Below are positions 1 to 64,000 of a stretch of 64,000 nt of DNA, in pieces. Each line of letters starts with the position of its first letter. Position 1 is the first letter of the stretch. The notes under the pieces are model-generated. The model saw only the letters and a list, made by a program, of their open reading frames with translations. It ran no database searches and was not told where the DNA came from. The stretch is from Tunturiibacter empetritectus (lineage in GTDB: Bacteria > Acidobacteriota > Terriglobia > Terriglobales > Acidobacteriaceae). The translations under genes and the position numbers were made by a program. The stretch covers positions 62,001-126,000 of the forward strand of contig NZ_JACHDZ010000005.1 in assembly GCF_014201375.1 (NCBI RefSeq), read 5' to 3'.

Positions 1-1
1 A

Positions 2-484
2 AATCAGATCAACCCCGTCCAGCGCAGCGAAGGCCCCGTCCACAAGCCACGCTTCGTCCTCATGATCACCAACGGCGTAGACCCCTACAACGGCAGCACC
101 AGCCCGCTCAACCAGAACAGCCCCTACGTCGACGCCTCCGTCACCGACGCCCAGCGCGCCGGCGTCCCCGTCTACTCCATCTACTTCAGTGATGCCGGCT
201 TCGCTCGTAGCCGCAGCAGCGCGAGCTTCAGTGGACAAAACTACCTCAGCCAACTCGCAGAAGGAACCGGTGGCCTCTCCCTCTACCAAAGCACCGGGCA
301 AAACCCCGTCTCCATGGAGCCTTACCTCAAGCAGTTTCAGGAGGCCATTGCCCGAACCTACGTCGCCACCTTCCCCGTAGACACCAATAAAAAACTCGTC
401 AGCCTGAGAACGTCAACCGATCTCCCCAAGACCAAACTCCGCGCCCCCAGCCAGGTCCGCCCCGGAACCGTCGTCGCCAACTAA
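2..484 (+). CDS. von Willebrand factor A domain protein, C-terminal part
   Basis: The reading frame is already open at base 2, so the gene begins before the window and only about 160 C-terminal residues are visible. The visible part starts in a beta strand and loop (RFVLMITNGVDPYNG) typical of the second half of a vWA domain. It continues with DAQRAGVPVYSIYFSD and a helix-strand region (LSQLAEGTGGLSLYQ) ending the fold, then a strand-rich tail. The MIDAS aspartate would lie upstream, so metal binding cannot be judged. Such proteins are common in Acidobacteriota, often secreted; their role is unknown. The stop is 6 nt before a palindromic repeat, and the gene converges on groEL. Confidence 0.8.
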   Translation, partial: NQINPVQRSEGPVHKPRFVLMITNGVDPYNGSTSPLNQNSPYVDASVTDAQRAGVPVYSIYFSDAGFARSRSSASFSGQNYLSQLAEGTGGLSLYQSTGQNPVSMEPYLKQFQEAIARTYVATFPVDTNKKLVSLRTSTDLPKTKLRAPSQVRPGTVVAN

Positions 485-490
485 CTCAAG

Positions 491-684
491 GTCCTGCCGG
501 ACGGGCGCCCTGCGCGGGCAGCGGTCACTTCGTGACGCGTATACCGGTCTTGGCAGGATGAACCCCCACGCTCCTCCTGTTGGTCGGCGCGAACTCCCGC
601 CTGCGACCAACGGGAGCACCAACCGAAGGGGTATACAAGTCACGAAGTGACCGCCCCACGCGCATTGGACCTGTCCGGCAGGAC
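491..684. repeat. Palindromic intergenic element, copy 1 (full length)
   Basis: A 194-bp nested inverted repeat. The outer arms are GTCCTGCCGGAC and GTCCGGCAGGAC. Next inward are GCGGTCACTTCGTGAC and GTCACGAAGTGACCGC, then GTATAC on each side, then a core pair GTTGGTCG and CGACCAAC. The left arm is type A (GCGTATACCGG, then CTTGGCA) and the right arm type B (GGGTATACAAGTCACG). It begins 6 nt after the vWA stop codon, in the gap convergent with groEL. Open frames inside it are by-products of the repeat, not genes. Confidence 0.9.
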
Positions 685-808
685 ACAAGCCCTTAAAAAA
701 GAAAAAAATCTTAAAAAGTTGGCGTATTTTTCAACCCCGAACAACCACCATCCAAAACACCACGTTCACCACGCAAACCACCACGTTTCCACCACCAAAA
801 ACCACCAT
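685..808 (+). repeat. A-rich CACCACGTT unit flanking the B arm of copy 1
   Basis: An A-rich stretch containing GGCGTATTTTT is followed by imperfect reiterations of CACCACGTT and CCACCA (754-808). The same order (CCCTAAAAA, GGCGCATTTTTT, then AAAACACCACGTT twice) recurs on the opposite strand at 6339-6458, again outside the B arm of a palindromic element. A His-rich open frame here (HHVHHANHHV) is a by-product of the repeat. Confidence 0.6.
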
Positions 809-859
809 CAACTCACCACTTTTTCCAAAACACCCCTCAAAACTTCAGCAAAAACAGCA

Positions 860-882
860 AAGCCCCGGCTCTCACCGGGGCT
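860..882 (-). terminator. Probable groEL terminator
   Basis: AGCCCCGG and CCGGGGCT form a GC-rich hairpin 25 nt past the groEL stop. Read on the minus strand it is followed by TTTGCTGTTTTTG. On the plus strand it is followed by CCACTTTTTTT, so it may work both ways. Confidence 0.75.
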
Positions 883-906
883 CCACTTTTTTTCTGAAAC
901 AACTTC

Positions 907-2981
<2,075 letters not shown>

Positions 2982-3128
2982 TGCTTACATCTCCTTGGTG
3001 CGATTTGGCGAACGGCTATCCGTCCGCGTTGTAGAACGCAGCTTCAGCCATCAACCGCTGGCCCGAGCTGCAAATAAAAGAGTGGAATAGGCCAATAAGC
3101 CCAGCTCCCAAGCAAAACCCGAGAGCTG

Positions 3129-3155
3129 TTAGCACTCAAGCCTTCCGATTGCTAA
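3129..3155. promoter_or_regulatory. CIRCE operator (HrcA site)
   Basis: TTAGCACTC, nine bases, then GATTGCTAA. This differs from the CIRCE consensus (TTAGCACTC-N9-GAGTGCTAA) at a single base. It overlaps the expected transcription start of groESL, as at known HrcA-repressed operons. HrcA itself is not in the window. Confidence 0.93.
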
Positions 3156-3183
3156 CGATAGTCAGCCCGCTTCCAGTTGTCAA
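3155..3183 (-). promoter_or_regulatory. sigma70-type promoter of groES-groEL
   Basis: On the minus strand, TTGACA (3183-3178), a 17-nt spacer, then TATCGT (3160-3155). The -10 box abuts the CIRCE element, so HrcA binding would block the start site. Confidence 0.8.
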
Positions 3184-3285
3184 CCCGGCTATGTGAAATG
3201 TGAGTGAAACCCGCGCAAGCATATACCGGCCGCGGGCGGCACACCAAATCCAGCAATCAGACCTCAAAAGTCGTAGAATGAGGCC

Positions 3286-3855
3286 ATGTCGTCACGCCGC
3301 ACCGTCTGGTCGCTATCGTTTCTGGTTCTCCTCTTCGCTTTCGCATCCAGCCTTCCCGTCAAGGCCCAGGATCAGGACGCCCCTATAAAGCGCGGCCGCA
3401 AGTACAAGGCGCCTCCGGCCACCTCCCACATCGAGGTCACCGTCGTCAAGAAGTTCAACGGCAAGCCCATCATGAATGCCGCCGTTATCTTCAACCCGTC
3501 GATGGGCGGCAAGGACGAGGGCAACCTCGAGGTCAAGACCGATCCCGACGGCAAGGCCATCATCGACGTCATCCCCACAGGCAGCACAGTTCGCGTGCAG
3601 GTTATCGCGCCGGGCTTTGCGACCTTTGCCGAAGAGTATGAAGTCACCGAGGCCACCAAAGAGATCGCCGTCGCAATGATTCGTCCCAGGGCACAGGTCT
3701 CCTCCTACGAGAACAATGACGGCAAAGACGCAACCAGGAAGCCAGGTGTTCAGGAGCCAATAAGGCCGACTACGCCGGCAACCAAACCTGTGCCCACCAC
3801 TCCGCCCGCAACTTCGCAGCAGCCTGCCACTCCCAATTCGACACCCCAGCAGTAA
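3286..3855 (+). CDS. Small exported protein with a carboxypeptidase-regulatory-like domain
   Basis: A 189-residue protein with a Sec signal peptide (hydrophobic SLSFLVLLFAFASSLPVKAQ, cleavage probably after KAQ). Residues about 45-135 look like a single Ig-like beta sandwich of the carboxypeptidase-regulatory/PEGA kind: VTVVKKFNGKPIMNAAVIF, a DPDGKA turn, then VRVQVIAPGFATF. The last 45 residues are a low-complexity Pro/Thr/Gln tail. It is likely periplasmic or surface-bound; its function is unknown. Nineteen nucleotides separate it from the SDR gene, so the two are probably co-transcribed. It diverges from groES, and its promoter must lie beside the CIRCE region. Confidence 0.75.
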   Translation: MSSRRTVWSLSFLVLLFAFASSLPVKAQDQDAPIKRGRKYKAPPATSHIEVTVVKKFNGKPIMNAAVIFNPSMGGKDEGNLEVKTDPDGKAIIDVIPTGSTVRVQVIAPGFATFAEEYEVTEATKEIAVAMIRPRAQVSSYENNDGKDATRKPGVQEPIRPTTPATKPVPTTPPATSQQPATPNSTPQQ

Positions 3856-3873
3856 CCTAGCAAGAAGGAGTTT

Positions 3874-4602
3874 ATGGACAGGCCGCTAACAGGGAAGACT
3901 GTGCTTGTAACTGGGGCGGCCAAGCGTATCGGCCGGTCTATCGCTCTGGCTCTCGCTGAACGCGGGGCAGACGTAGCCATCACCTATCTTGCCTCTCAAA
4001 CCGAGGCGGAGGAGACCGTTCACGCGCTCGCGGCCCACGACGTCGACGCTTTGGCCATCCGCTGCGATCTTCGCAATCCCGAGGACATCGAGCAGACCGT
4101 AGCCGCAGTCGTCAACGATCTGGGTCGCATTGACCTACTCGTCAACAACGCCGGAATCTTTGCCTCCGAAGCGCTCGAGAACATCTCGGCCGACCAGTGG
4201 GACGCGATGTTCACCACCAACACCCGCGCTCCTTTCCTCGTGGCCAAGGCTGCGCACCCGCACCTGCGCGCCGTCAAAGGGCGCATCATCAACATCGGCT
4301 CGCTTGGAGGCCTGCATCCCTGGGCCACCCACGGGCACTACTGCACCTCCAAGGCTGCCCTGCACATGCTGTCGAAGACCATGGCGAAGGCCTGGGCGCC
4401 TGAGATCAGCGTCAACTGCATCGCCCCAGGCATGATCGTCCAGGGTGAGGTCGACGATGCCTATGAGCACTTCGCCCGCAAAACCCCCATGCAGCGCAAC
4501 GGCACCGCCGAAGATGTAGCAGCAGCAGCCGTCTTCTTTGCCACGGCGCCCCACTTCATTACCGGCCAGCTCCTCGCCGTCGACGGTGGTCTCGGACTGT
4601 AA
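3874..4602 (+). CDS. Short-chain dehydrogenase/reductase (FabG or pteridine-reductase type)
   Basis: A 242-residue classical SDR. It has TGAAKRIG (13-20) for the dinucleotide, NNAG near residue 91, and a Tyr-x3-Lys pair (YCTSK, about 156-160). The proline-glycine IAPGMI step and a C-terminal ITGQLLAVDGG complete the fold. The Arg at position 18 after the glycine motif favours NADPH. The TGAAKRIGR variant resembles pteridine reductase and FabG-like paralogues, so the substrate is unclear. A good AAGGAG lies 6 nt before the ATG. The gene ends 8 nt before a small palindromic hairpin and converges on the phosphatase gene. Confidence 0.88.
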   Translation: MDRPLTGKTVLVTGAAKRIGRSIALALAERGADVAITYLASQTEAEETVHALAAHDVDALAIRCDLRNPEDIEQTVAAVVNDLGRIDLLVNNAGIFASEALENISADQWDAMFTTNTRAPFLVAKAAHPHLRAVKGRIINIGSLGGLHPWATHGHYCTSKAALHMLSKTMAKAWAPEISVNCIAPGMIVQGEVDDAYEHFARKTPMQRNGTAEDVAAAAVFFATAPHFITGQLLAVDGGLGL

Positions 4603-4606
4603 AAGA

Positions 4607-4663
4607 ATATGTCCTGCCGGACTTGCCCACACACACGCAGTGGGCCCGTCCGGCAGGACATAT
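4607..4663. repeat. Palindromic element, copy 2 (mini form, terminator-like)
   Basis: ATATGTCCTGCCGGAC pairs perfectly with GTCCGGCAGGACATAT (16 bp), then GCCCAC with GTGGGC around a 9-nt loop. The outer 12 bases are those of the long elements and the 3' arm matches their B-arm tip, but core and middle are absent. It lies 4 nt past the SDR stop in a convergent gap and is a strong candidate two-way transcription stop or mRNA 3' end. Confidence 0.88.
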
Positions 4664-4676
4664 CTTCCAAGCGAAT

Positions 4677-5468
4677 CTACCGCCCCAGCAGTCTCCGCCA
4701 CCAGCTCTTCTCCTGCATGTCCTCATAGAGGTTCAGCGGCTCCAGCTGCGGCGGCATCGGCTTCCCCATAAATACCGCTAGAGGATTGGAGACGCAGAGC
4801 AGATGCGCGTAGTCCGGGCCATACTTCGTCGCCACCAGTTCCAGCGCCTCCCGCATCTTCGGCGCGCGCGAGGTCGTATTGTGCGCATCGGTTGCTAGAA
4901 AGTGCACCCACCGATTCTCGAGCAGTTCATGCGCCATCCGTTCCGCATGCTTGCCCATCCGGCCCAGTACAGACCCCGCCGTCACCTGCACCAGCACCCC
5001 ACGCTGCAGCCACTCTGCGATTCGATCCTGATCGTTCTGCAGGGTAGGGTTTCTCTCAGGATGCGTCAGAATCGGAGTCAAACCGGCAAGCTGCAGTTGA
5101 TAGAAGATCTCCGTAAGCCCTCGCGGCAGCCCATAGTCCGGCACTTCCACCAGCAGATAACCCAGGCCGTTGATGCTGAACTTCGTTGGGTCAACTTTGG
5201 CCTCCTGGATATTTTCATACGACATATGGAAGTCGCATCCGCGGCCCAGCTTCACACCGATCGAGTCGCGATCCAACCGCTCCTGCAACTCGGCAATCTT
5301 TGCGTTGATGATTGGAGGGTCGTAAAAGTATTGTCCGTTCGAGTGCGGCGAACACACGATATGGGTGATCCCGTCCGCTGCAGCCATCTTCGCCATAGCC
5401 ACTGAGGCTTCGAGGGTCGAAGCACCATCGTCCATGCCCCACAGAAGGTGATGGTGAATGTCAATCAT
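4677..5468 (-). CDS. CpsB/YwqE-type tyrosine-protein phosphatase (PHP fold)
   Basis: At 263 residues it matches the PHP-fold, metal-dependent phosphotyrosine phosphatases that reverse BY-kinase phosphorylation in capsule systems. The N-terminal MIDIHHHLLWGMDDGA carries the metal-binding histidines (5-7) and acidic pair. Further PHP ligands are SPHSNG (about 41), LTHPERN (about 137) and ATDAHN (about 195). The likely partner is the Wzc-like kinase at 18-20 kb. The two are 13 kb apart, unlike the usual adjacent kinase-phosphatase pairs, so the pairing is inferred. Confidence 0.85.
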   Translation of the reverse strand: MIDIHHHLLWGMDDGASTLEASVAMAKMAAADGITHIVCSPHSNGQYFYDPPIINAKIAELQERLDRDSIGVKLGRGCDFHMSYENIQEAKVDPTKFSINGLGYLLVEVPDYGLPRGLTEIFYQLQLAGLTPILTHPERNPTLQNDQDRIAEWLQRGVLVQVTAGSVLGRMGKHAERMAHELLENRWVHFLATDAHNTTSRAPKMREALELVATKYGPDYAHLLCVSNPLAVFMGKPMPPQLEPLNLYEDMQEKSWWRRLLGR

Positions 5469-5508
5469 TGCGTGATCAGCTTACCACCGCGTCAGTAGGC
5501 TGGCTGCG

Positions 5509-6207
5509 TTATCGCGCCGCGGCCAAAGACTCTGCCATCGCCTGAAATAGCAGCAAGCCGTCGGCTGAGCCGAGCAGTGTCTCACTGGAACGGTCCGGAT
5601 GCGGCATCAGACCCAGCACATTGCGCCCCTCGTTCAGCACTCCAGCGATGTTCTCGAGCGATCCATTCGGGTTCGCCTCAGCAGTCACTGCGCCCTCGCG
5701 CGTTGCATAGCGAAAGGCAACGCGGTCCTGTTTCTTCAGCGCCTCCAGCGTATCGGAGTCGCAGAAGTAGTTGCCTTCCATGTGGCCAATCGGCATCTGC
5801 AGCACGTGTCCACGAGACAGTCCATGGGTGAAGGGAGAGTTGTTCGTCTCGGTTCGCAGAAACGTCTGTTTGCAGATGTAGTGCTGGCTGGCGTTGCGCA
5901 TCAGTGCGCCTGGAAGAAGTCCGGCTTCGCAGAGAATTTGAAAGCCGTTGCAGATTCCCATCACCAGTCCGCCGTCTTGCGCGAACTTCTTTACCGATTG
6001 CATGACTGGCGCAAAGCGTGCAATCGCGCCGGTTCTGAGGTAGTCGCCATAGGCGAATCCACCGGGGACGAGGATGGCGTCGCAGCCCTGAAGGTCCTCT
6101 GAGGCGTGCCAGAGGTAGGTCACGGGCTGGTGCGCGATCGCGTCCACTACGTGGTGGGTGTCATGGTCGCAGTTGGACCCGGGGAAGACCAGAACGCCGA
6201 ATTTCAT
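5509..6207 (-). CDS. purQ: Phosphoribosylformylglycinamidine synthase subunit PurQ
   Basis: The glutaminase subunit of FGAM synthase (232 residues), supplying ammonia to PurL in purine synthesis. The class I amidotransferase triad is visible: Cys86 in [10 protein letters not shown], and His about 203 and Glu about 209 in MPHPDRSSE. The oxyanion strand is [11 protein letters not shown]. Small-type PurQ needs PurS and PurL, neither of which is in the window. The gap to the phosphatase gene downstream is 40 nt. Confidence 0.96.
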
Positions 6208-6338
6208 ACCTTAAGGATAGCATTCGGCTCTCTCGCCTCTCTGGGGGCTCGAAAAAAATGGGTGCGGATATGGGAAAAAATCTGGTTGTGGTGGCGGGTG
6301 CGATTTTACAGGGGGTTTGCGGATTTCCACCGTGCAAA

Positions 6339-6458
6339 ATGATGGTTTTTTGCTGGTGAGAACGTGGTGTTTTGTGTGGCTAACGTGGTGTTTTAGCACC
6401 GTGTTTTTTTGTGCTAAAAAATGCGCCACGGGTTGGGACTTTATTTTTAGGGCATCAT
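6339..6458 (-). repeat. A-rich CACCACGTT unit flanking the B arm of copy 3
   Basis: Read on the minus strand it gives CCCTAAAAATAAAG, then GGCGCATTTTTT, then AAAACACCACGTT and ACACCACGTTCTCACCAGC. This matches the unit at 685-808 in order and spacing. The CACCACGTT part (6339-6394) lies 64 nt from the palindrome, against 69 nt in the other copy. Both flank a B arm, so unit and palindrome may travel as a composite. Confidence 0.6.
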
Positions 6459-6649
6459 GTCCTGCCGGACGGGCCCACTGCGCGTGGGGCGGTCACGTGA
6501 CTTGTATACCGCTTCGCGTGTCGCTCCCGTTGGTCGCAGGTTGGAGCTCGTGCCGACCAACGGGAGGACCCTGGGTGTTCGCCGTGCCAAGACCGGTATA
6601 CGCGTCACGAAGTGACCGCTGCCCGCGCAGGTCGCCCGTCCGGCGGGAC
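6459..6649. repeat. Palindromic element, copy 3 (full length, inverted)
   Basis: A 191-bp copy oriented opposite to copy 1: the B arm is left (GTGACTTGTATACCGC) and the A arm right (CCAAGACCGGTATACGCG). Outer arms are GTCCTGCCGGAC and GTCCGGCGGGAC (one change). The inner left hairpin has lost three bases (GTCACGTGAC in place of GTCACTTCGTGAC). The core GTTGGTCG and CGACCAAC is kept. It ends 5 nt from the amylase stop codon and lies upstream of purQ. Confidence 0.9.
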
Positions 6650-6654
6650 ATCTC

Positions 6655-7992
6655 TTAGACGGGAGCGTAGATGGCAAAGCCACGAGGCGGAGCAGGGAAC
6701 TCAGAGTTGCCGTTCGCATCAGTGGTCCGTTCGTCCGGGTGAGCGGTGTCGTGGCCATCCCAGGCGATGGGAGCGAACTTCTGATTAGGCCACTTTGTCT
6801 TGACGGAGGTGCCAGACCACTTATCGCCAAGATTGTTCAGCACATAGATCAATCCAGGCTGATCGACGCTGTCATCCTTATAGCCCACACGCTGCATGAT
6901 GTAGAGATCGGGATCAGCGTGGAGGATCTGCGAGTCGCCGCCTGCGTACTTGTGGTGCGCGATGATGAGGGCGTCGATGCCGTTCGGGGTCAGCGGGCGC
7001 GCCAGTTCGTTGTTGTAGTAGTCATACCAGAAGATGCTGGGATACCCTTCGTGCACCATGATGAACGAGTAGGCCATCATCTTGTCGTTCACGATCGCGT
7101 TGTCGCCCATGTCGTGATTGTCGACAAACGTTGCCGCGTGCATGGGGCGCTTCATCACTACGGCGCCGTCGTCAGTCAGGTTGCGCAGGTCGTAGCTTGG
7201 TTTGTCGCAGACATCCTTCAGCTTGTAGCGCAGCGGGAAGTCGAATGCAGCGATCTGCGTGTCCGTAAGTTTGTTTACTTTGTCCAGCCAGTGCTCGATA
7301 TCTTCGCCGCCGGACCACATCTCCCCGACAACATAGGGCGTGAACTCCTTGCCGTCCTTGACATAGCGATACTTCGCGAGCAGCCCGATGATCCATGCGC
7401 CGAAGCCTTTTACGAAGTCGAAGCGGAAGCCGTCGAATCCAAGCTCCTCGATGAGGAAACGGGCGTACTCGAACATCGCCGTGTAGACGACGGGGTTGCG
7501 ATGGCAGAGGTGGGGGAAACCTGCGAAGTTCTCGCCCTCCATCATCACCTGCTCGTATCGGCTGGGATGAAAGCAGTTCCAGTCGCGGGGAAACTTGCCG
7601 CTCTTTGGGTTGAACTTGGTCCAACGCTTCTGTCCGTCGAGAGGGTTGACCTCCTCTTCGTCCGCGCCGGAGTTGTGATTGAGCACCATGTCGGCATACA
7701 GGCCCATACCGTTCTTGTGCGCCTTGGCAATCAGCGCTTCGAGCTCCGCACGGTTGCCGTAGAAGGTCTTGGTACCGCCCTTCTGGTCCAAGTCGCCGAG
7801 GTCGAAGTAGTCGTAGGGGTCGTAGCCCATCGAGTTGTGGTCGGAGGCCTTCGAGACGGGAGGCAGCCAGAGCGCACTGAAGCCCGCCTTGCCGAGATCT
7901 TCAACCTTTTCAGCGACGAAGTTCCACCACTCGCCTTCTTTTTTTTCGTGTTTCGGTGCGTCCCAGTAAAACGCCTGCATCATGACAGCCAT
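6655..7992 (-). CDS. GH13 alpha-amylase
   Basis: A 445-residue (beta/alpha)8 glycoside hydrolase resembling cytoplasmic-type alpha-amylases. There is no signal peptide (MAVMMQAFYWDAPKH). The GH13 regions are in order: ADMVLNHNS; GFRFDFVKG with the nucleophile Asp near 193; VVGEMWSG with the acid/base Glu near 222; and FVDNHD near 291. A beta-sandwich C-terminal domain ends in GFAIYAPV. It should cut internal alpha-1,4-glucan bonds inside the cell, for instance in glycogen turnover, although no glycogen genes are nearby. The stop is 5 nt from palindromic copy 3. Confidence 0.9.
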   Translation of the reverse strand: MAVMMQAFYWDAPKHEKKEGEWWNFVAEKVEDLGKAGFSALWLPPVSKASDHNSMGYDPYDYFDLGDLDQKGGTKTFYGNRAELEALIAKAHKNGMGLYADMVLNHNSGADEEEVNPLDGQKRWTKFNPKSGKFPRDWNCFHPSRYEQVMMEGENFAGFPHLCHRNPVVYTAMFEYARFLIEELGFDGFRFDFVKGFGAWIIGLLAKYRYVKDGKEFTPYVVGEMWSGGEDIEHWLDKVNKLTDTQIAAFDFPLRYKLKDVCDKPSYDLRNLTDDGAVVMKRPMHAATFVDNHDMGDNAIVNDKMMAYSFIMVHEGYPSIFWYDYYNNELARPLTPNGIDALIIAHHKYAGGDSQILHADPDLYIMQRVGYKDDSVDQPGLIYVLNNLGDKWSGTSVKTKWPNQKFAPIAWDGHDTAHPDERTTDANGNSEFPAPPRGFAIYAPV

Positions 7993-8128
7993 CTTGATCG
8001 TGCTCCATTCCAGTGCCGTTCGCGCGAGCGTCTACCTCGAGAGCTGCAAGGTTCGCATCGAAGGAAAGTGGCTTGAGTTATAGTTCTGCTTCAGCAGGTC
8101 AGATGCGCGTGAGGACGGTCAGGTTGGT

Positions 8129-8620
8129 ATGGAGATCCGAAACAGCAATACGACGACTCATCTCAAAACCGCTGGCGGTGCGCTGGTCAACTGGTGGCGC
8201 GCAGCCACGCTCGATGGCCTGATAGTAGGAGTTCTCTGGCTGATCGGGCTGGAGCTGATCCGTGTTCCGTTCGCGCCGCTCTGGGCGATCCTCGGGGGGA
8301 TACTCCAGATCATCCCAACCTTCGGCGGCATGGTCGCGCTCATCGGCCCGGTGCTGGCGGTTGCGTTCAGCGGCCATGACGAGTGGCGCTTGGGTCTGGT
8401 CCTGGGGCTCTATGGGTTGATCGTCATTCTTGAAGGCCTTGTCATCGCTCCTTACATTCTGCACCGCACCACGAAGGTACCGTGGTGGGCCGCGTTCCTC
8501 GGGCCGATTTTGCTGGGCATCATCATCCCGTTCTGGGGGGTGCTGCTGGCTCCGCCGCTGCTTGCGGTGATCTTCGCGTTTCGCAAATCGCCTCCGCCGC
8601 CTGCTCTGCCTGGGGTTTAG
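8129..8620 (+). CDS. AI-2E-family permease domain, half-size
   Basis: A 163-residue integral membrane protein with about four hydrophobic segments. The order LDGLIVGVLWLIGLELI, GGILQIIPTFGGMVALIGPVLA, LVLGLYGLIVILEGLVIAPYIL and LGPILLGIIIPFWGVLLAPPLLAVI matches the C-terminal half of the AI-2E transporter family (usual length about 350). The N-terminal half is absent, and no upstream open frame restores it. It may be a decayed transporter or a genuine small homologue; there is no sign of a quorum-sensing role. The stop is 4 nt before half-element copy 4. Confidence 0.65.
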   Translation: MEIRNSNTTTHLKTAGGALVNWWRAATLDGLIVGVLWLIGLELIRVPFAPLWAILGGILQIIPTFGGMVALIGPVLAVAFSGHDEWRLGLVLGLYGLIVILEGLVIAPYILHRTTKVPWWAAFLGPILLGIIIPFWGVLLAPPLLAVIFAFRKSPPPPALPGV

Positions 8621-8624
8621 AGAT

Positions 8625-8735
8625 GTCCTGCCGGACGGGCGCCCTGCGCGGGCGGCGGTCACTTCGTGACTTGTATACCTTGTCATGGTCGGGATGTCTT
8701 CCCGGTCCTCCCGTTGGTCGGGAGGGAGGATTCGT
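8625..8735. repeat. Palindromic element, copy 4 (B-arm half)
   Basis: Starts GTCCTGCCGGAC and GGGCGCCCTGCGCGGG, continues through GCGGTCACTTCGTGAC and TTGTATACC (B arm), and ends in the core TCCTCCCGTTGGTCGGG, which folds locally on GGGAGGA. The other arm is missing. It begins 4 nt after the AI-2E stop, in a convergent gap. Confidence 0.85.
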
Positions 8736-8744
8736 GGGTACCTG

Positions 8745-10535
8745 CTAGCCGCCCAGTTTGTAGCGCGTCTCCGCGAGACGGTAGAGCGGACGCCATACGA
8801 GTCGGTTGATCGTGACCACCATGATGGCCATCACGATGGTGGCGAGCAGCAGGATCTGGAATTGGCCGCTGTCTGTTGCCGCGCTGATCACGGCTCCGAG
8901 GCCAACCGTCTGCAGCGTCTGGTTCTTCAGACGAAAATACTCCGCGATGATGCTGGCGTTCCACGCGCCACCAGAGGCCGTCACCATGCCTGTAATTAAA
9001 AAGGGAAAGATCCCAGGCAGAATGACTGTCTTCCACTTCTGGATGGTGGTGAAGCGGAAGAGCGTCGCAACCTCTTTCAGGTCGGAGGGGATCGCCATTG
9101 CTCCTGCGATCACATTGAACAGGATGTACCACTGCGTTCCCAGCAGCATCAGTGCGATGGAACCGATGTTCATGCTGCCGCCGATACGGATGAGAGCGAG
9201 GAGGATGACGGGGAAGAGTGCAGTTGCGGGAACGGAGGCCGCGATCTGCGCTATGGGCTGTGCGATACGCGCGAGCCGGGGATGGAAGCCGATGGCAACC
9301 CCTGCGGGAATCGTCCACGCGGCTGCAAGAATCAGTGAGATGTTGACTCGCAGGAAGGTAGCCATCGCGCCCTTTAGGATCGTGGCAAACTCGCTTCCAT
9401 GGACCTGCCGCAGAAGGGTCAGTGCCTGCCACGCGGCGTAGAGGACAACACCCGCTGCAACCAGAATAATCAGCCCGCGCAACAGGGTCGATGCGATGCC
9501 CGTCTTCGCTTCCTCGCCACGGACCTTTGTAATTTTTGTCGGGGTGCCGACGGTGCGTTCCTCTGCGAGCCGCCGATAGAGACTCTCTCCGAATGGAACG
9601 ATTGTGTGCTGGCGCAGGCTTTGCAGTCCGCGAGACTGCTGGAGAAGATGCAGCAGAGGCGAGCGCACCCTTGAGCTGCTCTCCACCTGCTCGAATTTGA
9701 ACTTGTCGCTCCATGCGATGACGGGCCGCCAGACAAGCTGGTCGGTCGCAACGATGATCGCAATCATCGTCAGCAGCCCCCACGTGATGGCCGCGTAGTT
9801 TCCTGTGCCTGCCGCGGTCTGCAGATACGATCCCAGTCCAGGAAGCCTGAAGTCGCGTGTGGCCAGGACGAACATCTCGCAGGCCATCAGGAAGAACCAT
9901 CCGCCCGCGACCGACACCATCGAGTTCCAGACCAGCCCGATGGCCGCGTAGGGAAGCTCCAACTGAATGAGCTTTTGCAGGCGCGAGAACTTGTAGATGT
10001 TTGCGGCTTCGGAGAGCTCCCGCGGGATGCTCTTGATGGAGGAGTAAAAGCTGAAGGCCATGTTCCAGACCTGGCCGGTGAAGATCAGCACAATTGCGCC
10101 CATCTCCACGCCGATCTGCCGCGTGGGAAAGAGTGCCACCATCGCCAGCATGACGCCGGGAAGAAAGCTGAGGACCGGAATCGATTGCAGGATGTCGAGG
10201 CCCGCGATCATCAGCGGCTCTACGCGTTTGCTGTATGCGGCGATGTAGCCGTAGCCGATGGCGAAGACCAGGCTCAGCATGTAGGCGAGGCCGATCCGCA
10301 CGACCGAATAGAACGCATACTGCGGCAGCGCGCGCGGGCTCTGCGAGATGACGATCTCCGGCTCAGGATGGCCGAACCAGTAACGCGCGATGACGACGAC
10401 TCCGTAAAAACACGCCAGTCCGATGCCGGCGACGCACAGGTCCAGCACCACCGGCCAGCTGCGCTGCAGCACCTGCGAGCGCGCAAAGGTCTCACGTCCG
10501 CGGATGTTGCTGAAGCTATCCGGCAACTTCATCAT
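8745..10535 (-). CDS. ABC transporter permease, two fused permease domains
   Basis: A 596-residue protein with two copies of the binding-protein-dependent inner-membrane permease module. First half: about residues 70-260, with the EAA-type loop ELSEAANIYKFSRLQKLIQLELPYA. Second half: about 355-590, with the EAA loop DLKEVATLFRFTTIQKWKTVILPG. Both loops resemble nitrate/sulfonate/taurine (SsuC/TauC) permeases, and the fusion would make a complete membrane pore in one chain. The stop/start overlap with the ATPase gene upstream is ATGA, so translation is coupled. No substrate-binding protein is nearby. Substrate unknown. Confidence 0.85.
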   Translation of the reverse strand: MMKLPDSFSNIRGRETFARSQVLQRSWPVVLDLCVAGIGLACFYGVVVIARYWFGHPEPEIVISQSPRALPQYAFYSVVRIGLAYMLSLVFAIGYGYIAAYSKRVEPLMIAGLDILQSIPVLSFLPGVMLAMVALFPTRQIGVEMGAIVLIFTGQVWNMAFSFYSSIKSIPRELSEAANIYKFSRLQKLIQLELPYAAIGLVWNSMVSVAGGWFFLMACEMFVLATRDFRLPGLGSYLQTAAGTGNYAAITWGLLTMIAIIVATDQLVWRPVIAWSDKFKFEQVESSSRVRSPLLHLLQQSRGLQSLRQHTIVPFGESLYRRLAEERTVGTPTKITKVRGEEAKTGIASTLLRGLIILVAAGVVLYAAWQALTLLRQVHGSEFATILKGAMATFLRVNISLILAAAWTIPAGVAIGFHPRLARIAQPIAQIAASVPATALFPVILLALIRIGGSMNIGSIALMLLGTQWYILFNVIAGAMAIPSDLKEVATLFRFTTIQKWKTVILPGIFPFLITGMVTASGGAWNASIIAEYFRLKNQTLQTVGLGAVISAATDSGQFQILLLATIVMAIMVVTINRLVWRPLYRLAETRYKLGG

Positions 10536-11884
10536 GCATCGATCTCCGCTGTGGAGCTTGCATCAGCGTCGTGATGAAGCTTTTCAGACTGGATGAAACG
10601 GCGGCGGGAGGCGTCGAAGTCGAAGAGCTCTGCGTAGCGTCCCCAGTTGATGGCCGTCTCCAACTGGCGGAGAGTCTCGTCTTCGCTGAACTGCTCGTCG
10701 AGCATGTCGTGGAAGAACTCTTCGGGCACGCTGCGGTCGCTCTTGGACTCGATGGCGCGCACGATCTGGCGAAGGAGGAGCACATTTTCGACGGCTGCGG
10801 TGCGAAAGAGCTCTTTTTGGCGCAGGATCTCGGAGTTGGCGTACTCTGCGCCGGTGGGTGTGATCGCGGCGTCGCCTTCTGTAACCGTGAGGAAACCTAA
10901 TAGCTGCGCGGCATCGACGATGGGAAGCAGGTCGTCGATCTGGAAGGCGAGATCGTCGGCGAGACGATAGATGTCGTCCTTGCCGTTGTGGTCGAGCACA
11001 AGCTCCAGCAGACCTGCGATGCCACCGGGTCGTGCGTGCGGGAGCATCTGGTAGTGCATCTGCCTTTGATCGCGCACCGTCTTGCCGGTGGAGGTCTGGG
11101 GGAGGGCCGGCGGCTGGGCGTCAGGCTGCGTCAGCACCTTGTAGATGTAGTCGACCAGTTGCGTGAAGGCGGTCGCCTTACGGTCGCGCGGGTGGGGGAT
11201 CGCGACGCGGAAGTCGGTTCGCACGTGGCCTGGGTTGCGTCCGAGGACGATGATGCGATCGGCCAGCTGGACGGCCTCTTCGATGTTGTGGGTCACGATG
11301 AAGATCGACTGCGTCGGGATGGTTTTGTTCTGCCAGAGCTCCAACAGTTCGCTGCGGAGGTTCTCCGCAGTAAGCACGTCGAGCGCGGAGAAGGGCTCAT
11401 CCATGAACAGGACTTCGGGTTCGACGACAAGCGCGCGCGCGAAGCCGACCCGCTGCCGCATGCCGCCGGAGAGCTCCTTGGGATAGGCAGCCTGGAAGCC
11501 GTCGAGTCCAACCGTGTCGAGAATCTTCATGCCATGCTTGCGACGCTCTGCGGCGTCCATGCCGCGAGCCTTTAGTGGTGCTTCGACGTTCTCGAGAACT
11601 GTGAGCCACGGGAAGAGGGCGAAGCTTTGAAACACGATTGAAACATTGACCTCGGCGGTTGCAATTGGCTTTTCATGCCAGTACACTTCGCCGGCAGAGG
11701 GAGTGGACAGACCGGTTAACATCCGCAGCAGGGTCGACTTTCCCGAGCCGGATGGCCCAAGTAACGCAACAATCTCTCCGGCCGTAATCGACAGGTCGGT
11801 GGGCGAAATTACCTGGATGCGGTTTTCGCTCGGTTGCGCGTAGTATTTTTCAACACGTTCGGCACGAATGATGGCTGGCTGCAT
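10532..11884 (-). CDS. ABC transporter ATPase with C-terminal AAA-associated domain
   Basis: A 450-residue protein. Residues 1-260 are a nitrate/sulfonate-type ATPase: Walker A GPSGSGKST (43-51), signature LSGGMRQ (138-144), Walker B VLFMDEPFSALD and the switch His in THNIEEAV. Residues about 300-430 are a helical winged-helix-like region (MLPHARPGGIAGLLELVL, DDLLPIVDAAQLLGFLTV) that fits the AAA-associated domain family, probably regulatory. It drives the fused permease that follows. A 169-bp gap separates it from the divergent response regulator. Confidence 0.88.
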   Translation of the reverse strand: MQPAIIRAERVEKYYAQPSENRIQVISPTDLSITAGEIVALLGPSGSGKSTLLRMLTGLSTPSAGEVYWHEKPIATAEVNVSIVFQSFALFPWLTVLENVEAPLKARGMDAAERRKHGMKILDTVGLDGFQAAYPKELSGGMRQRVGFARALVVEPEVLFMDEPFSALDVLTAENLRSELLELWQNKTIPTQSIFIVTHNIEEAVQLADRIIVLGRNPGHVRTDFRVAIPHPRDRKATAFTQLVDYIYKVLTQPDAQPPALPQTSTGKTVRDQRQMHYQMLPHARPGGIAGLLELVLDHNGKDDIYRLADDLAFQIDDLLPIVDAAQLLGFLTVTEGDAAITPTGAEYANSEILRQKELFRTAAVENVLLLRQIVRAIESKSDRSVPEEFFHDMLDEQFSEDETLRQLETAINWGRYAELFDFDASRRRFIQSEKLHHDADASSTAEIDA

Positions 11885-12052
11885 AGGAAATTGAGTGGTA
11901 CTGGATGCGGCGATTGAATTTGTGGCGGTTTGTTAGTCAACCACCTCTGCGCTCAGCGTATCATTACTAGGTGGGCGAAATATAAATCCGCCGCCTGCGT
12001 ACGACACATTTAGAACTGAACTTTGAACCTTCTACTTTTGGGGAAACTTAGC

Positions 12053-12436
12053 ATGGCAGATTTAAGCTCTACCGCAACACCCAAGCCCAAGGTACTGGTC
12101 GCTGACGACGAGCAGGTGATTGCGAATACTCTGGCGATAATTCTCAACCAGGCAGGCTTTGAGGCGCGTGCCGTCTTCAGCGGCGAGAAGGCCGTCGAGT
12201 TACTCGATAGCTTTCAGCCCGATATGCTCATCAGCGACGTCATCATGACCGGAATGACTGGCATCGAAGCGGCCATCATCACGCGCAGCAAACTGCCGAA
12301 GTGCAAGATCCTTCTCTTTTCTGGCCAGGCCGCTACTGCGGATCTGCTCGAAAAGTCTCGTGCGCAAGGTCACGAGTTCGAGATCCTCGCCAAACCCGTT
12401 CATCCGACCGATCTTCTCGCAAAACTACGCGGATAG
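12053..12436 (+). CDS. Single-domain response regulator
   Basis: A 127-residue receiver domain without an output domain. It has the acidic pair D18-D19 (LVADDEQV), the phospho-acceptor near D62 (MLISDVIMTGMTG), Ser in LLFSGQA and the conserved Lys in ILAKPVHPTDLL. The ATG at 12053 is chosen over one 30 nt upstream because GGGGAA lies at fair spacing. No histidine kinase is next to it, so its partner is unknown. It sits between the ABC transporter and the exopolysaccharide locus. Confidence 0.88.
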   Translation: MADLSSTATPKPKVLVADDEQVIANTLAIILNQAGFEARAVFSGEKAVELLDSFQPDMLISDVIMTGMTGIEAAIITRSKLPKCKILLFSGQAATADLLEKSRAQGHEFEILAKPVHPTDLLAKLRG

Positions 12437-12555
12437 CTTCTCAGGCCGCCTCAACACGAACGATGAAAACAGCGGGACTTCGGTCCTGCTTTTCTCTGCC
12501 TCCTGCTTTTTCTTTGCTACCTGCTTTTCTCAGCTACAAGGAGCAGCCAACTGCA

Positions 12556-13167
12556 TCAGGCATCGTTGGAAGAAGCGACAGGGAACTGACGGCGCTCCTT
12601 CACTTTGACCGCGGGCACTCCAGCGTATACAGTCCAGGCCTCGAGGCTTCGCGTGGCAACCGAACCCAGCCCAAGCACCGCTCCCTCCCCCATATTCACT
12701 CCCGGCGCGACCGAGGCTCGGGCGCAGACCCAGGCGTACGCCCCGATATGGATCGCATATGCAATCAATGGAAAAGCCGGATCGTCGTAGTCGTGGGTCG
12801 CCCCGCAGACGTACGCTTCCTGAGACAAAATCGCGTGCGACCCCAGTGTGACCGGAGCGGGGTTATAGATCTCAACGCCATCTCCCGCGGTCACCTGATC
12901 GGCACAGATCAGATTCCACGGAGCCCACACTTTGGAGCGCGGATAAAAGTGGCAGTTCGGGCCCATCTTCGCCCCGAAAAGACGAAGCAAAAACACTCTC
13001 CAGGAATGTAACGGTCTTGGTGACATTCTATAAAAAAGAGCCCAGCAGAGGTTCCAATTCAGCCGCCTCAGACGGTCTCGCAGCGAAAAGGCCGGACGCA
13101 GATAGGGGTCCCCCGCCGTCTCCGCCGGGATATGGTCTGCCGCGTTGTAATGAATCTGCTTGGGCAT
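12556..13167 (-). CDS. WcaF-like exopolysaccharide acetyltransferase
   Basis: A 203-residue left-handed beta-helix acyltransferase. The N-terminal helical part (RDRLRRLNWNLCWALFYRMSPRP) and hexapeptide repeats (AKMGPNCHFYPRSKVW, through SVAPGVNMGEGAVLGLGSV and AGVPAVKVK) match the WcaF/putative colanic-acid acetyltransferase group. It should O-acetylate a sugar using acetyl-CoA in the cytoplasm. It is the last gene of the minus-strand polysaccharide run, 9 nt after the glycosyltransferase gene. The acceptor sugar cannot be told from sequence. Confidence 0.85.
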   Translation of the reverse strand: MPKQIHYNAADHIPAETAGDPYLRPAFSLRDRLRRLNWNLCWALFYRMSPRPLHSWRVFLLRLFGAKMGPNCHFYPRSKVWAPWNLICADQVTAGDGVEIYNPAPVTLGSHAILSQEAYVCGATHDYDDPAFPLIAYAIHIGAYAWVCARASVAPGVNMGEGAVLGLGSVATRSLEAWTVYAGVPAVKVKERRQFPVASSNDA

Positions 13168-13176
13168 CGCGCCTGC

Positions 13177-14352
13177 CTACTCCGAATCCACGGCAGTGGG
13201 AGTAAGAACCGTAGCTGTTCCAAATAGCCGGATGATCGCCTTCGCGTTCTCGCGCATATCGTAACGGCGATGGAAACACTGATACGCCAGCTCCGCCATA
13301 CGCTGCCGCTCTGCGACGGTCATCCCGATCCATCCCTTCAGCAACTTCAAGGTGCCGTCGGGAGTGTCCAGCTCCATCAGACCAGCGCCGTCCTCCGCAA
13401 TCTCTTCTGCGATGTTCACCTTGTCGGCCAGCAGAACGGGCTTTCCGCAAGCCAGCGCCTCGGCGACTGCAATGCCGAAGTTCTCCTGGTGCGAAGGCAG
13501 GATGAAAGCCTCCGACCCGTAAAACGCTCCCCACTTCGCATCGCCGGTCACCATCCCCGGCCAGAAGACGCGGTCCTTAATCCCCAGGTTCGCCGCAGTC
13601 GCCTTCAACTTTGCGCTCCACTGCTGCTGGTCGGGCCCCGCCATCACCAGGTAAAGATCCGGATCGTCAGCCGCAACCTTGGCGAACGCGTCGATCAGCA
13701 TATCGCAGCCCTTTTTACGATGAATGCGCCCGAGAAAGACAAGATATCGCTTCCCCTTTGCTTCAGGGCACTTCGCAAAAAAGGCACGCTTCTGAACCTC
13801 GGGATCGCCATTTGGCCCGCTCGCACCATAGGGCACCACATAGGCGTTCCAACGGTGCAGCCAGAAGCTCTGCTCCGCCAGCCGCTTCTCAGCCTTTGAG
13901 GTAAAAAGCACCCGATAGGCCCCGCGCAAAATCCAGTACTCGGCGGGAATCCAGTACAGCCACTTCTTGATGTGCTTCAACGGAAAGGCGTGCTTGAAGT
14001 AAGGGTCCAGCATGCCGTGCGTGAAGACGACATAAGGGGTATTGCCTGCCAGTGTTCGCCACGCCGCGTAGCCGCAGTACTGCCAAAGGCCATTCACCAC
14101 CACACCGTCGAAGCGATGACGATTATCTCTCAACCAGGGCAGCAGCTTGGAGTTGAAGCCATAGGTCGTATTGGTAGGACCTAACGCATGGACTGGAAAC
14201 CCGACATCGTTGAGGTATGGCGCTGACGGATCGTCGAGCGTAACCACCTCGCCGGTATAGCCGATGGGTCCGTAACTGAGCAGAACCCGGACCGACTCTG
14301 TAGGGCCGCCTGCCTCAGGGTTCAGTGTTCCAATGATGTGCAGAATCCGCAT
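13177..14352 (-). CDS. Glycosyltransferase, GT4-like (GT-B fold)
   Basis: A 391-residue GT-B enzyme. The N-terminal domain starts MRILHIIGTLNPEAGGPTES, the glycine-rich acceptor loop. The nucleotide-sugar domain starts about 210 (RYLVFLGRIHRKKGCDMLIDAF) and carries the E-x7-E-type motif in SHQENFGIAVAEALACGKPVL. It probably adds a sugar in building the repeat unit on the inner face of the membrane. Sequence differs clearly from the two neighbouring glycosyltransferases. A 62-nt gap separates it from the next upstream gene. Confidence 0.88.
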   Translation of the reverse strand: MRILHIIGTLNPEAGGPTESVRVLLSYGPIGYTGEVVTLDDPSAPYLNDVGFPVHALGPTNTTYGFNSKLLPWLRDNRHRFDGVVVNGLWQYCGYAAWRTLAGNTPYVVFTHGMLDPYFKHAFPLKHIKKWLYWIPAEYWILRGAYRVLFTSKAEKRLAEQSFWLHRWNAYVVPYGASGPNGDPEVQKRAFFAKCPEAKGKRYLVFLGRIHRKKGCDMLIDAFAKVAADDPDLYLVMAGPDQQQWSAKLKATAANLGIKDRVFWPGMVTGDAKWGAFYGSEAFILPSHQENFGIAVAEALACGKPVLLADKVNIAEEIAEDGAGLMELDTPDGTLKLLKGWIGMTVAERQRMAELAYQCFHRRYDMRENAKAIIRLFGTATVLTPTAVDSE

Positions 14353-14414
14353 AATTCTTCGACTATCAACTGTTAAGCATAGCAGCAGAGGTTGTCCTCA
14401 AAAATCGCTTGCAC

Positions 14415-15680
14415 TTAAGTTGTAGTCACGTCGACAACCTTCCTGGTCACGGCCGCGATCGCTCGGCGAAGACCGATCCTATCCTCCTCATAACTCCATC
14501 CCGAGATTCTGTTCAGACCACGTTGTCCCATGATCCTCGCTGTCTCCGGGCTTGCGAGAACTCGTTGCAGCGCCTCCGTCAGCGCGACCACGTTGCCCAC
14601 CGGAAACACACAACCTTCGACACCATCGGTCACCAGATCGGGTTGGCAACCTACGTCATCGGAGAGGATCACGGCGCGCCCCGAGTTCATCACCTCGTTC
14701 ACGACCAACCCCCAGGGCTCGTCCTGCGAGGGCAAGACAAAGACTGTGGCGAGACTAAAAAAACCTGGCAGCTCCGATTGATTGCGAAAGCCGCAAAAAC
14801 GAACTCCACTGGCGCCGTTCTCGGAGACACGCCTCTCCAACGCCACCCGTTCCTCGCCATCCCCCACGATCACGAGGTAGGGAACCGGCTCGGTTCCAGC
14901 TTCAGAACAAAAATTGAGATAAGCCTCGAGCAGATCTTCGCATCGCTTCCGTCGCTGCAGCTTTGAGGCAAACAAAATGACGGGGCGGGAGGCGTCAAGG
15001 CCAAGCTCCCGCAACAGATCATCTCGCCGCAGATCAGCCTCTCGGCTGCGACTCTGAAAGTAGTTATTGTCCACCGCATACGGCATCGGGAACTGCGGAA
15101 GCTCCTCGCCCAGAGCGTGACGCCAGTACGCAGTATTCAAACTCCCAATAGGCAGCACTCCGTCGACGAGTAGCTTCAATCCACTGAAGTAAAAGCGCTT
15201 CGCAATCTGCTTCAGAAAACCGATCTGCTTTCTTCCAAGACGCGACTCCGCACGAAGCAGTACCGGAATCCCAAGCGCCTTGGCCACCAACATTGCCTGC
15301 AGCGCGTTCAGCGTTGAGTAGCCATGAACCCAAAGCACGTCAAATCCGCGCTCCTCTTTGCGCCCTCGAAGCCGGCTGAAGATGCCGTAGTTCAACTGGC
15401 TCGTCGGCCCGGTTCGCCTCTTATCCCATATCGCCGGGAGAAACTCGTAACGATAGCCGTCAAGCAGAGGCACATCCCACTTCACGTCCACGCCAAATCC
15501 CTTGTCGACATACTCCTGCACCGAGAAGTTCGAAGCAAAGAAAACGGTCAGTTCAATATCGGGCTCCTGTGCGATTCGCCGCAGCAACGGGGCCTGGTAC
15601 TGGATGGGATGGCTCACAAGGTAGGCCACCTTCACCTTCTTCTTCGTGTTGCTCTCTCGGCTTGGGTCAGGAGATCTCAT
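14415..15680 (-). CDS. Glycosyltransferase, GT4-like (copy 2 of a tandem pair)
   Basis: A 421-residue GT-B enzyme, closely similar throughout to the next gene upstream: both share AYLVSHPIQYQAPLLRRIA, GFGVDVKWDVPLLDGY (or EGY), AKALGIPVL and MPYAVDNNYF (or NDYF). The C-terminal domain contains ILFASKLQRRKRCEDLLEA and DEPWGLVVNEVMNSGRAVI with the donor-binding Glu residues. Tandem duplication with divergence suggests two successive transfers in one repeat unit, but donors are unknown. The gap to the paralogue is 14 nt. Confidence 0.88.
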   Translation of the reverse strand: MRSPDPSRESNTKKKVKVAYLVSHPIQYQAPLLRRIAQEPDIELTVFFASNFSVQEYVDKGFGVDVKWDVPLLDGYRYEFLPAIWDKRRTGPTSQLNYGIFSRLRGRKEERGFDVLWVHGYSTLNALQAMLVAKALGIPVLLRAESRLGRKQIGFLKQIAKRFYFSGLKLLVDGVLPIGSLNTAYWRHALGEELPQFPMPYAVDNNYFQSRSREADLRRDDLLRELGLDASRPVILFASKLQRRKRCEDLLEAYLNFCSEAGTEPVPYLVIVGDGEERVALERRVSENGASGVRFCGFRNQSELPGFFSLATVFVLPSQDEPWGLVVNEVMNSGRAVILSDDVGCQPDLVTDGVEGCVFPVGNVVALTEALQRVLASPETARIMGQRGLNRISGWSYEEDRIGLRRAIAAVTRKVVDVTTT

Positions 15681-15694
15681 GGCGGCGGCCAGCG

Positions 15695-17008
15695 CTAGGC
15701 GATGATCCTTCGTGTCAGTTGCGCGATGGCCTGGCGCAGCGCCTGAATGTCCTCTTCAAAGCTCCAGGCGTTGATTCGGTCGAGTGCGCGCTGACCCATC
15801 TGCGCCGCGGACTCCGGCGTTGCCAGCACGCGTCGCAGCGCCTCGGCGAGCGCGCTCACATTTCGCACGGGGAACACATATCCTTCCACGCCATCCGTCA
15901 CCAGATCGGGTTGACACCCGATATCGTCGGACAGGATCACCGCACGTCCGGCGTTCATCGCCTCATTCACCACCAACCCCCAGGGCTCATGGCGGGCGGG
16001 CAGGACAAATACGCTTGCGAGATCAAAGAACCTCGGCAGCTCCGACTGATTGCGAAACCCGCAGAATCGAACGTCCATCAATCCGCGCGATTTGGCCTGT
16101 TCTTCGAGTGCGGCTCGCTCCTCTCCATCGCCAACGATCAGCAGATAAGGGCGTGGCCGGTCCGTCTCGTCGTTGATCAAACTCTCATACGCGTCGATCA
16201 GATCGGAGCAGTGTTTGCGCTGCTGCAGTTTTGAGGCGAATAGGATGATTGGTCTTCCGGGATCAAGGCCAAGCTCTCTGCGGAAGGCGTCGCGCGTCGT
16301 AGCAGCCTCCTGGCTTCGTCGCTGGAAGTAATCATTGTCCACGGCATAGGGCATCAGAAATAATGGCACGTCGTCACCCAGATAGTGCCGCCAGTACTCG
16401 ATATTCAACGTGCCGACAGGCAGCACTCCATCCACCATGTTCTTCAGAAACTGAAAGAAGAGCGTCTTCAGAAGAAGCTTCGGGCCACTCCGTGCGCGGT
16501 CACGCAGCCACATGTCGGCGCGCACCAGCACGGGGATTCCCAGCGCCTTCGCAGCCACCATTCCGTGCAGCGCATTCACCATGTTGTAGCCATGGGTCCA
16601 TAGCAGATCGAAGCCGGGCTCTCCATTGCGGCCGCGAAGTTCGCTGAAGATGCCGTAGTTCAGCGGGGTGGTCACCGTCTGCGTGCCATCGTCACGGATC
16701 ACCGGCAGAAATTTATGGCGGTATCCCTCGAGCAGCGGAACGTCCCACTTCACATCCACGCCGAAGCCTTCATCCTGGTAGCTGCGTACCGAAAAATCCG
16801 AGCCAAAGAAGACAGTTAGGTCGATGTCCGGCTCCTGCGCGATGCGGCGCAACAGCGGAGCCTGATACTGGATAGGATGGCTCACCAGATAGGCCAGCCT
16901 CACTCTCTTCTTCAAGCCTTTTCCAACGTCCGACGAGGGTAAAACCATATCTTGTAGGTTCTCAGGCGAAGCCCGGTCGATGCGTTCTTGACTACTGTTG
17001 AATGGCAA
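15695..17008 (-). CDS. Glycosyltransferase, GT4-like (copy 1 of a tandem pair)
   Basis: A 437-residue paralogue of the following gene. It carries 20 or so extra N-terminal residues before KRVRLAYLVSHPIQYQ. Donor domain: ILFASKLQQRKHCSDLIDAY and RHEPWGLVVNEAMNAGRAVI. Its start overlaps the end of the SLBB gene by 17 nt, so the two are translationally linked. Together with the kinase and export genes it forms one minus-strand operon of six genes (20.3 to 12.6 kb). Confidence 0.88.
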   Translation of the reverse strand: MPFNSSQERIDRASPENLQDMVLPSSDVGKGLKKRVRLAYLVSHPIQYQAPLLRRIAQEPDIDLTVFFGSDFSVRSYQDEGFGVDVKWDVPLLEGYRHKFLPVIRDDGTQTVTTPLNYGIFSELRGRNGEPGFDLLWTHGYNMVNALHGMVAAKALGIPVLVRADMWLRDRARSGPKLLLKTLFFQFLKNMVDGVLPVGTLNIEYWRHYLGDDVPLFLMPYAVDNDYFQRRSQEAATTRDAFRRELGLDPGRPIILFASKLQQRKHCSDLIDAYESLINDETDRPRPYLLIVGDGEERAALEEQAKSRGLMDVRFCGFRNQSELPRFFDLASVFVLPARHEPWGLVVNEAMNAGRAVILSDDIGCQPDLVTDGVEGYVFPVRNVSALAEALRRVLATPESAAQMGQRALDRINAWSFEEDIQALRQAIAQLTRRIIA

Positions 17009-18071
17009 TAATCAGGATCGAAATGATTCCCAGCAGCGTACCGATGCCGCCATTCTTGATCGCTGATTTCATCGGACTGGACGGCAGGAATACGATGTCT
17101 TCGGCCTGCAGGACAGGATCCGGAACCTTACCGTTGATCACCTTGGTGATATCGACGCGAACCACCTGTCGGGTGGTGCCTGTCGTGCGAATGATTCTTA
17201 GGTCGTTGAATCTGCCTTCAAAACCCGGGCCGCCTGCAAGGGCTGCCACCTTCATCAGAGTGATAGGAGAGTTTTGTTGTAGCGGGATCGCTCCCTGAAC
17301 CTTGAAGGCGCCCAGCAGATAGACCACGCCAACCCGTGGAACGATGATCGTATCGCGCGGAAAGATGGGGATGTTGATCAGCGCACTCTTCGCGGGATCG
17401 GTGCCAAGGTCGATGACGATCGGCTCCGCTGCGCCGTAACGATTGATCGTGATGACATGGCTTGCGGTCGACGGCAGTCCTCCACCTCCACCCACAACGG
17501 TTGTTGCGCCGCCACCCCCCCCTCCTCCTCCCGCAGCCGCCAGTACATCAAACAGGCGGCGCTGGCCAATTACCGGCACGATCCCTTTCACTTCGCCGAT
17601 AAGGGTAACGATCTGATTTGGAGATTCCGTAATCTGAATCGACACCTGAGGATCACGATACATGCCGGCAGCCACCAGTTTCTGCGCGATCAGATTCTGG
17701 GCCTGATGAACGGTAAGGTCGTTCACCACTACACTCCCAATCAGAGGCAGTTGAACGGTGCCGTCAAGACCGATCCGCACGATCGGAGTGTAGTCCGGGT
17801 TTCCGTATATCCGTATGGAGAGCACGTCCCCGATTCCAAGATAGGCGTCGCGGCCGGCAGGGAACAGAATTGCAGGATCGGTGGTGATCGTGATCGGGGG
17901 ATTCACCTCGGCCGTGATCCCGAGCGCCGGTCCGCTGAACTGCGCCTCCGCGAAGCGGCCGCAGAGAGCCATCAGAAGAAAAACAGCGGAAGCAAGCCAG
18001 ACCTTGCGACAGTCAATTTGATTCACGTGCTTCTCGGCTCCTGTCCGGAGACCTTCCCGTCTCTGTCTCAT
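16992..18071 (-). CDS. Polysaccharide export protein with SLBB domains (Wza-like)
   Basis: A 359-residue exported protein. The start ATG overlaps the stop of the kinase gene (ATGA), preferred over a longer frame inside that gene; a GTG 45 nt on is an alternative. The signal segment is VWLASAVFLLMALCGRFAEAQ. Poly_export domain: YLGIGDVLSIRIYGNPDYT to VSIQITESPNQIVTLIGEVK (about 75-180). SLBB-like repeats follow (VGVVYLLGAFKVQGAIPL). A glycine run in AAGGGGGGGG and GGGGGLP is unusual. The C-terminus has a hydrophobic helix (TLLGIISILIIAI). Its expected role is in the outer-membrane channel for the polymer. Confidence 0.88.
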   Translation of the reverse strand: MRQRREGLRTGAEKHVNQIDCRKVWLASAVFLLMALCGRFAEAQFSGPALGITAEVNPPITITTDPAILFPAGRDAYLGIGDVLSIRIYGNPDYTPIVRIGLDGTVQLPLIGSVVVNDLTVHQAQNLIAQKLVAAGMYRDPQVSIQITESPNQIVTLIGEVKGIVPVIGQRRLFDVLAAAGGGGGGGGATTVVGGGGGLPSTASHVITINRYGAAEPIVIDLGTDPAKSALINIPIFPRDTIIVPRVGVVYLLGAFKVQGAIPLQQNSPITLMKVAALAGGPGFEGRFNDLRIIRTTGTTRQVVRVDITKVINGKVPDPVLQAEDIVFLPSSPMKSAIKNGGIGTLLGIISILIIAIQQ

Positions 18072-20326
18072 CGCTTTGTCTCTCCGGCGTTGGTGTGCTC
18101 CCTTTCGGCAGCCGTCTGCGACTCCCAACTATCGGAGTCCACACTGGAGTAGGAGTAACCCGAGTAGCCGTAGTAGCCGTAGTACTCCGGCGAGTTCAGA
18201 TCAACTGCGTTCAGCACGATTCCGGTGATGGCGGCGCCCGAGCGCAGCAGCAGATCCCTGGCCCGGCGCACCACATGCTTGCTCGATTTGCCATGACGCA
18301 CGACCAGCACCACAGCGTCAGCCTGTCGCGCCAGAATCACGCCATCGGTCACCGACAGGATTGGCGGCGAATCGATCACGATGTAGTCGTATAGCTCTCC
18401 ACAGCGCTTGAGGATCGTCTCCATCGCCGCCGAACTCAGCATTTCGGTAGGGAATGGCGGAACCGGCCCGCTCGGCAGAATGTCCAGATTTGGAATCTCG
18501 GGCACGCTCTGTACCGTCTCCTCCAGCTTGGTTGCTCCGGTCAATACCGTCGTCAGACCGATCTTTCCGTTCAACCCGAACCGATGATGAATATTGGGCC
18601 GTCGAAGGTCTCCGTCGATCAGCAGAACCCGCGTGTCCCGTTGCGCCAGGATCGCAGCCAAATTGCTCGCGGCCGTCGTCTTTCCTTCCGACGGCGTTGC
18701 GCTGGTCAGCACTATGAACTTCGGCGGTTGGCCGGTACTGGAAAGCAGCAGCGACGTACGCAGGGAACGGAACGCCTCCGCAAACTGCGACTTCGGCTGT
18801 GTCAGGATTCCGACGTTGCGTTGCGCAGTGCTCAGGGTCGCGGCCTGATCGACCGACGATCTGCGTGCTCGCGGAATGATTGCCAGCGACGGCAACTCCG
18901 TAATGCTTTCAATCTCTGCAATGCTGCGCAACCCGGTATCCAGGCTCTCCATCAGGAAGGCCACCACGATACCCGCCAGAAGCGAAAAGATCAAAGCCGT
19001 TATGATCACCGTTGATTGAGGCCGCAACACAGGCTGCGCCGGAGGCAACGCCTGGTCCACAACATCGACATCCAGAGACTCAAGGCCCGATTGAACGCTG
19101 GCCGTTCGCAGCCGGGATTTCAGGCTGTCATAGAGGGTTCGGTTGGCCTCGTACTCCCGTTGGCGCAGGGTGTACTCCACCAGTTGATCCCGCAGCTTGT
19201 AGGCTTCTGTCTTCTGAGCCTCAAGTGCTGCGGTCGTCTGATCTTCATTCGCCTTTGCGACCACGAAATTCTGCTTCGCCTGCACAATCAGGCGGTTCTG
19301 CTCCTCATTGATCTCTTTGACGAACTCGTCGATCTGAGCCTTAAGCGCCTTGGATTGGGGATGATTCGGGCCGAGCGAAGACTCCAGCGTGGCATAGTTC
19401 GCTTTAGCCCCGGCCAGTTGCGCGCGCAGTTGCGTCAGCTCTCCAGGTGCCGTTCCAGGAGTCAGCTCGATGGTGCCTTCGATGGTGTTCGGGTCCATTC
19501 CGCTTACGACTCGGTAGCGTGCCTCAGCAATGATGCGAGCCAGCTTCGCCGCACCGGACGCTCTGGCGAGGTCATCGAGCGATTCGTTAATCTGATTGTG
19601 GTTCGGATCAAATCCAAGGATGCCAAGGCGACGCTGCATGTCCATCGTCTGTTCCTGCGACGACTCTACCTCCTGCCTCAGACCTTCGAGCGTACCGGAG
19701 AGCCAGACGGAGGCCCGCTGCGAGGATTCGTATCGGACCTGATAGCTTCGCTGAACGTAGTCCGAGATGATCTTGTTGACGATATCGGACGACAGCTTCG
19801 CGTTCAGGCTGCTGTAGCTGATGCGGATAATATCGGTCTTCGCAACGATCGTGACGTGCAGGTTGCTCTGCAGGCGATGGACCGTATCCTGCCTGGTCTC
19901 GCCATCCGACAGGTTCGCCCGCGGCTGCGGTGCCGTCGGTTTTTCGAGAAAATCCGCGTTGTTGGCCAGGTCCATCTCGCGGCAAACGTTCAACATCAGC
20001 GAATCGCTCTTGATAATCTCAATCTCGCTCAGCAGTTTTGTGCTGGCGTCGCCGCCGTAGGCCGCCACCGCGCTAACCCGGTATTCGTTCGACGAGCCCG
20101 AACGCACCTGAATACGTCCATAGGCCTCATACAGCTTCGGCTGCGACTCGGCCTTGTAGATTCCGTATGCCAAACCTAGCAGAACAGCAATAATCAGGAC
20201 CAGCTTGCGTTTCCGCAGCACAATCAGGGCTTCAGAGAGCGTAGTATCTGTAACCGTTGTACTGAACCCTGCCTGGTTCGTCTCCGGAACACCCACATGC
20301 GGCGGCTGCGTATTTTTAGAACCCAT
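18068..20326 (-). CDS. Wzc-like polysaccharide co-polymerase and tyrosine autokinase (BY-kinase)
   Basis: A 752-residue fusion of chain-length regulator and kinase. Wzz domain: first membrane helix LVLIIAVLLGLAYGIY about 50-67, long periplasmic coiled coil about 200-420, second helix ALIFSLLAGIVVAFLM near 450. Cytoplasmic kinase: Walker A SEGKTTAAS (about 545), Walker A' LLIDGDLRRPN and Walker B YIVIDSPPIL. The C-terminus holds a seven-tyrosine cluster (YYGYYGYSGYSY, about 715-726), the expected autophosphorylation site. It is first in the polysaccharide operon, and its likely antagonist is the CpsB-type phosphatase at 4.7-5.5 kb. Confidence 0.94.
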   Translation of the reverse strand: MGSKNTQPPHVGVPETNQAGFSTTVTDTTLSEALIVLRKRKLVLIIAVLLGLAYGIYKAESQPKLYEAYGRIQVRSGSSNEYRVSAVAAYGGDASTKLLSEIEIIKSDSLMLNVCREMDLANNADFLEKPTAPQPRANLSDGETRQDTVHRLQSNLHVTIVAKTDIIRISYSSLNAKLSSDIVNKIISDYVQRSYQVRYESSQRASVWLSGTLEGLRQEVESSQEQTMDMQRRLGILGFDPNHNQINESLDDLARASGAAKLARIIAEARYRVVSGMDPNTIEGTIELTPGTAPGELTQLRAQLAGAKANYATLESSLGPNHPQSKALKAQIDEFVKEINEEQNRLIVQAKQNFVVAKANEDQTTAALEAQKTEAYKLRDQLVEYTLRQREYEANRTLYDSLKSRLRTASVQSGLESLDVDVVDQALPPAQPVLRPQSTVIITALIFSLLAGIVVAFLMESLDTGLRSIAEIESITELPSLAIIPRARRSSVDQAATLSTAQRNVGILTQPKSQFAEAFRSLRTSLLLSSTGQPPKFIVLTSATPSEGKTTAASNLAAILAQRDTRVLLIDGDLRRPNIHHRFGLNGKIGLTTVLTGATKLEETVQSVPEIPNLDILPSGPVPPFPTEMLSSAAMETILKRCGELYDYIVIDSPPILSVTDGVILARQADAVVLVVRHGKSSKHVVRRARDLLLRSGAAITGIVLNAVDLNSPEYYGYYGYSGYSYSSVDSDSWESQTAAEREHTNAGETKR

Positions 20327-20570
20327 TCCCCCTAGTCTACCCGAGCAGCCCTGCCGGAAGCAGGATTAGATGAACAGCAGGCTCCTAATGGTCCAAAAGT
20401 GTTACCTCATCCTGCAACGCCCCTGTAACTAGGCAAACTCGGATATCCTCGACCAGGAGCCATAACACCATCAACCGATGGGCGATCCATCGAAATTGAG
20501 CCACTGAGACATCCTCGATCCTGCAAGTTTTAGGCCAGCAGGTCTTCCATCCCATGAAAGGTACTACGTC

Positions 20571-21506
20571 ATGTCTCGAAAGATTCTCGTCACAGGAGCC
20601 GCCGGCTTTCTTGGGTCTCATCTCTGTGACGCGTTGCTCTCTAACGATGACACCGTCGTCGGAGTCGACAACCTCAGCACCGGCAACCTGGCCAACCTCA
20701 GCCATCTCTCGCGCGAAAGCCGCTTCCGCCTCATCGAACTCGACATCTGCAAGCCCTTCGACCTCGGCAAAGCAGACTACATCTTCAACTTCGCCTCCCC
20801 CGCCAGTCCAATCGACTACTCCCGCCTCGGTGTCGAAACCTTGCTGGTCGGCTCTGCCGGCACTATCAACACCCTCGACCTCGCTCGCAAGTATGGCGCC
20901 GGCTATCTCCACGCCTCCACCTCCGAGTGCTACGGCGACCCCGAGGTTCATCCCCAGGTCGAGACCTATTGGGGCAACGTCAATCCAGTCGGTCCGCGCT
21001 CGGTCTACGACGAGGCCAAGCGCTTCTCCGAGGCCGCCGTTACCGCCTACCATCGCTACTATGGCGTCGACACGCACCTGGTCCGCATCTTCAACACTTA
21101 CGGACCGCGCCTTCAAGCCAGCGACGGCCGAGTCATCTCAAACCTAATGGTGCAGGCCCTGCGCGGCGAACCTCTCACCATCTACGGCGACGGCTCCCAG
21201 ACCCGCAGCTTCTGCTACGTCTCCGATCTCATCGAAGGGATTCTTCTGCTCTCACGCTCCGGGGAGCATCTTCCTGTCAACCTTGGCAATCCGGTCGAGT
21301 GGACCATTCTCGAATGCGCCCGCGAGATCCTCGCCGTTACAGGTTCCAGGGTCGAGATCCTCTTTCGTGACCTGCCGCAGGACGATCCCGCCCGCCGGCG
21401 CCCGGACATCACCCGTGCCAGGACGCTCCTCAACTGGGAGCCGAAGGTCACCCTCCGGCAGGGCCTCGAACGCTCTCTCGAATACTTCAAAGCCTGTGTC
21501 GCCTAG
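20571..21506 (+). CDS. NAD-dependent epimerase/decarboxylase, UDP-glucuronate decarboxylase-like
   Basis: A 311-residue extended SDR. NAD motif [10 protein letters not shown] (8-17); Tyr-x3-Lys as [12 protein letters not shown] (Tyr about 145, Lys about 149). NFASPASP and [16 protein letters not shown] are typical of UDP-xylose synthase and related UDP-sugar decarboxylases, which make UDP-xylose from UDP-glucuronate. It diverges from the kinase gene with a 245-bp promoter gap. The context suggests a nucleotide-sugar donor for the exopolysaccharide. The exact reaction is likely, not proven. Confidence 0.85.
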
Positions 21507-21529
21507 CGATAGCCCAGACCAAAATGACC

Positions 21530-21717
21530 TATACGGGAGGTACGCCCTGCGCGGGAGGCGGTCACTTCGTGACGCGTATACCGGTGGTGGAACGAACGCC
21601 GTGGTCCTCCCGTTGATCGGAGAGAAAGATGGCTCGCGACCAACGGGAGCGCCAACCGAAGGGGTATACAAGTCACGAAGTGACCGCCGCCCGCGCAGGG
21701 CGCCCGTCCGGCAGGAC
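21530..21717. repeat. Palindromic element, copy 5 (left tip eroded)
   Basis: The right side is an intact B arm: GGGTATACAAGTCACGAAG, CCGCCCGCGCAGGGCGCCC, GTCCGGCAGGAC. The left A arm keeps GCCCTGCGCGGGAGGCGG, GTCACTTCGTGAC and GCGTATACCGG but has lost the outer GTCCTGCCGGAC. The core is GGTCCTCCCGTTGATCGG and GCGACCAACGGGAG. It ends 11 nt from the stop of the Wzi-like gene, in a convergent gap. Confidence 0.88.
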
Positions 21718-21728
21718 ACAGCTTCGAC

Positions 21729-23714
21729 TTAGTGAAAGGACGGGCCATTCCGTAACTTCGGATACCAGGTCAGCTGTACCGCAGTCGAAGTATCCTGCTG
21801 CAGTCCCGGCTTATAGACCGGCGCCTTCCAGCCCTCATACTGCACCCATGCGTTCAGCTCCACGTTTTTGTCTTTTCCCAGTCGTTTCACAACGCTCGCC
21901 TTGAACTGGTTTTGCGTCGTCCCGCCGGGGATAAAGTTCGCGGGCGTCTTCTTGTTCAGATACTCCAGCTGAATCCACTCATTGCCCGAGAAGTGATAGG
22001 TCAGCCATGCCTGGCCGCCCTTGGCCTCGCGCCCTATCCAGTCCCCCATGATGAATCCGTTATTCGTATAGCCCTGCTTCTGGATGGTCTCCCAATAGGC
22101 AAGCTGTCCTGAGTGGGCCACCGAGACGCCCGGGTCGGTCGATACCGCCTCCACTCTGAAATCGAGGCCCTTGACTCCCGGAATCTGCGAGAGATACAGC
22201 CCCGTCCTATACGACGCGCGGCGAGGCGCGCTGATCGGTGTCACATCGTCATGCGAGATCGAGTCCACGACGAAGGTGACATATTTGCGGAGCAAAGGAA
22301 GGCGGTATGAGGCTTCAAAGTCGCTGAACCTTGCCCCCGGATCGTTTCGTCCTGCCTTCTCTGCCGCAGTCGTATCGTTCGGGTCGAAGAAGCCGCGCAG
22401 AAACGTGTGCAGCGTCACCGGCGAATGCCCCTTTCCTCCAAAGATGATCGTTCGCTCAAATCCGAACTCAAAGTTTTCCGTAGGCCGGAAAGCAAACTTC
22501 TCCGCATGGACCCAGGGGTCTCGCGGAACGTTATGTCCCTTCAGATCGCCGTAGAAAAAGTCATAACGAAGCGGGCCCAACAGCTTTGACACGAACGGGA
22601 TATACAGCGGTTCAACCCGGTTGATGCGAAACGAATAGATATTCTCTGCGTTGTTAGACCATGCCAGCGAGCCGCCTGCGCCCGGTCCCAGCCATGCATC
22701 GCTCTTGCCGCCGGAGACCTCGTGGCCCAGCACGTGCACCGAAGCGTAGGCCTCAACCAGCCGAAACGGATTCTGGTCCGAGATCGGCCCCAGCGGAATC
22801 GTGGTCTGAGGTCCCGGATACGGAATGATTAGGTCGACCGTAGACAAAAGCTGCGCCAGATCGAGAGAGTACCCATCAGCCGAGGGGGCGTGCTGATACT
22901 CGCCGCGGATATACAGCGAAAACGGTCCCCACTCTCCCAGTCCCGAAGCCCCCACAATGCTGTTGAAGCCGCTCTGGTAGGGACGCCCATAGTCGTTACT
23001 GATCGTTTGGCCAAGGTGGTAGCTGTCCCGCAGAATCGGCCCGCTGATCCCCAGCAGGCGCGTATAAGAGGAGGCCAGCCCATACACAACGCCACGCGCA
23101 ATCAGCCCGCCGTCAGGATCCTCCTCACTGATCTCGTTCTCCAGCTTTGCGAGGATCGACTGTGCCTCTTCGTTGCCGCTGTTGACGATGTCGCCCCGGG
23201 AGTCCTCCAGCATATGCAGGATGCTGCGGCGCGTATAAGGCCGCATGCCGAGAAACATCGTGTTGAGGAAGCCCATCGAGTAAAGCCGCGTCATCGCCGG
23301 ATACACCCAGCTATCGTCCGGAATGTAGGTCGATCCCAGCCGGTCCGGAGGTGGCTTCAGATCGTCAGGAGCATAGCCGGGATAACCGATAAACGGTCTC
23401 TCCTTGCTCGTCTGCTCCGGCGGAACGACTGGCTGAGCCGTCTGCGTAGGAGGAGGCAGCGAGGGGTTTGCCACAGGAGGAGTTGCAGAGGGTGCCGGCT
23501 GCGAAGGAACCGGCGCAGGCGCTGGCGACTGTTGCGGCGCCGCATAAGGCGCAATGCCATTCGTGGTTCCCTCTGGCGCTGGAATTGGAGTTGGAGCCGG
23601 GGCAGAGTCCGAGGCTGGTGGGGGAGCCGGAGGGGGCGTTGGCGTCTGCGCGATCGCTGTCGATGCGGCACATAAACTCAGTGCTGCAAAACAAAGAGAA
23701 ACTTTGGTCCGCAC
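21729..23714 (-). CDS. Capsule assembly Wzi-family outer-membrane protein
   Basis: A 661-residue protein. Signal peptide MRTKVSLCFAALSLCAASTAIAQ, then about 80 residues of Pro/Ala/Thr-rich linker. From about 110 a conserved region (STYIPDDSWVYPAMTRLYSMGF, RPYTRRSILHMLED) precedes a long beta-rich section with amphipathic strands, ending in LTWYPKLRNGPSFH, a terminal aromatic typical of outer-membrane barrels. Wzi-type proteins anchor or assemble capsule at the cell surface. It converges on the epimerase gene and lies outside the main operon. Confidence 0.83.
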   Translation of the reverse strand: MRTKVSLCFAALSLCAASTAIAQTPTPPPAPPPASDSAPAPTPIPAPEGTTNGIAPYAAPQQSPAPAPVPSQPAPSATPPVANPSLPPPTQTAQPVVPPEQTSKERPFIGYPGYAPDDLKPPPDRLGSTYIPDDSWVYPAMTRLYSMGFLNTMFLGMRPYTRRSILHMLEDSRGDIVNSGNEEAQSILAKLENEISEEDPDGGLIARGVVYGLASSYTRLLGISGPILRDSYHLGQTISNDYGRPYQSGFNSIVGASGLGEWGPFSLYIRGEYQHAPSADGYSLDLAQLLSTVDLIIPYPGPQTTIPLGPISDQNPFRLVEAYASVHVLGHEVSGGKSDAWLGPGAGGSLAWSNNAENIYSFRINRVEPLYIPFVSKLLGPLRYDFFYGDLKGHNVPRDPWVHAEKFAFRPTENFEFGFERTIIFGGKGHSPVTLHTFLRGFFDPNDTTAAEKAGRNDPGARFSDFEASYRLPLLRKYVTFVVDSISHDDVTPISAPRRASYRTGLYLSQIPGVKGLDFRVEAVSTDPGVSVAHSGQLAYWETIQKQGYTNNGFIMGDWIGREAKGGQAWLTYHFSGNEWIQLEYLNKKTPANFIPGGTTQNQFKASVVKRLGKDKNVELNAWVQYEGWKAPVYKPGLQQDTSTAVQLTWYPKLRNGPSFH

Positions 23715-23884
23715 TTACACCTCAATCTGGAGCTTTGAAACGCCAATACCAGTGTAACTGCCGACAGGGTCCAGTCCGAAGTTACCAACTGATGACGGGA
23801 AGTCCCTGTTCAGTAGATGAAATACAGTTCAGCAGAGGAAATACAGTGGCAACAAATATATCTGGATATCTGGCTCACCCTTGT

Positions 23885-24295
23885 TTACTTGGAATTTGCG
23901 ATAACCCAGCCGTAGATCGTCTCGAGATCCGCTGTTCGCTGGCGTGTTAGTTCTTCAAGGCAAGCTGAATAGGCCGGAGCAGACGCAGTTCCACCGTTGT
24001 AGAGATTGCTCTCTGCCGTGCAGGTCGCGTCTCGAAACTGTATCCAAAGACGTTGCGCCACTTTTAGCCGTTGCAGGTCATCCGCTTGCAGCACCTTCGA
24101 TATCTGGCTGAACCTCTGATTCAGTCCACCATCAGCGGCTTTGTACGCTTTATCGAAGCAGTTTTCCATGGCCACGGTCACCACTTCGTTCCGGCAGGGC
24201 GCGCTTGCGGAGTTCATGTGCTGGGCTTTGGCGACGGTGCCGAAACAAATGAAGGTTGCGAGCAAGATCAGCCAGGAACGGACAAGAGGGATCAT
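23885..24295 (-). CDS. LprI-like (DUF1311) exported protein
   Basis: A 136-residue protein with signal peptide (WLILLATFICFGTVAKAQ) and the short four-cysteine helical domain of the LprI/DUF1311 group: CRNEVVTVAMENCFDKAYKA, LNQRFSQI, LKVAQRLWIQFRDATC, and SACLEELTRQRTADLE. Members include lysozyme-inhibitor LprI, but most have no known role. The ATG at 24295 is preferred; a TTG lies 15 nt upstream. It is a stand-alone gene in a low-density stretch. Confidence 0.75.
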   Translation of the reverse strand: MIPLVRSWLILLATFICFGTVAKAQHMNSASAPCRNEVVTVAMENCFDKAYKAADGGLNQRFSQISKVLQADDLQRLKVAQRLWIQFRDATCTAESNLYNGGTASAPAYSACLEELTRQRTADLETIYGWVIANSK

Positions 24296-24400
24296 GGCCC
24301 ACGATAACAAACCTCAGGGTGCCTTTCCGGTTGCGGGCATGAAAATGACGTGGTGAGTGATGTATCTTGCTGCGAATACAGTTCAGTGAGGACACGCCGT

Positions 24401-25270
24401 TCAGCGCATGAAATACGCTTTGCGAAGCCGCTCTCCGGCCCGCTTCAGCCACGCCCTTGTGCAGACCTTGCGCCCCAGCAGAAATCCCTGCATCTGCACC
24501 AGCGGATCCTGCGCGGCGTCTCCTCCCGCGCCCTCCACCCGATATCCTTTGCATTCAATCAGAACCGGCCCCCCGCCCCCCCGGATCCTCCCCAGCGACT
24601 CCTGGGTCACGCGATACAAGGCCACCGCATCGTTCACGTCCACCGGCATTCCCGGCATCCCCCACCTGCGAACCTTCGCGCTCAGTTGGCTCACACCAAC
24701 TTTATCTTTGCCTTTGGATGGTAAGACCACAAAGATCATCGGCAGATCCAACTTCGCAGCGGACTCGATGATCTCCCGCCACTGCCTCTTGTCCAACTCC
24801 GAGTGGCCGGCATAGGCGACCACCACGCTGCCCCGCTTCAGCGTCTTGAACGAGAGTGCGGAGCCCATCGCCATTCGCAGCCGGTCGCTCACATCGTCCA
24901 CCCAAGGCAAAACCCGCGCCAGGGCACCCTCCCTGGCCAGCTTCGCTCCGTCGATCTTGCCTTCGTGAAACTTCGCAACACGCCCCAACAGAGAATCGAT
25001 CTGCGCCTTCGACTGCGGGCCCGTGATCAGATCCATCACCACGCCAGGCTGCGAGTCGCTCACCAGATCGCCCGGCAGCAGCTCCAGCGCCGTGCTCACC
25101 CGGCAGGCCTCCTCTCCAAGCGTAGAACCCAGCCGCCTCCGCGCCTTCACGCTTTTCTGCAACCCGGCAACGTGCTCGTCCAAAGCTCTCGCGTCGGCCA
25201 TCACGCTATACATCTGCAGCAACTTCTTGTTCGGCACCAGTGGATTCTCGTACAGCCCCGCGTCGCTCAA
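24401..25270 (-). CDS. E1-alpha-like protein with degenerate thiamine-diphosphate site
   Basis: A 289-residue protein related to the E1 alpha subunit of 2-oxoacid dehydrogenases. The N-terminal LLQMYSVMADARALDEHV resembles E1-alpha helix 1 and LGSTLGEEACRVSTALEL the G-E-E-A motif; RLRMAMGSALSFKTL and EIIESAAKLDLPMIFVVLPS match the ThDP half. The ThDP/Mg signature GDG-x(22-28)-NN is not present: YAG replaces GDG and LPSKGK replaces the NN. It is therefore unlikely to be an active E1. It starts at TTG with GGAGGG just upstream and follows aceE on the same strand behind a terminator. Confidence 0.7.
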   Translation of the reverse strand: MSDAGLYENPLVPNKKLLQMYSVMADARALDEHVAGLQKSVKARRRLGSTLGEEACRVSTALELLPGDLVSDSQPGVVMDLITGPQSKAQIDSLLGRVAKFHEGKIDGAKLAREGALARVLPWVDDVSDRLRMAMGSALSFKTLKRGSVVVAYAGHSELDKRQWREIIESAAKLDLPMIFVVLPSKGKDKVGVSQLSAKVRRWGMPGMPVDVNDAVALYRVTQESLGRIRGGGGPVLIECKGYRVEGAGGDAAQDPLVQMQGFLLGRKVCTRAWLKRAGERLRKAYFMR

Positions 25271-25297
25271 CCAACCCTCCGTAACACTTCAAGTTAC

Positions 25298-25328
25298 AAA
25301 AACGAGAGGGTTCCCGCGAGGAACCCTC
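25298..25328 (-). terminator. aceE rho-independent terminator
   Basis: A perfect 9-bp stem, GAGGGTTCC with GGAACCCTC and a 5-nt loop, followed on the minus strand by TCGTTTTTGTAAC. It lies 28 nt after the aceE stop and before the start of the E1-alpha-like gene. Confidence 0.88.
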
Positions 25329-25355
25329 ATCGCCATCAAAGCCCTTCAAAAGCTG

Positions 25356-28031
25356 CTAGGCGCGCGCCGGATCGACCGCTTCGACATCCAGACCAAGCTC
25401 GGCCAACGCCTTCTGCGCCGCCTTCGGTTTGAACTTCCCATCACGAGCCAGCTTGGACAGCGTAGCGCCAACGATCGCCTCGGCACTGACCTCAAAGTGC
25501 CTCCGCAGATGCTCGCGGTTGTCGCTCCGTCCGAAGCCATCCGTGCCCAGAGTCACCAGACGCGAAGGCAGCCACGGCGACAGCAGATCCGGCACCGACT
25601 TCATATAGTCGCTGGTCGCAATGATCGGTCCAGCCGAGCTGCCAAGCGCCTGCAGGACGTAAGGCACTTTCTCCTTCTCCGCCGGATGCAGCCTGTTCCA
25701 TCGCTCTACCGCCAACGCATCGCGCCGCAGCTCGGTGTAGCTGGTCACACTCCACACATCGGCCTGCACGCTGTACTTCGAAGCCAGAATCTCCTGCGCC
25801 CGCAGCACCTCGTTCAGAATCGGTCCGCTGCCAAACAACTGTGCTGTCGCTTCGCCAGCCGCCGGCTTCAGCTTGTACATCCCGCGCAGAATCCCCTCCG
25901 CCGAACCCTCCGGCATCGCAGGCATCGCATAGTCCTCGTTGTACATCGTGATGTAGTAGAAGCAGTCTTCGCCCTTCTCATACATCCGGCGAATGCCATC
26001 CTGAATCACGACTGCCAGCTCATACACAAACGCCGGATCATAGGTCACACAAGTAGGAACAGTACTCGCCAGCACGATGCTATGCCCATCCTGATGCTGC
26101 AAACCTTCGCCAAGCATCGTCGTTCGCCCAGCCGTGCCACCCATCAAGAAGCCCTTGCCGCGCGAGTCCGCAAAGGCCCACACCATGTCCCCGATGCGCT
26201 GAAAGCCAAACATCGAGTAGTACATATAGAAGGGAATCGCCGGCACTTTGTAGTTCACATAAGCCGTGCCTGCCGCGGTAAACGAGGCCATCGACCCCGC
26301 CTCCGTAATCCCTTCCTCGAGAATCTGCCCGTCTTTATCCTCGCGGTAGTAGAGCAGCATATCCGCATCGTGCGGCTCGTACTTCTGCCCCTCGGGAGCG
26401 TAGATTCCAACCTGCCGGATCGCCGACTCGAGCCCGAACGTCCTGCCCTCATCCGGCACAATCGGCACAATCAACTTCCCAATCGCCGGGTCCTTCATCA
26501 GGTGCCGCAGTATGCTCACGAACCCCATCGTCGTCGACACCGCACGCTTATTTGACCCCGCCGTCCACTCGCCGAAGTACTCCAGACCCGGAGCCTTGAA
26601 CTCAGTCTTCGGCACCTCACGCGTCGGCAGATACCCACCCAGTTCCCTGCGCCGCTCCTGCATGTAAACGATTTCGGGAGAGTCCTGCGCCGGCCGGTAC
26701 GGCGTGCCCGATTTCGCCGCCTCCTCGGGAATTGGAATCTCGAAGCGCTTCACAAACGCCGCCAGCCCATCATCGGCCAGCTTCTTCTCCGAGTGGGTCG
26801 CATTGCGCGACTGTGCCGAACCCAGCCCATGACCCTTCACGGTCTTCGCCAGAATCACGGTCGGACCACCCTTATGCTCCACCGCCCGCTTATACGCGTT
26901 GTAGATCTTCGTCCGGTCATGCCCGCCACGATGCAGCAACCCAAGCTGCTCATCGGTCATATCCTTCACCAGCTCCAGCAGCTCCGGATACTTCCCGAAG
27001 AAGTTCTCCCGCAGGTACGCCCCGCCCTTCGCCTTGAACGTCTGGTACTCGCCATCCACGCACTCTTCCATCCGGCGCAGCAGCAGTCCCGTATGGTCGC
27101 GCTCAAACAGCGCATCCCAATCCGAGCCCCAAACCACCTTGATCACATTCCATCCAGCGCCGCGGAAGACGCCCTCCAACTCATCGATGATCCGCTTGTT
27201 CCCGCGCACCGGGCCGTCAAGCCTTTGTAAATTGCAGTTGACGACAAAGATCAAATTATCCAGCTTCTCCCGCGCCGCCACCGAGATAGCGCCCAGGCTA
27301 TCGACCTCGTCCGTCTCGCCGTCGCCCACAAACGCCCACACCTTGCGGTCAGTTACCTCAATCAGCTTGCGATTCTCCAGATACCGCATAAACCGCGCCT
27401 GATAGATCGCATTCAGCGGCCCAATCCCCATCGACACCGTAGGGAAGTTCCAGAAGTTCGGCATCAGCCACGGATGCGGATACGAGCTCAGCCCCGGTGT
27501 CTCTCTCAGCTCATGCCGAAAGTTCTTCAGCCGATCGTCATCCAACCTCCCCTCGAGATAAGCCCGCGCATACACCCCCGGCGAAGCGTGCCCCTGGAAG
27601 TAGATAAAGTCTCCCGGCTGCTCCTGCCCACCGGCCGTGTACTTCGCATGGAAGAAGTGATTGAAGCCAACCTCAAGCAGCGTAGCCAGCGAAGAGTAGG
27701 TCGAGATGTGCCCACCGATTCCTGCGTCTTTCTTGTTCTGGCCATGCACCATCGCCATTGCGTTCCAGCGAATCAGGCTCTCCACCCGCCGCTCCAACGC
27801 TCTGTCGCCCGGATACGCAATCTCGTCATGCTTCGGAATCGTGTTGCGATAGGGAGTCGTCAGCTCGCTCGGCGTTGGTACTCCTGCTTCGTGGGCGCGC
27901 TTTCGCAGAGCCTCCAACAGCTCCGAGCCCTGCTCCCAGTCTGCGGCGACGACGTCGTCGAACGCCTCAATCCACTCGGAGACTTCGGCGGTAAAGTCCT
28001 GCTTGGCGGCTTCTTCTAGTTTCGTTGTCAT
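25356..28031 (-). CDS. aceE: Pyruvate dehydrogenase E1, homodimeric type
   Basis: The 891-residue AceE-type E1 converts pyruvate and lipoyl-E2 to CO2 and acetyl-lipoyl-E2 using thiamine diphosphate. The cofactor motif is complete: GDGETDEVDS near 235 and VVNCN near 265. N-terminal HISTYSSLATLLEVGFNHFF and FIYFQGHASPGVYARAYLEG match AceE. E2 and E3 genes are not in the window. It is monocistronic by layout, with a terminator behind and a 249-nt gap to argJ upstream that holds palindromic copy 6. Confidence 0.97.
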   Translation of the reverse strand: MTTKLEEAAKQDFTAEVSEWIEAFDDVVAADWEQGSELLEALRKRAHEAGVPTPSELTTPYRNTIPKHDEIAYPGDRALERRVESLIRWNAMAMVHGQNKKDAGIGGHISTYSSLATLLEVGFNHFFHAKYTAGGQEQPGDFIYFQGHASPGVYARAYLEGRLDDDRLKNFRHELRETPGLSSYPHPWLMPNFWNFPTVSMGIGPLNAIYQARFMRYLENRKLIEVTDRKVWAFVGDGETDEVDSLGAISVAAREKLDNLIFVVNCNLQRLDGPVRGNKRIIDELEGVFRGAGWNVIKVVWGSDWDALFERDHTGLLLRRMEECVDGEYQTFKAKGGAYLRENFFGKYPELLELVKDMTDEQLGLLHRGGHDRTKIYNAYKRAVEHKGGPTVILAKTVKGHGLGSAQSRNATHSEKKLADDGLAAFVKRFEIPIPEEAAKSGTPYRPAQDSPEIVYMQERRRELGGYLPTREVPKTEFKAPGLEYFGEWTAGSNKRAVSTTMGFVSILRHLMKDPAIGKLIVPIVPDEGRTFGLESAIRQVGIYAPEGQKYEPHDADMLLYYREDKDGQILEEGITEAGSMASFTAAGTAYVNYKVPAIPFYMYYSMFGFQRIGDMVWAFADSRGKGFLMGGTAGRTTMLGEGLQHQDGHSIVLASTVPTCVTYDPAFVYELAVVIQDGIRRMYEKGEDCFYYITMYNEDYAMPAMPEGSAEGILRGMYKLKPAAGEATAQLFGSGPILNEVLRAQEILASKYSVQADVWSVTSYTELRRDALAVERWNRLHPAEKEKVPYVLQALGSSAGPIIATSDYMKSVPDLLSPWLPSRLVTLGTDGFGRSDNREHLRRHFEVSAEAIVGATLSKLARDGKFKPKAAQKALAELGLDVEAVDPARA

Positions 28032-28093
28032 AGGTCTTCTTATGCTCCCACGCTTATAACGATATAAGGCTTAGGCTAAAACGTAAAACCTGG

Positions 28094-28272
28094 GTCCTGC
28101 CGGACGGGCCTCCTGCGCGGAGGGCGGGCGTTCACACGCCTTTTTAGAGCTTCGCGTGGTCCTCCCGCTGGTCGGCACAAGATCCTGTTCGCGACCAACG
28201 GGAGGACCACGCGAAGCGGTATACAAGTCACGAAGTGACCGCTGCCCGCGTAGGGCGCCCGTCCGGCAGGAC
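28094..28272. repeat. Palindromic element, copy 6 (full length, left arm diverged)
   Basis: Outer arms GTCCTGCCGGAC and GTCCGGCAGGAC are intact. The right B arm is perfect (GCGGTATACAAGTCACGAAG). The left arm has lost the GTATAC and GTCACTTCGTGAC blocks. The inner core is a near-perfect stem of about 25 bp, CTTCGCGTGGTCCTCCCG with CGGGAGGACCACGCGAAG, extended by TGGTCG and CGACCA. It ends 7 nt from the argJ stop. Confidence 0.88.
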
Positions 28273-28279
28273 ACCGCCT

Positions 28280-29518
28280 TTAAGTCGAGTAATCCGCATT
28301 AATCCGCACATACTCTTCCGTCAGATCACAAGTCAGAAACCGGCACTCCGCCTCGCCCAGCCCCAGATCGATCGTGATTGTGTAATCCCGAGCCTGCATC
28401 TCCGCATGCGCCGCCGACTCCTGGAACGCAGCCGACCGCACCCCAAGCTCAAACACCGGCTGGCTCCCAATCGTGATATTCACCAGCGCCGGATCAAACA
28501 CCACCCCACTGTACCCAGCCGCGGCCAGCAGTCGCCCCCAGTTCGGGTCCGCACTCGACCACGCCGTCTTGCACAACGGCGAGTGAGCAATCGCCTTCGC
28601 CACCTGCTTCGCCTCAGCCTCAGTCCGCGCACCGGTAATATGCAGCGTGACGACATGACCTACGCCCTCGCCGTCATCCACAATCTGGTACGCCAGCGAC
28701 CCGCACACCAGCTTCAGAGCATTCGCAAACGGCTCCTGCGTGCGTGCATCGAGCTTCACGCCACTCACTCCGCTGGCCAGCAGCAACACCGTATCGTTAG
28801 TCGAAGTATCGCCATCGATCGAGATCGAATTGAAGCTTCGCTCCACCGCAGGCTCCAGCACCCCGCGCAGTTGTTCACTCTCCGCAGCAATATCGGTAAA
28901 CAGATAAACCAGCATCGTCGCATGCGCTGGCCCCACCGGCGCACCAAGCTGCGGATGAATCATCCCCGCGCCCTTCGCCACACCAAAGATCCGCACCTCA
29001 ACTCCATCGACATCGATCGAAGCTCGCGCCACCTTCATCTTCGTATCGGTCGTCATAATAGCTTGGGCAAACGAGTCCGCATGCTCCGGCGTCGCACCCA
29101 TCTCCTGCTCCAACTCAGGCAGCGCGGACACTACCTTCTCGGAAGGGAACGGCACACCGATAATCCCCGTCGAAGAAGGGAAGACCTCATCAAAGATGCA
29201 GTGAAACCTCTCCGCCGCCGCGACACACGTCTGCACACAAGCCTCTACTCCAGGCTGCCCGGTCGCGCAGTTTGCATTCCCCGCATTGACCAGCACCACG
29301 CCCACGCGCCCGCCGGTAGAAGCCATATGGCGCCGTCCCACTGTCACCGGCGCCGCCACAACCTGGTTCTTAGTAAACATCGCAGCAGCATTCGCACCCT
29401 TGGCCGCGACCGCAATCGCAACATCGGCATTGCCACTCGCCTTGATTCCGGCCCTCACCGCGCCCCACGCAAAACCCAGCGGCAGCGTCTGCGACTTCAT
29501 TATCTCGTCACTCTGCAT
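28280..29518 (-). CDS. argJ: Bifunctional glutamate N-acetyltransferase/amino-acid acetyltransferase ArgJ
   Basis: A 412-residue ornithine acetyltransferase, cycling acetyl groups between N-acetylornithine and glutamate in arginine synthesis. The self-cleavage site is HATMLVYLF, whose Thr becomes the nucleophile of the beta subunit (near residue 197). It is preceded by AKGAGMIHP, with an unusual insertion (QLGAPVGPA) where many family members read HPNMATML. VNAGNANCATG is the N-terminal signature. The ATG at 29518 (MQSDEIMKSQ) is chosen over a start 27 nt upstream, and the start is not certain. No other arg genes are adjacent. Confidence 0.92.
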   Translation of the reverse strand: MQSDEIMKSQTLPLGFAWGAVRAGIKASGNADVAIAVAAKGANAAAMFTKNQVVAAPVTVGRRHMASTGGRVGVVLVNAGNANCATGQPGVEACVQTCVAAAERFHCIFDEVFPSSTGIIGVPFPSEKVVSALPELEQEMGATPEHADSFAQAIMTTDTKMKVARASIDVDGVEVRIFGVAKGAGMIHPQLGAPVGPAHATMLVYLFTDIAAESEQLRGVLEPAVERSFNSISIDGDTSTNDTVLLLASGVSGVKLDARTQEPFANALKLVCGSLAYQIVDDGEGVGHVVTLHITGARTEAEAKQVAKAIAHSPLCKTAWSSADPNWGRLLAAAGYSGVVFDPALVNITIGSQPVFELGVRSAAFQESAAHAEMQARDYTITIDLGLGEAECRFLTCDLTEEYVRINADYST

Positions 29519-29559
29519 ATCCTCTACTCTACAATCTCCCTGCATCCAAACTTTTGTTT

Positions 29560-29596
29560 GTCATTCCGCAGCGCAGCGGAGGAATCTGCTGTTGTC
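29560..29596. repeat. GTCATTC...TGCTGTTGTC intergenic repeat, copy 1
   Basis: GTCATTCCGCAGCGCAGCG, then GAGGAATCTGCTGTTGTC. The ends match a second copy at 61283-61331 (GTCATTCTGAGCG to TGCTGTTGTC). The GTCATTCTGAGCG-type sequence is, from memory, a widespread intergenic repeat in Acidobacteriota. Confidence 0.55.
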
Positions 29597-29670
29597 GTTG
29601 CGCTACTGGGTGCCCCATTTCTCGATTTTGAGATGTGGGCCTTCGCGCAAGACGCGAACCGTTTTTTCTC

Positions 29671-30744
29671 TCAGAAGGAGACAGGCAGCGTCCGCCCCTC
29701 CAGAGAACTCTGCCGCGCCATCTCCAGCAGCTTGATCGTCCGATAACCATCTTCCGGCTTCACGGCCAGCTCAGCCGTACCGTTAATCGCATCGCGAACA
29801 TTGGCGTAGTAGAAGCGGTAGTCTCCCAGCTCAGTCCTCACCTTGGTCCGGGTCAACGTGCCGGGATCGTTCGGGTCCGGAGCAACGGTCAGCGTGCCCC
29901 AGTGCTCCTCGGCATCAGCCAGCCACTCACCCTCACCCATGCGAGGCAGCTTCGCTCCGCCAAGAAGCGCAGGCTCCTGCGGATCGAGTCCGAACTTCTT
30001 GAAGCTCCCCCGCGTCCCATGCAGCAGGAACCTCGGTGCAGCATCGCAGGCCAGCATGCTCGACCGGCAGTGCGCCCGCATCTTCGGATACTCCAGCGTA
30101 ATGTCGAACGCATCTTCGATATCGGTCAAGTCCCGATCCATCCGAACGCTCGCCGTGATCCCCTCCGGCGCGCCGAACAGCGTCAGCACCTGGTCCACGA
30201 GGTGAGGAGCAAGGTCGAACAGCAGTCCATTGCAGCCGCTCGCTCCCTCCTTCCAGGTATTCTCGCGAGGCACAGGCCGGAACCGGTCGAAGTGCGACTC
30301 ATACGTCACCAGCCGCCCCACCGACTCGTCCTTCAAAATCTTCTTCACCGTCAAAAAGTCCCCATCCCACCGCCGATTATGAAACGGAGCCAGCACTCGC
30401 CCCTGCTTCCGCCCGAGCTCCTTCAACTCCAGCGTCTCTTCGCTGGTCGCAGCAAATGGCTTGTCGACGACCACATGCTTTCCGGCCAGCAAAGCCTGCT
30501 TCGCCAGGTCGAAGTGAGTCTCGTTCGGCGTTCCCACCACCACAAGCTGCACCGCAGCGTCGCTCAACGCCTCCTCAAACGACCGCAGAATCCGCGCCGA
30601 AGGATAGGCGTTCCCAGCCTCGTCGCCCCTGCGCTGGACGATCGCCTCCAGCTTCAACCCGGGGACAGCACTCACAAACGGAGCGTGAAACACCTGCCCT
30701 GCCAATCCAAACCCGATTACCGCAACACCAATCTCAGCAGCCAT
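29671..30744 (-). CDS. Gfo/Idh/MocA-family oxidoreductase
   Basis: A 357-residue NAD(P)-dependent oxidoreductase. Rossmann motif VIGFGLAGQVFHAPF (8-22); the family E-K-P is VDKPFAAT near 95. The C-terminal dehydratase-like domain holds NGLLFDLAPHLVDQVLTLFG with the active-site His. The AGQVFHAPF form resembles YvaA/IolW-type scyllo-inositol dehydrogenases, but the substrate is open. The start is ATG at 30744 with GAGGAG 6 nt ahead; a TTG two codons upstream is less likely. A 153-nt gap holding a repeat precedes argJ. Confidence 0.85.
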   Translation of the reverse strand: MAAEIGVAVIGFGLAGQVFHAPFVSAVPGLKLEAIVQRRGDEAGNAYPSARILRSFEEALSDAAVQLVVVGTPNETHFDLAKQALLAGKHVVVDKPFAATSEETLELKELGRKQGRVLAPFHNRRWDGDFLTVKKILKDESVGRLVTYESHFDRFRPVPRENTWKEGASGCNGLLFDLAPHLVDQVLTLFGAPEGITASVRMDRDLTDIEDAFDITLEYPKMRAHCRSSMLACDAAPRFLLHGTRGSFKKFGLDPQEPALLGGAKLPRMGEGEWLADAEEHWGTLTVAPDPNDPGTLTRTKVRTELGDYRFYYANVRDAINGTAELAVKPEDGYRTIKLLEMARQSSLEGRTLPVSF

Positions 30745-31035
30745 TCCCAACTCCTCGCAATCTAGCGCAACGCCGATTCGATCCGGCGATACGGTTTATA
30801 AACCTCATCCACTACAGCTCGCTCTTTGCCACTAATTTGAGCAAAAAAGCAACAAAAACTTCTTCACGGAAGCTGAAATCCTGAAACAAAGGTGATGAGA
30901 GTGTACCGAATGCATCTTTTGAAGATTTTTCACAACCGAACGCATCAGTAACTCATACAAGTAGTTTGCGACAAAGCTAACGAGCTCCTACCGTTATGAC
31001 GGTGTTGCCATAAACTAGTCCGTGAATCTATCAAG

Positions 31036-32580
31036 ATGCAGGTTACGATTAACCGTATGAGCAAAAGCAAAACAGCGGGCGCTGCCAGGGCGTCAGTTCG
31101 TTATCTCGGGTTCTGCCTCTTTCTCGCCTGCAGTCTGCCGCACGCACAAGGGCAGGGCAGTCAGCCGGCGCAGACCCCAGCCAGCGGCCCCGGCACAGCC
31201 ACCAACAGCTCTGCCGTGGCGAACGCCCAGCAAAATCTGTACACCGCCTCCGGCCAGAACGGCGCCCAGCCCACGCAGGACTCCTTCAAGGGCAGCGTGG
31301 TCACCGGCAAGGCGACCGACGGGGTTCTCGACCTCTCGCTCGATGACGCCATCCAGCGCGGCCTGCGTCAGAACCTCGGCCTCATCCTGCAGACCTCATC
31401 CGTCAAGAACGCCGCCGGCCAGCGCCTCGAGGAGCTGCAGCCGCTCCTACCCACCGTCACCGCATCGGCAAGCATCGAGGTCGAGCAGGTCAACCTCGCC
31501 GCCTTCGGCCTGAGGTTTCCTGGCCTCCAGCCCATCATCGGACCATTTCAAGTGGTCGACTTCCGCGCCTACCTCACCCAGAACCTGGTCAACGTCTCAG
31601 CGCTCAAAAACTACCTCGCCGCGAAGCATAACTTCCAGGGCGCACGCCTCACTGCGGAGGATGCACGCGACCTCGTAGCCCTGACCGTGGGCAACGCCTA
31701 TCTGCTGTGCATCGCAGACACCGCCCGCATCGAAGCGGTCACCGCAGAGTTGGCAACATCAAAGGTCTCGCTCGATCAGGCCGTAGCCGCACACGACGCC
31801 GGCACCAGCCCCAAGCTCGACGTCCTGCGCGCCCAGGTGGACTACCAGAACGAGGAGCAGACGCTGATCTCGTCGAAGAACAACCTCGAAAAGGATAAGC
31901 TCGCTCTGGCGCGAACCATCGGGCTGCCCCTCGACCAGGTCTTCCGCCTCACCGACCTCGTCCCCTTTCAGGCGCTCGACAACGTCGATCCGCAGGCCGC
32001 ATTTGTGCAGGCGCTCAAGACGCGGAAAGATCTGAAGGCCTACGCCGAACAGGTGAAGTCCGCCAGCGATGAGAAGACGTCTGCCTGGGCCTACCAGCTT
32101 CCCGTTGCCAGCTTCTCAGGCGACATCGGCGACATCGGCACCACGCCAGGCCACTCCCACGGAACCTTCACCGCAACCGGCCTGGTCAGCGCCCCCATCC
32201 TTCAGATCGCGAAGACCAAGGGACAGGAACAGGTAGCCGACGCCCAGTATGAGCAGGCCCGCGCGAAGCTCTCCGATCAGGTCCAGCAGGTCAATCAGGA
32301 TGTGCGGGACAGCCTGCTCGATATTCAGTCGGCCGCGAAGTTGGTCGAGTCCACGCACTCCAATGTAGATCTTGCCAACGAGGCTCTCAGCGAGGCGCAG
32401 CAGCGCTTTCACGCCGGGGTTTCCGACAACCTGCCCGTCTCGCAGGCGCAGTCCCAGACCGAACAGGCCAACGACCAATACATCAGCGCGCTCTACCAGC
32501 ACAACGTCGCCAAGCTCGCCCTGGCCCGTGCCCTCGGCATAGCGCAGTCCAACTACAAAGATTATCTCGGAGGAAAGTAA
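31036..32580 (+). CDS. TolC-family outer-membrane efflux protein
   Basis: Up to 514 residues; an alternative start lies 21 nt downstream (MSKSKTAG). Signal peptide YLGFCLFLACSLPHAQGQ, then about 60 residues of Gln/Thr/Ala linker. The TolC fold has two long helical repeats: DLSLDDAIQRGLRQNLGLILQ and VSLDQAVAAHDAGTSPKLDVLRAQVDYQ in the first, and ANEALSEAQQRFHAGVSDNLPVSQAQSQTEQA in the second. It should be the trimeric outer-membrane duct of a tripartite pump with the EmrA-like protein two nucleotides downstream. Confidence 0.92.
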   Translation: MQVTINRMSKSKTAGAARASVRYLGFCLFLACSLPHAQGQGSQPAQTPASGPGTATNSSAVANAQQNLYTASGQNGAQPTQDSFKGSVVTGKATDGVLDLSLDDAIQRGLRQNLGLILQTSSVKNAAGQRLEELQPLLPTVTASASIEVEQVNLAAFGLRFPGLQPIIGPFQVVDFRAYLTQNLVNVSALKNYLAAKHNFQGARLTAEDARDLVALTVGNAYLLCIADTARIEAVTAELATSKVSLDQAVAAHDAGTSPKLDVLRAQVDYQNEEQTLISSKNNLEKDKLALARTIGLPLDQVFRLTDLVPFQALDNVDPQAAFVQALKTRKDLKAYAEQVKSASDEKTSAWAYQLPVASFSGDIGDIGTTPGHSHGTFTATGLVSAPILQIAKTKGQEQVADAQYEQARAKLSDQVQQVNQDVRDSLLDIQSAAKLVESTHSNVDLANEALSEAQQRFHAGVSDNLPVSQAQSQTEQANDQYISALYQHNVAKLALARALGIAQSNYKDYLGGK

Positions 32581-32582
32581 AC

Positions 32583-33890
32583 TTGCCAGACCAATCAGAT
32601 CAGCAGCAGGAAGGCCAGACCGCGCAGATCAGCGGCACAGTGCAGATCAAGCCGAACATAGGGGACAAACAGCCTCCCGCCGACTCCCATAAGCAGGAAG
32701 AGGAGGACGCGCCGGAGAAGAAATCCGGTCGCAAATTCATCATCATCGCGGTCATCATCCTCCTCGTCATTGGAGCCGGAATCTTCTACTGGCGCTCCAC
32801 CTTCAGCGAGGACACCGACGACGCCCAGGTAGACGGCGATCTCTACCAGGTAAGCTCCCGCGTCACCGGTCAGGTTATCAAGGTCTACGTGGAAGACAAT
32901 CAGCAGATCAAAGTAGGCGATCCCATCGCCGAGATCGACCCCCGCGACTATCAGGTAGCCCTCGAGCAGGCACAGGCTAACCTCGCCAGCTCGCAGGCCG
33001 CTGCTATTCAGGCTACGGTTAACGTGCCCATCATCGGCGTCAATGTAAACACCAGTGTCAGTACCACCGGTTCGGACGTTACTGGCAGTACTGCAGCGGT
33101 CGAGCAGGCCCGTAAGCAGGCTCAGGCCGCAGAGGCCCGCGTCGTCGCAGCCAAGGCTACCGCGGTCAAATCACACCTCGACGTAGAGCGCTACACGCCG
33201 CTGGTAGAAAAAGACGTCATCTCGAAGCAGCAGTATGATGCTGCCGTAGCCACCGATGCCGCCAACCAGGCCTCTGTCCTCGAGGCCGAAGCGACGGTCA
33301 TTGGCCAGCAGGCTGCGGTCAATCAGGCGATCCAGAAGCTGGCGCAATCGCGTTTTTCGGCCGCGCAATCGGTCAAAACCGGCCCCGATCAGGTACGGGT
33401 CCAGCAAGCCAAGGCTAACTCCGCCCTCGCTGACGTCAAGCAGGCCCAGGCCAGGGTCGATCAGGCCCTGCTGAACCTCGGCTACACCCACATCACCGCT
33501 CCCACCACCGGTATCGTCAATAAAAAGAACGTTCAGGTGGGCGCAAATCTCAGCATCGGGCAGGACGTCCTGACCATCATCCCCTTGACCAACCTCTGGG
33601 TCACAGCAAACTTCAAGGAGACGCAGCTCTCCAAGATGAAGCCCGGCCAGTCGGTCACCCTCAAGGTGGACGCACTCGGAGGACGCAAGTTCCACGGCAA
33701 GGTGACGCAGATCGGCGGCGCTACCGGCTCCAGGCTCTCCCTCTTTCCCCCTGAAAACGCCACTGGAAACTACGTCAAGGTCGTCCAGCGAATTCCTGTT
33801 CGTGTCGATTTCACGAATCTGCAACAGGAGAACGGCGACTACGCCCTGCGTCCAGGCATGTCGGTTACGCCGGACGTAGAGGTCAAATAA
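32583..33890 (+). CDS. HlyD/EmrA-family periplasmic adaptor
   Basis: A 435-residue membrane-fusion protein. One N-terminal membrane helix (KFIIIAVIILLVIGAGIFYW, about 50-69), a lipoyl half-motif (DDAQVDGDLYQVSSRVTGQV), a long alpha hairpin about 120-270 with many Ala/Gln, then HITAPTTGIVNKKNVQVGANL and a beta-barrel to VTPDVEVK. The start is TTG at 32583 with GGAGGAAAG 6 nt upstream. No EmrB-type MFS or other inner-membrane pump follows, so the transporter partner must be elsewhere. Confidence 0.92.
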   Translation: MPDQSDQQQEGQTAQISGTVQIKPNIGDKQPPADSHKQEEEDAPEKKSGRKFIIIAVIILLVIGAGIFYWRSTFSEDTDDAQVDGDLYQVSSRVTGQVIKVYVEDNQQIKVGDPIAEIDPRDYQVALEQAQANLASSQAAAIQATVNVPIIGVNVNTSVSTTGSDVTGSTAAVEQARKQAQAAEARVVAAKATAVKSHLDVERYTPLVEKDVISKQQYDAAVATDAANQASVLEAEATVIGQQAAVNQAIQKLAQSRFSAAQSVKTGPDQVRVQQAKANSALADVKQAQARVDQALLNLGYTHITAPTTGIVNKKNVQVGANLSIGQDVLTIIPLTNLWVTANFKETQLSKMKPGQSVTLKVDALGGRKFHGKVTQIGGATGSRLSLFPPENATGNYVKVVQRIPVRVDFTNLQQENGDYALRPGMSVTPDVEVK

Positions 33891-33954
33891 TCGAGGGGAA
33901 ACCGACGCCGTCGCCACGGCATCTGAGAACTGAAAGGTTCTTACGAGGTGGAAG

Positions 33955-34551
33955 ATGGCAGTTGTAATCAAGAAGGCAAGTTCGAGCGCCGCGAACGTAG
34001 CGCCGCACTGGCACGCACATGCGAAAGAGATCCAGAAGTACGGCTCGGTGGTCGAGGACATGCCTCACCCATTGAGCGCGAAGGTCCGGGCCGACATGGT
34101 CGCCCAGTTGAACCAGCTCCTGGCCGACTCTATCGTCCTGCGCGATATGTACAAGAAGCATCACTGGCAGGTGGCAGGACCGACCTTCTACCAGCTTCAT
34201 CTTCTCTTCGATAAGCACTTCGACGAGCAGGTCGAGATGGTCGATACCATCGCCGAGAGGGTTCAGCTTCTGGGTGGCGTCACCATTGCTATGGGCGGCG
34301 ACGTGGCGGAGATCACTCGTATCCGGCGTCCGCCCCGCGGCAGGGAAGAGGTGCCCGTACAGATCTCCCGCCTCCTGGAAGCCCACAAGGTCATTATCCA
34401 AAGCTGCCTCGACATCTCCGAGGCAGCCGATAAGGCGGGCGACCAGGGCACCAACGATCTCGTCGTCAGCGATATTCTTCGTCCCAATGAACTGCAATCC
34501 TGGTTCATCGGCCAGCATCTGGTAGAGATGCCTTTGATCCTGGAAAAGTAG
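33955..34551 (+). CDS. dps: Dps-like DNA-protection ferritin
   Basis: A 198-residue ferritin-like protein. The ferroxidase site spans subunits: KKHHWQVAGPTFYQLHLLFDKHFDEQVEMVDTIAER carries the His, Asp and Glu ligands at the usual spacing (about 62-97). LGGVTIAMGGD follows. It should form a 12-mer that oxidises Fe(II) with peroxide and protects DNA. The N-terminus (MAVVIKKASSSAA) is basic. SD GAGGTGGAAG precedes the ATG. It stands 64 nt after the adaptor gene and has its own terminator. Confidence 0.92.
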   Translation: MAVVIKKASSSAANVAPHWHAHAKEIQKYGSVVEDMPHPLSAKVRADMVAQLNQLLADSIVLRDMYKKHHWQVAGPTFYQLHLLFDKHFDEQVEMVDTIAERVQLLGGVTIAMGGDVAEITRIRRPPRGREEVPVQISRLLEAHKVIIQSCLDISEAADKAGDQGTNDLVVSDILRPNELQSWFIGQHLVEMPLILEK

Positions 34552-34646
34552 AACTTCGAAAAATAGGCCTCCTCGAATAAATAGGACGAGGAAAATAGAC
34601 GAGGAGTGCCGGGAAGTCGTGGAATCCTGGCTTTACGCTTCACGAA

Positions 34647-34685
34647 AACAGCCCGGTCGCGCGAAGCGTCCGGGCTGTTATGTTT
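34647..34685 (+). terminator. dps terminator
   Basis: A perfect 10-bp stem (AACAGCCCGG with CCGGGCTGTT) around a 13-nt loop, followed by ATGTTTAA. It lies about 95 nt past the dps stop and upstream of the DedA gene. Confidence 0.75.
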
Positions 34686-34743
34686 AACGCAGCGGAGTCG
34701 CATCCAACGGTCGGCTCCAATCATCTGTAGTAAGTACACTCCT

Positions 34744-35766
34744 ATGCCGATCGCACTCGCATTCTTCGTCCACTACGCCTACCTGATCGTATTCCTATGG
34801 GTACTGGTGGAGCAGATCGGCATCCCGATTCCAAGCATCCCGGTTCTGCTCACCGCAGGGACCCTTAGCGCGACTCACACGATTAGCCATCTCTATGTCG
34901 TGATTGCGGTTCTGTTCGCCTGCCTCATAGCAGACACCATCTGGTTCGCTCTCGGCCGGCGCTTCGGAAACAGTGTCCTGAAGCTGCTCTGCCGCCTGTC
35001 GTTTGAAGCCTCCACCTGCGTCAGCAAGACCGAGGGCTACTTCACCCGCCGCGGCCCAGTCACTCTGCTCTTCGCGAAGTTCGTCCCCGGCCTCAGCACC
35101 GTAGCGGCGCCCATTGCCGGCCAGACCGGGATGCCCTACCCCAAGTTCCTCATGTGGGATCTCGCCGGCTCTCTCATCTGGGGAGAGACCTTCATCCTCG
35201 CCGGCCGATTCTTCGGCGATGTAGCCAAGAAAAGCGCGCCCTTCCTGCACTGGCTCGGCCACTTTGCCTTCTTCATCTTCGCTCTGATGGTCCTGGGCTT
35301 CTTGGCTCACCGTATCTGGAAGCAGCGCAAGTTCCTTCAGCAGGTTCGCGAGCTGCGCCTCGAGCCGACCGAACTGAAGGCGATGCTCGACGCAGCCGAA
35401 GCCAGTGGCAATACCCCTCCCTTCATCGTCGATCTGCGCCACCCCCTCGACTATCTCCCCGACCCGCGCGTGCTGCCCGGAGCACTTCGCATCGGACCGA
35501 ACGAACTCAAGGCTCACAGCGAGATCATCCCCCGCGATCGCGATGTCATCCTCTACTGCACCTGCCCCAGTGAAGAGACCAGCGCCAAACTTGCCTTGCA
35601 GCTGCACAAGATGGGCGTCTACCGCGTCCGGCCCCTCCGCGGCGGCTTCGATGGCTGGAAGGAAGCAGGCTTCCCGCTGGTCGATTACGTCACCGAGGCG
35701 CCAAGTGCAGATGTCGTCCAGCAGATTCTTCCGGCTGACTCCAAAACCGCCGTCCCCTCCATGTAG
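34744..35766 (+). CDS. DedA-family membrane protein fused to a rhodanese domain
   Basis: A 340-residue fusion. Residues about 1-200 are a DedA/SNARE-associated module: VEQIGIPIPSIPVLLTAGTL, the conserved FAKFVPGLSTVAAPIAGQTGMPYPKF (as two stretches), and several membrane helices ending HFAFFIFALMVLGFLAHRIW. Residues about 225-330 are a rhodanese domain with FIVDLRHPLDYLPD and the loop YCTCPSEETS, whose first Cys (VILYC) is at the active-site position, ending PLRGGFDGWKEAGFPL. The DedA part may move lipids across the membrane; the rhodanese role is unknown. The start at 34744 is chosen because longer frames run through the dps terminator. Confidence 0.88.
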   Translation: MPIALAFFVHYAYLIVFLWVLVEQIGIPIPSIPVLLTAGTLSATHTISHLYVVIAVLFACLIADTIWFALGRRFGNSVLKLLCRLSFEASTCVSKTEGYFTRRGPVTLLFAKFVPGLSTVAAPIAGQTGMPYPKFLMWDLAGSLIWGETFILAGRFFGDVAKKSAPFLHWLGHFAFFIFALMVLGFLAHRIWKQRKFLQQVRELRLEPTELKAMLDAAEASGNTPPFIVDLRHPLDYLPDPRVLPGALRIGPNELKAHSEIIPRDRDVILYCTCPSEETSAKLALQLHKMGVYRVRPLRGGFDGWKEAGFPLVDYVTEAPSADVVQQILPADSKTAVPSM

Positions 35767-35772
35767 TCGAGC

Positions 35773-35880
35773 GGGGAGTATCCCGACCAACGGGAGGGCC
35801 TAAGCCGCTCCGGGCTGCAGGACAAGGTACACAAGTCACGAAGTGACCGCCCCACGCGGAGTGGGCCCGTCCGGCAGGAC
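35773..35880. repeat. Palindromic element, copy 7 (B-arm half)
   Basis: Contains the core half CCCGACCAACGGGAGGG, then GGTACACAAGTCACGAAG (one change in GTATAC), GACCGCCCCACGCGGAG, TGGGCCC and GTCCGGCAGGAC. The opposite arm is absent. It starts 6 nt after the DedA stop and ends 8 nt from the TonB-like stop, in a convergent gap. Confidence 0.87.
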
Positions 35881-35888
35881 CGGGTGTT

Positions 35889-36623
35889 TCAACCCCCCAT
35901 CCGAAAATTGACTGTAATCGTCGTCTGCACCTCCACAGCCTCCCCATTCAATAGGTAAGGCCGGTATCGCGCCGCTCGTATCGCATCCATCGCCGCGCTT
36001 TGCAACATCACCGGTCCGCTCAGCACGTGCAGACTCTCGATGGTTCCACCTCGCGAGATCACCGCCTCCACGACCACCGTTCCCTCCACATGTGCAGCCC
36101 TGGCAATCGCCGGATACACCGGACGAATCGGCGCAATCAACAATCCCTGCGAGACCCCTGTCGAGACGTGAATCGTCTTAGACGGAGCTTTCCCGGAACC
36201 CAACCCCGGCCCCACGGACACTCCAGAATGCGGCCCACACTCTCTCACGCTAAGCCCAATAGGCAACCCATAGGGCATCCCCATGCTGGCGGGATCGAGG
36301 AGCGAAGGCTCTTCCTCCGCCGCAACCCCTCTGCCCGGTAGCCGCGCCTGGAGGATCGCCGGCTGAGGAGGAGCCGCCGCAAAGCTCGATGCGGCCTCTG
36401 TAACGTGCTGTACTCGCAACGGAGGCGCAGGCGGCTTCGGCACCAACGGCAGCAGCATCTTCGGCGCTTCGATAGAAAACGGCAGCGTCTCCGGATGCAG
36501 CAAGGGCAAAGCGATCACCAGGCCGGCAACGGCAAACTGCAAGGCGATCGACGCCACGGACGTCCAGCGTTTGCTCGACGACACTTCACCAACACGCGAC
36601 TCAACAAGACTCTCCTCAAACAT
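35889..36623 (-). CDS. TonB-like energy transducer
   Basis: A 244-residue protein. One N-terminal membrane helix (IALQFAVAGLVIALPLL), a Pro-rich periplasmic spacer (PLVPKPPAPPLRV), and a C-terminal TonB domain from about 165 (IRPVYPAIARAAHVEGTVVVEAVI, LQSAAMDAIRAARYRPYLLNG). The start at 36623 is chosen for GGAGGTG 7 nt upstream; a longer frame adds 58 residues without family likeness. ExbB/ExbD are not adjacent, so the energy partner lies elsewhere. Confidence 0.85.
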   Translation of the reverse strand: MFEESLVESRVGEVSSSKRWTSVASIALQFAVAGLVIALPLLHPETLPFSIEAPKMLLPLVPKPPAPPLRVQHVTEAASSFAAAPPQPAILQARLPGRGVAAEEEPSLLDPASMGMPYGLPIGLSVRECGPHSGVSVGPGLGSGKAPSKTIHVSTGVSQGLLIAPIRPVYPAIARAAHVEGTVVVEAVISRGGTIESLHVLSGPVMLQSAAMDAIRAARYRPYLLNGEAVEVQTTITVNFRMGG

Positions 36624-37017
36624 GGAAGCACCTCCAACGTTCGGATCTGGTCGGATCTGGTTCCGATCCAGGGTGCGCATCCAGCGAGGAATACGGCTGT
36701 ACCTTGTTAGACACCCATGCCGTGCCCGTATGTTCCCGAAGCGGGAGCCTGCGCAGCACAGCCTGGAATGCGGTCGTTCGTGGCTCAACCCTTCCAAAAG
36801 CAGGCGAGGACGATCGTCCTCTGAAACTCAAGGCGCGGTACTTGACACAACCATCCCCTCCCAGCAGCTAAACTGAAAAGAGAACAAGTCTCTAAGTCCA
36901 CATGAAAGTACAAGAAGTCCACCCTTAAGGTGTTTCGTTCGAAGACTTTGCACACTTTTCACGGGGGAGGGGGGACACCTCCCGTCCCAACACACAAGGC
37001 ATCAGCAGGAGAGGGAA
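36624..37017. other. Intergenic region between tonB-like gene and ubiD
   Basis: A 394-bp gap holding two divergent promoters by layout. There is a direct repeat CGGATCTGGT-CGGATCTGGT with GGATCGGAACC-like symmetry next to the TonB start (about 36643-36668). A GGGAGG/ACCTCCC hairpin lies at 36963-36983, 34 nt before ubiD. I see no convincing -10/-35 pair and no short gene. Confidence 0.4.
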
Positions 37018-38607
37018 TTGGCCTACAACGATCTACGCGAATGGATTAAGCAGCTTGAGAAGGCCGGAGAGCTGAAGCGCATCACCATCGAGGTCTCGCC
37101 CGACCTCGAGATGGCCGAGATCGCCGACCGCACCGCCAAACTAGGTCGAGGCACAGCCAGGGCAGGCGGCCCCGCGCTCCTCTTCGAAAACGTAGAAGGC
37201 TATCCCGGCGCTCGCGTCCTGATGAACCAGTTCGGCAGCGAACGCCGCATGAGGCTTGCGCTCGAGACCGACTCGCTCGACGCCATTGCCGACCGCATCC
37301 GCACCCTCATCAAGCCACAGACCCCAACCAGCTTCATGGACAAGCTCAAGCTCCTGCCGACGCTCGCCGAAGTAGGCAGCTTCTTCCCGAAGGTCGTCTC
37401 CGCCAAAGACGCCCCCTGCAAACAAGTCATCCATCGCGGCGAAGAAGTAAATCTCCTCGAGCTACCCATCCTCAAGACATGGCCACAAGATGGCGGCCCC
37501 TTCATCACCCTCCCCTGTGTCATCACGCGCGACCCAAAGTCCGGCAAGCGCAACGTAGGCATGTACCGCATGCAGGTCTACGACGGCAAGACTACCGGCA
37601 TGCACTGGCAGCGCCAGAAGGTTGCCGCAGAGCACATGCGCGAGCGCCTCCGCGAGGCCTCTCCCGACTCCGCCGCCCGCGTCGACCTGATGGCCATCAC
37701 CGCCGGCGGCACCGCTGCCGCACCCTCTCTCGACACCCTCACCACCACCACCGTCACCAGGATCCGCGAAGACCGCATGGAGGTCGCCGTAGCCATCGGC
37801 ACCGACCCCGCCACCACCTTCAGCGCCATAGTCCCCGCCCCACCCGACGTCGAGGAGTACCTCATCGCCGGCTTCCTCCGCCAGAAGCCCCTCGAATTAG
37901 TCAAAGCCGAGACGGTAGACCTTGAAGTTCCAGCCAACGCCGAGTACATTTTCGAAGGCTACGTTGAGCTGGGCGAACTCCGCACCGAAGGCCCCTTCGG
38001 CGACCACACGGGCTTCTACACCATGCAGGACGAGTACCCCGTCTTCCACATCACCTGCATCACCCACCGCAAAGACCCCATCTACGCGGCCACCATCGTC
38101 GGCAAGCCCCCCATGGAAGACGCCTGGATGGGCAAAGCCGTCGAGCGTATCTTCCTCCCGCTCATGCAGCTCACCCTGCCTGAGATCGTCGACGTCAATC
38201 TTCCCGCCGAGGGTGTCTTCCACAACCTCATGATCGTCTCGATCAAAAAATCCTATGCCGGTCACGCACGCAAGATCATGAACGGCATCTGGGCCATGGG
38301 TCAGGCGATGTTCACCAAGTGCATCATCGTCGTCGACGAAGACTGCGACGTGCAGGACCTCGCAGAAGTCACCCTCCGCACCGCCAACAACATCGATCCC
38401 GAGCGCGACATCCAGTTCACGCTCGGCCCGGTCGACTCGCTCGACCACGCCAGCCGCCTGCCCAACTTCGGCAGCAAGATGGGCATCGACGCCACGCGCA
38501 AGTGGGCCGCCGAAGGCTTCGATCGCCCCTGGCCGCCCATGCTCACCATGGATGCCGAAGTAAAGGCAAAGGTCGATGCCCTGTGGAGGAAGCTCGGCAT
38601 CGAGTAA
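37018..38607 (+). CDS. UbiD-family decarboxylase
   Basis: A 529-residue prenylated-FMN-dependent decarboxylase. Start TTG at 37018 with AGGAGAGG just upstream. Hallmarks: VLMNQFGSERRMRLAL, the FMN loop (NVGMYRMQVYD), and the catalytic Arg-Glu pair region ELRTEGPFGDHTGFYT. A late PWPPMLTMDAEVKAKVD ends the protein. In Terriglobales the likely pathway is menaquinone or other aromatic-acid decarboxylation; the UbiX partner is not in the window. It converges on the metallophosphoesterase gene. Confidence 0.9.
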   Translation: MAYNDLREWIKQLEKAGELKRITIEVSPDLEMAEIADRTAKLGRGTARAGGPALLFENVEGYPGARVLMNQFGSERRMRLALETDSLDAIADRIRTLIKPQTPTSFMDKLKLLPTLAEVGSFFPKVVSAKDAPCKQVIHRGEEVNLLELPILKTWPQDGGPFITLPCVITRDPKSGKRNVGMYRMQVYDGKTTGMHWQRQKVAAEHMRERLREASPDSAARVDLMAITAGGTAAAPSLDTLTTTTVTRIREDRMEVAVAIGTDPATTFSAIVPAPPDVEEYLIAGFLRQKPLELVKAETVDLEVPANAEYIFEGYVELGELRTEGPFGDHTGFYTMQDEYPVFHITCITHRKDPIYAATIVGKPPMEDAWMGKAVERIFLPLMQLTLPEIVDVNLPAEGVFHNLMIVSIKKSYAGHARKIMNGIWAMGQAMFTKCIIVVDEDCDVQDLAEVTLRTANNIDPERDIQFTLGPVDSLDHASRLPNFGSKMGIDATRKWAAEGFDRPWPPMLTMDAEVKAKVDALWRKLGIE

Positions 38608-38632
38608 AACCAAACAACTCTCGCCGGACAAT

Positions 38633-39901
38633 TCAGCTGACCGTGTGTGTCGCAAGCGCAATCGTCACTACATCGTTAGGCGTCTTTGTGGTGGACCCAT
38701 CGCTCTCCGGATGATATTCGACCGTCATCGTCGTCGCATTCACAATCACGCGAAGATATCCATAGTCGGTGGCATCGTAGCTCTCCAGCGTCAGCGTGCT
38801 GTCGATCTTGTATGGTGTTCGGAACGTGCCCCGCATCGCCGAAAGCGGATTATGCCCTCCGCAACCCGCGACGATAAACGGTATCTGGAGCTTGTTGACC
38901 GTGCGCGTGTACCGCTGGTAGTTATGCGCGTGTCCCGAGAAGACCGCATGTGGCCACACTCCCGCCGCAGTGCAAGCTGCATCAATATCCGCCAGCATCA
39001 GCGGGCTGCCTCCATGCTCCACGCCCCCGGTGAACGGAGGATGATGCACCGCGATGATCACCGCGCCAGCAAACTTATCGCTCTTTACCCGCTTCAATGC
39101 AGCCGTTAGAAATGCAATCTGCCGATTATCCAGTACGGTGTTCTGTCCGTTTTCACCAGAGATGACGCCGGGATCTTCCAGCACATTGCTATACAGGCCG
39201 AGGATGCGCACAAACGGAGCCTCCAGCGTGAAGTACACGCCTGGCTGGATCATCGTCGTGCGAAGAAGATTCCCCGAGTCCGGCGATTGAGCCGCTGTAG
39301 CCGAACAGAAGTTGCGCAGGAACGCATCCAGCGTTGGCGCCGGATCGTTCGGGTAGACCACGCCATCATGGTTGCCCGCGACCGCAAAGATGGGCGCGGG
39401 ATAGTCACGGTAGGGCTCGAAGAACTGGTCGTAGTAGTAAGTGCTTTCGCCAAAGTAATAGACCACGTCGCCCAGGTGGAAGAAAAAAGACGGAACATCG
39501 GCCGGATTCGCTTCACTGAAGTCCGAAACCATCTTGTCGGCCACCAGCGACTGAGTGTCAGGCCCGGTTACGCTGCCGGTGTCGCCGACCGAGTGGAACA
39601 CAATCTGCTTCGCCAGGTGAATCGCCTTGACGACTCCAACGCCTGCAAGTCCATAGGCCTGCTCCAGGGTCACGATCGGCTCGACCGTACCTCCGGCAGG
39701 TTGCGGCACGGGCTCAACCTTGGCGATTCCTCGATACTTCTGGTCCGTAACCGGATCTTTGAACCCGATCGGATCGGGAGAAGGTTTAGGTTGCGAAAAG
39801 ATCGGCTGATCGTTTGCAGCGCCCGGCTGCTGGGGCTTGCCATCGGCATCGAAGTTCTTGGTAGCGTACTGCAGTGTCTGACGAGGTGTTTTTTTTCGCA
39901 T
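38633..39901 (-). CDS. Calcineurin-like metallophosphoesterase
   Basis: A 422-residue protein with all five metal-ligand motifs: HSVGDTGS, HLGDVVYYFG, VAGNHDGVV, IIAVHHPPF and FSGHAHNYQR. The spacing suits purple-acid-phosphatase-like or CpdA-like enzymes. No signal peptide is visible (MRKKTPRQTLQYATKNF), so it is probably cytosolic. Residues 1-100 are a proline-rich lead-in. Substrate unknown. Confidence 0.85.
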   Translation of the reverse strand: MRKKTPRQTLQYATKNFDADGKPQQPGAANDQPIFSQPKPSPDPIGFKDPVTDQKYRGIAKVEPVPQPAGGTVEPIVTLEQAYGLAGVGVVKAIHLAKQIVFHSVGDTGSVTGPDTQSLVADKMVSDFSEANPADVPSFFFHLGDVVYYFGESTYYYDQFFEPYRDYPAPIFAVAGNHDGVVYPNDPAPTLDAFLRNFCSATAAQSPDSGNLLRTTMIQPGVYFTLEAPFVRILGLYSNVLEDPGVISGENGQNTVLDNRQIAFLTAALKRVKSDKFAGAVIIAVHHPPFTGGVEHGGSPLMLADIDAACTAAGVWPHAVFSGHAHNYQRYTRTVNKLQIPFIVAGCGGHNPLSAMRGTFRTPYKIDSTLTLESYDATDYGYLRVIVNATTMTVEYHPESDGSTTKTPNDVVTIALATHTVS

Positions 39902-40038
39902 CGGGACCTCCAGCGGTCAGAGAATGCCCCCCAGGATACGCGCCCCTGGGGCGAAGAATTGTGAAACCTGGAATATTTGCCTGTCACCAAAAGCCTGACA
40001 CGCAAAAGCCTGTCACCTACAAGACACGAGAGCCACGC

Positions 40039-40590
40039 CTACTCCGCGCTCTTCACCGTAATCGCACTCAGATTCCGCACCCAACGTTGCGGCTTCTTGT
40101 CTTCACTATCGACAAGCCTGAACTGCCCATCTTCCCCCAGCGGCTTGCCTCCCATACCGGTCGCAACGATCACAGTGTCGTTATGCTCTGAGCCCTCAAT
40201 CTCCGTAACCGAATAAAGTACCCAGTACTTATCCGTCCCTTCCGCCACGAGATAGCTTCGCAGCATCTTCTGGTGGGTCGTCTTATCGACCGGCAACCCA
40301 TACTTCGCCAACAGCGCCCCCAACAACACACCCGAGTAGGTCTCATCCACCTTGGTGTGCTCGTTGTGAACGGTGATCGTCGTCTGCGGCATCGCCGACA
40401 GATCTGCAACCGACAGCGTCGTCGCCTTGCCATCCACGGTTAAGACCAGGCTCGTCGAAGGCTGCGCCGGAGCGTGCTGGTGCTCCGCCATCACCCCCAT
40501 CGGAACCGTCTGCGCGCTTGCCGTGGCGGCGATCACTCCGGCAAAACAAAAACTTACCAGCATCGAGAGGGAAAGGGAGGCGGTTTTCAT
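40039..40590 (-). CDS. Small exported protein with molybdopterin-oxidoreductase-like fold
   Basis: A 183-residue exported protein (signal SLSMLVSFCFAGVIAATASAQ). The mature part resembles the core of the sulfite-oxidase-type molybdopterin domain: LSVADLSAMPQTTITV, TYSGVLLGALLAKYGLPV, RSYLVAEGTDKYWVLYSVTEI, and RLVDSEDKKPQRWVRNLSAITV. The mature part has no cysteine, so the canonical Mo-ligand Cys is absent and catalysis is doubtful. The start lies 39 nt from the divergent nuoI start. A longer frame running antisense through nuoI is a shadow. Confidence 0.7.
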   Translation of the reverse strand: MKTASLSLSMLVSFCFAGVIAATASAQTVPMGVMAEHQHAPAQPSTSLVLTVDGKATTLSVADLSAMPQTTITVHNEHTKVDETYSGVLLGALLAKYGLPVDKTTHQKMLRSYLVAEGTDKYWVLYSVTEIEGSEHNDTVIVATGMGGKPLGEDGQFRLVDSEDKKPQRWVRNLSAITVKSAE

Positions 40591-40629
40591 GGCTTTCAGC
40601 CTACCGCGCCCCCGTCGTATACTCAAGGC

Positions 40630-41133
40630 ATGTCTATCGTCCGCGACGCCGCAGCCATTGCCAAGGGTATGAGCATCACGCTGAAGCAGGTCTTCCAGCC
40701 GACCGAAGTCGAGAACTATCCCGACGGCAAAGGTCCCATGCGCGGAGCCAAATTTGAGGAGCGCTTCCGCGGCAAGCACCAGTTGCAACGCGACGAGAAC
40801 GGCCTCGAAAAGTGTGTCGCCTGCTTCCTCTGCGCCGCCGCCTGCCCGTCGAACTGCATCTACATCGAGGCCGCCGAGAACACTGAAGAGACTCGCATCT
40901 CCTCCGCCGAGCGTTACGCCAAGGTCTACAACATCGACTACAACCGCTGCATCTTCTGCGGCTACTGTGTCGAGGCCTGCCCCACCGACGCCATCACCCA
41001 CGGTCACGGCTTCGAACTCGCCAGCCTTAACGCCACGACCCTCGTCATGCGCAAGGAAGACCTGCTCATTCCCACTCCAGCGCTTCCCGATGCCGTGCGG
41101 TCCCAGAAGGACCAGGCAGAGATCCTGGCCTAA
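40630..41133 (+). CDS. nuoI: NADH-quinone oxidoreductase subunit I
   Basis: A 167-residue ferredoxin-like subunit of complex I carrying the N6a/N6b clusters. Two full [4Fe-4S] motifs: CVACFLCAAACPSNC (about 60-74) and CIFCGYCVEACPTDA (about 106-120). The N-terminus (MSIVRDAAAIAKGMSITLKQ) is the amphipathic segment contacting the membrane arm. The gene is alone here with no other nuo genes beside it. It may be an isolated extra copy, or Terriglobales may split the operon. Confidence 0.92.
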   Translation: MSIVRDAAAIAKGMSITLKQVFQPTEVENYPDGKGPMRGAKFEERFRGKHQLQRDENGLEKCVACFLCAAACPSNCIYIEAAENTEETRISSAERYAKVYNIDYNRCIFCGYCVEACPTDAITHGHGFELASLNATTLVMRKEDLLIPTPALPDAVRSQKDQAEILA

Positions 41134-41248
41134 GAGATTCGCGCCTAAAAGATCCACGCTGATGTTTACAGAACCTGACGGGCGAGCTCTCCGCACTACG
41201 ACGGGCGCGACAACGCACCGCGCAACCAGTGAAGGACATCAAATAGAG

Positions 41249-42367
41249 ATGAAGACAGCTAACCAGCATCCCCTTGAAAAGATCTTCGAGAGCAGAATTG
41301 CCATTATCGATGGAGCGATGGGCACGACGATCCGCACCTACGGCATGAAGGAAGCTGACATCCGCGGCGAGCGATTCAAGGACTCGACCAAGGACCTGCT
41401 CAACAACGGCGATCTCTTCTCGTTGACCCAGCCGAAGATGATCTGCGACATTCATCGCCGCTTTCTGGAAGCCGGGGCGGACATCATCGAGACCAACACC
41501 TTCGGCGCGACCAGCATCACCCAGAGCGAGTTCTTCGTAGACGATCCGCGCGAGCAGGGCGGCCGCAAAGATCCAGAGTTCTACCAGAAGATCATCGACG
41601 ATCCGATGCTCAACAATCTCGCATGGGAGATCAACCAACAGTCGGCGCGACAGTGTCGCGAATGGGCCGACCGTGTCGCGAACGAAACCGGACGCCAGCG
41701 CTTTGTCGCGGGAGCGATCGGCCCACTGACGGTCTCTCTCTCGAACTCCCCCGACGCCGACGATGCGGGCTTCCGTGTAGTCACGTTCGATCAGGTAAAA
41801 AACGCCTACAAGCAGCAGGTACGTGCGCTCATCGCAGGCGGCTCCGATCTCTTGCTGGTCGAGACGATCTTCGACTCCCTGAATGCCAAGGCCGCACTCG
41901 TCGCCATTCGCGAGGTCTTCGACCAGGACGGCCTTACTGCAAGCAACAAGGAGCTGCCGGTGATGATCTCCGCAGCAGTAGGACGCGGTGGTGAGACGCT
42001 GATCTCCGCGCAGACCACCGAGGCATTCTGGAACGCGGTGCAGCACGTGAAGCCGCTATCAGTGGGTCTCAACTGCTCGCTCGGTCCTGATTTGATGTAT
42101 CCGTTCCTCGACGAGCTTGCAACGAAGGCGGACGTAGCGATCTCGTGCTACCCGAATGCCGGCCTGCCAAATCCTCTCTCCGAGACCGGGTTCGATCTCG
42201 GGCCGCAGGACATGGCCCGTTATCTCGGCGATTTTGCGCGCGCAGGTTTGATCAACATCGCCGGCGGCTGCTGCGGCAACACGCCCGAGCACATCGCAGC
42301 GATCGCCAAGGCACTCGAAGGCCAGCCACCGCGACAGTTGGCTCGCCAGATCGAGCGTGCCGCGTGA
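41249..42367 (+). CDS. metH: Methionine synthase, homocysteine-binding part (split MetH, N-terminal)
   Basis: A 372-residue homocysteine S-methyltransferase domain, equal to module 1 of MetH. It has [15 protein letters not shown] at the start and the zinc cysteines in GLNCSLGP (about 274) and [12 protein letters not shown] (about 339-340), so it can bind and activate homocysteine. The stop overlaps the next start (GTGA), giving translational coupling to the rest of MetH. E. coli MetH is a single 1227-residue chain; here the two polypeptides total about 1276. Confidence 0.92.
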
Positions 42368-45078
42368 GTGTGAGCGCAACCGAGCCCACCACCAAGCCGC
42401 TCCGTCTCTCAGGATCACAGCCCTTCACCCAGCAGGCTGGCGTCTTCATTATGATCGGCGAACGAACCAACGTTGCCGGCTCGCCGAAGTTCGCGAAGCT
42501 CGTGAAAGAGGGCAAGTACGAAGAAGCAGTCAGCATCGCCCGGCAGCAGGTTGAGAACGGCGCCAACGTCCTCGACATTTGCATGGACGAGGGCATGATC
42601 GACGGCGTCGCCGCCATGACGCGCTACCTGCAGTTGCTGGCCAGCGAGCCCGAAGTCGCCAAGGTTCCGTTCATGATCGACTCCTCAAAGTGGGAGGTCA
42701 TCGAAGCGGGGCTCAAATGCCTGCAGGGCAAGGGCATCGTGAACTCGATCTCGCTCAAAGAGGGCGAAGAGAAGTTCCGCCAGAACGCCGCGACAGTACT
42801 GAAGTACGGCGCTGCGGTTGTCGTAATGGCATTCGACGAGCAAGGTCAGGCCGCGACCTACGAGGAAAAGATTCGCATCTGCGAGCGAGCCCACCGGATC
42901 CTCGTCGACGAGGTCGGCTTTCCGCCCGAAGACATCATCTTCGACCCAAACATCCTCACCGTCGCCACCGGCATGGAGGAGCACAACAACTACGCCGTCG
43001 ACTTCATCAACGCCACACGCTGGATCAAGGCCAATCTGCCGCACGCAAAGGTGAGTGGCGGCGTCTCGAACATCTCCTTCAGCTTCCGTGGCAACAACAA
43101 GGTTCGTGAAGCTATGCACTCGGCGTTTCTCTATCACGCCATCGCCGCCGGTCTGGACATGGGAATCGTGAACGCCGGAATCCTCGAGGTCTACGAGGAG
43201 ATCGACCCCGAGCTGAAAGTCTTAGTCGAAGACGTTCTACTCAACCGCCGTCCAGACGCGACGGAGCGTCTAGTGGAGTTCGGCGAATCACTGAAGCACG
43301 TCGGCTCGGTGGTAAGCGAAAAGAAGGCCGAAGAGTGGCGCAACGGCACCGTCGAGGAGCGTCTCTCCCACGCACTGGTCAAGGGAATCGACACCTACAT
43401 AGAACTCGACGCCGAAGAGGCTCGCGTCAAGCTTGGCCGTCCTCTCCTGGTCATCGAAGGTCCGCTGATGGACGGCATGGGCGTGGTGGGCGATCTCTTT
43501 GGAGCGGGGAAGATGTTCCTGCCCCAAGTCGTCAAGTCTGCTCGCGTCATGAAAAAGGCTGTAGCGCACCTGACACCCTTCATGGAAGCTGAGAAAGCTG
43601 AGATGGCCGCCTCTGGCCAGGTTGTCAAAGCTCAGGGAAAGATCCTGCTAGCAACCGTCAAGGGTGACGTTCACGACATCGGCAAGAACATCGTCGGCGT
43701 CGTGCTCGCCTGCAATAACTACGAGGTCATCGACATGGGCGTGATGGTCTCCTCTGAGAAGATCCTCGAACGCGCCAAGGCCGAGAAAGTCGACCTTATC
43801 GGCCTCAGCGGCCTCATCACGCCCTCTCTCGACGAGATGGTGCATGTAGCCCGCGAGATGGAGCGCCAGGGCTTCAAACTGCCGTTGCTCATCGGCGGCG
43901 CAACCACCAGTCGCAGACACACAGCCATCAAGATTGCGCCGCACTACAGCGAGCCGGTGGTGCACATCCTCGACGCCAGCCGCGCCGTGCCCGTCACGAC
44001 CAGCCTTCTCAGCGACGAAGGCAAGCCAGCGTTCGTCGCGCAGCACCGCACTGAGTATGAGGCCCTCCGCGCCGCCCACTCCGCACCGCGCCAGACGGTG
44101 ATCTCCCTTGAGGCTGCTCGCGCCAGACGAACTCCGATTGCGTGGCGTGCCGAAGACTTGCCCACACCGGCGTTTACCGGCGTACGCGTGCTCGACAACT
44201 TCCCGTTGGCCATACTGCGCGAGTACATCGACTGGTCGCCGCTCTTCCACGCCTGGGGTCTGAAGGGCGTCTACCCTCGCATCCTCGAACACGAACAACA
44301 AGGCGAACAGGCCCGTCAGATCTTCGCCGACGCCAACACTCTGCTGGATCGCATCATCGAAAAGAATCTGATCACCGCGCGCGGCGTCTACGGCTTCTTT
44401 CCCGCCAGCGCCGTGGGCGACGATGTGGCGCTCTACTTAGACGACACACGCGAGACAGAGCTCGACCGCTTTCACTTCCTCCGCCAGCAGGCAAACAAGG
44501 AGGGCAGCGAACCGTGTCGATCACTCGCCGACTTCATCGCACCGAAAGAGACAGGCTTGGCCGATCACATCGGCGCCTTCGCTGTGACCACCGGCATCGG
44601 CCTGAAGGAGCTCTGCGACCGCTTCCGGGCCGACAACGACGACTACAACGCCATCATGGCCGAGGCTGTAGCCGATCGCCTCGCCGAAGCCTTCGCTGAG
44701 TGTCTGCACAAACGCGTCCGGGATGAGTGGGGTTACGGGCTTAAAGAAGGTCTCACTCCCGCCGATCTCATCCAGGAGAAGTATCGCGGTATCCGGCCTG
44801 CCGCGGGTTATCCGGCCTGCCCCGACCACACCGAGAAAGGCACCCTCTGGCGTCTGCTCGACGTGCAGGCCAATACCGGCATGTTGATTACGGAGTCGTT
44901 TGCGATGTGGCCCGGCTCGAGCGTAAGCGGACTTTACTTCGCGCACCCAGAGTCGCGTTACTTCAGCCTCGGAAAGATCGACCGCGATCAGGTCGCCGAC
45001 TATCACGAGCGCAAGGGAATGAGTGTGGCTGAGGTCCAGCGGTGGCTGGGCCAGAATCTAAACTACGATCCCGAGTAA
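42364..45078 (+). CDS. metH: Methionine synthase, pterin, B12 and activation parts (split MetH, C-terminal)
   Basis: A 904-residue protein holding modules 2-4 of MetH. Pterin-binding DHPS-like barrel about 25-300 ([14 protein letters not shown]); B12 cap about 320-410; B12-binding domain with [11 protein letters not shown], the His cobalt ligand near 438; activation domain about 600-904, with [18 protein letters not shown] for AdoMet. It transfers methyl from methyltetrahydrofolate through cobalamin to homocysteine held by the upstream subunit. The start is GTG at 42364 (or GTG at 42370), overlapping the upstream stop. Confidence 0.94.
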
Positions 45079-45251
45079 GAAATCTATCAAGGTCGAAGTA
45101 GTTGCGCAGCGTGTTCGCCCCTTAAGGTAATCACCATCTTATGAGCGGCTTGAGTCTCGCGATTTGCCCCTGGAATCGGTCAAAACCTCCGGTAAAATAA
45201 AGAGGACCCTTTCAAACGCGGTCGGTCTGGGAGAATCTCTTCAACCCCACC

Positions 45252-45283
45252 CCCAGCGTTGCTTCGAGGATTCGAAGACTGGG
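45252..45283 (+). other. Structured leader upstream of the receiver-like gene
   Basis: CCCAG...CTTCG / CGAAG...CTGGG form an interrupted hairpin in the 239-bp gap behind metH, about 35 nt before the next start. A GACC/GGTC pair precedes it. No known riboswitch consensus is recognised. Confidence 0.4.
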
Positions 45284-45316
45284 CGCACGGTCTAGCTGAA
45301 AGTTGTTAAAGAACCA

Positions 45317-45709
45317 ATGGAAACTCCCATCAGCAACACCCGGTCCATCCTGCATATCTGCACCCGCGAGACCATTCGGCCCTTACGCGACCAGGTTCTC
45401 CGCCTCTCAGGATTTAATGTTGACTCCACCCTCGACCACAACGAAGGGCTGTCCATGTTTTGGTCGCGCCACTACGATCTTGTTCTGATCGATGTCGAAG
45501 GCGAAGAGGGAATCCCGCGCGCCGAACACATGTGCTCCAAGATAAAGACTGCCCAGCATCAACAGCTCGTAGCCTTCGTCTGCAACTGGCGCGTTGCCAT
45601 CCTCACCGACTGCCCCGACGAGATCGTTCGCACGGAGTTCGATCCCGCCGCCTTCGCCAAGGGAGTCAAGGACATCATCCCGCCGCCGCCGAATACCACT
45701 TCAAACTAA
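45317..45709 (+). CDS. Degenerate receiver-like protein
   Basis: A 130-residue protein with a receiver-like beta-alpha pattern. HYDLVLIDVEGEEG holds an Asp at the phospho-acceptor position. The acidic pair that normally precedes it is missing (ILHICTRETIRPLRDQVL, where a receiver reads VDDE), and the conserved Lys after strand 5 is not seen. It is therefore a pseudo-receiver or distant relative, not phosphorylated in the usual way. It ends in a proline run and converges on the next gene with a 4-nt overlap. Function unknown. Confidence 0.6.
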   Translation: METPISNTRSILHICTRETIRPLRDQVLRLSGFNVDSTLDHNEGLSMFWSRHYDLVLIDVEGEEGIPRAEHMCSKIKTAQHQQLVAFVCNWRVAILTDCPDEIVRTEFDPAAFAKGVKDIIPPPPNTTSN

Positions 45710-46014
45710 ATCTGTGGAACCGGAATCGTCCGCTTATCCGCGCTGACCATGGTCTTCGGCTTGGTTGTTGTCGTCGCAGGCGTCGCGGTAGTTGCGGCGG
45801 CGGCGCTAGCGTGGCCACTGGCAGCTGGAGCTATCTGCACATTCGCAGCAGGGACCGCGCTCTGAGCCGTGGTGCTCGTCGTCGTGGCGGTCGTCGGTGT
45901 AGCCGCAGACTTCTTCGCCTTCGCCGTCGTAGCACTCTGTGCCACCGCGAACGAACCAGCCAGCAGCAGCACGCTCATCGCAAAACTCCCAGCAAACTCG
46001 ATCTCTCTCTTCAT
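45706..46014 (-). CDS. Ala/Thr-rich exported protein
   Basis: A 102-residue protein. Signal peptide IEFAGSFAMSVLLLAGSFAVAQ, then almost only Ala, Thr and Lys (ATTAKAKKSAATPTTATTT, and TATPATTTTKPKTMV). No domain is visible; it is probably an unstructured periplasmic peptide. The start at 46014 is preferred (AGGAG upstream) over a longer frame with 22 extra residues. Related Ala/Lys/Thr-rich small secreted proteins recur in Acidobacteriota, which is from memory. Confidence 0.55.
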   Translation of the reverse strand: MKREIEFAGSFAMSVLLLAGSFAVAQSATTAKAKKSAATPTTATTTSTTAQSAVPAANVQIAPAASGHASAAAATTATPATTTTKPKTMVSADKRTIPVPQI

Positions 46015-46118
46015 CGGCGATTCTCTCCTCAACCAGATTCGTGCACTTACCACCTGCCCAGTACACTCACCCACCCGCATTTCGTCGATACAACTTCCGC
46101 GTCAAAAATCTCCACAAG

Positions 46119-46147
46119 TTGCGACCCCACGCTAGCTGTGGTACAAA
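46119..46147 (+). promoter_or_regulatory. Putative promoter of the SAM-riboswitch operon
   Basis: TTGCGA, 17-nt spacer, TACAAA. Start would be near 46154, about 27 nt before the aptamer. Moderate match to the sigma70 consensus only. Confidence 0.45.
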
Positions 46148-46180
46148 CAATACATTCCAGTCTGCTTCGGCAGATTTGAA

Positions 46181-46299
46181 TTTCATGCAGAGTGGTTGAG
46201 GGACGAGCCCTTTGACGCCACGACAACCGGACAGAACAAAGGCGTACCGGTGTCAACTCTCTCCTGGGAGCCTTCTTGGCTGCTACAGGGAACATGAGA
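46181..46299 (+). ncRNA. SAM-I (S-box) riboswitch
   Basis: The S-box core is present in order: AGAGTGGTTGAGGGACGA, then GCCCTTTGACGCC and CGACAACCGG (P2/kink-turn and P3 5' side), then ACCGGTGTCAACTC (P3 3' side and J3/4). CCTG/CAGG with AGCC/GGCT gives P4. P1 can pair TTTCATG (46181-46187) with CATGAGA (46293-46299). GACAACC stands where the consensus reads GGCAACC. It lies in the leader of the thrC-like and cysO-like genes and should turn them off when S-adenosylmethionine is high. Confidence 0.85.
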
Positions 46300-46400
46300 T
46301 TCGGAGCACGCAAGCCCGAATTCCAGGTTTGCACCCCGCATTTCACCTTCCCAGCCTATCCGGCGACCCCAAAAAAGAGAGTAAGCGCAAAAAGTTCACC

Positions 46401-46416
46401 CTTTCCCCTCGGAAAG
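46401..46416 (+). promoter_or_regulatory. RBS-sequestering hairpin (possible expression platform)
   Basis: CTTTCC pairs perfectly with GGAAAG around CCTC; the 3' arm is the Shine-Dalgarno (GGAAAGAG) of the gene starting at 46423. Translational control by the upstream aptamer is possible, and no strong terminator is seen between the two. Confidence 0.5.
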
Positions 46417-46422
46417 AGCACG

Positions 46423-47709
46423 ATGAACTACTCCTGTAGCCGGTACGAGCTGAAGTGCAACGAGTGCGGCAAGCGGTTCGGCAACCAACCCCTCTCTGCC
46501 TGCCCCGATTGCCTCGCCCCCCTTGAAATCGCCTATGACCTCGAGGCCGTCCGAGGCATCTTCACCAAGGAAAACATCGCAGCCGGCCCGGCCAACATCT
46601 GGCGTTACGCCGCTCTCCTCCCCATCCCCGAAGGCTTCGAGCCCGATCTCCCCGTGGGTTTCACCCCACTCGTCCGCGCAAAGAATCTCGGCAAGCGCAT
46701 CGGCGCCACCAATTTCTACGTCAAGAACGACGCCGTTTGCTTTCCGACCCTCAGCTTCAAGGATCGCGTCGTCTCCGTCGCCCTCGCCAACGCACAGAAG
46801 TTCGGCTTTGAGATCGTCGGCTGCTCCTCCACCGGCAACCTCGCCAACTCTGTCGCCGCGCAGGCCGCCCGCCTCGGTCTCAAAGCCACCATCCTCGTTC
46901 CTGCCGATCTCGAGCCGGCCAAGATTCTCAACACCCTCGTCTACGGCGCGCGCCTCATCCGCATCGACGGCAACTACGACCACGTCAACCGCCTCTGCAC
47001 CCAGATCGCGGACGAGTACGCCTGGGGCCTCGTCAACGTAAACCTCCGCCCCTACTACGCCGAAGGCTCGAAGACAGTAGGCTACGAGATCGCCGAGCAG
47101 CTCGGCTGGCGTCTCCCCGACAACGTCGTTGTTCCCATGGCCGGCGGCTCGCTCATCCGCAAAATTCGAAAGGCCTTTCAGGAGTTGATCGATCTGGGAT
47201 TGGTTGACGCCAAGCTCGTCCGCTTCTTCGGAGCACAGGCCTCCGGTTGCTCGCCCATCTCCGTCGCCGTCAAAGAGGGAACTGACTACATCGAACCGCA
47301 GCGCCCCAACACCATCGCCCGCTCGCTCGCCATCGGCAACCCAGCCGACGGCCCTGCCGCCGCGAAGATGATCCGCAGCACAGGCGGCTGGGCAGAGGAT
47401 GTCTCCGACGTCGAAATCGTCTCCGGCATTCAAGAGCTCGCCGAGACCGAAGGCATCTTCACCGAGACCGCCGGCGGCGTCACCACCGCAGTCACCGCGA
47501 GACTCTACGCCGATGGTCGCATAACCCCCGACGAGATCACCGTAACCTGCATTACCGGCAACGGACTCAAAACCACAGACGCACTCGCCCAGAGCTACTC
47601 GCATCTCAACGCCCGCGCCGTCCGCCCGCGACTAGCAGACTTCGACGCCTACCTCCGCGAACTCGACGGAATCACAGAGCCAGAACTGGCCACCGCAGGA
47701 GCCCTCTAA
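46423..47709 (+). CDS. Threonine-synthase-fold PLP enzyme (possible homocysteine synthase)
   Basis: A 428-residue fold-type II PLP enzyme related to threonine synthase. The N-terminus has a zinc-ribbon-like Cys set (C12, C15, C27, C30). The PLP lysine is K113 in FPTLSFKDRVVS; phosphate-binding CSSTGNLANSVAA follows. Start ATG 46423 is chosen because longer frames run through the riboswitch. Threonine synthase converts O-phosphohomoserine to threonine. SAM riboswitch control and the overlapping cysO-like gene instead suggest a sulfur acceptor role, such as making homocysteine from an activated homoserine. That is inference; plain threonine synthase remains possible. Confidence 0.8.
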   Translation: MNYSCSRYELKCNECGKRFGNQPLSACPDCLAPLEIAYDLEAVRGIFTKENIAAGPANIWRYAALLPIPEGFEPDLPVGFTPLVRAKNLGKRIGATNFYVKNDAVCFPTLSFKDRVVSVALANAQKFGFEIVGCSSTGNLANSVAAQAARLGLKATILVPADLEPAKILNTLVYGARLIRIDGNYDHVNRLCTQIADEYAWGLVNVNLRPYYAEGSKTVGYEIAEQLGWRLPDNVVVPMAGGSLIRKIRKAFQELIDLGLVDAKLVRFFGAQASGCSPISVAVKEGTDYIEPQRPNTIARSLAIGNPADGPAAAKMIRSTGGWAEDVSDVEIVSGIQELAETEGIFTETAGGVTTAVTARLYADGRITPDEITVTCITGNGLKTTDALAQSYSHLNARAVRPRLADFDAYLRELDGITEPELATAGAL

Positions 47710-47990
47710 TGTCTATCAAAGTCACCCTCCCCACTGCCTTCATACGCCACACCGATGGCCGCAAACACTTCAACTCCGCAGCTGCCAACCTCCCCGGACT
47801 TATCGCCGACATCGACCAGACCTTCCCCGCGCTTTCCACGCAGATCAAGGATGAAGAAGGCAAGCTCCGCCGCTTCATCAATATCTACGTCAACGACGAG
47901 GACATCCGATTCCTCGGCGGCGAAACCTACGCCTTCCAGGACGGCGACGAGATCATGCTCATCCCCTCCATAGCCGGCGGCACAGGCTAG
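47709..47990 (+). CDS. CysO-like sulfur carrier (MoaD/ThiS family)
   Basis: A 93-residue ubiquitin-fold sulfur carrier. FINIYVNDEDIRFLGG resembles Mycobacterium CysO (from memory, FVNIYVNDEDVRFSGG). The C-terminus reads IAGGTG: the diglycine that would form a thiocarboxylate is followed by Thr-Gly, so two residues must be removed by a protease before activation. The start overlaps the stop of the PLP enzyme (TAATG), so both are co-translated in a fixed ratio. The E1-like activating enzyme and a JAMM-type protease are not in the window. Confidence 0.85.
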   Translation: MSIKVTLPTAFIRHTDGRKHFNSAAANLPGLIADIDQTFPALSTQIKDEEGKLRRFINIYVNDEDIRFLGGETYAFQDGDEIMLIPSIAGGTG

Positions 47991-48021
47991 CCAGCCGCAG
48001 CCGACAATAAACCAGACCTAA

Positions 48022-48058
48022 GCGGAGCCTCTCGCAGTTTCATCACGGGAGGCTTCGC
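48022..48058. terminator. Hairpin between converging cysO-like and hydrolase genes
   Basis: GCGGAGCCTC pairs with GAGGCTTCGC (one G-T), loop of 17 nt, with no strong T run on either side. It sits between two convergent genes. Confidence 0.5.
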
Positions 48059-48087
48059 AATAAATCCTCAGATTAATCAGGCCCACG

Positions 48088-48981
48088 TTACAGCTTTTGC
48101 TTTTTTAGAAACTCCTCGATCCGGCCCGCGATCTCTTCTCCGTGCGTCTCCAACGCGAAGTGCCCAGTGTCCAGCAGGTGGATTTCAAGGTTCTTCAAAT
48201 CGCGTCGATAAGGAGCAGCGCCTTCGGCCGGAAAGATGAAGTCGTTCTTGCCCCATACGATGAGAGTCGGCGGTTGGTACTTCCGGAAGAACGCTTGAAA
48301 CTCGGGGTAGAGTGGCACGTTCGTTCCATACGAAAGAAAAAGATCCAACTGGATATCGCTATTGCCCGGACGATCCAGTCCGACCTGATCCAAAACCCAG
48401 GTCGTTGGATCCAGCAGCGTCTTGTCGGCAACACCGTTCTCGTACTGCCATTGGGTTGACTTCTGATCCACAAGAAAGAGCAGTGCCTTCCGATTCTCCG
48501 GTGTGGGAGCAGCCCAGTACGCTTTGATCGGATCCCAGAACTTCAGCAATCCCTCGTCATACGCGTTTCCATTCTGCACGATCAGGGCCTGCACTCGATC
48601 CGGCTGTCGCAGCGCGAGACGATAACCAATCGGTGCGCCGTAGTCCATCACATACATCGAATATTTGCCAAGGCCAAGCGTCTCAACAAACCCTTCCACT
48701 ATATTCGTCAAGTTTTCAAAGGTGTAGGAGAAGTTCTTGTGGTCGGGCATGCTACTCATCCCGAAGCCTGGATAATCAGGAGTGACGACGTGAAAGGAAG
48801 ACGCAAGCCGTGGAATCAGATTGCGAAACATATTCGATGAAGTTGGAAACCCATGTAACAAGAGGATTGTTGAAGAGGACTTTGATCCAGCCTCTCGATA
48901 AAACACGTCCTGATCGTTGACGCGCACCGTCTGGTAGCGAACTGGAAGAACTGCGAGCGAAGGAGCGGAGACTGCTGTCAT
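48088..48981 (-). CDS. Alpha/beta hydrolase, haloalkane-dehalogenase/epoxide-hydrolase type
   Basis: A 297-residue alpha/beta hydrolase. Oxyanion motif LLHGFPTSSNMF; nucleophile Asp in YVMDYGAPIG, where a serine would give an esterase; His in LLDTGHFALE near the C-terminus. An Asp nucleophile fits haloalkane dehalogenases, epoxide hydrolases or fluoroacetate-type enzymes. The cap region (about 140-215) has several Trp. Substrate unknown. It is a lone gene with no signal peptide. Confidence 0.85.
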   Translation of the reverse strand: MTAVSAPSLAVLPVRYQTVRVNDQDVFYREAGSKSSSTILLLHGFPTSSNMFRNLIPRLASSFHVVTPDYPGFGMSSMPDHKNFSYTFENLTNIVEGFVETLGLGKYSMYVMDYGAPIGYRLALRQPDRVQALIVQNGNAYDEGLLKFWDPIKAYWAAPTPENRKALLFLVDQKSTQWQYENGVADKTLLDPTTWVLDQVGLDRPGNSDIQLDLFLSYGTNVPLYPEFQAFFRKYQPPTLIVWGKNDFIFPAEGAAPYRRDLKNLEIHLLDTGHFALETHGEEIAGRIEEFLKKQKL

Positions 48982-49184
48982 GGAGTATCTCCATTCAAAA
49001 TAGAGTTGGAATTTCCTGCGTGAGGAATGGACAAGTCAAACCAGGCGACTCCATTCAAAGTATGTCGCGTGGATCCGGTGCACTCGGCTTACTATTCACG
49101 AACAGATGATGCTGTTGTATGGTCTGTGTTCTTGCCGACTGTCAGATGACCTCAGCCTCACTAACGATGCACTCGAATCATGAA

Positions 49185-51461
49185 TTATTGTGTCGGAAGC
49201 AGACCAAAGACTGCGACACCGCTCTGCGTCCCAACATAGACCTTGCCGTTGACGATCAGCGGCGTAATAAATTTGTTGCCGTTTCCGAAGCTGTCCCGCT
49301 CATTGGGTGCCTGGTTACTGTTATAAAACTCATGCGTCAGGTTCGACGGGTCATACGCATGCAACACGCCTGCCGCGGACAAACCCGACTCGAGCGCCCA
49401 CACGATACCGTTTTGAGTCCCATTGGCGGAGATTGACGGCGTCGGGCCGGGATGCGAAAACTTTACCGTCGTCTGGCTCGAGGGACTCGTGGCCAGCACT
49501 GCATTAGTAAAAGGATACGCCTTAAGTGTGTCCCCGTCGGAGGAGTAGTACAGCGTCCCGTTGAAGTACGCAGGAGTCGAATAGACCAGGCCGGCCATAG
49601 CTCCAGGAATCTCCTGGTAGATGTTACTGTCCATCGGTGCGCTCGCCGGATTGAACTTGCCAAGATTGTCTCTGTCCGCGAGATAGATATTCTTATCCTT
49701 GCCTGCACCCACAATCAAATGATGCACGTGTCCGCTGGCGTCCGTCTGGTCGGGCAGAAGCATCTCACCACCTGAACCAAGATCCAAATCTTCACTCGAC
49801 TCCGTGGTCCCGTTATAGGTCTCAAAATAATCTGCCACCGCCAGCTTTCCAGTGGTCGAAAGCTTCACCATTGCATTGCCGTAGTCTCCCGCCGCAGGGA
49901 ATCCATTCGAGTTCAGCGTCGTATCGAAGGTTCCATTCGCCTGCAGCAGATAGAGGAACCCACTGCTATCGGCCGCCAAACCATCGCCGCTCATCCAGAT
50001 CGAACCCTCGTTGCCGTTCGGCGTAAGGTTTAACACCTGCGTCTGTGCCAGCGTCGACTCGCTGTAGCCAATCACCCAACCTGTATAAGGTCCGGAGTCG
50101 CAGTGAGACGTCCACCCCGTGTAGATGGTGCCGTTTAGAAGCAGCAGGGCAGCGCGTTCCGCATATTGCACAGGGTCGAAGACCACATTGCCATTCTGGC
50201 TATTGGCTCCATTGCCAGGATAAGTCGCGGCGATCTCGTTCGGGCTGCCGGTATCCAGGCCAGTTGTGAGGTCAAGGGCATGCAGTCGCTGATGATATCC
50301 CCCGTTCGCATCTTTACTCATTCCAATGGTAAACAGGCTCCCATTCGTACCCTGCCTGCGATCGATCACCGGGGTGGAGGTTATACCGATCTCCGGCGTA
50401 ATCTGTGAACAGCCGCGATCGTCACTCGTTGTCTCTCCGCTTCCAAGGATCGACGTCTTCCAAATCTGCGTTCCGCTATCTGCATCGAACGCGTAGACAT
50501 TGTTGTGTTCGGTCGCCACATACAGCACATTATGAAGCTGCCCTCCGACAGACACATTGGCAAGAAAAAGAGGCTGCGCGTCTACTTTGCCGTCGACAGC
50601 ATCGAAGCCGATCTTGCCGAACTGCGTCGAGTTCACGTTACTCTGCGTCAGGATTGTCTCCTGCGCATTCAGTCCATCTCGTGCAATATCATAGTGAAAC
50701 GTCGTCACGTCCGGTGCATTGGTCATCGCAATGGTCTGCACAGTCAAAGCAAGCGTTGACGAATGGGTAAGGCTGCCGGATGTTCCCGTGAAAGTGACGC
50801 TCGCTGTGGCCGCGGCTGCAGTTGGCACTGCCGTAATCACCACGCTTTGCGCCGCTCCCGGTGTCAGGCTCAGAGTCGCGGGATTTGCCGTCACCCCAGA
50901 AGGAAGACCCGTGATCGCAACCGCAACCGTGCCCGTAAGCGAGTTGACCGCAGCAGCGGTCACACTCACCGGCAAGCCAGTCGAGCCGCCAACAACCGTC
51001 AAGGAAGCCGGCGTTAGCGTCAGTGCGAAGTCTGGAGGTGGCGCAGAGACGTTGGCCGCAACGGTAGAGCTATGAGTCAGCGATCCCGAAGCTCCAGTAA
51101 CGGTCAACGTGGCGCTTCCAGCAACAGCCCCCGACGATGCCGTAACAGTTATGTTCTGCGCGATCCCCGGAGTCAGCGTAAAGGTGGATGGCTGTGTGGA
51201 TACGCCCCCAGGTAGCCCGGAGAGGATGATCGTCACCACCCCCGTAAAGCCATTGGCTGCGGTCGCATTTACGCTCACCTGTTGGCCCGGTCCACCCGGA
51301 ACAAGCGTAATTGCCGTCGGCGCAGCTGACAAAGAAAAGTCCGCCGCAGATGTAGGTAAAGGAGCGGGTGCAGGTGTAGATCTTCCCCCACAAGACATCA
51401 AACCCACACAAAGAAGCAACCCGAAACCAGCGTCCGCGATCTTCAGAACAGAACCACCCAT
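49185..51461 (-). CDS. Lipoprotein with Ig-like repeats and a PQQ-like beta-propeller
   Basis: A 758-residue lipoprotein. The lipobox LMSC (about 20-23) follows LLLCVGLMSC. Two Ig-like/BACON-like repeats of about 90 residues (DFSLSAAPTAITLVPGG and DFALTLTPASLTVVGGS) come next. From about 250 a propeller domain has repeated W-like blades (HNVLYVATEHNNVYAFDADSG, IYTGWTSHCDSGPYTGWVIG, KNIYLADRDNLGKFNP) ending in VYVGTQSGVAVFGL. It may bind sugar or be a secreted scaffold; enzyme activity is not shown. It is likely exported to the periplasm or surface. Confidence 0.8.
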   Translation of the reverse strand: MGGSVLKIADAGFGLLLCVGLMSCGGRSTPAPAPLPTSAADFSLSAAPTAITLVPGGPGQQVSVNATAANGFTGVVTIILSGLPGGVSTQPSTFTLTPGIAQNITVTASSGAVAGSATLTVTGASGSLTHSSTVAANVSAPPPDFALTLTPASLTVVGGSTGLPVSVTAAAVNSLTGTVAVAITGLPSGVTANPATLSLTPGAAQSVVITAVPTAAAATASVTFTGTSGSLTHSSTLALTVQTIAMTNAPDVTTFHYDIARDGLNAQETILTQSNVNSTQFGKIGFDAVDGKVDAQPLFLANVSVGGQLHNVLYVATEHNNVYAFDADSGTQIWKTSILGSGETTSDDRGCSQITPEIGITSTPVIDRRQGTNGSLFTIGMSKDANGGYHQRLHALDLTTGLDTGSPNEIAATYPGNGANSQNGNVVFDPVQYAERAALLLLNGTIYTGWTSHCDSGPYTGWVIGYSESTLAQTQVLNLTPNGNEGSIWMSGDGLAADSSGFLYLLQANGTFDTTLNSNGFPAAGDYGNAMVKLSTTGKLAVADYFETYNGTTESSEDLDLGSGGEMLLPDQTDASGHVHHLIVGAGKDKNIYLADRDNLGKFNPASAPMDSNIYQEIPGAMAGLVYSTPAYFNGTLYYSSDGDTLKAYPFTNAVLATSPSSQTTVKFSHPGPTPSISANGTQNGIVWALESGLSAAGVLHAYDPSNLTHEFYNSNQAPNERDSFGNGNKFITPLIVNGKVYVGTQSGVAVFGLLPTQ

Positions 51462-51745
51462 CGCAAACCTCCAAAACCAGCAAACACCTACACCCCGCCA
51501 CGTGGATCACCGGCAGGATCAGATCGAACTTACACCGATCGCCCCGCAAATTTGTCACGCAGATGTCACTTGTTTTTACCTGAGGGAAGCGGCCGCACTT
51601 GTTTCACCCTGATCCCAATGCCTTCCATCACCTGTGCTTGATCAATATCTTTGAACCGAAGCAACGGATAGGGAGCATTTTAGCTCTTATGCCTTGTAGA
51701 CATTCGCGCATTGGCGCAACTCTGTTCTGAGAAAGCAGGTCAACT

Positions 51746-51895
51746 ATGTTCCTCATTCTTGCCGTCGTACTAGTATTGCTTTGGCTGGGTGGCTTTTTCG
51801 TTCTTCATGTCAGCAGCTTCCTCATTCATCTGCTGCTGATCTTTGCCTTGATCTCAATCATCATGAACTTCGTCAGTGGCAGACGCGCTGTCTGA
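51746..51895 (+). CDS. Lmo0937-family small membrane protein
   Basis: A 49-residue peptide, MFLILAVVLVLLWLGGFFV at the N-terminus and FALISIIMNFVSGRRAV at the C-terminus, with two hydrophobic segments. It matches the lmo0937/DUF5670 group (about 50 residues, two helices, end IxxxLxGRRxV). The ATG is preceded by AGCAGGT. Conservation of the pattern is the evidence; the role is unknown. It converges on lon, with a hairpin terminator between. Confidence 0.78.
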   Translation: MFLILAVVLVLLWLGGFFVLHVSSFLIHLLLIFALISIIMNFVSGRRAV

Positions 51896-51921
51896 GCCGC
51901 CTACGAATCCTTAAAAGGAAA

Positions 51922-51949
51922 AGGCCGAACCTGTTGTCAAGTTCGGCCT
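51922..51949 (-). terminator. lon terminator
   Basis: AGGCCGAAC pairs with GTTCGGCCT, loop 10 nt. On the minus strand the stem is followed by TTTCCTTTTAAGG. It lies between the lmo0937-type gene and lon and may serve both. Confidence 0.8.
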
Positions 51950-51969
51950 CTTGCGTTACAAAAGCTGAT

Positions 51970-54396
51970 CTACTGATGCGCCACAGGCTGAGGAATCTCG
52001 ATCCCCGCCGCAGGTATTACGCTTGCCAGCGCCTCAGGTGTCTCTTCCTGCAGCTCAGGCAGATTGCCCTCTAGCGCCAGCTTCAGCACCTGATCCATCT
52101 CCTCGACAAAGTGCAGCTTCATGCTCGTCTTCAGCAACTCCGGCAGATCCGCCATATCCTTGCGGTTCTCCTCCGGCAGAATCGCCTCGAAGATCCCCGC
52201 ACGATGCGCCGCCAGCAGCTTCTCCTTCAGCCCGCCAATAGGGAGCACCTTACCCCGCAGCGTAATCTCACCGGTCATCGCGATATCGCGCCGCACCTTG
52301 ATCTTGGTAAGCGCACTCGCCAGCCCGGTAGCCAGCGTAATGCCTGCCGACGGACCATCCTTCGGAATCGCTCCCTCCGGTACATGAACATGGATATCGA
52401 CGTTCTTATAAAAGTCCTTCGCCAGCCCGAGATGATGCGAGCGCGAACGAATATAAGTTAGTGCAGCTTGCGCCGACTCCTGCATCACATCGCCAAGCTG
52501 CCCGGTCGCCGTCATCTTGCCCTTGCCGTCGAGCACCTGCACCTCGGTCTGCAGAATCGTACCGCCCATCTCGGTCCAAGCGAGGCCCGTCACCAGGCCA
52601 ACCTCACTCTTCTCGTGCACCTGTGAGTCGCGGAACTTCGCCACGCCAAGAATATCCCCAATGTTCTGCCCGGTGATCGTCTCCTTGTGTTCCGCGCCGT
52701 GCTTCACCACTCGTCGCGCAACCTTGCGGCACACATTCCCGATCTCACGCTCCAGGTTCCTGACACCGGCCTCGCGCGTATAACCGCGAATGATCTGCCT
52801 CAGCGCATCGTCCTCGAAGACGATTTGCTCTTCTGTCAGCCCGGTGCCTTCCCGCTGCTTCTTCACCAGGTACTGCTTAGCGATCTCCAGCTTCTCGATC
52901 TCGGTATACCCATGCAGCCGCAGAATCTCCATACGGTCCTGCAGCGGCCCCGGAATCGTATGCAGCACATTCGCCGTAGCGACAAACAGCACCTGCGACA
53001 GGTCGTACTCAACATCCAGGTAGTGATCCTGGAACGAAGTATTCTGCTCTGGATCCAGAACCTCAAGCAGCGCACTCGCTGGATCGCCGCGGAAGTCCGA
53101 AGCCATCTTGTCGATCTCATCCAGCATGAACACAGGATTCTTCGTCCCAGCCTTCTTCATCGACTGAATGATCTGCCCCGGCAGCGCGCCAATGTACGTC
53201 CGGCGATGCCCGCGAATCTCCGCCTCGTCCCGAACGCCGCCCAGCGACATCCTCACGAACTTGCGACCCGTAGCCTTCGCAATCGACATTCCCAGCGAGG
53301 TCTTACCCACACCTGGAGGCCCAACAAAGCAGAGAATCGATCCCTTCGGATTCTTCACAAGCTGCCGAACCGCAAGGAATTCCAGGATCCGCTCCTTGAT
53401 CTTCTCCAGCCCATAATGATCTTCGTTCAGAATCTGTTCCGCATGCTCGATCGAACGAATCTCCTTCGACCGTTTCTTCCACGGCACAGCCAGCAGCCAG
53501 TCCAGATAGTTCCGCGACACAGTCGACTCGGCCGACATAGGCGGCATAGCCTCAAGCTTCTTCAGCTCCTGCAGCGACTTCTCCAGCACATCCTTCGGCA
53601 TTCCAGCGGCTTCAATCTTCTTCTTCAGCTCATCGAACTCCGACTTCTCGCCTCGACCAAGCTCCTTCTGGATAGCCTTGATCTTCTCGTTGAGGTAGTA
53701 CTCCTTCTGAGCCTTCTCCATCTGCCGCTTCACCCGCGACTGAATGGTGCGATCCATATTCAGCTTCTCGATCGCCACATCCAGCACATCCGCAACCTTG
53801 GTCAGCCTGTTCTCCGGATCGAAGACCTCAAGCAGTTGCTGCTTCTCTTCAATCGAAAGCTGCAGGTTTGCCGCAATCGTATCGGCCAGCTTTGCCGGCT
53901 CATCCGCACGCACACTCGCCGCCATCGTCTCGTAGTTCAACGACTGCTGCAGCTTCACATACTGCTCAAACAGCGAGTGCACCCGCTGCATCAGCTGCTC
54001 CACCTGCGGAGTCATCTCGAGCTGCGTTTGACCCGTGCGTACCGTTGCGACAAAGAAACCATCGACGTCATTGATCTCGGTAGCGTGCGCCCGCTCCACA
54101 CCTTCAACCAGTACTTTAATATTTCCGTCCGGCATCTTCACGCTCTGGACGATATTGCCAATCGTGCCCGTCTCATAGATATCGTCGGCGTTCGGTTCAT
54201 CCACGGAGGCGTCATGCTGCGTTGCTAAAAAGATCTTACGATCGCCCGACAATGCTTCTTCCAACGCCCGAACGCTGGACTCGCGCCCAACGACAAAGGG
54301 AGTCATCATGTGAGGAAAGATGACCATGTCACGAATGGGCATCATCGGAAGCTTGCGAACATCGCCGCTTAGCGCTTTTTTTGGTTGATTTGTCAT
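51970..54396 (-). CDS. lon: ATP-dependent protease Lon
   Basis: An 808-residue LonA. N-terminal substrate domain ([23 protein letters not shown]), AAA+ module with Walker [10 protein letters not shown] (about 362) and Walker B FMLDEIDK, and the Ser-Lys protease site: KDGPSAG (Ser about 682) and [12 protein letters not shown] (Lys about 725). It degrades damaged and short-lived regulatory proteins in the cytosol. The start at 54396 (GGAGAGAG upstream) is preferred over one 75 nt earlier. It follows clpX after a 238-bp gap. Confidence 0.97.
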
Positions 54397-54633
54397 CTCT
54401 CTCCAATTAGACGTTAAAACGCCGGAAATGATGCAACGGCGTTGCGGCTTCAGGTGATTGTAATTCCTCACGCGTCATAAAGGTATTCCACAAATACAAC
54501 TGGCAGGGAATTGAAAAATATATTCCGCTGTTAAAGCAGCAATCGCAACGACAATCGATGCCGTTGCGACCCACTGAACATCAAAGCTAATCTCTCCCGT
54601 CAGGCAATCTATGCGCCAGCCCGGTGCTCCTGA

Positions 54634-55920
54634 TTAACCTGCCTTTTCCAGCAGCATCGGCAGCGTCAGGCTGTGCTTCTTCACCATCTCGGCAGTAATC
54701 GAAAGCTCCTTGACCTTCTTGTTTCCTGGAACGTAGTACATCAGATCCAGCATCAGCTCTTCGAGAATCATCCGCAGGCCGCGTGCCCCAACCTTCCGTT
54801 GCAGTGCCTCACGAGCGATCTCTCGCGCAGCCTCGTCCGTGAAGATCACCTTCACGCCTTCGAAGTCAAACAGCTTCGTATACTGCTTCAAAATGGCATT
54901 CCGCGGCTTGGTCAGAATCTCGACCAGAGCTACTTCATCCAGCTCGTCGAGGATCCCCAGCACCGGCAGCCGGCCAACGAACTCCGGAATCAACCCATAC
55001 TTCAGCAGATCCTGCGGCTCAGCCTGACGCAGCAACTCCGCATCCCGCTGCGCCCGAATCGGCGTCACATCGCCATCCTTCGCATCCGGGTCAGCAATAG
55101 CCTTGAATCCCAGCGCCTTCTTGCCAATTCGCCGCCCGATCACCTTCTCCAGCCCGACAAAGGCCCCGCCGCAGATGAAGAGGATGTTCGTCGTATCAAC
55201 AGCAGTAAACTCCTGGTGCGGGTGCTTCCGTCCACCCTGTGGCGGAACATTGGCAACGGTTCCTTCCAACAGCTTCAACAGCGCCTGCTGGACACCCTCA
55301 CCCGAAACATCACGCGTGATCGAGGGGTTTTCGTCCTTGCGGCCAATCTTGTCGATCTCGTCGATATAGATAATCCCGCTCTGCGCCCGCTGTACGTCGC
55401 CATCTGCAGCCTGCAGCAGCTTCAGGATGATGTTCTCAACGTCTTCGCCCACATACCCGGCCTCGGTCAGCGTCGTGGCATCGACAATCGCGAACGGCAC
55501 GTCCAGCATCTTCGCCATCGTCTGCGCCAGCAGCGTCTTACCCGACCCGGTCGGTCCCACAAGCAGAATGTTCGACTTCGCCAGCTCCACATCGTTGCCG
55601 CGCGTCTTGTTCATCTGAATCCGCTTGTAGTGGTTATAAACCGCCACCGCGAGCTTCTTCTTCGTCTGGTCCTGCCCGATCACATACTCATCCAGAAAGG
55701 CCTTTACCTCCTGCGGTTTAGGCAGGTGAGCCGGCGCAGCGCCCGGCTGGGTCTCGGTGCGGTCGTCTTCCAGGATCGAATTGCAAACCGCCACGCACTC
55801 ATCGCAGATATACGCCCGCGGATAGTCCGAAGGCGACGAGATCAGCTTGGCAACGGCGTCCTGCGATTTATGGCAGAAAGAACAACGAAGAGATTCGTCT
55901 GAGCCCCGTGAAGTTTTCAT
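54634..55920 (-). CDS. clpX: ClpX, ATP-dependent unfoldase of ClpXP
   Basis: A 428-residue AAA+ unfoldase. N-terminal zinc-binding domain with C13, C16, C39, C42 (CSFC and CDEC); Walker [13 protein letters not shown] (about 117-128); Walker [10 protein letters not shown]; the IGF-like ClpP-binding loop region follows. It feeds tagged substrates to ClpP. It is 165 nt downstream of clpP on the same strand, in the classic tig-clpP-clpX-lon order. Confidence 0.97.
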
Positions 55921-56040
55921 AGATGCGACTACTCCTGAGTCATGCGCGCAACAAAGTCTTACTGTAAGTTTACACCCGATTCAACTTACAAAGCGTGGCC
56001 CGAAAGACACCACAGTACCCCGAAATGGTCATAGGCGAAA

Positions 56041-56065
56041 GAGCCCGAACCAGTGGCCCGGGCTC
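56041..56065 (-). terminator. Weak hairpin behind clpP
   Basis: GAGCCCG pairs with CGGGCTC with an 11-nt loop, followed on the minus strand by TTTCGCC. The short T run suggests partial termination between clpP and clpX. Confidence 0.5.
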
Positions 56066-56085
56066 TCCCAATAGCACTGCGGTAA

Positions 56086-56676
56086 CTAGGTGCGGGGCCG
56101 ATCGATGATGTCGTCGATGATCCCGTACTCCTTCGACTGCGCGGCCGTCATGATGAAGTCGCGCTCCACATCCCGCTCGATCCGCTCCAGCGTCTGGCCC
56201 GTGCTGGCGCTCATCAGCTTGTTCGTGATCTCCCGAATGCGCAGAATCTCCCGCGCATGGATGTCGATATCGGTAGCCTGTCCGCTCAGCCCGCCCATCG
56301 ACGGCTGGTGGATCAGAATCCGCGAGTTCGGCAGAGCAAACCGCTTGCCCTTCTTGCCCGCCATCAGCAGAAAAGCACCCATGCTGGCAGCCTGCCCGAT
56401 GCAGAAGGTCACCACATCGTTCTTGATGTACTGCATCGTGTCGTAGATCGCCAGACCGGCCGTGATCGATCCGCCCGGCGAGTTGATGTAAAGCTGAATG
56501 TCCTTCTCCGGATCCTCGCCGCTCAGAAACAGCATCTGCGCAATGATCACATTGGCGATGTTGTCATCGATCGGCGTGCCCAGAAAAATGATGTTGTCCC
56601 GCAGCAGACGGCTGTAAATGTCGTAGGCGCGTTCGCCCCGGCTCGTCTGCTCGATCACCATCGGTACTAGTCCCAT
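56086..56676 (-). CDS. clpP: ClpP, proteolytic subunit
   Basis: A 196-residue serine protease subunit forming the 14-mer chamber. The triad is Ser98 in GQAASMGAF, His123 in LIHQPSMGG and Asp near 169 in IERDVERDF. The N-terminal [15 protein letters not shown] is the usual processing and pore segment. It lies 55 nt after the trigger-factor gene and works with ClpX and probably ClpC, both present in the window. Confidence 0.97.
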
Positions 56677-56731
56677 AACGCTCTCTTTCTAAAAAATCTG
56701 TAAACAGAATCCTCTGTTTTGTTTTTTATAT

Positions 56732-58174
56732 CTACGAAGCCAGCTTTTCGTAGAGCACGCTTCCAGTCTTCTCGCGCCGCATCTGCTCGCGAATCCGGTC
56801 CAGCCCGCCATCGTTCGACAGCCTGTCACGAAGCGTCTCCAGCGGCTCACGCGACTGAATCGAGAGCAGCAGCAACTCGCGCTCCAGATCCTCTTCGCTC
56901 AACGTGACGCCCTCCACCTCGGCGATGCGATCGAGGATCATCGAAACCTTTACCTCGTTCACCGCCAGGTCGCGCTGCGAGGCACGCAACTGAACGAAGT
57001 CCAGCTTGCGCATATCCTCAACCTTCATGCCCTGTTGCGCCAGAGCCCGCAGCCCGCGATCCAGCCGCGCCTCAATCTGCTGCTGCACAAACGCCTCGGG
57101 AACAGGGAACTGGAACTTTTCCACGAACTCGCCAAGCATCTTGTCCTTCGCGGCGTTCTCGAGCGCGCTCTTCTTGCGATCAGAAGCATGCTCGCGCAGC
57201 TTAGTCTCGAACTCCTCCCAGCTCTCGTAGTTGCCCAGTTGCTTGGCGAACTCCGCATCGCGCTCCGGGAAGCTCTTCTGCTTGATGCCCTTCACGGTCA
57301 CGTCGTAGCTCACCGTCTGCCCCGCAAGCCGCCGCTCGCCGAAGTCTGCCGGATAGTCCACCTCGAACTTCAGCTCCTGCCCAGGCTTCGCCCCACGCAG
57401 CGCCTCGTTGAAGGCCACCAGTGTATTCTTTCCGCCAATCTCGATCAGCACATCCTCGCCCGTAATCGGCTCGCTGTTCGAGACGCTCTGCACGCCATCC
57501 TCAGTCACCGTCTGCGCCAGATCCTTCACTTCGCCGCGAAACTGAATCTCCGCCCAGTCGCCATCGACCAGCGGACGGTCCTCTTCCACCGGCTCCACCG
57601 TCGCATGGCTGTCCAGCACGCGTTCCAACTCGGAGTTGTACTCCTCATCGGTCAACGCAGCCTCAGCCTTCGGCACTGAGACGCTGTCATAGCCGTCAAC
57701 GTCGATCTCCGGCGCAACCTCAAACGCAGCCTTGAACTTCAACGGCTGTCCGTCGAACAACTGCAGGTCCAGTAGCTGCGGCTCCGACACCGGGCGCAGC
57801 TTCTGATCATCAATCGCCTTGCGGAAGCGCTCCGACACCAGGCTCTCCAGAACCTCCTGCCTAACCTCCTTCGCAAACTTCGAGCGCACCAGCGTCTCCG
57901 GCACCTTCCCGGCACGGAAGCCAGGAATCCTCGCCAGCTTCTGATACTTCTTCACCACGCTCTTGAAGCTCTTCGATACTTCGTCAGCGCCAACCTCGAC
58001 GTCGATCTCCCGGGTCAGCTCCGGATTCAACGCGGGTGCATGCTGATGGGTGTGCTCATGATCGTGATGGTCGTGAGCGTGGTCATGATGCTCATGATCA
58101 TGCGTCGTCGTTACTTCTGGCTGCAGCTCTGCAGTCTCATTGGTCTCTGTCATCTCAGTCGGGGTCAAATCCAT
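56732..58174 (-). CDS. tig: Trigger factor with His-rich N-terminal extension
   Basis: A 480-residue ribosome-bound chaperone and prolyl isomerase. The ribosome-docking signature PGFRAGKVP is at about 82-90, rather than about 43-50 as in E. coli. About 50 extra residues precede the usual start; residues 25-45 hold 12 histidines (HDHEHHDHAHDHHDHEH), a likely metal-binding tract. PPIase domain about 200-290 (DGDWAEIQFRGEV), then the helical C-terminal arms. No later start codon gives the canonical N-terminus, so the extension appears real. Confidence 0.92.
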   Translation of the reverse strand: MDLTPTEMTETNETAELQPEVTTTHDHEHHDHAHDHHDHEHTHQHAPALNPELTREIDVEVGADEVSKSFKSVVKKYQKLARIPGFRAGKVPETLVRSKFAKEVRQEVLESLVSERFRKAIDDQKLRPVSEPQLLDLQLFDGQPLKFKAAFEVAPEIDVDGYDSVSVPKAEAALTDEEYNSELERVLDSHATVEPVEEDRPLVDGDWAEIQFRGEVKDLAQTVTEDGVQSVSNSEPITGEDVLIEIGGKNTLVAFNEALRGAKPGQELKFEVDYPADFGERRLAGQTVSYDVTVKGIKQKSFPERDAEFAKQLGNYESWEEFETKLREHASDRKKSALENAAKDKMLGEFVEKFQFPVPEAFVQQQIEARLDRGLRALAQQGMKVEDMRKLDFVQLRASQRDLAVNEVKVSMILDRIAEVEGVTLSEEDLERELLLLSIQSREPLETLRDRLSNDGGLDRIREQMRREKTGSVLYEKLAS

Positions 58175-58363
58175 GCCTTCTAAAGTGCGCCTGTGTATGC
58201 CGCGCCGTCGCCGTTATCCTGACGAGCGCGAACCACGCCTCTTATCTACTGTACGAGCCCCGGTACAAGGGGGTCAAACCAGCGTCGCCCTTCGCGCCGG
58301 TCCGGATCTTCGCAAAGTCTCCGCAAACCCCACCCAACAACTCCAGACCACGAAGATCCAACC

Positions 58364-59692
58364 CTAAAAGCGTTCCGGCTGGGCCGAATCTAAGGAAAAT
58401 ATCTCCAGCCTCACCTTCCATTGCGTGGACTCGCCCGGCTGCAGCACGACCATCCCGGTATCCTCAGCCTTGGCCCACTCATGCCCGAAGGGATCGTCGT
58501 AGTTGAACTGTGGCTCGATCGAAATATACGATCCGTCCAGTGGGGCATACACCCGCAAAGCCTTAATGGTGGGTGAGGTCGCAGTGATTCGCAGCCCGTA
58601 GCCGCTCTCAGGATCACGCAACTCCGCTACCGGGCCATCTGCCATCATTCCGCGCTTCAGCTCCACAAAGCTGTCGTCCATGTTCAGCGCACCCAGCTGC
58701 GCCCCCTGCCCGGTAAAGTCATACTGGGTCCCCGCCACCGGCAGCAGTCTTCCGCTCAACTCACCTGTGCGGCGATCCTTCACCTCCGCGCGAAGGCCCT
58801 CCGGCAACCGCAGCAACATCTGCCCGCGATGCCCGCTCAAAATCGCAAACCGAGGATGCCAGCCAATCCCGATCGGCTCCGCGGTATTGCCGATATTGTG
58901 GGCGACAATCTTTATCTCAATCGCCCTGCCGCTCAACACCACGGTCGTATTGATCTCAGTCTGCGAAAGCCAGTGGCCATCGAAATCCCCAGGACGAAAC
59001 GTTGCCCTCGCCTCTCCTCCATCCGGCATAATGTTGGTGCTTGCCGTATTTGACGGCTCCTTCAGCAGCAAACCCCCCGCAGAAACCGCACTGTCCAGGC
59101 CATAGCTGTCCTTCACCCCCGTCGGCAGGTTCAGATGAACTCCGCGCCACATGGCCGTCAGTCCACCATCCGGGGTCCGCGCCCCATAGATCCGGCCCGC
59201 CCACGGAGCTTCGATCGCCGCGCCCATCGCCAGGCTCTTTGTTCCTGTAGCGTCCGCTCCACTGCCGCTCAACTGCTCCGCCGCACTCTCCAGCGGCGGC
59301 GAAGCCAGCAGATTCACCTCGCCCTTGTCTGGAAGATAGGCCGAGATCTGCAGCATATTCATCCCGCGCCCCGGCATCAACGTCGTCGACAGAAACTCAG
59401 GCCCGCTCCCACCCACCAGTTGGGTGCGCTGCAGCGTGATCACATCCTGCCCACCCGGTCGAAAGACAATATCCTGCTTCGGCTTGGCCCGTAGCTGCTT
59501 CTTCAGCAGCGCAAACTGCCCCAGCCTGTGGGTCCGCCAGCCAAACGCCAGTCCCGCAATCAGCAGTCCGAGAACCAGCACCGTCAGCAGGCCGGAGCGC
59601 ATCACCGCGGCATGCCAGATACTTCTGCGACGCCGGACCGCCCACTGCTTCAGTAGCGCCCAGTACATCCTGCTCAATCTTGGATCTTCCAA
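58364..59692 (-). CDS. Membrane-anchored aldose 1-epimerase-like protein
   Basis: A 442-residue protein with one N-terminal membrane helix (SGLLTVLVLGLLIAGLAFGW, about 33-52) and a periplasmic beta sandwich of the galactose-mutarotase family. The catalytic pair is visible as His in GWHPRFAIL (about 280) and Glu in SIEPQFNYDDPF (about 400). Membrane anchoring suggests action on periplasmic sugars or polymer. It lies 189 bp upstream of tig on the same strand. The substrate is not known. Confidence 0.78.
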   Translation of the reverse strand: MEDPRLSRMYWALLKQWAVRRRRSIWHAAVMRSGLLTVLVLGLLIAGLAFGWRTHRLGQFALLKKQLRAKPKQDIVFRPGGQDVITLQRTQLVGGSGPEFLSTTLMPGRGMNMLQISAYLPDKGEVNLLASPPLESAAEQLSGSGADATGTKSLAMGAAIEAPWAGRIYGARTPDGGLTAMWRGVHLNLPTGVKDSYGLDSAVSAGGLLLKEPSNTASTNIMPDGGEARATFRPGDFDGHWLSQTEINTTVVLSGRAIEIKIVAHNIGNTAEPIGIGWHPRFAILSGHRGQMLLRLPEGLRAEVKDRRTGELSGRLLPVAGTQYDFTGQGAQLGALNMDDSFVELKRGMMADGPVAELRDPESGYGLRITATSPTIKALRVYAPLDGSYISIEPQFNYDDPFGHEWAKAEDTGMVVLQPGESTQWKVRLEIFSLDSAQPERF

Positions 59693-59792
59693 CTGCCCGC
59701 CTATTCCCGTCGTGATATACGAACATCATTCTACCGAGTTGTTTGACGCGCCAATCTCCCCTCCCGTCTCCCACCAACTATCATTGGAAGCA

Positions 59793-60509
59793 GTGACACC
59801 GGCCAACACACAAAGTACGTCTCCCCTCCTGCAGCAGATTCGCGAAACCATCATCACCTGCGAACGTTGCCCTCGACTTCGCGACTACTGCCGCGGCATC
59901 GGCGAGACCAAACGCCGCGCCTACCTCGACCAGACCTACTGGTCCCGCCCCGTTCCAGGCTTCGGCGACCCGCGCGCCAGCATCCTCATCCTCGGCCTCG
60001 CCCCAGGCGCCCATGGAGCCAACCGCACCGGCCGCCCCTTCACCGGCGACGGCTCCGGCGACTTCATGTACCCCGTCCTCCACGAGCTTGGCCTCGCCAG
60101 CAAACCCCGCGCCGTCACCCGCGACGACGGCCTCAAGCTTCGTCACGCCTGGATCGCCTCCGTCGTGCGCTGCGCCCCGCCCGGAGACAAACCGCTTCCC
60201 CAGGAGATTCGCAACTGCGGCACCCACCTCGCCCAGGAGATTCAAGCTCTGCCCCGAGTGCGCGTCGTCGTCTGCCTCGGCAAGATAGCCTTCGACGGAT
60301 ACATGGCTTTCCTCCTCGAAACCGGCGTCATCAGTCGCAAATCGGACTACCGCTTCTCCCATGGGGCAGAGTACCTCCTCCCCAACGGGCTCCATCTGCT
60401 CGCCACCTATCACCCATCCCTGCGCAACACCAACACCGGCCGCCTCAACCGAGTCATGTTCACACGCATCTTCCTGCGGGCAAGGGAACTGGCCGGACTT
60501 GCCGTCTAA
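59793..60509 (+). CDS. Family-5 (UdgB-type) uracil-DNA glycosylase
   Basis: A 238-residue enzyme. Motif A GLAPGAHGANRTGRPFTGDGSGD (as two parts, about 69-90) and motif B HPSLRNTNTGRL near the C-terminus fit UdgB, which removes uracil and some deaminated purines from DNA. The likely [4Fe-4S] cysteines are C23, C26 (CERC), one in VVRCAPPGD and one in RNCGTHL. No ATG is in frame; GTG at 59793 or TTG at 59784 are the candidates, so the start is uncertain. Confidence 0.88.
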   Translation: MTPANTQSTSPLLQQIRETIITCERCPRLRDYCRGIGETKRRAYLDQTYWSRPVPGFGDPRASILILGLAPGAHGANRTGRPFTGDGSGDFMYPVLHELGLASKPRAVTRDDGLKLRHAWIASVVRCAPPGDKPLPQEIRNCGTHLAQEIQALPRVRVVVCLGKIAFDGYMAFLLETGVISRKSDYRFSHGAEYLLPNGLHLLATYHPSLRNTNTGRLNRVMFTRIFLRARELAGLAV

Positions 60510-60601
60510 AGCTGGTTCTTTTCTCCAAACACATCCAGGGCAAAGAACGCCGGCCCCACAATCATTGCAAGAAAAACCAGCCCGATCAAAACGTCTTTCA
60601 T
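60506..60601 (-). CDS. 31-residue single-helix membrane peptide
   Basis: ATG at 60601 with GAGGAAGAGGTG upstream encodes MKDVLIGLVFLAMIVG, then PAFFALDVFGEKNQL and a TAG stop. A 20-residue hydrophobic helix with a charged tail is plausible for a small membrane protein. It overlaps the end of the glycosylase gene by 4 nt on the opposite strand. The good SD and codon-regular sequence support it; there is no family recognised with confidence. Confidence 0.55.
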   Translation of the reverse strand: MKDVLIGLVFLAMIVGPAFFALDVFGEKNQL

Positions 60602-60801
60602 CGTTCACCTCTTCCTCACTCTAGCCTGCGCCTCCCCTCCGCTGCGCAGCGTGGGCAAGCGGGGCAACTGCGTCGCCATTACCTCGAAAGATTCCCTCTA
60701 ACTGCTTCAAAACCTTCACCGTGTCAAACAAAAACCAACCAATTGCTGTTACGGCGAATCATACTTTTCAGGAAAGCGAAATCTCGCACGAGGTACTTCG
60801 A

Positions 60802-61098
60802 ATGAGTGCAAAGAACTACTGGTTTGCGTTTGGCATAGGCGTCAGTGCAGGAGCCGCAATCGCTCTCCTCTACGCTCCGCAAACAGGAATCAAGACGCGC
60901 AAGCAACTCCGCAGGACAGCGGAGGACGCAGGCGATTATCTCGAGGACGCAGGCAACTACCTCAAGGCTCAGGCTGAGCGCCTTAGCGACGAGGCCCAGA
61001 AGGCCATCAAGCGCAGCAAAGGCCAGGTGGATTACGCCATAGACAAAGCAGGCGACGCCGTAAACAGTGCCGTTAAGACCGCTCAATCGCTGGTCTAG
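60802..61098 (+). CDS. YtxH-domain protein
   Basis: A 98-residue protein with the YtxH core: one membrane segment YWFAFGIGVSAGAAIALLYAP, then an amphipathic coiled coil rich in Ala, Lys and Glu (DYLEDAGNYLKAQAERLSD, AIDKAGDAVNSAVKTAQ). Homologues are general-stress or desiccation-linked proteins of unknown mechanism. ATG at 60802 has GAGGTACTTCGA before it, so it is preferred over a GTG 81 nt upstream. A terminator follows, then a gap to clpC. Confidence 0.82.
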   Translation: MSAKNYWFAFGIGVSAGAAIALLYAPQTGIKTRKQLRRTAEDAGDYLEDAGNYLKAQAERLSDEAQKAIKRSKGQVDYAIDKAGDAVNSAVKTAQSLV

Positions 61099-61194
61099 CT
61101 CTCCCCATTGCTGAGCCCTCCCCGTCTACTCTGCTGATCTGATCCTCTTTCTCCCTCAAGATCTTTCTGCACCAATCTGCCTTCTCTGGAACGG

Positions 61195-61225
61195 AACATC
61201 CCGGGCCCCTCCGGGATGTTCGCGT
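61195..61225 (+). terminator. ytxH-type gene terminator
   Basis: A perfect 10-bp stem, AACATCCCGG with CCGGGATGTT, 6-nt loop, followed by CGCGTTT. It lies about 97 nt past the YtxH stop. Confidence 0.75.
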
Positions 61226-61282
61226 TTACCCCACTTCCAAAAGCCTGTAAAAATTCAGTCCCCCAATCCCACCTCCAAAGCC

Positions 61283-61331
61283 GTCATTCTGAGCGCCGCG
61301 AAGAATCCCCGCATTTCGCATTTGCTGTTGT
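61283..61331. repeat. GTCATTC...TGCTGTTGTC intergenic repeat, copy 2
   Basis: GTCATTCTGAGCGCCGCG, AAGAATCCCCGCATTTCG and TTGCTGTTGTC. It shares both ends with the copy at 29560-29596. The rest of the 61099-61439 gap holds only the two terminators. Confidence 0.55.
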
Positions 61332-61381
61332 CTGTTCTTCACCTCACGCTACTTCAAGTATCTGATGTGTCGGCACGTTCC

Positions 61382-61413
61382 AAAAATCAAACAACCCCGG
61401 CGGTCAGCCGAGG
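61382..61413 (-). terminator. clpC terminator
   Basis: CCTCGGC pairs with GCCGGGG (one G-T) around TGACC, followed on the minus strand by TTGTTTGATTTTTGG. It lies about 27 nt past the clpC stop. Confidence 0.8.
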
Positions 61414-61439
61414 CGTTTGAAGTCGAATCCGTAACACCA

Positions 61440-63908
61440 CTAAACAGTAGTCAGTTCAAGCCCAGCCATCTTCTCTTCGCCATCAGCCGAGATCGGACGG
61501 TAGTACAGCTTGTTATTCTCCATGTACACCTCAAGGAACGCAGGCCGCTCGACGATCCCGCCGCCGATCAACGCCTCCGACAGAGGATCCTCAACGAACC
61601 GCTGCAGCGCGCGACGCAGAGGCCGCGCCCCATAGCTGCGGTCCGAAGCCGTCTTCTCGATGATCCACTTCTTCGCATCATCGGCCACAGAGATCGTGAT
61701 CGCCTTGTGCACAAGGTTCACATTCAACTGCTGCACCAGCAGCTCGAGAATCTGCATCAGGTCAGCATCCGACAGCGACGTGAAGATGATGATCTCGTCC
61801 AGACGGTTCAGGAACTCCGGGTTGAAGGTCCGCTTCACCTCGCCCCGCACCAGTTCCTCCATCTTGTCCAGCACCATGTCTTCCTTCTCACTTTGGAAGC
61901 CCAGCCCCTGCCGCTTTTGCAGATGCTTCGCTCCAATGTTCGACGTCATGATGACGATGCAGTTCTTGTAGTCGACCGTATTACCAAGTCCATCGGTCAG
62001 CTGTCCATCTTCAAACACCTGCAGCAGCAGGTTGAACACATCCGGATGCGCCTTCTCGATCTCATCCAGCAGCACCACGCAATATGGATTCCGCTTCACG
62101 CGCTCCGTAAGCTGACCGCCCTCTTCGTAGCCCACATATCCCGGAGGCGAGCCGATCAACTTCGACACCGAGTGTTTCTCCATGAACTCCGACATATCGA
62201 AGCGGATCAGCGCCTTCTCGCTGCCGAACAAGAACTGCGCGAGCGTCCGGGCCATCTCCGTCTTACCCACGCCAGTAGGTCCAAGGAACAGGAAGCTTCC
62301 AATCGGCCGAGCAGGATTCTTCAACCCCGCACGCGACCGTCGAATCGCCCGCGCCAACGCAGAGATCGCCTTATCCTGCGAGATCACGCGCTTGTGCAGC
62401 TCTTCTTCCACCCGCAGCAACCGCTGCGTCTCCTCTTCCTTCAACGAAGTAATCGGCACACCCGTCCAGCGGCTGACGACATCCTCGATATCCCCGCGCG
62501 TCACAATCCCCGCCGAAGAGTCATCCAGGTGATACTTGTCCCGCAGCGCCCGCAGATTCTCCCGCTCCTTGCGCTCCTCATCCGAGTAGAACCGAGCCTT
62601 CTCGAACTCATGATTCGCAATCGCGTTCTCCATCCGGTGCACGATGAACTTGATCCGCTTCTGAACCTCGGTCAGTTCCTCAGGCATCGAGGTCTGCCGC
62701 AGCTTCACCCGCGCCCCCGCCTCGTCGATCAAATCGATCGCCTTGTCCGGCAGGAACCGGTCAGGAATATACCGGCTCGAGTGCGATACCGAGAACGTAA
62801 TGGCGTCGTCGGTGTAGCTCACCGCATGGAACTTCTCGTACTTCTCCTTGATCCCCATGATGATCTTGATCGCATCTTCTTCGTTCGGCGGAGGCACCTT
62901 CACTGCCTGAAAACGCCGCTCCAAAGACCGATCCTTCTCAATTGACTTCCGGTACTCCGCAGGGGTCGTCGCGCCGATACACTGAATCTCGCCGCGAGAC
63001 AGAGCAGGCTTGAGGATATTGGCAGCATCGAGCGAACCCTCAGCCGACCCAGCCCCCACCAGCGTATGCAGCTCGTCGATGAACACGATCGAATTCTGAT
63101 TCTCCATCAGCTCTTTCATGATCGTCTTCAGCCGTTCTTCAAACTGTCCGCGATACTTCGTTCCCGCAACGATCAGCGAAAGATCCAGCGCCAGCACCCG
63201 CTTGTCCGCGAGAAAACTAGGCACCTCGCCATCAGCGATCTTTTGCGCCAGTCCTTCAACAATCGCCGTCTTACCCACACCAGGCTCACCAATCAGCACT
63301 GGATTGTTCTTCGTGCGCCGGCACAGAATCTGGATCACCCGATCCACCTCCGAGTCCCTGCCAACCAGCGGATCCAGCTGCTGATCCATCGCCGACTGGG
63401 TCAGATCCCGCGAAAACTCCGCCAGCATACTCTGCTCGCCGCGCTGTCCCTTGCTTCCGCTCGAGGAGGGCGTCTTCTCCTGCGTCGTCCGCTGCAGCTC
63501 TTCGCGAATCGCAGGCAGCCGCAACCCACGCTCCTGCAGAATCTCCGCCGCAAAGCACTTCTCCTCACGCAGCAGTCCCAGCAGCAGGTGCTCGGTCCCG
63601 ATATGTTTGTGCGAAAGCCGCTCCGCCTCCTCCGCCGCATACGCCAGCACTCGTTTGCACTCATTCGAGAGCGGAAGATCGACTGAAGTCGAAACCTTCT
63701 CCCGAATCGTCGTATGCCCTTCAATCTGTTTGCGGATCGACTCCACCGACGCGTGCGACCGCAGAAAGCGGTTCGTCAATGCCTTGTCCTCACGCAACAA
63801 ACCAAGCAGCAGGTGCTCAGTCTCGATGTAAGGCGACCCAAACTGACTGGCCTCATAGCGGGCAAAAAAGATCACCCGCCGCGCCTTCTCCGTATAGCGT
63901 TCGAACAT
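61440..63908 (-). CDS. clpC: ClpC-type AAA+ unfoldase
   Basis: An 822-residue two-ring HSP100. Two Clp_N repeats (about 1-145: [20 protein letters not shown] and [20 protein letters not shown]); first AAA+ with Walker [10 protein letters not shown] (about 213); a middle helical domain with [10 protein letters not shown]-like charge (about 420-470); second AAA+ with Walker [10 protein letters not shown] (about 541). It unfolds proteins for ClpP. No CtsR/McsB genes are next to it. AAGGGG precedes the ATG. Bases 63909-64000 upstream show no gene. Confidence 0.93.
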
Positions 63909-64000
63909 ATATCCCCTTCAAGCCGGCCACCATCCAGCCCGAAGGCCGCATAGCGCCGTTGGTCCCACAACCGTCTCCGTGCCGCTCGCTCCCAGAGACA

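Follow-up and report, generated by a model that had tools for sequence, protein, structure and literature searches.

Why a subunit of pyruvate dehydrogenase (PDH) that has lost its active site is kept beside aceE is the question raised by one gene of Tunturiibacter empetritectus. In the window, i.e., the whole stretch of 64,000 nucleotides analyzed (contig NZ_JACHDZ010000005.1, positions 62,001 to 126,000), this gene occupies positions 24401..25270 of the minus strand. The first-pass annotation had described it as an E1-alpha-like pseudoenzyme with a clean Shine-Dalgarno sequence and reading frame, located directly behind homodimeric aceE, and had suggested that it might be a regulator, scaffold or decoy of the PDH complex. 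The location and the frame were as described. The gene aceE (25356..28031, minus strand), encoding a homodimeric pyruvate dehydrogenase E1 of 891 aa (TIGR00759, 1294 bits), runs in the same direction and ends 85 bp ahead of the ORF 24401-25270; the latter, encoding 289 aa, begins with a TTG start codon, five bases before which lies GGAGG. TTG was present in 9/9 and GGAGG in 8/9 of the loci of the genus that were compared.

The window protein matched the E1_dh domain (PF00676, E 6.8e-14), and solved E1-alphas could be aligned to its residues ~8-250, which confirmed the claimed alignment with E1-alpha along most of the protein. It also matched TIGR03181 (E 4.9e-24), with 84.9 bits against a cut-off of 411 bits, i.e., below the level of an equivalog. 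The AlphaFold model, built from an alignment of 47 rows, had a pLDDT of 89.0 and a pTM of 0.89, and PDH and branched-chain E1-alphas matched it across almost its full length in the structure comparison (human PDH E1-alpha 6cer_A: Z 27.1, rmsd 3.2, 273 residues). In the alignment, the GDG position of the thiamine diphosphate (ThDP) motif G(D/E)G...NN was occupied by GHS (VVVAYAGHSE), the NN position by PS (VVLPSKGK), and the active-site loop YRxxGH(S/H) read YRVEGAGGD. Hence, the earlier statement that the thiamine motif was destroyed was correct, as was the placing of its second half in LPSKGK; the first half had been placed one residue off, at YAG. Thus, the window protein has the E1_dh domain and the fold of a catalytic E1-alpha but neither the ThDP motif nor the His loop nor a neighboring E1-beta. 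Because ThDP binding in the known way appears to be impossible and E1-beta is missing, a role as a dehydrogenase subunit is very unlikely. With an open frame, purifying selection (see below) and the loss of the catalytic residues, the protein is indeed a pseudoenzyme derived from E1-alpha. A chance ORF or artefact was ruled out by the full fold, the wide conservation and the purifying selection.

The origin of the gene was studied by searching 200 genomes of the order, after which loci were read individually. Groups of genomes are labeled g1, g2 and so on, g1 being the genus of the window. An E1-alpha was classed as live when the thiamine motif and the His loop were both present, irrespective of E1-beta; one fused gene (L003) was set as live by hand. 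In G131 and G129, the slot of the window gene contained argJ - E1a - E1b - wzi, with an E1-alpha carrying GDG...NN and YRWYGHS, and no aceE match was detected at E<=1e-100 in either genome. The order argJ - E1a - E1b was also found in G107, G135 and G048. Intact-motif orthologues, the finding of which the first-pass annotation had regarded as refuting its proposal, do therefore exist, at the same locus and with E1-beta alongside. A second slot, divergent from nadK (identified by one Pfam match) and a gene that we take, by eye, to be tlyA-like, contained live E1a - E1b in four loci (L159, L163, L173, L174). Since relatives carry live E1a and E1b in the same slot, the window gene is, judging by its position, the descendant of a heterotetrameric E1-alpha.

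The flanks of the ancestral slot could be recognized in the window, where the gene order is argJ - aceE - degenerate E1a - lprI - wzi. The upstream flank, argJ (28280..29545, minus strand), was identified by PF01960 and synteny, and the downstream flank, a gene for a Wzi-family capsule assembly protein (21729..23714, minus strand), by PF14052 (7.4e-121) and synteny. The gap between the degenerate gene and wzi holds a gene for a small LprI-family protein (23885..24310, minus strand; PF07007), which lies outside the ancestral slot. This gap was 690 bp in the window and 687 bp in G029, and it did not exceed 227 bp wherever else wzi was found in g1. Judged by spacing, the LprI-family gene is also present in G029 and missing from the other g1 loci with wzi within 227 bp. 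Two copies of an 89-bp repeat, 91% identical (21634-21722 and 28189-28277), bracket the block wzi - lprI - degenerate E1a - aceE, and a 159-bp direct repeat is present in two copies, 74% identical, at 15247-15405 and 16515-16673. Beside the Wzi gene, the ORF list read by eye contained polysaccharide-export-like, chain-length/tyrosine-kinase-like and UDP-sugar epimerase/decarboxylase-like proteins (16992-21506), which suggests an exopolysaccharide locus.

The state of the active site followed the presence of E1-beta. E1-beta was adjacent or, in L003, fused in 20/20 live E1-alphas, a non-random sample since they were picked for matching the window protein well, and it was found beside 0/115 degenerate E1-alphas at the mapped loci; the latter are referred to below as orphans. 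The ThDP motif was never complete in 115/115 orphans. The old E1-beta was present at 71-100% identity in 6/6 genomes with a live copy, and in the seven orphan-only genomes tested, no E1-beta more than 48% identical to the old one was found (E<=1e-40), the best matches, at 45-48%, being to a fused protein. In the own genome of the window, E1-beta was matched only twice, at 45-46% identity, once in another E1 operon and once in a fused E1. Fused E1 alpha-beta 2-oxoacid dehydrogenases, in frames of ~730-830 aa, occur widely across the family (e.g., G000:C7:256947-257906), including g2 genomes in which aceE was not matched. In g20, a series of states was found: G135 had a live gene and no aceE match; G107 had a live gene and aceE elsewhere; and in G077 and G163, E1-beta was gone, aceE was elsewhere, and a full-length E1-alpha showed the change of GEG to DEG, a retained NN and an altered His loop. 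Among the 115 orphans, two fresh ones still carried DEG...NN. It may be concluded that the loss of E1-beta accompanies the loss of the active site.

This loss occurred more than once. In a mixture-model tree of 41 rows, hand-picked from 135, five changes between the live and degenerate states were counted (bootstrap 4-6), and well-supported branches forced at least two. A single orphan clade was rejected in this tree by the AU test (p-AU 0.00015), which rules out a single origin of all the orphans for these 41 rows. In the same tree, the tlyA-locus orphans were placed among the tlyA-locus live genes, and the g14 orphans were grouped with the g14 live genes with a support of 84/94 (not starred). 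A quick LG+G4 tree of all 135 rows, which gave long-branch warnings, placed most orphans in one clade and contained two forced changes.

Orphans were found in 126/186 sampled genomes of the family, 115 of them mapped and 11 more detected by profile; this number covers those classed as orphans and is no complete census. The orphan was present in 41/41 g1, 15/15 g6, 13/13 g8 and 21/26 g2 sampled genomes. It was not found in the 14 g5 and four g17 genomes sampled; a genome without a match may reflect an assembly gap, and the result otherwise indicates that the role of the orphan is dispensable there. A search for close relatives among genome contigs gave four loci (L033-L036). A phylum search (247 genomes in all) at E<=1e-14, a cut-off that leaves out weaker matches such as those of the second family of the order, gave outside the family (f1) only matches of 25-31% identity, in frames mostly of 323-466 aa and, in three cases, of 556-854 aa. 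A far-diverged g8 orphan of 239 aa was also predicted to fold as E1-alpha (Z 21.2 to 1um9_A over 201 residues), with a mean pLDDT of 83 and most core blocks above 90. Stops had been reported in several orphans by the profile search, and broken genes were considered as their cause. In-frame reading of the 11 extra orphans placed the stops outside the gene, either ahead of its start or past its end, except in G037 and G047, where they may fall within the N-terminal part. In G127, a stop was reported in the match, yet a 281-aa frame was open; short matches in G114, G093, G126 and G194 were left out of this reading.

The orphans are under purifying selection. In three close g1 pairs, pN/pS of the orphan was 0.21 (P 3.5e-47 vs neutrality), with values of 0.18 for residues 1-60, 0.11 for 61-125, 0.27 for 126-205, 0.05 for 206-241 and 0.40 for 242-289. 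The codons of residues 206-241 (PGMPVDVNDAVALYRVTQESLGRIRGGGGPVLIECK; 24548..24655, minus strand), which include D214, R220, E224 and R230, therefore form the most constrained element. Pairwise Nei-Gojobori dN/dS was 0.06-0.33 for orphan pairs with dS below 0.95, 0.54 for the freshest orphan pair, which is relaxed, and 0.5-0.6 for some orphan pairs further apart within the genus; aceE had 0-0.05 in the same close g1 pairs, and live E1-alpha pairs had 0.04-0.09.

Across the 115 orphans from 25 genera, only D68, D214, R220, E224 and R230 were strictly invariant, all of them charged, at a frequency of 0.29 for the top residue of the median column. R220, E224 and R230 were also present, by eye, in the 11 further orphans. 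Profile detection favors a motif in the R220 region, yet no sampled g1, g6 or g8 genome was missed. R220 was encoded by CGC in 61 orphans, CGG in 26, CGT in 17, CGA in nine and AGG and AGA in one each, and these mixed codons indicate constraint at the protein level. D68, D214 and R230 are also conserved in live enzymes, and the five residues may merely hold the fold. R220 was present in 11/18 live genes of the clade, namely, in 9/9 at the two ancestral slots and in 2/9 elsewhere; its loss in the relocated live copies was confined to one clade, so those nine are not independent. In six of the nine cases of a relocated live gene, the genome also kept an orphan.

The relation of the orphan to aceE was examined at 108 aceE loci from 105/145 matching genomes (own genome included), those left out being mostly the 57-60% identity group; in the order, aceE matches at E<=1e-100, some of them partial, occurred in 144/200 genomes. 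Among the mapped orphans, 72/115 were co-oriented with aceE and less than 1.5 kb away from it. Together with the presence of the orphan in every genome sampled from the genus, this bears out the conservation of the pair that the first-pass annotation had asked about. Conversely, the orphan adjoined 72/108 aceE loci, and none was found beside the other 36, some of which lay at the end of a contig or were second copies. Four genomes had an additional aceE whose product was 63-65% identical to the window AceE (G045:C1:1814698, G010:C4:22186, G105:C12:10213 and G058:C1:960223). The layout was argJ - aceE - E1a - wzi in g1, g6 and g8, argJ - E1a - aceE - wzi in g22, g32 and g42, and E1a - aceE at the nadK slot in G168. 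These differing layouts indicate that aceE came to adjoin the orphan at no fewer than two slots, a pattern that suggests a functional tie or, alternatively, the reuse of an old PDH control region. The orphan does not occur only with aceE: none of the g2 genomes had an aceE match at E<=1e-100, and other genera have aceE elsewhere. The idea that the protein is tied to AceE was therefore not supported.

A terminator-like hairpin, consisting of a 10-bp stem followed by a T-run, was found in the gap between aceE and the orphan (25306..25328, minus strand). Because a scan of the window locus gave four terminator-like sites in 4.8 kb, no more than in shuffles, the case for this hairpin rests on the comparison of loci. 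A hairpin was present in 49/66 pairs with the orphan downstream (46/66 with other settings), vs 5% in shuffles that preserved base composition only; by genus, the counts were 34/40 in g1, 10/10 in g8, 5/15 in g6 and 0/1 in g10. At other aceE loci, a hairpin was found 3' of the gene in 17/42 cases, vs 11% in shuffles. The stems differed on both sides in several genomes, by eye, and the hairpin may simply be the aceE terminator. Placed between the genes, it makes an equal output of AceE and the orphan unlikely and thereby speaks against an equimolar partner.

These findings were brought together in an explanation that we consider somewhat better than an even bet, namely, that the E1-alpha outlived the E1-beta of an alpha2-beta2 pyruvate dehydrogenase because it was kept for a second, non-catalytic role. 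The ancestral operon would have been argJ - E1a - E1b - wzi in some genera, and in others an E1a - E1b pair facing away from tlyA/nadK. E1-beta would have been lost several times independently in the family, catalysis would have been taken over by AceE or another route, and aceE would have come to adjoin the remaining E1-alpha in many lineages. Freed from catalysis, the E1-alpha would have shed the thiamine motif and the His loop, with the fold and D68, D214, R220, E224 and R230 being kept by purifying selection. The live E1-alpha at these loci would already have had the second role, which would be centered on the R220/E224 helix and exerted at a low dose. This role would most likely be protein-binding: a regulator of low copy number that binds another protein would be in keeping with the stable fold, the constrained helix, the hints of a low dose (TTG start and upstream hairpin) and the persistence of the orphan whether or not aceE is there. 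By analogy with what has been proposed for the PDH E1-alpha of Bacillus subtilis, the role could be regulatory.

Several of the observations above speak against this explanation: the five residues may serve the fold only, the R220 losses are not independent, the freshest orphan pair is relaxed, just two losses were forced in the 135-row tree, and several genera do without the orphan. In addition, recurrent siting beside aceE fits a role linked to AceE as well. As the main rival, the orphan would bind AceE or its E2 and tune the homodimeric PDH complex. The siting of the 72 orphans, at two loci and in both gene orders, is beyond chance, and the orphan is universal among the sampled g1, g6 and g8 genomes; however, 21/26 g2 genomes keep it with no aceE match, a third of the aceE loci examined lack it nearby, the hairpin separates the two genes in most pairs, and the siting may reflect the capture of an old PDH control region. 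We regard this partnership as rather unlikely. Alternatively, the emptied thiamine pocket could bind another small molecule and signal the pyruvate or energy state. The alpha/beta core was confidently predicted even in the 239-aa orphan, and the invariant residues are charged, but the former thiamine-motif positions drift freely among the orphans, where a shared ligand should have fixed some of them; a sensor of this kind is improbable.

Two further explanations would require no function of the protein. That the gene is a decaying relic whose open frame has not yet been broken would fit the fast drift, the relaxation of the freshest pair, the several genera without the gene and the stops reported in the matches of G127, G037 and G047 (at the N-terminus), G114 and G093. 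It is very improbable in view of the pN/pS of 0.21, the five residues invariant across 25 genera and the other 9/11 extra orphans, in which any reported stops lay outside the conserved part. The frame could also be kept only for a cis effect in the operon, i.e., for spacing, translational coupling or mRNA stability, as little DNA separates the gene from its neighbors, in many cases 4 bp or, counted from stop to stop, an overlap of the frames. Nevertheless, the constraint acts on amino acids, synonymous codons vary at the invariant positions, and the gene order and neighbors are variable, so that we give this effect hardly any credence.

Compared with the E1-alphas of PDH and branched-chain 2-oxoacid dehydrogenases (PF00676; TIGR03181, TIGR03182; 1um9, 1w85, 6cer), the orphan has the predicted whole-length fold and the VDxxD-helix-RxRxGxGP segment but lacks the GDG-NN motif, the His loop and the E1-beta partner, and its C-terminus is shorter. 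Pseudoenzymes as such are well known, and moonlighting of PDH E1-alpha has been proposed, a role that is hard to part from catalysis. We know of no description of a PDH subunit that was orphaned more than once in parallel and kept, and the literature search, at the level of titles and listings, gave no description of this orphan family or of a PDH E1-alpha pseudoenzyme. For other reasons, aceE has been listed in Acidobacteria (PMC5462960), and aceEF transcription has been reported in Acidobacterium capsulatum (PMC11636273). With the pseudoenzymes kept after the loss of catalytic residues (reviewed in PMC10211241), the orphan shares the lost motif, the kept fold and purifying selection; unlike them, it is what remains of an enzyme with two kinds of subunit, having been orphaned in parallel more than once and having outlived its partner. 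In B. subtilis, the position of PDH E1-alpha over the nucleoid depends on pyruvate, and the protein has been proposed to stimulate Z-ring formation by an unknown mechanism, which would link the pyruvate level to this step (PMC8270655). The orphan would resemble it in having an E1-alpha role outside catalysis; unlike the orphan, whose active site is gone, the B. subtilis protein is a subunit of a pyruvate-metabolizing enzyme. An action of the orphan in cell division is a lead from B. subtilis.

A broader reading, which we put forward tentatively and do not expect to hold in full, is that E1-alpha has an ancient catalysis-independent regulatory function in this family, that E1-beta was repeatedly discarded after AceE or another route had come to provide acetyl-CoA, with E1-alpha repeatedly kept as a dedicated regulator for which the R220/E224 helix is essential, and that the relocated live copies, serving catalysis only, lost R220. 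The E1_dh match could cause the orphans to be annotated automatically as pyruvate dehydrogenase E1-alpha, leading to misleading metabolic models. The loci record a stepwise swap of one type of pyruvate dehydrogenase for another, with intermediates still alive. More than once, evolution did away with both the active site and the partner subunit, yet selection on the protein persisted, which points to a single small element. If the proposed explanation is true, the family would be a natural experiment that parts the moonlighting role of E1-alpha from its catalytic role.
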